A stretch of 37,042 nt of DNA, from contig JACRPZ010000002.1 in assembly GCA_016222905.1 (NCBI GenBank), forward strand, positions 69,874-106,915, read 5' to 3'. The notes beneath the pieces are model-generated. The model worked only from the letters and a program-made list of their open reading frames with translations, searched no databases and was not told where the DNA came from. Shown here one piece after another: positions 1-37,042 of this stretch (position 1 is its first letter; each line of letters begins with the position of its first letter). This stretch comes from Nitrospirota bacterium. Lineage in GTDB: Bacteria; Nitrospirota; Thermodesulfovibrionia; UBA6902. Position numbers and translations under genes: made by a program.

Positions 1-1
1 T

Positions 2-349
2 TTCCATCATTACGAACTTTGGGGACTCAGGAAACGTTTTGGAAGACGGCTCTTAGGGATTGCAATACTGAGAAAGGAAAAAGACAGGGTGCTTCTGATT
101 GATTTTCTGTCAATTAAGGATATGTTAAAACCGCTTTTCAATAAAGTAGAAAACTATGTATATTCCACAGGGATGAAAACCCTTTCATTATGGTTCCCGC
201 CTTTTATGGAGAAGAAAATAATTGCTCTTGGATTTTCAACAAACAATGCCCATACCTCCATCCCGAGGACAACATATGAAGGGTTTATTACAAGGGAAGA
301 GATGGCGGGCAAATTCTTCTATACGATGGGAGATACCGATTTTCTATAA
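2..349 (+). CDS. GNAT-like acetyltransferase, C-terminal part (5' end outside window)
   Basis: The reading frame is open from the left edge (frame beginning at base 2) to a TAA at 349, so this is the last ~115 codons of a longer gene. An internal GTG at 89 is not needed as a start. The fragment reads like the C-terminal half of a GNAT-fold acyltransferase: a strand and helix around WGLRKRFGRRLLG, a second block with GMKTLSLWFPP, and a closing strand FFYTMGDTDFL. A similar ending with MGD-D is common in acetyltransferases of polysaccharide gene clusters. Substrate and acetyl-CoA motif cannot be judged because the N-terminal half is missing. A perfect palindrome follows the stop codon. Confidence 0.5.
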   Translation, partial: FHHYELWGLRKRFGRRLLGIAILRKEKDRVLLIDFLSIKDMLKPLFNKVENYVYSTGMKTLSLWFPPFMEKKIIALGFSTNNAHTSIPRTTYEGFITREEMAGKFFYTMGDTDFL

Positions 350-354
350 AACAG

Positions 355-382
355 CAACGCCCTGTCATATGACAGGGCGTTG
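355..382 (-). terminator. Perfect 28-nt palindrome between convergent genes, likely terminator
   Basis: Two 14-nt arms (CAACGCCCTGTCAT and its exact complement) form a loop-poor hairpin between the convergent genes ending at 349 (+) and 438 (-). Read on the minus strand the stem is followed by CTGTTTTATAG, a modest U-run, so it fits best as the terminator of the 438-2270 gene. It could act in both directions. Confidence 0.6.
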
Positions 383-437
383 AACACATATCACCTTTTA
401 AATTCGGCTTATACTCAAAATAACATTAGTAAACACA

Positions 438-2270
438 TTAAATTTCCGGAAGTGAAACAGCTCCGCTGGTGCCTTTTTGCGCTATATACCAATCGCCGTC
501 TATCCATATCCATTCCTCTTCAAAAACTTTCTTGGTTTTGGGGATGGAGCCCTTGTAATTGCCCACCTCAAATCTCTTGGCCTCAAGGGTGACTTCAACT
601 TTTATCCTCGCAAAGTTTTCAGTGATTTTTAAACTATCCTTGAGGATATTGAATTCTAAATATTTTATCTGGCCGACATTTGAGGCAAAATATTCCTTTG
701 GAACATTTGCACGGTAAAAAGGGTCCATAATGTCATATCCCTTTTTATACTTACCCTTAACATATGCCTTCCAGTATTTTTCAACACGTTTTATTAATTT
801 CTTCTCCATTGAATTTTTTGAAGGCTGTTTATTAAGGCCTCGCTCCCTGCATATATTCCTTGATGGCTGATAGAGAAGTTTCGGGCATTCAGTGCCAGTT
901 TTATCAACGGAAGTTTTCTTGACCGTATCTTCTTTGCTGAAGATAAGCTCTTCATACGCCAATACATATTTTCTCTCGCCCGGGCTATCATTGCCGATTT
1001 CCCATGTTATTAAGAATCTGCCCTTTCCGTCCGTTGCAATACTTGGGAATTGCGAGATTTCCTTGCCCTTTGCCTTATTAAGAATTACATCTTTGTCAAG
1101 CCATGTCTGTCCGCTGTCAAGCGAGTAATTGGCATATATATTTGTCCTGATATTCCTCGTATCCTGCCAGACCACGACCACCCTTCCGTCATTATCCATC
1201 GCAATCTGAGGAGAGAGAGAGTGAGTCAGTCTCGGGGTATTTGTATCAAGGCGCACTGGTTTATTGCTCCAGCTTAATCCGCCGTCATTGGAGCAGCTGA
1301 TAAAAATATCCGCTTTCCCCTCGCCAAGCATCCGGGGACCGGGCCACTCAACGCACATGGCGCCCTTGCTGTTATGCGCTATCTTAAATCCGCCGGTGCC
1401 GGTTTCTATTGTTTCCGGCAATACAAATTCCGGTTCCCATGTTATGCCATTATCCTTGGATAGAGATAGTGTGATACCGAGAGAGATATCAAAATACATG
1501 ACAAAAAGTCCGGTATCGGTATGAATGAATTGGGGTGTATAAATCCTTCCGGCATGCACAGGTAACTCCTTTTCATCAGACCATGTCTCACCGCCGTCTT
1601 CTGTCATCCGCATCTTTAATCTGCGTTCCTTATTATTCTGCTCCAGCCACCCGACCCACGCCCTCTTCCCGTCTGCTGCCATGAACGGGGCGTCTAAATT
1701 TCCGTCTTCTTTATTCATTTTTAGATCTTCTTTAAGCCATGTCTTGCCGTAATCAGTCGATCTGTTCAGATAAACCCCATAGGGGCCCGCCCTTTCGTCC
1801 AGCCAGAGAAGATATAAGAGTCCCTTTTCACCGGCCTCTATCCTCCTTGGATGAAAGGCACCGTTGCCGCTGTCAAGTTGAACCGGCGGAGTAAAGGTCT
1901 TCCCGCCGTCATAAGATCCGCTGAAGAGAACATGTTTATTGCCCCTTCCCTTATCTACTGCAGTCTTAGGCCTCCAGAGGAGGTAAAGGTTGCCGTCGCC
2001 TGAGGAGAAATCAATATATGAATTCTTTACATCAGGATGCGCCTGAAGACTTATGGTTTCCGGCGTCTCTTCTCCAGTCCAGAGTAGCTTAAGCCAGCCC
2101 TTATTGTCATAAAATGCGATTCCGGGTTTGCCATTAAAGTAGAGGCTGACGGGCGCTTCGTCAGGCGTGGAATACATTAAGGGCTGTCTGGTAATAACTT
2201 CTGCATTCGATGTAATAGATGTATAAATAAGGATATATGAAAAGAGAATGATTTTTAATGCCTGTTTCAT
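438..2270 (-). CDS. Exported sialidase-like Asp-box beta-propeller protein with C-terminal NTF2-like domain
   Basis: A 610-residue protein with a signal peptide at residues 1-23 (hydrophobic core, likely cut after SNA). Six Asp-box (BNR) motifs of the S/T-x-D-x-G-x-T-W type lie near residues 119, 171, 223, 271, 327 and 383. Their 48-56 residue spacing is expected of blades of a six-bladed sialidase/exo-alpha type propeller. Residues from about 495 to the end look like a separate alpha/beta NTF2/SnoaL-like domain ending in a WIWIDGDWYIAQ strand. Asp boxes are structural, and I see no clear sialidase arginine triad or FRIP motif, so enzymatic activity is not supported; a binding or scaffolding propeller is equally possible. 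The ATG has a good RBS (AGGAGG, 10 nt upstream). It is monocistronic and convergent with the gene to its left. Confidence 0.75.
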   Translation of the reverse strand: MKQALKIILFSYILIYTSITSNAEVITRQPLMYSTPDEAPVSLYFNGKPGIAFYDNKGWLKLLWTGEETPETISLQAHPDVKNSYIDFSSGDGNLYLLWRPKTAVDKGRGNKHVLFSGSYDGGKTFTPPVQLDSGNGAFHPRRIEAGEKGLLYLLWLDERAGPYGVYLNRSTDYGKTWLKEDLKMNKEDGNLDAPFMAADGKRAWVGWLEQNNKERRLKMRMTEDGGETWSDEKELPVHAGRIYTPQFIHTDTGLFVMYFDISLGITLSLSKDNGITWEPEFVLPETIETGTGGFKIAHNSKGAMCVEWPGPRMLGEGKADIFISCSNDGGLSWSNKPVRLDTNTPRLTHSLSPQIAMDNDGRVVVVWQDTRNIRTNIYANYSLDSGQTWLDKDVILNKAKGKEISQFPSIATDGKGRFLITWEIGNDSPGERKYVLAYEELIFSKEDTVKKTSVDKTGTECPKLLYQPSRNICRERGLNKQPSKNSMEKKLIKRVEKYWKAYVKGKYKKGYDIMDPFYRANVPKEYFASNVGQIKYLEFNILKDSLKITENFARIKVEVTLEAKRFEVGNYKGSIPKTKKVFEEEWIWIDGDWYIAQKGTSGAVSLPEI

Positions 2271-2309
2271 TGAAGCGCTTCCTCCTGAAGATGATATTTT
2301 AATCTCTTT

Positions 2310-2389
2310 AAGGGTTAATTTCCCGCCAATTGTGGCGCATCCTGCTTGTGTTTTTGGATTTTGATACCCCGTCCGCTTGCGGCGGGGTA
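2310..2389. repeat. REP-like intergenic palindromic unit (two GC-rich hairpins)
   Basis: In the 316-bp gap between divergent genes there is a weak hairpin (CGCC/GGCG, 2324-2337). A strong one follows at 2365-2389: arms TACCCCG/CGGGGTA around CCGC-TT-GCGG with one bulged T. It is followed on the plus strand by a T-run (2394-2400). No plus-strand gene lies upstream that would need a terminator. The GC-rich palindrome in an AT-rich gap resembles dispersed repetitive extragenic palindromes. Its copy number elsewhere is unknown from this window. Confidence 0.45.
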
Positions 2390-2448
2390 GTTCATTTTTT
2401 TACAATTAAAGTGTAATTATTTAAACACAAAGACTTCTTTAATTCAAG

Positions 2449-2493
2449 GTCTCAGATTGCGATACATAAAAGCGGTTAAATTGAAACTGAGAC
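2449..2493. repeat. 7-bp inverted repeat upstream of the SGNH gene promoter
   Basis: GTCTCAG (2449-2455) and its exact complement CTGAGAC (2487-2493) are separated by 31 nt. They lie just upstream of the -35 element at 2515. The pair could be an operator or chance; no regulator is identifiable. Confidence 0.25.
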
Positions 2494-2514
2494 ACTACCA
2501 AACAATATATCGAA

Positions 2515-2542
2515 TTGACAAAAACATAATATCTGCTATACG
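2515..2542 (+). promoter_or_regulatory. Sigma70-type promoter for the SGNH hydrolase gene
   Basis: A consensus TTGACA (2515-2520) and TATACG (2537-2542) are separated by 16 bp. Transcription would start about 40 nt upstream of the start codon at 2587. An AAGGAG RBS at 2571-2576 sits 10 nt before the ATG. Confidence 0.55.
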
Positions 2543-2586
2543 TTATTATACGTTTTTCTTTAATTTAAGAAAGGAGCAGTCATTAA

Positions 2587-3846
2587 ATGACTCTTCTGAT
2601 GAAAACATCAATTGTAGTATTTTTAGGAATTCTTCTTACATATTTCTGTAGATATTTCACAGCCCCTTTTGTCGGGGTATTTTTGTTGTGGTTTCTTGTT
2701 TTTTTATGGATGAGTTTTTTAGTTAGTAAGTCTTATATTAAGATTGCAAGTGTTATCATTACAATAGTTATTCTGATTATCAGCATGTCTGAGATTTATC
2801 TCTGGCGAGTTGAAACTTCTAAGGTAGAAACGGCTAAAAATGAATCCGGCAAAAGGGCTACAGTTCCTTCATCGCCGTCTCTTAGGATAGTAGGCAAAAA
2901 AACTGATACAGTACCACATAAAATTTATGGATATTCGCCCAGAAAAAATTCCAAGAGAACAGTCACTGCGTATCTCGGTGATAGTATTCTTTATGATATT
3001 ACCTATACTGTAGGTAAAGATGGATTAAGGACCTCTCCTAAAGCTAAAAAGGAAGATGCAACAGCCATTCTTTTTTTTGGGGACTCTTTTACATATGGTG
3101 AAAGTGTATCTGATGATGAAACAATGCCATATGTCACCGGCGTAATTACTAACGGGGAATATGCAATATATAATTTTGGAATTTCAGGCCATGGACCGCA
3201 ACTCATGCTGGCTCAAATTGAACATGGGGAAGCAGATTCGGCAATAAAACATAGACCGCAATATGCGATATATTATTTTATCCCTGATAATATTATTCGA
3301 CTAAAAGGGTTAAGATGGTGGCTTATAGATGGACCTCAATATGTCATGAATAGAAAAGGAGACATTGTATCATCGCCCGCAAAGAAATTTTTGTTGAAAA
3401 TGAACGTAAAACTGAGAAGGTCATATTTGTATAATAATTTATATCAACGTTTATATAAGGTCAAAATTACTTCCGATACTCAATTTTTAAGTAATATTAA
3501 CAAAACTGATGACCGCAGTTGGGGAGAAGGCGAAGACGAAATAGATTTGAAGCTGATAAAAACTTTTGCAGGTGTAGTAGACAAATCCAGAAAACTTTTG
3601 GAATCAAAATATCCTGGAATAAAGTTTCATACAATATTCTGGGATGAAGAAAAGGACCTCGGAGATGTTGTCATAGAGGAACTGAGAAAAAAAGGAATTG
3701 TAACTCATAAGGTAACTGACATTTTACCTGGAAGTTTCATATATGATAATAAAAATCCATATAGGGTTCCTTACGATGGGCATCCAACTCCTCTTGCACA
3801 TAAAATAATTGCTAATTATATTGTTAAAGAAATAATTAATGAATAG
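2587..3846 (+). CDS. Membrane-anchored SGNH/GDSL hydrolase-like protein
   Basis: A 419-residue protein. The N-terminus has two to three hydrophobic helices (about residues 8-25, 28-48 and 52-72). The catalytic-type domain begins around residue 100. SGNH hallmarks visible: block I GDSFTYGE (165-172, nucleophile Ser167), an NFGISGHGP segment (196-204), and the C-terminal D397-G-H399 dyad. Such membrane-tethered SGNH proteins often act on O-acyl groups of cell-surface polysaccharides, but the substrate here is not known. The gene is markedly more AT-rich than the dcw genes that follow and has its own promoter and RBS, which suggests independent acquisition. Its position next to mraZ need not imply a wall function. 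Confidence 0.7.
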   Translation: MTLLMKTSIVVFLGILLTYFCRYFTAPFVGVFLLWFLVFLWMSFLVSKSYIKIASVIITIVILIISMSEIYLWRVETSKVETAKNESGKRATVPSSPSLRIVGKKTDTVPHKIYGYSPRKNSKRTVTAYLGDSILYDITYTVGKDGLRTSPKAKKEDATAILFFGDSFTYGESVSDDETMPYVTGVITNGEYAIYNFGISGHGPQLMLAQIEHGEADSAIKHRPQYAIYYFIPDNIIRLKGLRWWLIDGPQYVMNRKGDIVSSPAKKFLLKMNVKLRRSYLYNNLYQRLYKVKITSDTQFLSNINKTDDRSWGEGEDEIDLKLIKTFAGVVDKSRKLLESKYPGIKFHTIFWDEEKDLGDVVIEELRKKGIVTHKVTDILPGSFIYDNKNPYRVPYDGHPTPLAHKIIANYIVKEIINE

Positions 3847-4055
3847 GGTGAAAATATTTCAATAAAACTTTAAGTTGAATAAGGTCATATCCTTACTTTC
3901 AATCTGTAGTCATTAACTACATGCCGTGTCTGATTATTTGTTCGTAGTGAAATCAGTATCTAACCCTATCAAACTTCCAAAACCATATCACGTTGAATTT
4001 TTTCCACTTTTAAATTCGTCTTTATACCCCAACTAATAGTATTTATTAAAACATC

Positions 4056-4077
4056 TAACCACAAAATGCAGTGGTTA
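4056..4077 (+). other. Small hairpin in the SGNH-mraZ gap
   Basis: TAACCAC and GTGGTTA form a perfect 7-bp stem with an 8-nt loop. An A-rich stretch and then a T-run (4092-4098) follow. It might end transcription from the gene at 2587-3846, but the T-run is displaced by ~15 nt. The rest of 3847-4099 shows nothing recognisable. Confidence 0.25.
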
Positions 4078-4099
4078 TGAAAAAATATTAATTTTTTTC

Positions 4100-4128
4100 T
4101 TGACAAGAGCCCTCAACCTCCATATACT
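4100..4128 (+). promoter_or_regulatory. Consensus sigma70 promoter of the dcw operon
   Basis: TTGACA (4100-4105) and TATACT (4123-4128) are separated by exactly 17 bp, a near-perfect housekeeping promoter. The start point would fall near 4135, inside the first MraZ box, giving a very short leader. Confidence 0.85.
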
Positions 4129-4130
4129 TG

Positions 4131-4155
4131 TGGGTATAAGTGGTAGAAAGTGGAG
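4131..4155 (+). promoter_or_regulatory. MraZ operator: three TGG-type boxes at 10-bp period
   Basis: TGGGT (4131-4135), TGGTA (4141-4145) and TGGAG (4151-4155) are direct repeats spaced one helical turn apart. They sit immediately downstream of the -10 element. MraZ proteins of other bacteria bind repeats of this kind (TGGGN with 5-nt spacers) and repress their own operon. The third box overlaps the Shine-Dalgarno sequence of mraZ. Confidence 0.75.
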
Positions 4156-4161
4156 GGATAC

Positions 4162-4614
4162 GTGCCTGCATTCTCAGGAAAATATTATTACACTCTTGAT
4201 CCAAAGGGAAGAATAATAATCCCCGCGCCTTTCCGTGAGATACTCTCATCGAATTATACCTCAAAACTGATCTTTACAAATGATGTTTTTGACCGCTGTA
4301 TATGCGCGTATCCGACGGATGAATGGAATACTCTGCTTGATAAGATTAAAGGCATGCCCCAGACGCTTGATTCGGTCAAATACTATATGCGGAGAGTTGT
4401 CGGCTCAGCAGAGGAGTGCGAGATTGATAAGCAGGGAAGGGTGCTCATACCTGCGGCCCTGAGAGTTGACGGCGGGCTGAACAGCGAGGTTGCTCTCATG
4501 GGTCAGGGCAACAGGATAGAGATATGGGACAAGAATGAACTGGCGAATGTAGCGGATCCTTCCAAGATAGACAGGAAGGCTTATATTGAGCAGCTTTCTA
4601 ATCTTGGTTTGTAA
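4162..4614 (+). CDS. mraZ: Transcriptional regulator MraZ
   Basis: First gene of the dcw operon; an AbrB-fold DNA-binding protein that forms rings and autoregulates the cluster. Two copies of the diagnostic D-x-K-G/Q-R motif are present: LDPKGRIIIPAPFR near the N-terminus and IDKQGRVLIPAALR about 80 residues later. The frame is open from a GTG at 4150, but I prefer the GTG at 4162. It gives the usual short MraZ N-terminus (about 8 residues before the TLDPKGR block), is preceded by GGAGGG, and avoids starting inside the third operator box. The resulting protein is 150 residues, normal for the family. It sits 3 nt upstream of rsmH. Confidence 0.93.
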   Translation: MPAFSGKYYYTLDPKGRIIIPAPFREILSSNYTSKLIFTNDVFDRCICAYPTDEWNTLLDKIKGMPQTLDSVKYYMRRVVGSAEECEIDKQGRVLIPAALRVDGGLNSEVALMGQGNRIEIWDKNELANVADPSKIDRKAYIEQLSNLGL

Positions 4615-4617
4615 TGT

Positions 4618-5490
4618 ATGCCGATAACTCATATCCCTGTTATGGGGCAGGAGATTTTGGAAGCGTTAATGGTAAATAGCGATGGAGTATATGTGGATGC
4701 AACTATCGGCTTGGGCGGACACACAGAGGGTATATTGCAAAAGGCTGAGGGGTGCACGGTGATCGGGATAGACAGAGACGAAGAGGCGCTTGAGATTACA
4801 AAGGAGAGGCTGAAGAGCGGGCATCTTCATCTTGTTAAAGACCGGTTTTCAAATATGAAGCCCGCTGTTAACGAACTTGGCTATAACGAAGTGGACGGAA
4901 TACTCCTTGACATCGGGGTCTCTACGCTGCATCTGAAAGCAGACAACAGAGGATTTAGTTTTATGAAGGATGAAGCTCTGGATATGAGGATGGATCAGGA
5001 ACAGAAACTCACTGCTGAAGAGGTTGTAAACAGGTATCCTGAAAAGGAACTTGCGGATCTCGTATGGAAATACGGAGAGGAGAGGTTCAGCAGAAAGATT
5101 GCACGCGCGATAGTCAGTTCGCGCCTTAAAAAGCGCATAACCTCATGCAGCGAGCTTGCCGCGATAATTGAGAAAGCTGTATGGAGAAGGGGAAAGATCC
5201 ATCCTGCCACGAGGACCTTTCAGGCGTTGAGGATAGAGGTGAATAGAGAGCTTGAGGAGCTTCAAGCCGCGATAGACGGCGGAGCAGGACTCCTGAAAAA
5301 AGGGGGAAGGCTCTGCGTTATCTCATATCATTCTTTGGAAGACAGGATCGTGAAGCATGCCTTCCGGCAGCTTGCAAAGGAAGGTGTTTTCAATATTATC
5401 ACAAGAAAGCCCTTGGTGCCTTCGCGCCAGGAGCGTATTATTAACCCTTCATCAAGAAGTGCAAAACTGAGGGTAGGAGAAAAGATATGA
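4618..5490 (+). CDS. rsmH: 16S rRNA m4C1402 N4-methyltransferase RsmH (MraW)
   Basis: 290 residues, full length. It methylates N4 of C1402 in 16S rRNA using S-adenosylmethionine. Visible hallmarks are the N-terminal HIPVM, the SAM-binding segment YVDATIGLGGHTEGIL, GIDRDEEAL, the LLDIGVS block, the RGFSF segment, the helical RxFQALRIEVNRELE stretch, and the C-terminal ISYHSLEDRIVKHAFR. The ATG at 4618 follows the mraZ stop by 3 nt, and the 3' end overlaps ftsL by 4 nt (ATGA), so translation is probably coupled. Confidence 0.97.
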   Translation: MPITHIPVMGQEILEALMVNSDGVYVDATIGLGGHTEGILQKAEGCTVIGIDRDEEALEITKERLKSGHLHLVKDRFSNMKPAVNELGYNEVDGILLDIGVSTLHLKADNRGFSFMKDEALDMRMDQEQKLTAEEVVNRYPEKELADLVWKYGEERFSRKIARAIVSSRLKKRITSCSELAAIIEKAVWRRGKIHPATRTFQALRIEVNRELEELQAAIDGGAGLLKKGGRLCVISYHSLEDRIVKHAFRQLAKEGVFNIITRKPLVPSRQERIINPSSRSAKLRVGEKI

Positions 5491-5831
5491 CACCGAAGCG
5501 TACAAAGAGAAAGAAGAGATGGGCGCTTGCAAAGTTCGGACTCACCCTTTACCTTGCGTTAGGCATGTTCGCGCTTATAGGGCTCAGAACCGCTGTTGTC
5601 AATCTTGAATATCATATCGGGGACCTGAACAAGCAGAAGGTCGTCTTAATCCGGAAGAGCAAAGCGCTTTCAGCTCAGAGGGCGGGTTTTTACTCGTCAA
5701 AGATGATAGAAGATGTGGCGATGCAAAAGCTCGGCATGACTCTTCCTGAGAGGCAGAACGTATTTTTTGTAAAGAGAGAAACAGGCGCATCTCCTTATAA
5801 GGCATCAATGACCGTGCCGGTAAGGCGTTAA
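5487..5831 (+). CDS. ftsL: Cell division protein FtsL
   Basis: A 114-residue bitopic protein: basic cytoplasmic N-terminus (TPKRTKRKKR), one transmembrane helix (about residues 18-36), then a periplasmic coiled-coil-like stretch and a short conserved tail (AMQKLGMTLPER). FtsL pairs with FtsB and FtsQ in the divisome and helps activate FtsWI. The sequence is poorly conserved in general, so the assignment rests on size, topology and position between rsmH and ftsI. The ATG overlaps the rsmH stop. No separate ftsB-like gene is seen in the window. Confidence 0.85.
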   Translation: MTPKRTKRKKRWALAKFGLTLYLALGMFALIGLRTAVVNLEYHIGDLNKQKVVLIRKSKALSAQRAGFYSSKMIEDVAMQKLGMTLPERQNVFFVKRETGASPYKASMTVPVRR

Positions 5832-5864
5832 ATAATCTTAAAAGACGAATGTGAGTTTTATAAA

Positions 5865-7661
5865 ATGAGAAGGAGAGGGGCGGAAAAAGCAGAAACAAAG
5901 AAACTGTGGGATGAAGACCTTTCAAATATACATCTTAAGAAGAGCAAAAGAAAAGCCGTAATACTTGCTACGGTTATCTGTTTTGGTTTTGCAGTAATAT
6001 CCATCCGATTAGTCAACCTCATGGTCTTAAACCACAAGACCCTCTCTCAAAAGGCGAGCCGGCAGTATGACCGGGTAAAGACGATAAAACCTTACCGCGG
6101 CGTTGTATGGGACAGAAAAATGAGAGAGATGGCCGTAAATATAGAGACGGATTCTCTCTATGCCGTTCCGTCAAAGATAAACGATACTAAATTCCTCTCC
6201 TCAAAGCTTGCTCCTATTATCAAAACTTCAGCCGCAGATCTTAACAAAAAAATTATAGCTAAGAAGGGGAAGGGCTTCATCTGGCTTGCCAGGAAGATGG
6301 ATGAGAATGCATCAGCGAGAGTTGCTACGCTAAGGAATGAATTGGGGATTAAGACGATTGATTTTTTTACCGAGACGCGGCGTAACTATCCCAACGGCGA
6401 GACCGCATCCCATATACTGGGCTATGCGAATATTGACAACCGGGGGCTCGAAGGGATTGAACTTAAGTACGATAAATATATGAAGGGCGAGGACATAGAG
6501 GTGACCTTTACCAGGGACGCCCTTGGCAACAGCATGTCAGGGGGGACTGAAGATGCCGTTCCCGGAAATAATATACTGCTTACCATTGATGAGAGCCTCC
6601 AGTATATTGTTGAGAGGGAGATTTCAAATGCCATGGAAGAGTGGAAGGCTAAGGCTGCGGTTGCGATAATGATGAACCCGATGACCGGCGAAATACTCGC
6701 CATGGCAAACAGGCCTTCATATAACCCTAATTTCCCGGCAGGCGTGCCCGGTGATAAAAGACGTAACAGGGCGATCACTGACCTCTATGAGCCCGGCTCA
6801 ACATTTAAGTCTTTTCTTGCAGCGGCTGCCATTGAGGAGAAGATTGTCAGGCTTGATGAAAGGTTTGACGTCTCGCAGGGATTTATAGTGGTCGGGAAGA
6901 AAGCGATCAAGGATGTCCACAGGCACGGGGTCATCACATTCGAAGAGATAATACAGAAGTCATCAAATGTCGGCGCTGTAAAGACAGGGCTTAGGCTCGG
7001 AGCTACAAGATATTATGAATATATGAAGAAGTTCGGTTTTGGAGACAAAACAGGCATAGACCTTCCCGGGGAGATGAGGGGTATCCTGAGAAGACCGCAA
7101 AATTGGTCAGGCACATCAATAGCTGCACTCTCAATCGGGCAGGAGATCGGGGTGACACCTTTGCAGCTATTAAGGGGATATGCGGCTATTGCAAACGGCG
7201 GCTTGCTGATGAAACCATATGTAGTCTCGGAAATAATCTCACCGGCAGGCGAGGTGATAAAAAATTTCTCCCCCCAGGTGGAGAGAAGGGTAATTTCAAC
7301 TGAGACCGCCATTAAAACAAGAAATATCCTTAAGAAGGTTGTTGAAGAGGGCGGCACTGCGAGGAAGGCATATATAAAAGGCAATCTGGTGGCAGGCAAG
7401 ACAGGTACAGCCCAGATGGTTGACCCAGCAACCGGAAGATACTCCAGCAATAAATTTGTGAGTTCATTTGTAGGCTTTGTGCCGGCGGATAATCCGGCGT
7501 TTGCGCTAATTGTGGTTGTGTATGAACCTGTGGGAGGCAGTTACGGAGGAACAGTGGCAGCCCCTGTGTTTAAGAGGATCTCCGAGCATGCGCTTACATA
7601 TTTAGATGTTCCGATGGAGATGGATGAAAACCGTGTGCTTCTTGTCACCGATGCCCGTTAG
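5865..7661 (+). CDS. ftsI: Septal peptidoglycan transpeptidase FtsI (PBP3)
   Basis: 598 residues, a class B penicillin-binding protein that cross-links septal peptidoglycan with FtsW. It has a cytoplasmic basic N-terminus, one transmembrane helix near residues 30-50, the dimerisation/pedestal domain beginning with the conserved RGVVWDR-type segment, and a transpeptidase domain. The active site is S312-T-F-K315 (in EPGSTFK), S366-S-N368, and K512-T-G514. No PASTA repeats follow, as in Gram-negative FtsI. No clear Shine-Dalgarno precedes the ATG, though an AGGAGAGG lies just inside the gene. It is separated by 33 nt from ftsL and 85 nt from murE. Confidence 0.96.
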   Translation: MRRRGAEKAETKKLWDEDLSNIHLKKSKRKAVILATVICFGFAVISIRLVNLMVLNHKTLSQKASRQYDRVKTIKPYRGVVWDRKMREMAVNIETDSLYAVPSKINDTKFLSSKLAPIIKTSAADLNKKIIAKKGKGFIWLARKMDENASARVATLRNELGIKTIDFFTETRRNYPNGETASHILGYANIDNRGLEGIELKYDKYMKGEDIEVTFTRDALGNSMSGGTEDAVPGNNILLTIDESLQYIVEREISNAMEEWKAKAAVAIMMNPMTGEILAMANRPSYNPNFPAGVPGDKRRNRAITDLYEPGSTFKSFLAAAAIEEKIVRLDERFDVSQGFIVVGKKAIKDVHRHGVITFEEIIQKSSNVGAVKTGLRLGATRYYEYMKKFGFGDKTGIDLPGEMRGILRRPQNWSGTSIAALSIGQEIGVTPLQLLRGYAAIANGGLLMKPYVVSEIISPAGEVIKNFSPQVERRVISTETAIKTRNILKKVVEEGGTARKAYIKGNLVAGKTGTAQMVDPATGRYSSNKFVSSFVGFVPADNPAFALIVVVYEPVGGSYGGTVAAPVFKRISEHALTYLDVPMEMDENRVLLVTDAR

Positions 7662-7746
7662 AGAATTCTCAAGCGGGTTTTGTGACTGAGAGCTTATGCT
7701 CTTTTGGCTTTATGGAGAATTTACGGTGGTTTTTATGATGGAATAA

Positions 7747-9228
7747 ATGACAATTTCAGAGCTGTTAAGAGGCCTTGATGTAACAAAGAAGACAGGCCCT
7801 CTTGATGTAGAGATAAAGGGGATTGCTTATGATTCAAGGTTAGCTGGAAAGGTTTTTTTATTTGTGGCTGTCCGGGGTTTCGCAGCGGACGGTCATGATT
7901 ACATAAATGATGCGATAAGCAGGGGGGCTGTCGCAATAGTCACTGATGAAGCGGCAGGTATAAATATTACAGAGCAACTTATAAGCAATAACGAGCTTAC
8001 TCATATTACGGTCTCAGACAGCAGAAAGGCATTGGCCTTGCTTTCTGCCGCATTTTATGGCTATCCCTCCAACAGCCTCTCTCTGGTCGGCATTACAGGA
8101 ACAAACGGAAAGACCACAACATCTTATATCACAAAGAGCATCCTCGAAGCATGGGGCAAAAATGCTGGACTCCTTGGAACCATTCAATACATAATCGGCG
8201 GAAGAAGCATAGATTCGCCTCGCACAACTCCGGAATCGCTCGATGTTCAGAAATACCTGAGGGAGATGCTTGATAATAATGCGGACTATGCGGTGCTTGA
8301 GGTCTCATCCCATGCGTTGATGCTTGACAGGGTTGAAGGCTGTTCCTTCAAGGTCGCGGCCTTCACCAACTTTTCGCAGGACCACCTCGATTTTCATGAG
8401 ACAATGGAGGAGTACTTCAGCGCGAAGCGCAAGCTCTTCTCCCATCTAAGTGAGGACGGCTCTGCTGTCTTAAACATTGATGACCCTATGCTCAGCAGGC
8501 TCGCGCGCGAACTCTCATGCAATGTCATCACATGCGGACTTGAAGAGGGCGCAATGATAAGGGCGGAGAATATAAATGTTCAAAAGGGGTTGTCATTCGA
8601 TGTCTGCACCCCTGAAGGAAGGTTTAGGGTTGAATCGGAGTTCATCGGCGGCTTTAATCTTTACAATCTCCTCATTGCCATAGGGATAGCGCACTCCCTC
8701 GGAATAAAGGAAGAGATAATACAGAAGGGCATCAGCGAGGCGAGGCCCGCTTCAGGCCGGTTCGAGAGCATAGCAGAGGGGCAGGAGTTCCTCTGCATAG
8801 TTGATTATGCCCATACCGAGGATGCGCTAAGAAAGGTGATAGTTGAGGCAAGAAAGATAACAGAGGGAAGGCTTGTAACTGTATTCGGATGCGGCGGCGA
8901 CAGGGACAGAACCAAGAGGCCGTTAATGGGTGCGGCGGCATCCGAACTGAGCGATGTCGTGATTGTCACATCCGACAATCCGAGAACAGAAGAGCCGATG
9001 GGCATTATCAGAGAGATTCTTCAAGGGATGAAGAAGGATAATTATACGGTACAGCCTGACAGGGCTGAGGCTATTCAAATGGCTGTATCAGGGGCAAAAA
9101 GAGGCGATACAGTGCTTGTTTTAGGCAAGGGGCATGAGGATTACCAGGAGATTCAAGGGGTAAGGTATACATTCAGCGATCAGGATGTTTTGAGAAAGGC
9201 GATAAAAGAAATAATATGGCGAATTTGA
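7747..9228 (+). CDS. murE: UDP-MurNAc-L-Ala-D-Glu:meso-DAP ligase MurE
   Basis: 493 residues; adds the third stem-peptide residue in the cytoplasm using ATP. Mur ligase features: the N-terminal UDP-binding domain, the P-loop GTNGKTT (about 118-124), a probable carbamylated lysine K227 in the SAKRK segment, and the C-terminal domain. The DNPR motif (410-413) is the signature of enzymes that select meso-diaminopimelate rather than lysine, so the wall is predicted to be of the A1-gamma (Gram-negative) type. The 3' end overlaps murF by 13 nt. The Shine-Dalgarno is weak; upstream, an ATG-GAA-TAA lies just before the start. Confidence 0.96.
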   Translation: MTISELLRGLDVTKKTGPLDVEIKGIAYDSRLAGKVFLFVAVRGFAADGHDYINDAISRGAVAIVTDEAAGINITEQLISNNELTHITVSDSRKALALLSAAFYGYPSNSLSLVGITGTNGKTTTSYITKSILEAWGKNAGLLGTIQYIIGGRSIDSPRTTPESLDVQKYLREMLDNNADYAVLEVSSHALMLDRVEGCSFKVAAFTNFSQDHLDFHETMEEYFSAKRKLFSHLSEDGSAVLNIDDPMLSRLARELSCNVITCGLEEGAMIRAENINVQKGLSFDVCTPEGRFRVESEFIGGFNLYNLLIAIGIAHSLGIKEEIIQKGISEARPASGRFESIAEGQEFLCIVDYAHTEDALRKVIVEARKITEGRLVTVFGCGGDRDRTKRPLMGAAASELSDVVIVTSDNPRTEEPMGIIREILQGMKKDNYTVQPDRAEAIQMAVSGAKRGDTVLVLGKGHEDYQEIQGVRYTFSDQDVLRKAIKEIIWRI

Positions 9229-10580
9229 CGGCGGATAAAATAATTGAAGCGACCGGGGGCAGGCTCCTGAGCGGAGACTCAAGGGCTTTTGAAGGCGTTT
9301 CCATAGATTCAAGGACGATAAAAGAAGGCGATATCTTCTTCGCATTGAGGGGCGAGAGGTTTGACGGACATGACTTTCTGAATGCCGCCCTCTCAAGAGC
9401 CGGCGGTGCGGTTATTGATTCATTCCCCAGGGCGCTGCCTGTGAAAAAGAGTATCATTCAGGTGAATGACACGCTTAGGGCTTTGCAGGACCTTGCGCAC
9501 TACAGGAGGACGAGGCTCAACATACCCGTAGTTGCTATAACAGGGAGCAATGGAAAGACAACAACAAAGGAGATGACCCATTCGATCCTTAGCAGGAGGT
9601 TCAACGCCTTTAAGAACAAGGGGAACCTGAACAACCACATAGGCCTCCCACTGAGTCTTGCGGGGGTTGCATCAGATGTCGAGGTGATCGTACTTGAGCT
9701 TGGTATGAACGCGCCGGGTGAAATAAAGAGGTTATGCGAGATAGCCCTGCCGAGTCACGGAATAATTACGAACATAGGCTCCGCGCATATCGGCATGCTC
9801 GGCAGCCGTTACGCAATAAGGGACGCAAAGCTTGAGATACTCAACGGACTCTCCACGGTTGTACTGAACGGCGATGATGACTTTCTTATGGAGGGAGTGA
9901 GGGATTTCGGAGGAGAGATAATCACATTCTCCATAAACAACGATTCTCACGTGATGGCAAAGGATATTCATTCCACGGATAAAGGGAACAGCTTCACCCT
10001 GTCATTCAGGGACGGCGCTGACGTGCCTGTAAGCCTGAACATTCGCGGACTCTTTAACGTCTACAACGCGCTCGCCGCCTCTGCAGTCTGCTTTTCGCTC
10101 GGAGTATCAGCAGAAGATATAAAGTCCGCGCTTGAGGCTTATACCGCCTTCCCGATGAGGTTTGAGGTAATAGAGAAGAACGGTATAACAGTAATCAATG
10201 ATTCCTACAACGCCAACCCTGCTTCCATAAAAGAGGCATTGAGAGAACTCTCCCTGTTTAGTACAGGAAGAACGGTGGCTGTGCTTGGGGATATGTTTGA
10301 GCTTGGGGAATTCTCTGAAGATGAGCACAGAAACGTCGGCAATATAGTTTGTGATCTGGGAATCGGCGCGCTTGTGGCTGTAGGCGAGATGATGAGCCTC
10401 GCTGCAGAGGAGATTCATATAAAGAAAGATAAGAAGCCGCTGGTTTTTACATTTAAAAATGCTGATGAAGCCGGAAAAAATATCAAAGATATTCTAAAGC
10501 ACGGAGATACGGTATTGATAAAGGGCTCGCGCTCAATGGGCATGGAGAAGATCTTGGAGGATATAACAGATGCTTTATAA
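9216..10580 (+). CDS. murF: UDP-MurNAc-tripeptide:D-Ala-D-Ala ligase MurF
   Basis: 454 residues; attaches the D-Ala-D-Ala dipeptide made by Ddl (encoded downstream at 17825) to the UDP-MurNAc-tripeptide. Seen are the MurF-type N-terminal domain with the SIDSRTIKEGDIFFAL block, the P-loop GSNGKTTTKEM (about 110-120), the NxHIGLPLSL segment, and the C-terminal VINDSYNANPASIKEAL motif typical of MurF. It overlaps murE by 13 nt and mraY by 11 nt, so expression is strongly coupled. Length is normal for the family. Confidence 0.96.
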   Translation: MANLTADKIIEATGGRLLSGDSRAFEGVSIDSRTIKEGDIFFALRGERFDGHDFLNAALSRAGGAVIDSFPRALPVKKSIIQVNDTLRALQDLAHYRRTRLNIPVVAITGSNGKTTTKEMTHSILSRRFNAFKNKGNLNNHIGLPLSLAGVASDVEVIVLELGMNAPGEIKRLCEIALPSHGIITNIGSAHIGMLGSRYAIRDAKLEILNGLSTVVLNGDDDFLMEGVRDFGGEIITFSINNDSHVMAKDIHSTDKGNSFTLSFRDGADVPVSLNIRGLFNVYNALAASAVCFSLGVSAEDIKSALEAYTAFPMRFEVIEKNGITVINDSYNANPASIKEALRELSLFSTGRTVAVLGDMFELGEFSEDEHRNVGNIVCDLGIGALVAVGEMMSLAAEEIHIKKDKKPLVFTFKNADEAGKNIKDILKHGDTVLIKGSRSMGMEKILEDITDAL

Positions 10581-11652
10581 ACTGCTCTACTCTCTCTATG
10601 ATGTCTATTCGCCTTTTAATATCTTCAGGTATATAACCTTCAGGACAGCCTTGAGCGTTGTTACCGCCCTGATAATAACTTTCATAATGGCGCCCTGGCT
10701 TATAGAGAGGCTCAAGAAGCGGAGCCTGACCCAGCAGGTGAGGGATGACGGGCCTAAGACCCATCTTGCAAAGACGGGAACGCCGACAATGGGCGGTATC
10801 ATGATTATCACCTCCATAGTGCTGAGCGTTCTCATGTGGGGAGACCTGAGCAATAAGTATATTGTGATAATGCTCACAGCGATAATCGGCTTCGGCCTGA
10901 TAGGGCTTGCTGATGATTACCTTAAGAGCGAGAGGAAGGACTCAAAGGGTCTGAAGGCGCGTTATAAGTTTGGCCTCCAGATCATACTCGCCCTCATCGT
11001 GGGGCTTTTATTCTATAACGACCCTAAAGACCAATATGCTGCGATGCTGAATATCCCCTTCTTTAAGAAGTGGCTTATAGATATGGGCTGGTTTTATATA
11101 CCTTTCTCAGTTCTCGTAATAGTAGGCTCATCAAATGCGGTCAACCTTACAGACGGTATAGACGGCCTTGCTATAGGGCTTATCGGCATTGCAACGCTTG
11201 CTAATGGAGCGCTTGTTTACATATCAGGTCATTCAGGCTTTGCCAATTATCTGAGCGTGCTGTATCTGCCGGGCACAGGAGAGCTTACGGTGTTCTGCGG
11301 CGCCATGTTCGGCGCAGCGCTCGGATTTCTCTGGTATAACAGCTACCCGGCCGAGATATTTATGGGAGATGTCGGCTCCTTGGGTCTTGGAGGTGCGCTT
11401 GGAACGCTTGCCGTAATAACCAAGCATGAGGTGGTTCTGGCTCTTGTAGGCGGAATCTTTGTGATAGAGACTTGTTCGGTAATAATTCAGGTGGCATCAT
11501 TTAAGCTTACAGGCAAAAGGGTCTTTAAGATGGCGCCCCTTCACCACCATTTTGAAGTAAAAGGATGGCCTGAACCTAAGGTGATAGTAAGATTCTGGAT
11601 AGCAGGAATAATCCTTGCTCTATTGAGCCTGATGACTTTCAAGATAAGGTAA
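10570..11652 (+). CDS. mraY: Phospho-MurNAc-pentapeptide transferase MraY
   Basis: 360 residues, a polytopic membrane enzyme with about ten transmembrane helices. It transfers phospho-MurNAc-pentapeptide to undecaprenyl phosphate, making lipid I. Conserved cytoplasmic-face motifs are visible: KTHLAKTGTPTMGG near the N-terminus, the aspartate pair in GLADDYLK, NAVNLTDGIDGLA with the catalytic-type aspartates, and the PLHHHFE motif near the C-terminus. It overlaps murF and its stop codon is directly followed by the murD ATG. Confidence 0.97.
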   Translation: MLYKLLYSLYDVYSPFNIFRYITFRTALSVVTALIITFIMAPWLIERLKKRSLTQQVRDDGPKTHLAKTGTPTMGGIMIITSIVLSVLMWGDLSNKYIVIMLTAIIGFGLIGLADDYLKSERKDSKGLKARYKFGLQIILALIVGLLFYNDPKDQYAAMLNIPFFKKWLIDMGWFYIPFSVLVIVGSSNAVNLTDGIDGLAIGLIGIATLANGALVYISGHSGFANYLSVLYLPGTGELTVFCGAMFGAALGFLWYNSYPAEIFMGDVGSLGLGGALGTLAVITKHEVVLALVGGIFVIETCSVIIQVASFKLTGKRVFKMAPLHHHFEVKGWPEPKVIVRFWIAGIILALLSLMTFKIR

Positions 11653-13137
11653 ATGAAGACGATTCAAATGACGCAGGAAATGGAAAAGAGGGGCAGTTTT
11701 AAAAACATGAAAGTTCTTGTTGCAGGGCTTGCAAGGAGCGGCACAGGAGCGGCGAATCTTCTCTCTTCGCTTGGAGCTAACGTCACAATAACAGATAAAA
11801 AATCAGGAAGCTCCCTCAAGGCAAGTATAGACAGACTTGATCCGTCCATAAAGGTGATAACCGGTGAGAACCCGGAATACCTATTTATGGAAGCTGACCT
11901 GATAGTGGTGAGTCCGGGTATTCCGTTAAGCATTCCTCCTATAGTAAAAGCAAAGGAAGAGGGAGTCCCAATAATCGGCGAGCTTGAGCTGGCCTATAGG
12001 GTCATTAAGGAGGGTCTATTACCCATGACCTATGACCCATTACCTGTTTTCATAGGCATCACTGGTACAAACGGCAAGTCAACCACGACCACACTCGTAA
12101 ACCTTATGCTGGGAAGGTCAGGATTCAGGACACTCTTGGGAGGCAACATCGGCAATGCATTAACAGAAGAGTTGACCAAGTTGAGCTTTAAAGGGGAAGC
12201 GCGCAGTCTTGATTATATCGTTGCTGAGATATCCAGCTTCCAGCTTGAGTCAATAGATAAGTTCAGGCCGAACGCTGCGGCTATTCTCAATATAACCCCT
12301 GACCATCTTGACAGGTACAGGAATATTGAAGAGTACATTGATGCCAAGACAAGGATATTTGAAAACCAGCAGGCAGGAGACTTCCTTATACTTAATGCCG
12401 ATGATCCTGTTTTAATGGAAGTCATAAATAAGAAGTTGGAGATCAGGAGTATAAGGCCTGAGATTATTTTCTTCAGCCGCAAGAGAGAAGTTGATGGGGT
12501 TTATTTTAAGGACGGGATGATTTACGCCAATTCTACCTGCTTCCCGTTCCCAACCTCGCATCTTCCTCTTCTGTCTCAGGATGAACTGAGGATTAAGGGC
12601 ATACATAATCTTGAAAATGCAATGGCAGCCTCTGCTGTTGCTTTGGCTTCAGGGTGCTCTTATGAAGCTGTTGCGGATGTGTTTAGGGATTTTTCGGGTC
12701 TTGAGCACAGAATGGAATTTGTTGAGGAGTTTAACGGAGTAAGATTTATAAATGACTCAAAAGGCACAAATGTCGGCGCTGTAGTAAAATCTCTGGAAAG
12801 TTTTAATAGGGTTGTCCTGATCATGGGAGGGCTGGACAAGGGGGGCGACTTTAGAGCTTTGCGCAATCTGATAGCCGGAAAGGTGAGTACGTTGATACTG
12901 CTTGGCGAGGCAAAGGAGAAGATCGCCTCTGCTATTGGAGATATTACGGAAACGTTTTTTGCTCATGACTTAAAAGAGGCTGTAAGCGTTTCATTATCAA
13001 AGGCGAAGGAAGGGGATGTGGTCCTTCTCTCTCCGGGATGCGCGAGTTTTGATATGTTTAAAGACTTTGAGGACAGGGGAAGGAAATTTAAGGAAGCGGT
13101 AAGAGAAACAGTTAAGGATAAAAGAAGTAGTCAGTAG
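11653..13137 (+). CDS. murD: UDP-MurNAc-L-Ala:D-Glu ligase MurD
   Basis: 494 residues, rather long for MurD. It adds D-glutamate as the second stem residue. The N-terminal Rossmann motif VLVAGLARSGTGAA starts near residue 21, so translation may really begin at the in-frame ATG encoding MEKRGSF rather than at 11653, which abuts the mraY stop. P-loop GTNGKST is at 138-144. Just before it lies a ~9-residue insertion (LLPMTYDPLP) encoded by four tandem heptanucleotides (12019-12046). The C-terminal domain has the FINDSKGTN segment and the GG-DKGGDF motif of MurD. The stop codon lies inside a second heptanucleotide repeat. Confidence 0.95.
   Translation: MKTIQMTQEMEKRGSFKNMKVLVAGLARSGTGAANLLSSLGANVTITDKKSGSSLKASIDRLDPSIKVITGENPEYLFMEADLIVVSPGIPLSIPPIVKAKEEGVPIIGELELAYRVIKEGLLPMTYDPLPVFIGITGTNGKSTTTTLVNLMLGRSGFRTLLGGNIGNALTEELTKLSFKGEARSLDYIVAEISSFQLESIDKFRPNAAAILNITPDHLDRYRNIEEYIDAKTRIFENQQAGDFLILNADDPVLMEVINKKLEIRSIRPEIIFFSRKREVDGVYFKDGMIYANSTCFPFPTSHLPLLSQDELRIKGIHNLENAMAASAVALASGCSYEAVADVFRDFSGLEHRMEFVEEFNGVRFINDSKGTNVGAVVKSLESFNRVVLIMGGLDKGGDFRALRNLIAGKVSTLILLGEAKEKIASAIGDITETFFAHDLKEAVSVSLSKAKEGDVVLLSPGCASFDMFKDFEDRGRKFKEAVRETVKDKRSSQ
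12019..12046 (+). repeat. Tandem heptanucleotide repeat inside murD (4 units)
   Basis: TTACCCA, TGACCTA, TGACCCA and TTACCTG run head to tail (consensus T-K-ACC-Y-R). They encode an extra loop just ahead of the ATP-binding motif of MurD. The repeat resembles the short tandem heptamers found between genes in some bacteria. Confidence 0.6.
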
Positions 13138-13160
13138 TAAGTAGTCAGAAGCAAGCAGGC
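13126..13160 (+). repeat. Tandem heptanucleotide repeat at the murD 3' end
   Basis: AGTAGTC, AGTAGTA, AGTAGTC, AGAAGCA and AGCAGGC follow each other, with units decaying towards the right. The murD stop codon (13135-13137) lies in the second unit, so the repeat has set the C-terminus of MurD and fills the short gap before ftsW. Confidence 0.6.
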
Positions 13161-13174
13161 AGAGAAAGGGTTAA

Positions 13175-14377
13175 ATGGGTATTTTCTATATTAACAAGGC
13201 TCGCGGCATATACATACCGGTGCTGGCGCTCGTCGCCATAGGTATTGTGATGGTCTATAGCTCAACCGCTCTTATGTCAACGAAAGAGTTCGGTTCGAGT
13301 TTTCATTATTTAAAGAATCACCTCTTTACCGTCTCTCTCGGGCTTGCGGCGATGCTCCTGCTGTCGCAGATAAATTATCTGAAGCTGAGGCCTCTTGCCA
13401 TAGCCCTTCTGATATTAGGGCTGATACTGCTCGTGCTTGTATTTGTGCCGGGCATCGGTCTCTCAGCAAACGGCGCGCGGCGCTGGCTGAGGCTTTGGCC
13501 TACAACCTTTCAGCCCTCGGAATTTGTGAAGCTCGCACTGGTGATATTTCTCGCGGATTACATGGCTAAGTACGGCCATAAGATGAGGGACTTCCGCTAC
13601 GGTATTTTGATCCCTGCCAGCATCATGCTCTTTTTTCAGGGCATCATTATTATTCAGCCTGACTTCGGGGCTGTGATGAGCCTCGGCATACTTACAATAG
13701 GCATGATATTTTTGGGAGGGGCGAGGCTGAAGCATATCGGGGCTTGCATTCTATGCGCCCTGCCGGTTGTAGTTTTCCTCCTTGTGTCAAAACCTTACAG
13801 GATGAAGAGGATCACGGCATTCCTTGACCCGTGGGCTGACCCTCTTGGGAGCGGGTTTCAGCTTGTTCAGTCTTTCATCGCCTTTGGCAGCGGCAGCATC
13901 TTCGGCGTAGGCATAGGAGACAGCAAGCAGAAGCTCTTTTTCTTGCCGGAAGTTCATACTGACTTTATCTTCTCTCTGATAGGTGAGGAGTTAGGTCTTA
14001 TAGGTGTTCTGATCGTTGTAGGACTCTTCCTCTGGCTCTTTATCAGGGGGATATGGGTCGCAAGGAAGGCATCCGACACATTCAGCCACTACCTTGCGTT
14101 TGGACTGACTATAATGATAGGGTGCCAGGCGCTTATAAATTTTGCCGTCACAACAGGGCTGATGCCTACAAAAGGCTTGCCTTTGCCCTTCATAAGCTAC
14201 GGAGGCTCAGCGCAGCTTATCAATATGGCGGCTATGGGGATTTTGATAAGCATCGCGAAGAGGAATGAAGAAGAGAGGTTCGAGCAGTTCCATCGCCCGC
14301 TCTTTGTGGCAGGAGAATCAAGAGAGCGGCCTGTGAACAGGAGGCTGAGAGAGAGCCTTTTTAAGAAAGCGATATGA
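13175..14377 (+). CDS. ftsW: Septal peptidoglycan glycosyltransferase FtsW (SEDS family)
   Basis: 400 residues, about ten transmembrane helices. It polymerises lipid II into glycan strands at the septum together with FtsI. Family signs are the N-terminal GIVMVYSSTA helix, the GANGARRWL-like loop (here LSANGARRWLRL), FQPSEFVKLALVIFLADY, the LLVSKPYRMKRI segment, and the C-terminal LPLPFISYGGSAQL motif. A short AAAGGG precedes the ATG by 4 nt. The 3' end overlaps murG by 4 nt (ATGA). Partner enzymes FtsI (5865) and MurG are in the same operon. Confidence 0.96.
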   Translation: MGIFYINKARGIYIPVLALVAIGIVMVYSSTALMSTKEFGSSFHYLKNHLFTVSLGLAAMLLLSQINYLKLRPLAIALLILGLILLVLVFVPGIGLSANGARRWLRLWPTTFQPSEFVKLALVIFLADYMAKYGHKMRDFRYGILIPASIMLFFQGIIIIQPDFGAVMSLGILTIGMIFLGGARLKHIGACILCALPVVVFLLVSKPYRMKRITAFLDPWADPLGSGFQLVQSFIAFGSGSIFGVGIGDSKQKLFFLPEVHTDFIFSLIGEELGLIGVLIVVGLFLWLFIRGIWVARKASDTFSHYLAFGLTIMIGCQALINFAVTTGLMPTKGLPLPFISYGGSAQLINMAAMGILISIAKRNEEERFEQFHRPLFVAGESRERPVNRRLRESLFKKAI

Positions 14378-15474
14378 ATATTATTATCGCAGGAGGCGGC
14401 ACAGGCGGGCATCTATTCCCGGGGATAGCTATTGCAAAAGAGCTTGAAAAGAGGGTCAGCGGACTGAAAGTCTTTTTTGTCGGAACAGCAGAGGGTATAG
14501 AGTCAAAGATAATCCCGAGGGAAGGATTTGATATAAGATTTATAAGATCCGAGGGGCTTGTAGGCCGCGGGCTTTACGGAACTGTAAGGTCTGCACTGAA
14601 GATACCTTTATCTCTTAAGGATTCCCATAGGATACTTAAGGAGATCAATCCGGCGCTGGTTTTGGGAGTGGGGGGTTACAGCTCAGGCCCGCTGGTTTTC
14701 TGCGCGTCATGGATGGGCATACCCACAATAATACATGAACAGAATACTGTCCCGGGACTTGCAAATAAGATCCTCGGAAGATTTGTGGATACTGTTGCTG
14801 TGACATACCACGAGAGTATGGAGTTTTTTGCGCCGGAGAAAACTCACCTTACCGGCAACCCCGTAAGGTCGGAGATACTGCAGGGAAGCAGAGAGAGAGG
14901 CTACAGGACATTCAGCCTTAATAAAGATATCTTTACGATATTTGTATTTGGCGGAAGCAGCGGCGCAAGAAAGATCAATCACGCGGTCGGTGAATCGCTC
15001 ACATATCTGACTGAATTCAAAGACAAGATACAGTTTCTGCACCAGACAGGAGAGAAGGATTTCCAGTTTATGAAGGACTTTTATCATTCACAAGGCTTTA
15101 AGGGGACCGTGCTTCCGTTTACGCATGAAATGCCTGAGGCGTACGCGGTCTCAGACCTGATAATCTCAAGGGCAGGCGCAACCACCCTTGCTGAATTGAC
15201 CGCGTGCGGCAAGGCTGTGATACTTGTGCCGTATCCTTTTGCCGCGGGGCATCATCAGGAGTCAAACGCAAAGAAGCTCTGGGATATAGGCGCGGCCCAG
15301 GTGATACTTGATAAGGACCTTAACGGCAAGACGCTCTCTGAACTTATCAAGTATCTTCTGAATGACCCTGACGCGATAGGAGAGATGGAGAGGACGAGCA
15401 AATCGCTTGGGAGTTCGGACGCGCTGACAAAGGTTGTTGATCTGATAATGGTGAAGATAAAAAAGAATGTTTAA
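14374..15474 (+). CDS. murG: UDP-GlcNAc:lipid I N-acetylglucosaminyltransferase MurG
   Basis: 366 residues, a GT-B fold peripheral membrane enzyme that converts lipid I to lipid II. Visible motifs: the glycine-rich N-terminal loop IIAGGGTGGHLFPGIAIA, the VLGVGGYSSGP segment, HEQNTVPGLANK, the second glycine-rich loop FVFGGSSGARKIN, and the UDP-GlcNAc-binding C-terminal part ISRAGATTLAELTACGK with VPYPFAAGHHQ. The start overlaps the ftsW stop. Length is typical. Confidence 0.97.
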   Translation: MNIIIAGGGTGGHLFPGIAIAKELEKRVSGLKVFFVGTAEGIESKIIPREGFDIRFIRSEGLVGRGLYGTVRSALKIPLSLKDSHRILKEINPALVLGVGGYSSGPLVFCASWMGIPTIIHEQNTVPGLANKILGRFVDTVAVTYHESMEFFAPEKTHLTGNPVRSEILQGSRERGYRTFSLNKDIFTIFVFGGSSGARKINHAVGESLTYLTEFKDKIQFLHQTGEKDFQFMKDFYHSQGFKGTVLPFTHEMPEAYAVSDLIISRAGATTLAELTACGKAVILVPYPFAAGHHQESNAKKLWDIGAAQVILDKDLNGKTLSELIKYLLNDPDAIGEMERTSKSLGSSDALTKVVDLIMVKIKKNV

Positions 15475-15482
15475 GGTTTGTT

Positions 15483-16871
15483 ATGTATAAGAAATTTGAG
15501 AGGATACATTTTGTCGGTATCGGCGGCGTAGGCATGAGCGGTATAGCCGAGGTGCTGAAGAACTTAGGTTACGAGGTGAACGGCTCTGACATGAAGGAGT
15601 CTGAAACCACAAGGAGGCTGTCCGGGCTCGGCATCACCGTCAATATCGGGCATACGGCGGAGAATATAGAAGATGCTCATGTAGTTGTTATCTCTTCAGC
15701 GGTCTTTGCCGACAATCCTGAAGTTGTTGCCGCAAAAGAAAGATCCATCCCTGTGATACCGAGGGCCGAGATGCTTGCGGAGCTTGGGAGGCTTAAATAC
15801 GGCGTGCTTATCGCCGGCGCTCACGGAAAGACAACCGTGACCTCACTTGTCGCAAGCGTATTAGCTTCAGGCGGGCTTGACCCTACTGTTGTGATCGGAG
15901 GGAAGCTGAAGGGCATAGGGAGCAACGCAAAATTGGGGGAGGGAGAATTTCTTGTAGCTGAGGCAGATGAGAGCGACGGCTCATTCCTTCGCCTTGCGCC
16001 CACTATTGCGGTAGTAACGAATATTGACAGGGAGCATATGGACTTCTTTAAGGATATTTATGAAGTGAAGAAGGCGTTCCTTTTATTCGCAAACAAAGTG
16101 CCTTTTTATGGCCTCTCCATACTCTGCGGTGATGACAAGTATATAAAGGAGCTTCTGCCGGAAGTCCGGCGAAGGTTCTTCACATACGGCCTGAGCGAGG
16201 GGCTGAACCTTGTTGCGAGGAACATAAGTTCAGACGGCTTAAAGTCATATTTTGAAGCTGTGCTGAACGGTGAGTCTCTCGGCATGTTTGAAGTCCCTCT
16301 GATAGGCGCGCATAATGTCTGCAATTGTCTCGCGGCAATCGCTGTTGCGGTTGAGCTTGAGATTGATGTGAAGAGCGTAAAGGATGCGCTGAGTGATTTC
16401 AGCGGGGTGCAGAGGAGGTTTGAGTTAAAAGGAATTGCCGCAGGGATAATGGTGTTTGATGATTACGGCCATCATCCGACAGAGATAAAGGCGACCCTGA
16501 GGGCGGCAAAGTCCGCGCTGAGCCGGAGGGTGGGAGGCGAAAAGGGGAGGCTTGTCGTGCTCTTTCAGCCTCACAGATATTCAAGGACGAGTGACCTCAT
16601 GTCTGAATTTTCCGATGCATTCACTGATGCTGACAAGGTGGTCTTGATGGACATATATGCTGCCGGTGAGAGGCCTATAAACGGCGTGAATTCTGAAGTT
16701 CTCTCAAAAGGGATAAGAGATGCCGGGAAGGATGTTGAACATATAAAAGAGAAGGCGGAGGTTGTTACATATCTTATTGAAAGCCTTAAAAGCGGGGATA
16801 CACTGCTGACTCTCGGTGCAGGCGATGTATGGAAAATAGGGGAAGAGGTTGTTAAGAGATTGAGGAATTGA
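15483..16871 (+). CDS. murC: UDP-MurNAc:L-alanine ligase MurC
   Basis: 462 residues; the first ATP-dependent amino acid addition to UDP-MurNAc. The N-terminal Rossmann segment HFVGIGGVGMSGIAE, the P-loop GAHGKTT (about 112-118), AEADESDGSFL, the DDYGHHPTEI motif characteristic of MurC, and FQPHRYSRT are all present. It lies 8 nt downstream of murG. Its TGA overlaps the TTG start proposed for murB. Confidence 0.97.
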   Translation: MYKKFERIHFVGIGGVGMSGIAEVLKNLGYEVNGSDMKESETTRRLSGLGITVNIGHTAENIEDAHVVVISSAVFADNPEVVAAKERSIPVIPRAEMLAELGRLKYGVLIAGAHGKTTVTSLVASVLASGGLDPTVVIGGKLKGIGSNAKLGEGEFLVAEADESDGSFLRLAPTIAVVTNIDREHMDFFKDIYEVKKAFLLFANKVPFYGLSILCGDDKYIKELLPEVRRRFFTYGLSEGLNLVARNISSDGLKSYFEAVLNGESLGMFEVPLIGAHNVCNCLAAIAVAVELEIDVKSVKDALSDFSGVQRRFELKGIAAGIMVFDDYGHHPTEIKATLRAAKSALSRRVGGEKGRLVVLFQPHRYSRTSDLMSEFSDAFTDADKVVLMDIYAAGERPINGVNSEVLSKGIRDAGKDVEHIKEKAEVVTYLIESLKSGDTLLTLGAGDVWKIGEEVVKRLRN

Positions 16872-17788
16872 GCTACATAATGCAGAGTTTCATATCCAAA
16901 ATTAAAGAGAGCTTCAGGGGTGAGGTGAGGCTTGACGAGCCTATGTCGGCTCATACGTCTCTTAAGATAGGCGGGCCTGTAGACCTGATGGCGTTTCCCG
17001 AAGACCCGATGTCATTGCAGAACCTTTTAGTCATGGCAGGGAAGGAAAAGATTCCGGTCTTTGTCTTAGGAGGGGGGACGAATCTCCTTGTGAGCGAATC
17101 GGGGATCAGTGGCATAGCCGTATCTTTAAGGGCCTTCAGGAATATAAGACTCGCAAAGGGGAGTGATGATAAATCTGCAACGCTCTTTGTGGAGGCGGGC
17201 GTGCCTCTTGGCAAGCTCATGAGTTTTGCAAAGGAGAACGGCTATTCGGGCATAGAGCCTCTCACGGGAATCCCCGGCACTTTCGGCGGAGCGGTCTATA
17301 TGAATGCAGGCTCTTTCGGGACAGAGATAAAGGACGTGATTGTATCGGTTGCGGTAATGAATATGGAAGGAAGGATAGTGATTTTAGGCAAAGATAAGCT
17401 TCAGTTTACATACAGGAGTTCAAATCTCTCCGATGATCTGATTATACTTAGCGCCAATATCCTTCTCAAAAAAGATGCCCCTGGGGCTGTAGCAGCCCGC
17501 ATAAAAGAGTTTATCGGGAAAAAGTCCGTTACGCAGCCTCTTGGAGAGGCATCAGCGGGATGCGTATTCAAAAACCCTGAAGGCGATGCGGCAGGCAGGC
17601 TGATAGATGCCGCAGGATGCAAGGAGATGAGAATAGGCGACGCAGAGGTGAGCACTGTGCATGCGAACTTTTTCGTTAATAAGGGGAAGGCTACGGCAAA
17701 AGATTTTTTGGAGCTTATGAATATTGTGAAGGCAAAGGTGGAAGAGCAGAGCGGCGTTGCTCTGATGCCGGAGATAAAGATAGTATGA
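16868..17788 (+). CDS. murB: UDP-N-acetylenolpyruvoylglucosamine reductase MurB
   Basis: 306 residues; an FAD- and NADPH-dependent reductase that forms UDP-MurNAc. Motifs: HTSLKIGGPVDLM, the FAD-binding VLGGGTNLLV, GIPGTFGGAVYMNAGSFG, YRSSNL, and the catalytic-type serine in EASAGCVFKNP, followed by AAGRLIDAAGCK and HANFFVN. Start choice: a TTG at 16868 overlapping the murC stop (TTGA), or the ATG at 16880. The single GAGGA at 16862-16866 is close for the first and far for the second, so the start is uncertain by four codons. Placement between murC and ddl is a common alternative to the E. coli order. Confidence 0.95.
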   Translation: MSYIMQSFISKIKESFRGEVRLDEPMSAHTSLKIGGPVDLMAFPEDPMSLQNLLVMAGKEKIPVFVLGGGTNLLVSESGISGIAVSLRAFRNIRLAKGSDDKSATLFVEAGVPLGKLMSFAKENGYSGIEPLTGIPGTFGGAVYMNAGSFGTEIKDVIVSVAVMNMEGRIVILGKDKLQFTYRSSNLSDDLIILSANILLKKDAPGAVAARIKEFIGKKSVTQPLGEASAGCVFKNPEGDAAGRLIDAAGCKEMRIGDAEVSTVHANFFVNKGKATAKDFLELMNIVKAKVEEQSGVALMPEIKIV

Positions 17789-17824
17789 TATTGAATTTAA
17801 ATCTAAAATGAAGGGATATATGAA

Positions 17825-18763
17825 ATGACTAAACAGGCTACAACAAAGAAGGTAGGCGTACTGATGGGAGGTTTTTCATCCGAGCGGGATATTTCGGTAA
17901 GGAGCGGGCTTGCGATATATCAGGCCCTGCAGGAGCTTGGTTATGACTCGACGCTAATTGATGTTGGCAGGGATATAGCAAATGTCCTGAAGAAAGATAA
18001 GGTAAAACTTGCCTTTCTTGCGCTGCACGGCGGCATGGGAGAGAATGGGGCTATGCAGGGATTGCTTGAGGTGCTTGGCATTCCTTATACAGGCTCAGGC
18101 ATTCTCGCATCCGCACTTGCCATGGATAAGGAGGTTTCAAAAAAACTCTTCATGCATCATGGACTTAATGTAGCGCCTTTCACGGTTGTAAATAAGAAGT
18201 CAAAGAGAGGTCAGAAGAAGAATCTTCAGCCTCAGGCGTTTGAATTTTCTTTCCCTCGTGTTGTGAAGCCTGTGGCAGAGGGCTCGAGCATCGGGATACG
18301 CATCGTAAAGGAGGAGGCTGAGATGGCAGGCGCTTTGGAAAACGCCTTTTCTTTCGGAGATAAGGCTCTGGTTGAAAAGTTCATCGAAGGCAAAGAGGTA
18401 CACATCGGTATTCTTGGAGATAGTGCTCTTGGCGGCGTAGAGGTGAGGCCTTCACTGGAATTTTACAATTATGAAGCCAAGTACACATCAGGGCTGACCG
18501 AGTATATAATCCCGCCCGCGATTGATGATGCGGTATATGAAAAGACCAAAGAGATGGCGTTAATAGCTCATACTGCCCTTGGATGTTCAGGAGCGAGCAG
18601 GGCGGATTTCATTATAGACTCAAGCGGGGCTCCATATATACTTGAGGTCAACACACTGCCGGGGATGACCGGGACGAGCCTCCTTCCAAAGATAGCCGCG
18701 CATGCAGGCATAAGCTTTAAGGAGCTTATAGAGGAGATAATAAAAATTGCGGTCAACAAATAA
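17825..18763 (+). CDS. ddl: D-alanine:D-alanine ligase
   Basis: 312 residues, ATP-grasp enzyme making D-Ala-D-Ala, the substrate of MurF. Visible features: the N-terminal [38 protein letters not shown], the ATP-binding [21 protein letters not shown] with the tyrosine associated with D-Ala rather than D-lactate specificity, and the C-terminal [21 protein letters not shown] lies 9 nt before the ATG. An out-of-frame ATG-AAA-TGA begins 5 nt earlier. The 3' end overlaps ftsQ by 17 nt. Confidence 0.96.
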
Positions 18764-19787
18764 CAAAAGGGTAAAGATCAGCGGAAAGAGGAACGGGAAG
18801 CAATCCCCGCACAAGCGCAGCAGCAAGATTTTACTTTTCCTCAAGGGGGCGGCTCTCATTCTCTCTCTAATTATCTTTATTCTGGGCATTGCCTTTGCGG
18901 TAAATCTCTCGGCTCATAACCTGAATGTTAATGATATAGAGGTCTCCGGCAATTATCATCTGAGCAAAGAGGATGTGATAAGGAACCTGAATATAAACAG
19001 GGGGACAAACCTTCTTACTCTCGAGCTAAATGTTGTGGAGGCGAGGCTCAGGAGCAATCCGTGGATAAAGGATGTCTCTCTTAGGAAGCAGATGCCTGAT
19101 ACACTCATGATAAAGATAAAGGAGGCTGCTCCAAAGGCGCTCCTCTATCAAAACAGCAGCACCTTTCTTGTTGAAGAAGAGGGGAATATGCTTGAAGAGG
19201 TTATGAATGAAGGCACCGCGTTCCTGCCGGTCATCAGGAGCGACAGCGCCGAAAAGAACAAGAAAGAGATTAAGGAGGCGATTCAGCTCATAGACGCGCT
19301 TGATAAGAAGGGGATCCTCTCAAGCAGGGAATCTGTTGAGATAAGGCTCAATTCATACGGGCCTGATATGGTGGTGGATGGGGCGGTCATAAAGGTCGGT
19401 TATGGCAATTACATGGAGAAACTCGCCCGATGGGAGGAGCTTGAGCCTGAGGTCAGCAAATTGGGCCCGACAAGTTATATAGATCTGCGGTTTCGGGACA
19501 GGGTGATAGTGAAGCCGCTTCAGCCTGCGGAGACTGCGGAGACTGCGGAGGCAAAAGCGGTGAAGGCATCAGCAGCCGCGCAGACAGGGAAGCCGTCAGA
19601 ATCCGTAAAGACGGCAACATTAGAAGGAATAGCGACGGTAGCAAAACCGGCTGAGACGGCCAAGACGATCAAACCTGCTGAGCCTCCGAAGACAACCGCT
19701 ACAGTAAAGCCTGTGCAGACGGCCAAGAAAACAAAGCCGGCAAAAAAGAGTAAGAAAGCAAAACGGTCCAAAAAGGCGAAGAAATAA
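18747..19787 (+). CDS. ftsQ: Cell division protein FtsQ with long Lys/Ala-rich C-terminal tail
   Basis: 346 residues. It has a basic cytoplasmic N-terminus, one transmembrane helix (about 28-53), a POTRA domain (about 58-128, starting [15 protein letters not shown]) and the FtsQ beta domain to about 257. FtsQ links FtsB/FtsL to the septum. The start is a TTG inside the end of ddl, supported by GAGGAG 10 nt upstream and the absence of another early in-frame start. Residues ~258-346 are an unusual low-complexity extension rich in Ala, Thr, Pro and Lys, ending in a histone H1-like run ([20 protein letters not shown]). It would lie in the periplasm. The underlying DNA shows small repeats of GCGGAGACT. 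Confidence 0.9.
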
Positions 19788-19791
19788 TATT

Positions 19792-21042
19792 ATGGGATTT
19801 TTTTCAAGAACGCAGGATAAAAGCGGAGAGATCATGATCGGGCTTGATGCAGGCACAACAAAGGTGTGCGCTATTGTCGGGGAAGTAAAGGACGGCGGGA
19901 TTGATATCATCGGCATTGGCAGCGCGCCATCCAGAGGGCTCAAGAAGGGCGTTGTGATCAATATTGAGAGCACTGTGGAGTCAATAAAAAACGCTGTGCA
20001 GGAAGCGGAGATGATGTCAGGTGTTGAGATTAAGTCAGTTTATGCGGGAACAGCGGGTAGACATATAAAGAGCATCTCAAGCAGCGGAGTTGTAGCTGTA
20101 AAAGATAAAGAAATTAACCAGGGTGAGGTTGAAAGGGTTGTGAATGCGGCAGGGGCTGTGGCGATGCCGATTGACAGGGAGATACTCCATGTAATACCAA
20201 GCAGTTTTACTGTCAATGGACAGAACGGGATCAGCGATCCGCGCGGCATGGAAGGCGTAAGGCTTGAAGCTGATGTCCAGATAATCACTGGCGATTCTAC
20301 GTCAGTGCACAATCTGATAAAGAGCTGTCAAAAGGCAGGGCTTGAGGTGATTGATGTTCTCTTTGAACCGCTTGCCTCTGCCAGTTTAATACTCAGCGAG
20401 GATGAGAAAGAGCTTGGGGTCGCGCTTATTGATATAGGGGGAGGCACAACCGACATCACCATCTTTCAGGGAGGATGCATCCGTCATATCGCCGCCCTTC
20501 CAGTCGGCGGAGGCAGCTTCACGAACGATATTGCAATAGGTATGAGGATGCAGGTTTCAGAGGCTGAAGATATAAAGAAGAAGTACGGCGCTTCAATGCT
20601 GGCTCTTGTCAGGGAGGATGATGAGATGGAGATCAGCGGCGGAGACGGCAAACCGGGCAGACGCGTGCCCAGAAGGCATCTCATCGAGATACTTCAGCCG
20701 CGCGCAGAGGAACTCTTCACCCTTATAAAAGAAGAGCTGATGGAGAGCGGGCTGCATAGCTCTCTTGTCTCAGGAGTTGTGCTTACAGGCGGAGGGGCCT
20801 CGATGGAAGGCATGAATATAATGGCCGAGAATGTGCTTGAGCTTCCCGTTAGGACAGGCGTTCCTTCCGGGATTATAAATATGATGGGTATCGCATATAA
20901 GCCTGAATACCTGACAGGCATGGGGCTGATATTTTACGGGGCTGAAGAGATACTCGCTGATCAGAGTTCCGGCAACAGCGGAAAGTTCGGCGGGATGATG
21001 ACAAGGCTCAAGTCATGGGCAAAGGGATCTGTAAGATTTTAA
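19792..21042 (+). CDS. ftsA: Cell division protein FtsA
   Basis: 416 residues, an actin-like ATPase that tethers FtsZ to the membrane. Nucleotide-binding signatures are MIGLDAGTTKVCAIVGE at the N-terminus, ALIDIGGGTTDITIF (phosphate 2) and VVLTGGGASMEGM (adenosine motif). The 1C domain lies between residues ~85 and 165 (SVYAGTAGRHIKS onward). The C-terminus, MMTRLKSWAKGSVRF, is a basic amphipathic helix fitting the membrane-targeting sequence. It starts 4 nt after the ftsQ stop with only a weak Shine-Dalgarno. Confidence 0.96.
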   Translation: MGFFSRTQDKSGEIMIGLDAGTTKVCAIVGEVKDGGIDIIGIGSAPSRGLKKGVVINIESTVESIKNAVQEAEMMSGVEIKSVYAGTAGRHIKSISSSGVVAVKDKEINQGEVERVVNAAGAVAMPIDREILHVIPSSFTVNGQNGISDPRGMEGVRLEADVQIITGDSTSVHNLIKSCQKAGLEVIDVLFEPLASASLILSEDEKELGVALIDIGGGTTDITIFQGGCIRHIAALPVGGGSFTNDIAIGMRMQVSEAEDIKKKYGASMLALVREDDEMEISGGDGKPGRRVPRRHLIEILQPRAEELFTLIKEELMESGLHSSLVSGVVLTGGGASMEGMNIMAENVLELPVRTGVPSGIINMMGIAYKPEYLTGMGLIFYGAEEILADQSSGNSGKFGGMMTRLKSWAKGSVRF

Positions 21043-21077
21043 TTCAATATAAAAAATAAATTTACAAAGGAGGAGGC

Positions 21078-22217
21078 ATGAACATTTTTGAAATGGAAGA
21101 AGTAAAGAGCAGCAGGGCAAAGATCAAGGTCATAGGGGTCGGAGGCGGTGGAGGCAATGCTGTCAACAGCATGATAGTATCCAGCCTTCAGGGTATTGAG
21201 TTCATTGTCGCAAATACAGACGCCCAGGTGCTTGAATCATCCCTTGCGCATCAGCGGATACAATTAGGCAGCTCGCTTACAAAAGGTCTTGGCGCAGGCG
21301 CAAATCCCGAGATCGGGAGGCAGGCCGCTCTGGATGCCAGAGATTTGATAGAAGACGCGATAAAAGGCGCTGACATGTTATTCATAACAGCGGGAATGGG
21401 AGGCGGAACAGGCACAGGCGCGTCGCCGATAGTTGCGGAGGTGGCTAAAGAGATGGGCATCCTTACAACGGCAGTGGTGACTCGGCCGTTTCTCTTTGAG
21501 GGGAGCAAGCGCGCAAGAAACGCGGAGCAGGGAATAAAAGAGCTTAAGAAGAATGTAGATTCAATAATTATTGTTCACAACAACAGACTGCTTAATATTA
21601 CTGAAAAACAGACATCATGGCTTGATGCGTTGAATATCGCAAACGATGTCCTAAGGCAGGCTGTTAAAGGAATATCAGACCTTATACTTATTCCGGGTCA
21701 GATAAATCATGATTTTGCGGACATAAAGACCATCCTGACAGAGAGCGGCAAGGCCCTTATGGGAGTCGGCAGAGGCTCCGGCGAGAACAGGGCAGTGAAC
21801 GCGGCCAAGATGGCTATAAACAGTCCCCTGCTGGAGGAGACCTCCATTGATGGCGCGAAAGGCGTGCTTATAAACATCGCTGGAGGCTCCTCCCTCTCTT
21901 TTCACGAGGTCAACGAGGCGGGAGGTTTGATCCGGGACGCCGCGCATGAAGAGGCAGAAATTATCTTCGGCTCGGTAATAGACCCTGACCTTGAAGATGA
22001 GATAGTTGTTACAGTCATAGCAACGGGCTTTGAGGAGAAGCCCAAGCCGGTAATGCGCTCGTATGAAAAATGGAGGCCTTTAGGCGAGGTCAATACGGAG
22101 TTAAAAGGTTCCGGCAGGGTATTATCAAAAAATCTTATTCAGGATGATGAGGATATCCTTGAGATACCGACGTTCATGCGGAGACCGGCATTTGTTGAAG
22201 AGAAGAGTTTGCAATAA
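21078..22217 (+). CDS. ftsZ: Cell division GTPase FtsZ
   Basis: 379 residues, the tubulin-like Z-ring protein. Present are the N-terminal IKVIGVGGGGGNAVN, the T3 region, the tubulin signature GGGTGTGASP (near residues 107-116), the T7 synergy-loop region with DFADIKTIL, and a C-terminal linker ending in the conserved tail LEIPTFMRRPAF that binds FtsA/ZipA-type partners. It has the strongest Shine-Dalgarno of the operon (AAGGAGGAGG), after a 35-nt AT-rich spacer, consistent with the high FtsZ levels needed. It is the last dcw gene here; no lpxC follows. Confidence 0.98.
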   Translation: MNIFEMEEVKSSRAKIKVIGVGGGGGNAVNSMIVSSLQGIEFIVANTDAQVLESSLAHQRIQLGSSLTKGLGAGANPEIGRQAALDARDLIEDAIKGADMLFITAGMGGGTGTGASPIVAEVAKEMGILTTAVVTRPFLFEGSKRARNAEQGIKELKKNVDSIIIVHNNRLLNITEKQTSWLDALNIANDVLRQAVKGISDLILIPGQINHDFADIKTILTESGKALMGVGRGSGENRAVNAAKMAINSPLLEETSIDGAKGVLINIAGGSSLSFHEVNEAGGLIRDAAHEEAEIIFGSVIDPDLEDEIVVTVIATGFEEKPKPVMRSYEKWRPLGEVNTELKGSGRVLSKNLIQDDEDILEIPTFMRRPAFVEEKSLQ

Positions 22218-22224
22218 ATTAATG

Positions 22225-22271
22225 CTCCCTCCCGAAGGTTTGGGAACCCCCACTTAAGTTAAGAGAGGGAG
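22225..22271 (+). terminator. Stem-loop after ftsZ, possible operon terminator
   Basis: CTCCCTC (22225-22231) and GAGGGAG (22265-22271) can pair around a 33-nt loop that holds smaller inverted repeats. TTATGCCTTTT follows. It begins 8 nt after the ftsZ stop. The long loop and broken T-run make it only a moderate terminator candidate. Confidence 0.4.
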
Positions 22272-22307
22272 TTATGCCTTTTACAACATTTTACTAAGAG
22301 GTTATAA

Positions 22308-22355
22308 GGACAGGCTTCAACATTGAGATATTAAATTTCAATTTTAAGCCTGTCC
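22308..22355. repeat. Inverted repeat GGACAGGCTT / AAGCCTGTCC, REP- or MITE-like
   Basis: Perfect 10-bp arms (22308-22317 and 22346-22355) enclose 28 nt that carry a further short stem (ATTGA/TCAAT). The arm sequence resembles the GGGACAGGC-type ends seen beside REP-associated Y1 transposases, but no transposase is nearby. It could also act as a second transcription stop after ftsZ. Confidence 0.4.
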
Positions 22356-22379
22356 CCGTTTTCTCGCGGACACAAAAGA

Positions 22380-22393
22380 CCCTATAGGTAGGG
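22380..22393 (-). terminator. Small hairpin, likely terminator of the minus-strand gene at 22485
   Basis: CCCTA and TAGGG pair with a 4-nt loop. Read on the minus strand the stem is followed by TCTTTTGTG. It lies about 90 nt beyond the stop of the small membrane protein gene. Confidence 0.35.
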
Positions 22394-22484
22394 CTATTTT
22401 AGACAGTCCAAGAAAGATGAATCCCTCGATGATTATGTGGTCAGGAGCTACTTACGTTAGGAATTCAGTCTTTGAAAATATCCA

Positions 22485-22685
22485 CTAATGCCGATAAATC
22501 ATGTAGAAAAAGTAAACTCCAATGCCAATCAATATTAAACCTATAATAACGTCAAGAAAATTTTTGTATTCCAGTAGACAAGCGATTCCTGCAGGGAGAC
22601 AAAAAGTATAAAGACCGGCACCATCGTATTTATATAAAAGGTAAAAACAGATAATAGTTAGAACAATAAATATAATAACCCACAT
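22485..22685 (-). CDS. Small hydrophobic membrane protein, unknown function
   Basis: 66 residues, almost entirely hydrophobic: one helix at residues 2-18, a short loop (YKYDGAG), then one or two helices to residue 62 (IIGLILIGIGVYFFYMI). No family recognised. The Shine-Dalgarno is poor (AAGG about 19 nt upstream), so the gene is uncertain. Composition is AT-rich like the surrounding accessory segment. Confidence 0.4.
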   Translation of the reverse strand: MWVIIFIVLTIICFYLLYKYDGAGLYTFCLPAGIACLLEYKNFLDVIIGLILIGIGVYFFYMIYRH

Positions 22686-22781
22686 ATCAAAATATTTTTT
22701 TTCAACCTTCTTGCATCACGGCAGAAATCACCGGAAGACGGTGTAGCACACCCCGATTAGTTGCATTGACTACTTAATTAA

Positions 22782-23288
22782 CTAATTATGTTTAGCAATT
22801 TCAAGTAGTTCCTTTATAAGTTGTTTCAGCCTTTCTTTGTTCGGCTTGTCCTTATCAAGTGCAGTAGTTTTGTCGGGGTAGACGGTAAGTTCCATAAGAC
22901 CCGCACTCAAGGGGACATTTTCTCCAGTATTATCAATGTCCCAAAATTCACCTTTTTTTCATCTCCTCGTATTTTTTTCATATTCATTCCATTTTGCCTT
23001 GAATCTGTTTTTGCCGCTTCCGTCGTTGAGGCTGGCAATAAATTTCAGCATAGCATTTCGATGCTTGGAAAAGTCATCATGAATAATGATGTGACTGCTT
23101 TGTCGTATATCGTCAAGGCGATGGAGGGTGGGAGTGAAAACTAGGGTGAATTTTCTAAATTCTTGTCTTTTCGGCTCGCCCTTTTTATGCAACCAATAAA
23201 GATAGGTGAGTATAGCTCCTATAGCCAATATTATGTTTTGAGTGCCAACAGATTCTATAAAGCTGGAAATTGCGATCAGGATTGTCAT
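22782..23288 (-). pseudogene. Hypothetical membrane-anchored protein interrupted by an in-frame TGA
   Basis: The frame opens at an ATG at 23288: one N-terminal transmembrane helix (about 16-35, NIILAIGAILTYLYWL), then a soluble part with HRLDDIRQSSHIIIHDDF and FKAKWNEYEKNTRR. It meets a TGA at 22959-22961 after 109 codons. Reading straight on in the same frame gives 58 more sense codons with a plausible protein-like end (KKGEFWDIDN ... LKQLIKELLEIAKHN) before a TAG at 22782-22784. The intact product would be about 168 residues. It is best read as a gene with a single nonsense mutation or a sequencing error. Recoding cannot be excluded. The function is unknown; no strong Shine-Dalgarno is seen. 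Confidence 0.55.
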
Positions 23289-23450
23289 AGAGCGGCTTTC
23301 ATTTATTGCTTTTGTCTAATGTGTTGTGTTGTTTTAAGTCTTTAATTTTTTTAGGTAAAGTTTTTTTATGCTTATTCTATCTTTTGTAAAATTATATTCC
23401 CGCTAATGAAAATAATCAATGTTTTTGTTGAATAAGGAATCGGGATAAAA

Positions 23451-23501
23451 ACTATCGATAGTGCTATAATATTACTAAATCAATATCGATGGAGGTTATG
23501 T
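23451..23501 (+). promoter_or_regulatory. Promoter and palindromic operator of the VapBC-type operon
   Basis: A perfect 12-bp palindrome ACTATCGATAGT (23451-23462) sits directly upstream of a consensus -10 TATAAT (23465-23470), where a -35 to -10 spacer would be. The core recurs as ATATCGAT at 23483-23490, just before the Shine-Dalgarno GGAGG (23491-23495). This fits autoregulation by the antitoxin binding two sites. No good -35 is seen. Confidence 0.55.
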
Positions 23502-23705
23502 ATGAGAGCAACGATATCTCCCAAATATCAGGTGGTGATACCGCGTGAACTTCGTGAATCCATGCACATCAAGCCGGGCGAAAAGGTAGAGTTCCTGCAG
23601 TATGAAAATAGAATCGAGATGATCCCTGTCAGGAACATAAAAAAGATGCGGGGTTATCTCAAAGGGATTGACACGACAATTGAAAGAGAAAAGGACAGGG
23701 TATGA
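23502..23705 (+). CDS. AbrB/SpoVT-type antitoxin (VapB-like)
   Basis: 67 residues. The N-terminal swapped-hairpin motif is clear: ATISPKYQVVIPRELRESMHIKPGEKVEFL, followed by a short toxin-binding tail (YLKGIDTTIEREKDRV). It would bind DNA and neutralise the PIN-domain RNase encoded by the next gene, which it overlaps by 4 nt (ATGA). A good Shine-Dalgarno (GGAGG) lies 6 nt upstream. Confidence 0.88.
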   Translation: MRATISPKYQVVIPRELRESMHIKPGEKVEFLQYENRIEMIPVRNIKKMRGYLKGIDTTIEREKDRV

Positions 23706-24076
23706 ACCTCGTTGATTCCTGCGGATGGCTTGAGTATTTTGCCGACGGGCCAAATGCCGGATTCTTTGCAGGGGCGCTCGAAAATCAGGAGAAACTGATT
23801 GTGCCGACCATCTGCATTACCGAAGTATTTAAGCGTGTGCTTCAGCAGCGAGGGGAAGACGCAGCGCTTCATGCCGCGGCTCTAATGCAGCAGGGAAATA
23901 TTGTGGTTTTGGACAGCGCGATAGCTGTTGAAGCTGCGAGACTTGGCTATAAACATAATGTTTCCCTAGCCGACGGAATCATTCTGGCAACAGCATATAT
24001 GAATAAAGCCGTTATCTGGACGCAGGATGCGGATTTCAAAGAATTGAAAGACGTTAAGTATAAGAAAAAACAATAA
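23702..24076 (+). CDS. PIN-domain ribonuclease toxin (VapC-like)
   Basis: 124 residues. The metal-binding acidic residues of PIN nucleases are all present: D5 in NLVDSCGWLEY, E41 in ICITEVFKR, D91 in SLADGIILATA, and D109/D111 in TQDADFKEL. Toxins of this family typically cut tRNA or rRNA; the target here is unknown. It overlaps the antitoxin gene by 4 nt. The pair lies in the AT-rich accessory zone but is itself closer to chromosomal composition. Confidence 0.88.
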   Translation: MNLVDSCGWLEYFADGPNAGFFAGALENQEKLIVPTICITEVFKRVLQQRGEDAALHAAALMQQGNIVVLDSAIAVEAARLGYKHNVSLADGIILATAYMNKAVIWTQDADFKELKDVKYKKKQ

Positions 24077-24115
24077 GGCGCAAGGGAACACAACTTTACT
24101 CTGCGCGCAGGTTTC

Positions 24116-24145
24116 TTGACACTCTTCTTTGAGAGAAGATATATT
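24116..24145 (+). promoter_or_regulatory. Sigma70-type promoter of the TPP riboswitch
   Basis: TTGACA (24116-24121) and TATATT (24140-24145) are separated by 18 bp, placing the transcription start at about 24152, right at the start of the aptamer. It lies 40 nt downstream of the vapC-like stop codon. Confidence 0.6.
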
Positions 24146-24149
24146 TTAA

Positions 24150-24245
24150 TTACCCTGGGGGAGGCATCAGCCTGAGAGTTCCCGAAGTTTCGAGAAGACC
24201 CCGCGAACCTGAACCGGATAATGCCGGCGGAGGAAAGGGATGGTA
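24150..24245 (+). ncRNA. TPP riboswitch (THI element) aptamer
   Basis: The conserved TPP-aptamer landmarks occur in order and spacing. A GGGGGAGGC stretch is followed by CCTGAGAG (pyrimidine sensor helix, CUGAGA), a variable stem-loop (CCCGAAGTTTCGAG), then CGAACCTGAACCGGATAATG and CCGGCGGAGGAAAGGG (pyrophosphate sensor side). P1 can form between TACCCT (24151-24156) and the AGGGATGGTA end. The 3' P1 strand can instead pair with the 5' arm of the terminator hairpin downstream, which gives a normal off-switch logic. No thiamine gene, indeed no plus-strand gene at all, follows for 5 kb. Confidence 0.92.
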
Positions 24246-24254
24246 GGATCATTC

Positions 24255-24302
24255 ACCGTATTCCTTTAGGTTCAATACAAGGGATACGGTTTTTTGTTTT
24301 TT
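24255..24302 (+). terminator. Rho-independent terminator of the riboswitch expression platform
   Basis: ACCGTATTCCTT (24255-24266) and AAGGGATACGGT (24279-24290) form a 12-bp stem with one G-U pair and a 12-nt loop. TTTTTTGTTTTTT follows. The 3' arm mimics the 3' P1 strand of the aptamer (AGGGATGGT), so the 5' arm can pair with either. Confidence 0.9.
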
Positions 24303-24320
24303 AAAGAAAGTGGCAGAGAG

Positions 24321-24342
24321 ACAAAGGCACAGAGGCACAAAG
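24321..24342 (+). repeat. Short octamer repeat downstream of the riboswitch
   Basis: ACAAAGGC, ACAGAGGC and ACAAAG run in tandem at the point where a thiamine gene would be expected to begin. It is a low-complexity tract; similar AGGCACAGAGGCAC runs occur as dispersed repeats in other bacteria. The rest of 24303-24393 shows nothing recognisable. Confidence 0.45.
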
Positions 24343-24393
24343 TTTCGACGGGTGATTGTAAAGATGCCGTTATCGGACTTCTGTTAGCAGATA

Positions 24394-24834
24394 TTAAGGA
24401 ATTTGGGATAAGTAATTATCAACTGATATCATATCCTGCTGAGCAGAATATGACTGCCCTGGTTTTCCTGAATTATTGCCAAGAAGTTGAAGGATTTTTT
24501 TGTTCAGGACACTAAACTTAAAAGGTTTTTCAATGACATGCCTGACTCCAAGCTCCCGAACTCTCTCGTTAATATTATCACTCATTAAACCTGTCATTGC
24601 AATTGTCCGGATGTAAGGATGCTTCTCACCTATGTAGGTCAAAAGCTTAAAACCGTCCATTACAGGCATCTTTAAGTCTGTTAAAACCAGATCCACATTT
24701 GCAGACTTAAGCACGTTTACCGCCTCAGCCCCGTGTTTAGCCGTAAGAACCTTTAGACTGTTGCTGCCAAAATATTTTGAAGAGAATAAAAGTATCAATT
24801 CATCATCATCAACTACCAGCATGGTTTTTTTCAT
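24394..24834 (-). CDS. Single-domain response regulator (CheY-like receiver)
   Basis: 146 residues, a receiver domain with no output domain. Catalytic residues: acidic triad D9-D10-D11, phospho-acceptor D53 (LTDLKMP), T81 (AMTG) and K103 (EKPF). Residues beyond ~122 are a short unstructured tail. No histidine kinase is in the window, so partner and output are unknown. AGAGG lies only 1 nt from the first ATG; the next in-frame ATG (residue 5) would have better spacing. Read-through from the TPP riboswitch would be antisense to this gene. A remnant of a Fis-type HTH lies upstream on the same strand. Confidence 0.88.
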   Translation of the reverse strand: MKKTMLVVDDDELILLFSSKYFGSNSLKVLTAKHGAEAVNVLKSANVDLVLTDLKMPVMDGFKLLTYIGEKHPYIRTIAMTGLMSDNINERVRELGVRHVIEKPFKFSVLNKKILQLLGNNSGKPGQSYSAQQDMISVDNYLSQIP

Positions 24835-24949
24835 GCCTCTTTAAATGCAAGAGCAATGCCAGATTAAAAAAATGAGATAAATTAGGTAGTTGACACTTTA
24901 AAATAGACAAAACCAGATTTTTTGAACGGTCTTTTTTGAACCATCCGGT

Positions 24950-25078
24950 TCATTTCAGACCATAGTCCCTGATTTTCCTTTTAAGAATGGAAAGTGCAAT
25001 ATCGATAGCATTTGCTGTCTTTACGAGGTTGCCTGAAAGCCTCTCAAGCACAGATTTATTCAAATCTTCTTTTGTGAT
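24950..25078 (-). pseudogene. Remnant of a Fis-type HTH (C-terminus of an NtrC-family regulator)
   Basis: A 42-codon open stretch without a good start ends at a TGA at 24950-24952. Its C-terminal part (LERLSGNLVKTANAIDIALS then ILKRKIRDYGLK) matches the pattern of the Fis helix-turn-helix that closes sigma54-dependent response regulators (G-N-x-x-x-A-A near the start, then L-x-R-K-x-x-x-Y-G-L). The sigma54 AAA+ domain expected upstream is absent; its place is taken by a small membrane protein gene in another frame. I read this as what is left after a deletion. Confidence 0.5.
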
Positions 25079-25236
25079 TCAAAGTCTGAAAATGCCCAGT
25101 AACCTAAAATAATTAAATTTATCGGAGAAATAACTGACAATATTCCAAAAAGAATAGGGTTCTTATCATGCTTGGCTGCTATTTTCCCGAAGCATACTGC
25201 AACATATATGATTACAAGAAATCCGATAATCCACAT
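25060..25236 (-). CDS. Small membrane protein, two transmembrane helices, unknown function
   Basis: 58 residues from the ATG at 25236: a helix at residues 2-18 (IIGFLVIIYVAVCFG), a charged loop (KIAAKHDKNP) and a second helix at about 29-50. The ATG is preceded by AAGGAGG at 8-nt spacing, a strong Shine-Dalgarno that supports it as a real gene; a TTG two codons earlier is less likely. The 3' end overlaps the Fis-type remnant in another frame, so its C-terminus may have been set by the rearrangement. No family recognised. Confidence 0.55.
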   Translation of the reverse strand: MWIIGFLVIIYVAVCFGKIAAKHDKNPILFGILSVISPINLIILGYWAFSDFESQKKI

Positions 25237-25281
25237 ATTCAATACCTCCTTATTGATTGCCGTTTAAATACATTCTTGCTG

Positions 25282-25674
25282 TTACCATCTCAAAGTTAAT
25301 ATCTCTGAATCCTTATCCATTCTCCATGTGTGCTCAAGGTCTTCACGCCAGATCGCGTAATCACCTTCATTAATCAGCCTGACCTCTCTTCGCTCTTCGT
25401 GATTATCAGTTTTACGAAATATAAACGTAAAATCCCCCCTGATAAGTATGCTCATGGCTGTCTTGTCGGAACTTGACGCCCACACATCCCGCAGTTCGCC
25501 TTTTTTGTATATCCCCCACTTAATTTCTATGTCATCTGTGTTTCGAAGGCCATATCGCTTCGCGTCAAAGGGGATATTATTTTCTTTGCACCACTTTTCT
25601 ATCCGGCCCACAAACCAAAAACTGAAATCCCTGCCGTCTTTTTTTGTGTTGCCTGTTGTGATGTCGTCTAACAT
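25282..25674 (-). CDS. Small cupin-like protein
   Basis: 130 residues. The pattern DGRDFSFWFVGR, IEIKWGIYKKGELRDVWA, MSILIRGDFTFIF, INEGDYAIWREDLEHTWRMDKDSEILTLRW fits a single small cupin barrel. The closing GDY-x-x-W ... H-x-W ... T-x-R-W resembles a family of short cupin-like proteins often mislabelled signal peptidase I in databases; no peptidase motifs are present. The enzymatic role, if any, is unknown. No clear Shine-Dalgarno. It lies 51 nt upstream of the aspS stop codon's downstream side, on the same strand, and is more likely an independent gene than an aspS partner. Confidence 0.6.
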   Translation of the reverse strand: MLDDITTGNTKKDGRDFSFWFVGRIEKWCKENNIPFDAKRYGLRNTDDIEIKWGIYKKGELRDVWASSSDKTAMSILIRGDFTFIFRKTDNHEERREVRLINEGDYAIWREDLEHTWRMDKDSEILTLRW

Positions 25675-25725
25675 TAGCGCGCTAAATGCTATGGGTTTAA
25701 CTTTTAGGCATAAGCCCCTTTGATA

Positions 25726-27495
25726 TCAGACCTCTGTATCGAGTTTGATGCTGAGTTCTTTGAGCTGTTTTGGTTCAACAGTGGACGGCGCGCTGCTTAA
25801 GGGGCAGACCGCCTTCTGGGTTTTCGGGAACGCGATGACATCCCTTATTGATGACGCGCCTGCAAGTATCATGACAAGCCTGTCAAGGCCGAGCGCGATC
25901 CCACCGTGCGGCGGAGCGCCGTATTCCAGCGCCTCAAGGAGAAAACCGAATTTTGCGTCTGCATCTTCAGGGGTGATCTTGAGCATTTCAAACATCCTGT
26001 CCTGAACTTCTTTTTTATGTATGCGGATGCTGCCGCCGCCTATCTCATAACCGTTCAGGACTATATCATATGCCTGCGCCCTGATCTTCGGCATGTCTTC
26101 GTTTCCGCCTTTAAGGAAGAACTCGATATCCTCTTCAGCCGGGCTGGTAAACGGGTGGTGCATTGTATCAAATCTCTTCTCATCTTTATTCCATTCAAAG
26201 AGAGGATAGTCGGTTATCCATACGAATTTGAAGACGCCATCCTTTATCAGTCCGAGCCTCTTTGCAAGCTCGTTCCTGAGCCTTGATAGTGCATCATTGG
26301 CAACATCTTTAGTGTCGGCAACAAAGAGGAGAAGGTCGCCTTCCTGCGCCTCCATCCTTTCAGCCAGAGACTTTAATGTCTGCTCAGGGAAGAACTTTGC
26401 TATGGGCGATTCAAAACCGTTCTTCACCTTTATCCATGCAAGCCCCTTTGCCCCGAATCCCTGCACCTCTTTTGTAAGGTCATCCATCTCCTTTCTTGAA
26501 TAACCCGCGAGGCCTTTTGCGTTTACGCCTTTCACTATCCCGCCTTTTGAAAGTGTGTCAAGGAATACCTTAAAGGATGAATCCTTCACAATATCGCTTA
26601 CGTCCTTTAGTTCAAGAGAGTATCTCAGATCAGGCTTGTCAGAGCCGAACCTATCCATAGCCTCGTTATATGTCAATCTTTGGAACGGCTCATTAATAAC
26701 TTCTCCGGAAGTCTCCTTTAAAAGCCTCTTCAGCAGCCCCTCAATGAGGCCTATTATCTCATCACTTTTTACAAAGGACATCTCAAGGTCCATCTGCGTA
26801 AACTCCGGCTGTCTGTCCGCCCTTAGGTCTTCGTCCCTGAAGCACCTTACGATCTGGTAATACTTCTCAAGGCCGGAGACCATGAGGATCTGCTTGAATA
26901 TCTGCGGCGACTGCGGAAGCGCGTAGAAATGCCCCGGATTCAGCCTGCTCGGCACCAGATAATCCCTCGCCCCTTCAGGTGTGCTCTTTGTAAGTATCGG
27001 AGTCTCTATATCGAGAAAACCCTTTGCGTCAAGGTAATCCCTGATGATCTTTGTGACCTTATGCCTTAGAATAATGTTCTTTTGTATTGACGGTCTTCTA
27101 AGGTCCAGATACCTGTGCTTGAACCTCAGCGACTCTGACGCATCGGTATCATCCTCAACCATAAACGGGAGTTGTTTGCATTCATTGAGCACTGTAAGTT
27201 CTTTAGCGATTATCTCGATCTGTCCGGAGGGTATTGACTGATTTTCAGTCCCCGATGGCCTTTTTCTGACATCGCCTTTAATCTGAAGCACATATTCACT
27301 TCGTATTCTGTGCGCCCGTTTATGAAGCTCAGCGTCTGTCTCAGGATTAAAGACGACCTGCACAATTCCGCTTCTGTCCCTAAGGTCAATAAATACCACG
27401 CCTCCGTGGTCCCGCCATTTATTTGCCCAGCCGGAAATGAGGACCTCATTCCCGACATTGGTTTCATTAAGTTGACCGCATGGTTCTCTTCTCAT
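25726..27495 (-). CDS. aspS: Aspartyl-tRNA synthetase
   Basis: 589 residues, bacterial-type class II synthetase charging tRNA-Asp (possibly also tRNA-Asn; not decidable here). N-terminal OB-fold anticodon domain (VLISGWANKWRDHGGVVFIDLRDRSG), catalytic core with the HRYLDLRR segment, motif 2 FRDEDLRADR (about 219-228), the bacterial GAD insertion, and motif 3 GLDRL (about 536-540). The frame is open from 27531, but the ATG at 27495 (MRREPCGQLN) matches the family N-terminus and has GAGGT 7 nt upstream, while the extra 12 codons come from a CAGATT-type repeat. Confidence 0.96.
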   Translation of the reverse strand: MRREPCGQLNETNVGNEVLISGWANKWRDHGGVVFIDLRDRSGIVQVVFNPETDAELHKRAHRIRSEYVLQIKGDVRKRPSGTENQSIPSGQIEIIAKELTVLNECKQLPFMVEDDTDASESLRFKHRYLDLRRPSIQKNIILRHKVTKIIRDYLDAKGFLDIETPILTKSTPEGARDYLVPSRLNPGHFYALPQSPQIFKQILMVSGLEKYYQIVRCFRDEDLRADRQPEFTQMDLEMSFVKSDEIIGLIEGLLKRLLKETSGEVINEPFQRLTYNEAMDRFGSDKPDLRYSLELKDVSDIVKDSSFKVFLDTLSKGGIVKGVNAKGLAGYSRKEMDDLTKEVQGFGAKGLAWIKVKNGFESPIAKFFPEQTLKSLAERMEAQEGDLLLFVADTKDVANDALSRLRNELAKRLGLIKDGVFKFVWITDYPLFEWNKDEKRFDTMHHPFTSPAEEDIEFFLKGGNEDMPKIRAQAYDIVLNGYEIGGGSIRIHKKEVQDRMFEMLKITPEDADAKFGFLLEALEYGAPPHGGIALGLDRLVMILAGASSIRDVIAFPKTQKAVCPLSSAPSTVEPKQLKELSIKLDTEV

Positions 27496-27515
27496 GTTCT
27501 GTACCTCACTTTTAT

Positions 27516-27604
27516 TATCCGCAGATTTCACAGATTGCCAAGATTAATGAATAATCCAGTTGCGATACTTTAGCCTCTTCATTATCTGCGTAATCTGTGG
27601 ATTA
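27516..27604. repeat. Inverted copies of a CACAGATTACGCAGATT-type repeat between aspS and rluB
   Basis: TATCCGCAGATTTCACAGATT (27516-27536) recurs in inverted orientation as the complement of 27583-27604 (TAATCC-ACAGATTACGCAGATA), flanking 46 nt. Both contain two CAGATT cores about 10 nt apart. It fills most of the 110-nt gap. It can form a cruciform and may end rluB transcription, but no T-run follows. Confidence 0.5.
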
Positions 27605-27605
27605 A

Positions 27606-28325
27606 TCATGTCGTTGTCTCTTTTTTCAGTTTCTCGACCTCATCATGGGTAAGATAGCGGAACGCTCCTGACGGCAGGCTGCCAAGCTCGAGGCCGCTGA
27701 CCCTGATCCTCTTTAGCTTTAAAACAGAATGTCTCAGCTGCTCAAGCATCCTCCTGATCTGCCGCTTTTTGCCTTCATGTATTGTAATTTCTATCCATGA
27801 GTTGGCAGACATCTCTCTTACCTTCCTGACCTTTGCAGGCGCGGTGCGGCCGTCTTCAAGCTTGATCCCTTTTTTAAAACTCAATATATCCTTATCTTGA
27901 AGAAAACCGTCAATCTTTACCAGATACGTCTTTGGTATCTTATTCTTCGGATGGAGCAGGGCATTTGCCAGATCCCCGTCATTTGTCATGATTAAAAGCC
28001 CTTCAGAATTATAATCAAGCCTGCCCACAGGAAAGACCGAAATCTTTACCCTTTTCAATAGCTCCATGACCGTGGGCCGGCCTTCAGGGTCTTTCACCGC
28101 TGTTATATATTTCTCAGGTTTGTTAAGCATTATGTAAACTTTGGACTCTGTCTTCCTTATGAGCTTGCCGTCAACCTTAATATGGTCTTCATCAAAGTCA
28201 GCCTTCGTGCCGAGAACGGCAATCTGCCCGTTGACCGTCACCCGGCCTTCGAGGATCATATCCTCGGCGCCTCTTCTTGAGGCGATGCCGCACCTCGCCA
28301 GAATTTTTTGCAGTCTCTCTTCCAT
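27606..28325 (-). CDS. RsuA/RluB/RluE-family rRNA pseudouridine synthase
   Basis: 239 residues. An N-terminal S4 RNA-binding domain (about 1-58, MEERLQKILARCGIASRRGAE ... GRVTVNG) is followed by a pseudouridine synthase domain with catalytic D104 in FPVGRLDYNSEGLLIMTNDG and the closing IHEGKKRQIRRML motif. Size and S4 domain fit RluB (23S rRNA 2605) best, but RsuA or RluE specificity cannot be excluded. It is upstream of aspS on the same strand with a 110-nt gap. Confidence 0.9.
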   Translation of the reverse strand: MEERLQKILARCGIASRRGAEDMILEGRVTVNGQIAVLGTKADFDEDHIKVDGKLIRKTESKVYIMLNKPEKYITAVKDPEGRPTVMELLKRVKISVFPVGRLDYNSEGLLIMTNDGDLANALLHPKNKIPKTYLVKIDGFLQDKDILSFKKGIKLEDGRTAPAKVRKVREMSANSWIEITIHEGKKRQIRRMLEQLRHSVLKLKRIRVSGLELGSLPSGAFRYLTHDEVEKLKKETTT

Positions 28326-28509
28326 AATTTCTCAGTTCCCAGTTCTAACTTTATAGAGGCATATATTATCACAAAGATATGGAGTTTTGTATAATTCGCT
28401 TGCTTATGATATGAGGCATAAGATAAAACTCTTTTATTGCGGAATTGGGTAGCAAACCTATTAAAAACCTCTCACAGCAGGAGACATTAAAAGTATTAGA
28501 CACGCTTTA

Positions 28510-29313
28510 CTACAGACACAATCTGACAACCTCTATTACTTTGTTTGCTTTAGGACAAAAATACATCAAAATAGAACCCGCAATAACTGTAGCAAACAAT
28601 GTAAATACAAAAGCCGGCAAAGTAGAGCGAAAAACGCTTCCGACCCAATCAGGATTATCTATCTTCCTAACACTGTTAATCAACGATGTCGCCAGAATTA
28701 GTTCAAAGGCAGCTTCGGAAATAATTACTGGTGCCTCATAAATAAGATAGATGCCTCCACCAAGTAAAGATAATAACAATAGAGCCAATGGGATAAGTAG
28801 AAGACCACTCTCCTCCGCAACACCGGAGACAGCTTCCCCGACTGTTTCACCTGCCGTTTCTGAAACAGATTCCATTACACCTGTGCTTTCTGCAACTGCG
28901 TGTGATGGAATCTCATGGCTTGATTCCCAAAATCCTGAAGCTCCACCTCCACCAAATTGACCACCATGTCCGGTAACCACAGACCCCGATCCCGACGGTA
29001 GCGAATCGGGAATATTAACAAGGTCAGCAAAGTCGGCCATATTTTCTTTATTTCTCTTCTGCCGATAGGGTGATGTCAAATAATTCAACCAAAGCTTCAT
29101 AAGGATGAAAAAACACAAGTATGCTCCAATGAGCGCAATGATATAACGTATGACCATGTTGTGTAGACCTATGACCAAGAAAATCTTTGATAAGATTAAT
29201 CCCGATATAGCCGTGCCAAGTAGAATGAATGACATATGAAAACGTGTAAGAACGCGCTTGCTGAATCTCTCTTTAAATTTTTGCCTTTGTTCTAATGCTG
29301 ATAACGGTCGCAT
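28510..29313 (-). CDS. Polytopic membrane protein with Gly-rich linker, unknown function
   Basis: 267 residues. Transmembrane helices at about 25-48, 53-76, 171-191 and 230-252, with a long hydrophilic linker (85-165) containing a Gly-rich patch (GHGGQFGGGGASGF) and a Ser/Glu/Thr-rich stretch. The last third carries KIDNPDWVGSVFRSTLPAF ahead of the final helix, a pattern I have seen only in uncharacterised membrane proteins. No function can be assigned. No clear Shine-Dalgarno. The 184-nt gap to rluB has no recognised element beyond a small CTTATG/CATAAG hairpin. Confidence 0.6.
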   Translation of the reverse strand: MRPLSALEQRQKFKERFSKRVLTRFHMSFILLGTAISGLILSKIFLVIGLHNMVIRYIIALIGAYLCFFILMKLWLNYLTSPYRQKRNKENMADFADLVNIPDSLPSGSGSVVTGHGGQFGGGGASGFWESSHEIPSHAVAESTGVMESVSETAGETVGEAVSGVAEESGLLLIPLALLLLSLLGGGIYLIYEAPVIISEAAFELILATSLINSVRKIDNPDWVGSVFRSTLPAFVFTLFATVIAGSILMYFCPKANKVIEVVRLCL

Positions 29314-29501
29314 AAATTATTTTTTGTAGGATTAACAGTGTCTAACAATAAGCTCACTGACGAGTACCACTGCATGACAATTAATATGTTCAATGGACAT
29401 TTTCTTAATACTATGAGAAGAATATAATATATTAATGCAAAAAACAAGCATAACAACTGGCATCATATGGTAATATAGCCTAAAAGGCAAGTTGGCATAG
29501 T

Positions 29502-29861
29502 ATGGGAAAATTGTCCAATAAACTCCTTGCAACATTTCTAATTTGCGCTTTATTTATCATTTCTCCCCCTTCAGCATCCCACGCTGACCCCTACTCCGAA
29601 ATAGAAGGTAAGCTCAAGGAAGGGCAGACTAAAGAGAAGATCATAGAATTACTCGGAAAACCGCTTGCGAAGAAGATCATTATCAAAAGCAGCAGATTTA
29701 TCTGGGGGCCTGAGGAGGAATTTTGGGATAAAATACCTATGGAAACGCAACTGGAAGTCTGGGAATATCAGTTTTCAGACGGGCATCTGAACCTCTACTT
29801 CATCAATGCGGGAGATCGCCTCGATTATAAAGCCTTTGCTCCGAAAGGTGTTGTTTATTAA
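29502..29861 (+). CDS. Small exported protein with BamE/SmpA-like fold
   Basis: 119 residues with a signal peptide (about 1-28, cut near SHA-DP, no lipobox cysteine). The mature part has the order seen in BamE/SmpA-like proteins: a helix pair E-G-K-L-K-E-G-Q-T-K-E-K-I-I-E-L-L-G-K-P, then strands with EVWEYQFSDGHLNLYFI. Members are envelope proteins, often outer-membrane assembly or inhibitor-like. It is transcribed alone on the plus strand, divergent from 28510-29313 across a 188-nt gap. The Shine-Dalgarno is weak. Confidence 0.6.
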   Translation: MGKLSNKLLATFLICALFIISPPSASHADPYSEIEGKLKEGQTKEKIIELLGKPLAKKIIIKSSRFIWGPEEEFWDKIPMETQLEVWEYQFSDGHLNLYFINAGDRLDYKAFAPKGVVY

Positions 29862-29879
29862 TGGATCAAGAATAAAACA

Positions 29880-29898
29880 GGGACTGTATGCACAGCCC
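29880..29898. terminator. Hairpin between convergent genes, possible terminator
   Basis: GGG-(A)-CTGT and ACAG-CCC pair around a 4-nt loop, 19 nt past the stop of the plus-strand gene at 29861 and 46 nt past the minus-strand gene ending at 29944. No good T-run on either strand. Confidence 0.3.
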
Positions 29899-29943
29899 CT
29901 TAGAAGTTACCAATATTGAATTATCGCTGTAATACAGCATTTC

Positions 29944-30360
29944 CTAGTATCTCGGTTCCGTCTTATTCCCTTCACAGACCTCTTTTATTTCGTCCTTTAT
30001 CAACTTTCCATCTTCCCATACTCTTTCCTGGATCTTATGGCATTTTGTCCTTACATCGTACTCAATCGGATCTGCGCGATAAACACCCCTCCCGTCTGTT
30101 GTCCTGTACTCAACAGGCTTCCCTTCTGTTGCTGCCTCTTGTGATGCGCGCATGGAAACATCGGTCAGAGTCGCGCCTGCCAAAGCGCCAAGAGTCGCCC
30201 CTATAACAAACCCTCTCCATGAGTTTCCCCTGTCGAGCATCGCCCCTGCAGCCCCTCCAAATAACCCGCCCCAGCCGGCTCCCTGGGCATGGTACTGTGT
30301 GCATCCGGTAGTAAAGACCAGCATTGCCAGGACCATTATCAATGATACACTCTTTTTCAT
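29944..30360 (-). CDS. Glycine-zipper outer-membrane lipoprotein
   Basis: 138 residues from the ATG at 30360, chosen for its AGGAGG 5 nt upstream (the frame is open 7 codons further). Lipoprotein signal ending VFTTGC with Cys20. A glycine-zipper region follows (GWGGLFGGAAGAMLDR ... GFVIGATLGALAGATL), as in 17-kDa-antigen/SlyB/YmgG-type envelope lipoproteins, then a charged C-terminal domain with two Cys (TKCHKIQ and EVCEGN). It is the last gene of the minus-strand envelope locus, 42 nt after the CsgG-family gene. Confidence 0.78.
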   Translation of the reverse strand: MKKSVSLIMVLAMLVFTTGCTQYHAQGAGWGGLFGGAAGAMLDRGNSWRGFVIGATLGALAGATLTDVSMRASQEAATEGKPVEYRTTDGRGVYRADPIEYDVRTKCHKIQERVWEDGKLIKDEIKEVCEGNKTEPRY

Positions 30361-30402
30361 AGCATCCTCCTTCACCTGCAACTCTATCCATACTCCATCA
30401 TA

Positions 30403-31365
30403 TCAACGAAATTTCAGTATGTCCCCTCTTTTAAGCGACCCGCCTTCTGAGAGAAGGTTACCTATTGAATATTTATCCTTAATATCTATTACCTCTACTG
30501 TACCAACGAGCGCCTCCTCAGAGCCGAGGTTTAGTCCTGTTGCAGGGTCGATGATCTCCTCCCCTTTTGAATAGGCATCAAGCCTGTCACCCGGTTTTAT
30601 GTTCATTGCAGAGCCGGCGTTGATATATATCTTGTTACCATCGGATTTAATGACTAAAGCCGTAAAAGGCACGGCCTCCATCTCTCTGGTGATGAAACTC
30701 ACAGCGTCATGTATGGACTGCCTCATCGCCTGGCCAAGGGGTGTCTTTTTGAATCCTTCGGCATTAAAATCCACATTTCCCTTGGCAAGGCCGACTCCCA
30801 CGCCGGAAGATCTTGCTTTGCCGACAGCATTATGAGAGTGCAGGACCTGTCCCGTGTTTGTGTCTATCAATCTGATATCAACAGCAACATGCGCATTTGA
30901 CCCTGATAGCCCAAGCCTCACGCCTCCAATACTAAGACCGCCGCCACCGCCTGATTCATTCATCTCAAACTCTGAGACAACGCCCCTTACGATTATATTG
31001 GCGCCAAGAAGCTCGCCCACTTTCGCGGCAGTCTCCTTTCTGACAAGTCCTGTCTGTCCGAGCTCCTGTTCACTCACTACATCCTGCAGGGCCTGACGCT
31101 CAACAACGACAAATCTACCCGTCTTGATCAATTCAGTTGTAAGCATCTCGGCAAACCCTTCTCCAAGGTCCCAGTTGCCATATACACCCTTTACCTTGTT
31201 GTCAAACTTCGTAACTGCGATACTCTTTTTTGGGCCATAATATGCAGGGTAAGAAGGTTCAGCCTTTATTTCCGTATCTTGAGCAGGCTGTCCATAGATT
31301 TGATTGGATGTAACGCAGCAGATTAATGGTATTAACAGCAGGATGAAAAAATATCTTCCAAACAT
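30403..31365 (-). CDS. CsgG-family outer-membrane pore/assembly protein
   Basis: 320 residues with an N-terminal hydrophobic signal (about 1-25). The CsgG core runs from KSIAVTKFDNK (47-57) through LTTELIKTGRFVVVERQ (75-91). Both segments that form the transmembrane hairpins in E. coli CsgG are recognisable: the Gly-rich GVVSEFEMNESGGGGG region (128-155) and SSGVGVGLAKGNVDFNAEGF (186-205). Residues ~235-320 add a second small domain with KPGDRLDAYSKG and GDILKFR, like the C-terminal domain of FlgT. The signal has C16/C17 but no proper lipobox (residues before them are not G/A/S), unlike CsgG, which is a lipoprotein. No csgA/B/E/F homologues are nearby. The Shine-Dalgarno is AGGGGGA. Confidence 0.8.
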   Translation of the reverse strand: MFGRYFFILLLIPLICCVTSNQIYGQPAQDTEIKAEPSYPAYYGPKKSIAVTKFDNKVKGVYGNWDLGEGFAEMLTTELIKTGRFVVVERQALQDVVSEQELGQTGLVRKETAAKVGELLGANIIVRGVVSEFEMNESGGGGGLSIGGVRLGLSGSNAHVAVDIRLIDTNTGQVLHSHNAVGKARSSGVGVGLAKGNVDFNAEGFKKTPLGQAMRQSIHDAVSFITREMEAVPFTALVIKSDGNKIYINAGSAMNIKPGDRLDAYSKGEEIIDPATGLNLGSEEALVGTVEVIDIKDKYSIGNLLSEGGSLKRGDILKFR

Positions 31366-31411
31366 AACACAATCCCCCTATAATTTTTTATAAGTCCTCT
31401 TAATTTATAAA

Positions 31412-31425
31412 ACAGTTTAAACTGT
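31412..31425. promoter_or_regulatory. Perfect palindrome upstream of the CsgG-family gene
   Basis: ACAGTTTAAACTGT is a perfect 14-bp palindrome 47-60 nt upstream of the start at 31365, flanked by TATAAATT on the minus-strand downstream side that could serve as a -10. It fits an operator for a dimeric repressor; the regulator is not identifiable. Confidence 0.35.
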
Positions 31426-31480
31426 ATTTAAAACCTCTGCGCAAGTCTCAGAAATATATTTTTTTGATTCAAAATTATTA

Positions 31481-31924
31481 TTAATTTCCTAAACAACCCC
31501 TTTCAGTGCTGTAATGGTGTCCGGGAGGGCATTTTTCCCCGTGTCTCCAGTAAAGATAAAACCCCGGAAGGTACAATCTGTATTTATAATAATCGTAAAA
31601 ATTCGGATATGCAGAGTAGCAGTATTCATATCTGAACGTGACAGGATTATAACAGTACTCATACTCCCTAATCTTTGCCCTGTCTTCCTCATACATTTTC
31701 TGACGGGGACCGGAAAGATAACCCTCCGGCTGGGTCATGCCGTCATATGCGCCACTTTCAGGTATATCCTTTGACCACGGCATCTGCCCCTGAAATTCTT
31801 CTCCAAGCCGCTCCGCTTCTTCGATATCTTTCGATATAGTTTCTGAATAGACCGAAAAGAGGGGAAGAAAAGAGAAAGCTAAAATTGCTAAAGAAAGCCT
31901 GAAGAATCCCCAAATTCCGGTCAT
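31481..31924 (-). CDS. Small exported Tyr/Cys-rich protein, unknown function
   Basis: 147 residues from the ATG at 31924; a GTG at 31939 is possible, but the GGTGG that would serve as Shine-Dalgarno lies 10 nt before the ATG. Signal peptide to about residue 26 (LAILAFSFLPLFSVYS). The mature protein has many tyrosines in the C-terminal half (EYEYCYNPVTFRYEYCYSAYP, split by short spacers) and four cysteines ending in KCPPGHHYSTERGCLGN. No family recognised. Position between the giant surface protein and the CsgG-family gene makes it a candidate secreted or periplasmic partner. Confidence 0.62.
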   Translation of the reverse strand: MTGIWGFFRLSLAILAFSFLPLFSVYSETISKDIEEAERLGEEFQGQMPWSKDIPESGAYDGMTQPEGYLSGPRQKMYEEDRAKIREYEYCYNPVTFRYEYCYSAYPNFYDYYKYRLYLPGFYLYWRHGEKCPPGHHYSTERGCLGN

Positions 31925-31982
31925 GTAAAAATTATCCACCCTCTCGGTTTTTATTTGCTATTTTCAGACAGCATTTGCTTTT

Positions 31983-32001
31983 GCCGTTTCACCGAAACGG
32001 C
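31983..32001 (-). other. Strong hairpin just after the giant surface protein gene
   Basis: GCCGTTTC and GAAACGGC form a perfect 8-bp stem with a 3-nt loop, starting 16 nt past the stop of the 32017-35943 gene. No T-run follows on either strand, so it may protect or attenuate the mRNA rather than terminate it. Confidence 0.45.
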
Positions 32002-32016
32002 TCCATAATCCTATCA

Positions 32017-35000
32017 TCAGCCCCCTCCGCCACCTGTAGGTGTCGAGGTTGTCGGCGGTTTTGGAGGCGGAGGTTCAGAAGAAGGCGGTGTTGTTGATGA
32101 TGGAGGGTTATCTCCCGAACCACCTGAATCAGGACAGTGGCAACCGCCTCCATCGGGACGCACATGGCATCCCTTCGGACATCCTCCCGGAGATGTGGGC
32201 TGAGAGCCGCCATCCCCAGGCTTCGGAGGAGGTATCAGACTGCCTTTTGGCTTGCAGATTCCGTCAGTACCACGGACCCAGTCAAGCGGGCAGCCAGGCG
32301 CAGGATTACAGAGACCGTCTCGCCCAAGAGTCCAGCCATGTTGACAGATTGGCTGCCCGTCAATTCCAATGTAAGGTGGCTGGCTCGGAGGCTTTCCTGC
32401 TGAAGGAGTCTTTTCTCCTCCCTCGCCATCTTCCGGTTTTCCAGTACCTGTGTAACCTGTAGGCTGCTGTGTTGTCGTTCCCCCGCCTCCGCCTTCCGCA
32501 GGCTTATTTCCCGGCATCCCTCCCTGGAAGCCGGAACCGACATTAGGATCGGCCGGCGGTTTTGGTCCTTTGGAGGTAGCCGGCTCGCATGCCGGGTTGG
32601 TGGGGTCATATTTTGGACAGGCGGCATTTTCAGTGTTTCCGCAGCCGGCAGTTCCCGGCTCGGTCTTGTTAGGATCATTAGGGCATTTATCTTTACAGTC
32701 CGGAACGCCGTCGCCGTCTGAATCCGTTTCGGGTGTGCCGCAGCCGCAGATCCCGGGGTCATCTGTTTTGTACGGATCGTTCGGACAGTTATCTATGCAG
32801 TCAGGCCAGGCATCTCCGTCCTTGTCTGTCTCAGGTTTGCCGCATCCGCAGTAGCCTTCATCTGTCTTCTTGGCGGGGTCATTCGGACAGCGGTCATTGC
32901 AATCCAGGACACCGTCTCCGTCGGAATCCACATCAGGCGCGAAGCATCCGCATTCGCCCATCTTTGTCTTATCGGGATCTGTGGGACATTCATCATTACA
33001 ATCCATTGCGCCGTCTCCGTCGGAATCTTTATCAGGAGTGCCGCACCCGCATATTCCGGGTGATATCTTATTAATATCATCGGGACAGTTATCCACACAG
33101 TCCGGCGTACCGTCATAGTCTGAATCCCTATCAGATATATTGCATTTGCAAACACCCGGGGAAATCTTATCAGGATCGTCAGGGCATCCGTCTTTGTCGT
33201 CAGGCGTGCCGTCGCCGTCCCTGTCCTTAACTCCTGCGCCTAATCCAGCGCAGCCATATGCATCGTCAAAATATCTGCTGAGCTCCCCAATGCGGGCGTC
33301 AGCCTCTCCCCATGTCATACCCGTTCCCACGAGTTCATAGCCGTTTGCCGGATTGTTATATCTCGGCGAGCCGCATACAGCAGCGACAAAATGGAAACAT
33401 GGAGGAGGGTCGCCAATGAGCTTATATCTCCAGACGCAATATTCTCCTCCCGAGCCTGCAGCAACCGTTGCAGGAGGGCGAATTCCTGAGCCGGAGCTTG
33501 GCGAAAGCCCCTTTTTCAAGACCTCAACATTGATCGTAAATGTGACAGATCCCGCGCCTTCCTGACTTACAGTTATAGTTACTGCTGTTGTTCCGGGAGG
33601 GGCGCTATCTTTGGCGGTGAAGTGTTCGGAGAAGATATACCTGTCATAAGTGTCCTGAATGCCGGCAGTGTACATAAGACTGGGCGGAGCCGAGGTGTCT
33701 CCCGGGAAAATCTCTATTCCGCTATTCGTGTTGTACGTAACTTTTACCTCTACGCGCCTCTCGGTATTGCTCTCCCATCCTTTAACTATTATCCCGCAGC
33801 TTCTTCCTATCAAATCACCCGGCGCCAGCTCAAACGAACTGCCGCAGTCTATTTCGGCTGTCAGATTAGCCGGTTTAGGAGGCTCTTCCGGCTCCGGACC
33901 TTTTGATACGATCAGATTGACCACCGAATTCGGATCGACACATTCACCGGCGTAGGGGTTCTGCTCCATGACCGTTCCGGCCTTATATCTATCATTATAT
34001 TTCAGTTCTACTTTTGCTGCGAGCTTAGATTTCTTCAGCTCCGCTATTGCTTCTTCCTCTGTCATATTCAAAAGATAAGGCACCGGCACTTTCCCCGGCG
34101 GACAAGGTCCGACCGTCACCGTCGCAGTCGCCTGGTCCGCCACTCTCACTTTAGCCGGACTGTAACCCTCTGCCGTTGCGGTGTTTTTGGTTGTTGCTTT
34201 CAGGGCGACGGAGCATTCATATATCCATGTTTCCTTAGGATCTAAGATGGTGTTGCCATTCGTATCACCGGAAAGGTAATTGACCGTAGAGCACTTGTCA
34301 TCAGCGACTTTTATGGTGTCCAGTTCGACTTCTCCTGTGTTAGTTACTGAGTATGTATAAGTTACTGATTCGCCGGGTCGCACGTCCCTGGCATTAGCGA
34401 CTTTCTGTATTTTGATTTCGGCCCGCAAGGGCTTTGGAGGCGTGTAAGTCACCGTTAGGGTACTTGTTCCCTTGTTTCCGGCAGCGTCGCTGGCCGTTAC
34501 AGTGATTACATTATCTCCGCTCTGAAGGGCGATGCCGCCTGCGCTCCAGTTATCTGTTCCCGTGCATGTACCGCTGCCGCCTTTGTTGTTCGACCATGTA
34601 ACCTGTTTTACTCCGACATCATCCGATGCCGAACCGCCGATATTCAAAGGTGATGTGCCTGTTGAATAAGACCCGCTGGCTGAAGGAGTCGTGATCAATA
34701 CCGCAGGAGCCGTCTTATCAGGAGGCGTGTAAGTCACTGTGATGGTATCTGACATGCTGTGTCCGGCAGCATCATAGGCAATTACAATTATCTTATTAAT
34801 CCCGCTTTGAAGGGCGATGCCGCCTGCGCTCCAGTTGTCTGTTCCTGTGCATGTGCCCCTGCTGTTGCTCCGGACATTCCACCATATCACTTGCGTTACT
34901 CCGACATTGTCTGATGCGGTGCCGCCGATATTCAAAGGTGATGTGCCTGTTGAATAAGACCCGCTGCTTGTCGGCTTCGTAATCGATACAGCAGGAGGCG

Positions 35001-35943
35001 TATTATCAGGCGGCGTGTAGATCACATTGATAAAATCCCACATGCTGTTTCCGGCAGCGTCGAAAGCCGTTACAGTTATCATATTATCCCCGCTTTTAAG
35101 AGTGATGCCGCTTGCGCTCCAGTTGTCTGTTCCAGTGCATGTGCCGCTGCCGCCCCGGTTGTTTGACCATGTCACCTTCGTTACTCCGACATTGTCTGAT
35201 GCCGAACCGGCGATATTTATAGACGATGTTCCTGTTGGATAGGTTTCGCCGGTTGACGGCTTAGTAATCCATACAGCAGGAGATCTCGAATCAGGCTGCG
35301 TGTAGGTCACTGTGATGGTATCTGTTCCGGTATTTCCGGCAGCGTCGTGAGCCGTAACAGTTATCACATTGTCCCCGCTTTGAAGAATGATGCCGCCTGC
35401 GCTCCAGTTGTCTGTTCCAGTGCATGTACCGCTGCCGCCCTTGCTGTTAGACCATGTCACCTTGGTCACTCCAACATTGTCAGATGTAGTGCCGCTGATA
35501 TCCACGGAGGGTGTATTTGTTGAATAACTGCCGCTGCCCGAAGGATTCCAAAACGATATAAGCGGATCTTCCTTATCAGGAGCCGGCGTAGATGGAGGCG
35601 TAGAGGGAGCCGGAGGATTTCCCGTAGCAATGCTATCTCTAAATTTCTGGTATCTGCCAACCTTGTCCCAATTACCATCTAAGACAGCCTTCTGTATCTT
35701 TTGATCAAGCCAGGCAGTCAATGCCCTTTTTGTAACGTCCGGAGATGCCTTGGCCGCGCTTACGAGATCGCCAACTCCCGGCGGCAGCGCTTCACCGGCT
35801 GCCTGCTCTAATGCGGTCTGTATCCCTTCTTTAAGCTGCTCCAGAGTCGGCGCGGTATGACCGTCGATTGGTGAAAAAAGCGAGAGGATAAGGAATAGTA
35901 AAAAAATAATAGCCTTGTCAAAATTACGATTACTCAAAATCAT
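32017..35943 (-). CDS. Giant multidomain surface protein: Ig-like x4, DUF11-like, PASTA, TSP type 3 x6
   Basis: 1308 residues. Signal peptide about 1-31 (cut near HTA). Then a helical N-terminal domain (32-110), a Pro-rich hinge, four Ig-like repeats of 95-96 residues (about 125-507, each with GTCTGTDNW and DAAG), a DUF11-like domain (about 508-610), a PASTA domain (about 615-680, VPYLLNMTEEEAIAELKKSKL), a beta-rich region to ~900, six thrombospondin type 3 calcium-binding units (about 905-1100, D-x-D-x-D-G-x-x-D-x-x-D-x-C-P), and a Gly/Pro/Ser-rich tail with Cys clusters ending in GGGGG. No LPXTG, autotransporter barrel or type 9 sorting domain is seen. The ATG overlaps the upstream gene's TGA by 4 nt, so the two are translationally coupled. 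A calcium-stiffened adhesin or stalk is likely; the function is not known. Confidence 0.85.
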   Translation of the reverse strand: MILSNRNFDKAIIFLLFLILSLFSPIDGHTAPTLEQLKEGIQTALEQAAGEALPPGVGDLVSAAKASPDVTKRALTAWLDQKIQKAVLDGNWDKVGRYQKFRDSIATGNPPAPSTPPSTPAPDKEDPLISFWNPSGSGSYSTNTPSVDISGTTSDNVGVTKVTWSNSKGGSGTCTGTDNWSAGGIILQSGDNVITVTAHDAAGNTGTDTITVTYTQPDSRSPAVWITKPSTGETYPTGTSSINIAGSASDNVGVTKVTWSNNRGGSGTCTGTDNWSASGITLKSGDNMITVTAFDAAGNSMWDFINVIYTPPDNTPPAVSITKPTSSGSYSTGTSPLNIGGTASDNVGVTQVIWWNVRSNSRGTCTGTDNWSAGGIALQSGINKIIVIAYDAAGHSMSDTITVTYTPPDKTAPAVLITTPSASGSYSTGTSPLNIGGSASDDVGVKQVTWSNNKGGSGTCTGTDNWSAGGIALQSGDNVITVTASDAAGNKGTSTLTVTYTPPKPLRAEIKIQKVANARDVRPGESVTYTYSVTNTGEVELDTIKVADDKCSTVNYLSGDTNGNTILDPKETWIYECSVALKATTKNTATAEGYSPAKVRVADQATATVTVGPCPPGKVPVPYLLNMTEEEAIAELKKSKLAAKVELKYNDRYKAGTVMEQNPYAGECVDPNSVVNLIVSKGPEPEEPPKPANLTAEIDCGSSFELAPGDLIGRSCGIIVKGWESNTERRVEVKVTYNTNSGIEIFPGDTSAPPSLMYTAGIQDTYDRYIFSEHFTAKDSAPPGTTAVTITVSQEGAGSVTFTINVEVLKKGLSPSSGSGIRPPATVAAGSGGEYCVWRYKLIGDPPPCFHFVAAVCGSPRYNNPANGYELVGTGMTWGEADARIGELSRYFDDAYGCAGLGAGVKDRDGDGTPDDKDGCPDDPDKISPGVCKCNISDRDSDYDGTPDCVDNCPDDINKISPGICGCGTPDKDSDGDGAMDCNDECPTDPDKTKMGECGCFAPDVDSDGDGVLDCNDRCPNDPAKKTDEGYCGCGKPETDKDGDAWPDCIDNCPNDPYKTDDPGICGCGTPETDSDGDGVPDCKDKCPNDPNKTEPGTAGCGNTENAACPKYDPTNPACEPATSKGPKPPADPNVGSGFQGGMPGNKPAEGGGGGTTTQQPTGYTGTGKPEDGEGGEKTPSAGKPPSQPPYIGIDGQPICQHGWTLGRDGLCNPAPGCPLDWVRGTDGICKPKGSLIPPPKPGDGGSQPTSPGGCPKGCHVRPDGGGCHCPDSGGSGDNPPSSTTPPSSEPPPPKPPTTSTPTGGGGG
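34422..35571 (-). repeat. Tandem ~285-bp DNA repeats encoding four Ig-like domains
   Basis: The block GCGCTCCAGTT-TCTGTTCC recurs at 34541, 34826, 35114 and 35399 (periods 285, 288, 285). Flanking sequence also repeats with little divergence, so the copies are recent duplications or are kept similar by recombination. Confidence 0.85.
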
Positions 35944-36806
35944 TTCGCTATCACCGCCTTTATATCAATTCTGTTCGGCGTTACATTGGTAGGCTCTAAC
36001 CTGAAGCCTGTAAAACTCTGGTTTGCAAGAGCACCCGCAATATTACTGGAAGTGCCGCCATACTCCAGCATCAATTCAGCGATACCTTCTGTATAGCTTC
36101 TCTCATGCACGGCCCTTACTCCTTGCAACTCTTTCCCCAAAAATTGCTTTATTGCCGTGAGATGCCTGTATGAAACAAGCCCGCTTATTATCAGAGTTAT
36201 CTCCTTAGAGCCGCCGTAGCCCTCGCCGCGCCACTTGGCGGTTATATCCTGAATCAGATCACTTGCAAGAGTTTCGCTTGCTTCCTTGATCGCAAGGGCG
36301 CCGCCCTGCATCTCGTCAATATGGGCCTTTGAAGCAGTCGCGCTCCTTGATGAGATGACTTGAGCCGTGTCCGTATTCACCACCCTTGCCTGCACTGTCG
36401 CCTGCAAAGACTGCATCTGAGTGCCGAAGAGTTTACCGCCGGCATTCTTTGAATATGCCTTACCCGTTATTACGACCTGCGCTCCGTACTTGAGCCCCTC
36501 GGCTGCGGCAGCGCTGTCATCACCCTCAAGAATCCTGAGCGCCTGATCTCTTGAAATATTCGCCTTTACTATGGCAGGATCAACAACATTGAAACCGCCT
36601 TTTATAAATTTCTCCATTATCGCTGATTCTGCCTGTCCTACGTTTTCAAATCCTGTCGTGCCGAAGAGACCCCCGACCTTCTCTTCAATGATAACCATCA
36701 CCTTCGGCTTTTCTTTAAGGATTTTCTCGGCTGCCGATGCCGGCTGGAAGAAGAGCAATGATATTGCTGCAAAGGATACTATTAGCTTACATACTAAATT
36801 TCTCAT
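35940..36806 (-). CDS. Exported CsgG/FlgT-like protein coupled to the giant surface protein
   Basis: 288 residues from the ATG at 36806, chosen for the AGGAGAG 8 nt upstream and for the signal peptide it exposes (cut near PASA-A, about residue 25); the frame is open a further 76 codons but that part lacks protein-like features. The first domain (about 33-190, KPKVMVIIEEKVGG ... GGFNVVDPAIVKANIS ... GAQVVITGKAYSK ... QARVVNTDTAQVISSRSATA) has the alternating pattern of the CsgG/FlgT middle domain. The second domain (about 197-288) starts EITLIISGLVSYRHLTAIKQFL and resembles small alpha/beta domains of envelope complexes. The stop overlaps the start of the 1308-residue protein (ATGA). It probably acts in the periplasm or at the outer membrane, helping export or anchor that protein (inference). 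Confidence 0.7.
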   Translation of the reverse strand: MRNLVCKLIVSFAAISLLFFQPASAAEKILKEKPKVMVIIEEKVGGLFGTTGFENVGQAESAIMEKFIKGGFNVVDPAIVKANISRDQALRILEGDDSAAAAEGLKYGAQVVITGKAYSKNAGGKLFGTQMQSLQATVQARVVNTDTAQVISSRSATASKAHIDEMQGGALAIKEASETLASDLIQDITAKWRGEGYGGSKEITLIISGLVSYRHLTAIKQFLGKELQGVRAVHERSYTEGIAELMLEYGGTSSNIAGALANQSFTGFRLEPTNVTPNRIDIKAVIAK

Positions 36807-36870
36807 GGGGATACTCTCCTGAACTAATGATTTCATCTTCAATGCTCCGACATCGAGCTTACTGACTGAT

Positions 36871-36898
36871 AGTATCAAAGTAAAAGACAGTTCGTCAA
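36871..36898 (-). promoter_or_regulatory. Candidate sigma70 promoter of the surface-protein locus
   Basis: On the minus strand TTGACG (36893-36898) and GATACT (36871-36876) are separated by 16 bp. The start codon at 36806 would be about 58 nt downstream of the transcription start. Confidence 0.45.
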
Positions 36899-36907
36899 TG
36901 AGTCGAA

Positions 36908-36969
36908 TTGCCTCATTAAAAAACGATACGAAAGAGGATCGTTGCCTCAAATAAGAAATCGATACGAAA
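36908..36969. repeat. Two imperfect direct repeats at 34-bp period
   Basis: TTGCCTCA...AACGATACGAAA (36908-36933) recurs as TTGCCTCA...ATCGATACGAAA (36942-36969), with AT-rich 8-10 nt middles. They sit directly upstream of the candidate minus-strand promoter and also 48-110 nt upstream of the plus-strand start at 37017. They may be activator sites for the surface-protein locus or subterminal transposase-binding sites of an insertion sequence. Confidence 0.55.
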
Positions 36970-37016
36970 AATAATCGAAAATAGCCTTCTGTAAGCAAAA
37001 GCGACAGGAGGCAGAA

Positions 37017-37042
37017 ATGAGGCTGACGATGCAAGAGAGGAA
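37017..37042 (+). CDS. First codons of a possible integrase-core transposase (3' end outside window)
   Basis: An ATG with AGGAGG 6-7 nt upstream opens MRLTMQER and runs off the right edge. The start LTMQER resembles the N-terminus of a common family of integrase-catalytic-core transposases (M-K/R-LTMQERK-). Only eight residues are visible, so the call is tentative. Confidence 0.35.

Follow-up and report, generated by a model that had tools for sequence, protein, structure and literature searches.

Genes around the riboswitch

The window analysed here is a stretch of 37,042 nucleotides in which a TPP riboswitch, equipped with a promoter and a terminator, lies on the plus strand between a vapBC-like toxin–antitoxin pair and a convergent response regulator gene. 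The toxin–antitoxin pair (23502–24076, plus strand) is directly upstream on the same strand, and comprises a MazE/AbrB-type antitoxin (23502–23705; PF04014, E = 3.3e-10) and a PIN toxin (23702–24076; PF01850, E = 4.4e-14). The riboswitch block starts 39 nt past the vapC stop codon. On its other side, 92 nt past the T-run of the terminator, is a receiver-only response regulator on the minus strand (24394–24834), whose receiver domain is genuine (PF00072, E = 6e-22), as originally predicted. No close relative of this response regulator was found in 36 family genomes.

No convincing plus-strand gene was detected by ORF and Pfam analysis in the approximately 5 kb downstream of the terminator, and the next sizeable plus-strand candidate is at 29502–29861, in agreement with the earlier claim that the downstream gene is missing. 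The small plus-strand ORFs at 24294, 24487 and 24500 were considered as hidden small proteins 3' of the terminator, and were rejected as none had a Pfam match. An apparently degraded stretch (24846–25282) lies between the response regulator and a small unknown gene and includes a weak Fis-type HTH fragment (24950–25063). The "Fis-HTH remnant" previously named at 24950 amounts to this weak match, with an E-value of 0.065, under the cut-off.

Aptamer, promoter and terminator

An Rfam search of the whole window returned a single match, to the TPP riboswitch family RF00059, at 24147–24252 on the plus strand (E = 9.9e-10). The match spans the full model (positions 1–105) and its score of 60.9 bits exceeds the gathering score of 54.3 bits, confirming the presence of a full THI aptamer. 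The conserved TPP core (CUGAGA and the GAACCUGAA region) is kept, without a single difference at the 65 columns that are invariant among relatives. By sequence, then, the element is a TPP aptamer. As a gene-control element it has no demonstrated target, since there is neither a sense gene nor a thi remnant downstream, and no gene of thiamine synthesis or transport is controlled in cis. This sets it apart from the RF00059 leaders of the family, which it otherwise resembles: TPP riboswitches with a transcription-terminator platform, found before thiH or thiS-G-E, have the same core, promoter design and terminator/antiterminator logic.

The promoter, TTGACA-N18-TATATT (24116–24145, plus strand), confirms the sigma70 promoter of the original prediction: it has a perfect −35 box at 24116, matches the consensus at 11 of 12 positions, and ranks best among 11 sites in 3 kb. 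The intrinsic terminator (24255–24301, plus strand) has 12-nt arms (24255–24266 and 24279–24290) separated by a 12-nt loop and followed by T6GT6. The arms and T-run are as previously described, but the proposed 12-bp stem is not fully paired: 11 of the 12 positions pair. A terminator scan misses this site because the loop is longer than 8 nt. When the 3' terminator arm was left out, the minimum free energy fold joined the aptamer's 3' half (GAACCUGAA...GGAGG) to CCUUUAGGUUC, which lies in the 5' arm of the terminator and in its loop. An alternative pairing of the predicted kind was thereby recovered, although it involves more than the 3' P1 strand, to which it had been ascribed.

The copy in the window is probably still transcribed and terminated. 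Judging from the sequence and predicted folds, its own promoter would drive transcription, and binding of TPP would end the RNA at a length of about 150 nt. In the absence of TPP, formation of the antiterminator would let the polymerase continue into DNA that is non-coding and antisense.

The hairpin of the block is the only terminator-like site detected between vapC and the response regulator. The block could be viewed as a co-opted terminator, placed on the same strand shortly after vapC, that ends vapBC transcription and insulates it from the convergent response regulator, with TPP sensing being incidental. However, a plain insulator would not need the strong promoter that the block has kept, and we regard such co-option as unlikely.

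Origin of the leader

By blastn, the segment 24116–24345 (plus strand) is a copy of the leader of the thi operon on another contig, C62 (51873–51644, minus strand), with 216 of 231 columns matching (94% identity, E = 4e-95). This operon, in the order riboswitch, HydG/ThiH-type radical SAM gene, thiG, thiE, thiC, is the only intact thi operon found in the genome. The homology begins exactly at the −35 box TTGACA and ends within an octamer repeat without reaching the thiH start codon; therefore, the leader was copied without the gene. By whatever mechanism, the segment that begins with the −35 box and runs into the octamer repeat past the terminator was copied into the space between the vapBC-like pair and the response regulator gene. 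The riboswitch thus lacks a gene because it is a copied piece of the C62 leader, made up of promoter, sensor and terminator. By comparison with relatives, C62 is the ancestral place of the leader, since the C62 copy heads the thi genes, and in those relatives thiH follows a leader of the same design.

The original prediction had considered that a thi gene was deleted at this site. This does not agree with the extent of the block, which stops 5' of thiH, or with the intact operon on C62; moreover, searches of the 37-kb window by blastn with the C62 thi region and by tblastn with ThiH, ThiG, ThiE and ThiC found no thi remnant, but only the leader block. A related possibility is that leader and genes were duplicated together, after which a deletion with one end in the octamer repeat removed the genes. 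On its right side the homology does stop in a dispersed repeat, a plausible deletion point, but the sequence that follows there does not belong to the octamer repeat, and the 37 kb contain no homology to the thi genes or to the DNA upstream of the leader, making a larger duplication improbable.

The block is flanked by a direct repeat, GTTTC, at 24111–24115 and 24342–24346. This pair might represent a target duplication or microhomology, but is a weak indication of either, because four of the five bases also occur where the C62 homology ends on the right. The octamer repeat noted originally is real and dispersed across the genome. The arm in the window (CAAAGGCACAGAGGCACAAAG; 24315–24345, plus strand) was copied along with the leader. 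On C62, an inverted octamer pair lies between the riboswitch terminator and thiH. The corresponding leader of genus g10 has no such repeat, and it is therefore most likely that the repeat entered the leader before the copying took place, as judged from the alignments. Repeats of the CAAAGGCACAGAGGCACAAAG type (L035–L060) occur in numerous intergenic regions, often arranged in inverted pairs. REP-type transposition was considered as the copying agent, and the genome has three Y1 transposase genes, but a link between these and the octamer repeat was not demonstrated.

TPP switches in related genomes

In the family genomes examined, a single TPP switch precedes thiH, with the same promoter–aptamer–terminator plan. 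Elsewhere in the class, the switch precedes thiS, thiG or thiE and, in two loci, an apparent Thi4-type gene. The comparison with relatives called for by the original prediction thus showed one switch per genome, ahead of thi genes wherever checked, and the arrangement seen in the window in this genome only. No second copy was found in any of the 36 other family genomes; the genome of the window is the sole representative of its genus in this comparison. A search of the genome contigs with FtsA for a sister species gave a best match of 58% identity, too distant to be of help. TPP matches were obtained in 189 of the 206 genomes of the class, and only three (G000, which is the genome of the window, G074 and G075) have two copies. 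In G074 and G075, the genes behind the copies are thiG, and thiS-thiE-thiC. Because the other two-copy genomes have both copies before thi genes, the orphan copy is unique to this genome in the sample of 206.

Six genomes (G012, G020, G029, G030, G041 and G044) have TPP matches of 32–45 bits, under the cut-off, and thiH is in the same locus as the match in G012, G020, G041 and G044. These low-scoring matches are possibly divergent aptamers.

The synteny flanking the copy is not shared by the relatives. A conserved site beside ftsZ was considered and rejected: in relatives, ftsZ is followed by differing genes, and the response regulator was not detected. The lack of synteny, together with an assembly (2.84 Mb) in 90 contigs and a reported contamination of 1.53%, would fit a binning or assembly artefact in which part of the contig comes from another organism. 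We consider this highly improbable: the block and the C62 leader carry the same octamer arm, the repeat is scattered over many contigs, and the window also contains a dcw cluster whose FtsZ is 79% identical to that of family members.

Divergence of the two copies

Alignment with relatives placed changes at 24144, 24193, 24243, 24247 and 24296 and an insertion at 24244 on the orphan copy, while C62 is the more probable site of the spacer changes at 24124 and 24129. Most of the polarisable changes are thus on the stray copy. The −10 box is TATATT in the window as against TATACT in C62 and most relatives. The linker that follows the aptamer (GAAGAATCATTCACC) is common to C62 and genus g10, whereas the window copy has one insertion and two substitutions there. 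The change at 24193 (plus strand) is from G in C62 to A and breaks a base pair in P3; because the alignment of relatives is poor across the P3 loop and arm, the broken pair is a stronger reason than the outgroups for placing this change on the orphan. The predicted folds of the orphan are weaker than those of C62, at −28.3 versus −35.9 kcal/mol for the aptamer and −14.9 versus −18.6 kcal/mol for the terminator.

The orphan changes spare the aptamer core and the terminator stem. Differences between the two copies are found at none of the 65 invariant columns, compared to 13 of the 121 others (Fisher p = 0.005), a value that mixes constraint on both copies and to which constraint on C62 contributes part. 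When only the six orphan-derived changes were counted, the deficit at conserved columns did not reach significance (P = 0.08–0.16); it would do so if all ambiguous changes were put on the orphan branch (P = 0.004–0.012). With approximately 6% divergence and yet no change at an invariant column, some selection or gene conversion may be acting on the orphan. Nevertheless, it is unlikely that the orphan has kept a regulatory role, considering the lost P3 pair, the weaker folds, the response regulator without a close relative in the family, and the non-significant deficit at conserved columns for the assigned changes.

Function of the copy

A new TPP-controlled antisense RNA had been proposed as one possibility, with read-through at low TPP running antisense to the response regulator gene. 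Such an RNA would pair with the response regulator mRNA and reduce its expression. The geometry permits this. The promoter, aptamer core, terminator and antiterminator pairing are intact, read-through would run antisense to the convergent response regulator, and no plus-strand terminator is predicted from there to 25801. In Listeria, the antisense RNA AspocR, controlled by a B12 riboswitch, lowers the expression of pocR (PMC8079631), a precedent for a working arrangement of this type. Both there and in the window, a riboswitch and terminator lie upstream of DNA that is antisense to a convergent regulator gene. However, AspocR has a link between ligand and target and a demonstrated effect, whereas the effect in the window is a prediction, and its target is unrelated to thiamine and has no close relatives in the family. 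The arrangement occurs in only one of the 206 class genomes, and P3 and the terminator are weakened. Conservation, target and selection thus give the antisense proposal no support, and we consider a functional antisense RNA of this kind very unlikely. There is hardly a better case for the broader possibility that the duplicated riboswitch was captured as a free-standing, TPP-controlled RNA, either non-coding or antisense, with the response regulator or vapBC as its target and its core under selection. The short terminated RNA predicted from the window copy resembles SreA and SreB of Listeria, terminated riboswitch RNAs that act in trans, but the riboswitch in the window differs in having no gene in cis.

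The stray copy most likely represents an evolutionary relic rather than a new regulator. We find it likely that it arose from the thiH-thiG-thiE-thiC TPP riboswitch by a lineage-specific duplication of the leader alone, and that it is slowly decaying and regulates nothing of weight; at most, this probable relic might also terminate transcription in the interval that separates vapBC from the convergent gene. The original prediction, made without knowledge of the C62 copy, is thereby upheld for the aptamer, promoter, terminator and missing gene, but not for the deletion or the antisense RNA. Among the papers searched on duplicated and standalone riboswitches, none described a leader-only TPP copy like this one. 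The case shows that a whole riboswitch leader can be copied as a unit minus its gene, with the donor still in the genome. It also cautions that a regulated target is not proven by a convincing set of aptamer, promoter and terminator alone.

Thiamine genes downstream of the family switches

The "ThiH" of the family thi operon (C62, L103:8292–9599) scored above the cut-off for HydG (TIGR03955, 419 bits) and below the cut-off for ThiH. The C62 protein and those of two relatives (L089 and L102) have a C-terminal CX2CX22C motif, which is typical of HydG. To judge from these matches, ThiH appears to be replaced by a HydG-like enzyme in the thiamine synthesis of this family. In one family of the class (L005 and L007), the gene behind the TPP switch resembles a Thi4-type thiazole synthase by eye (MEKKIFSDVGEKE...).
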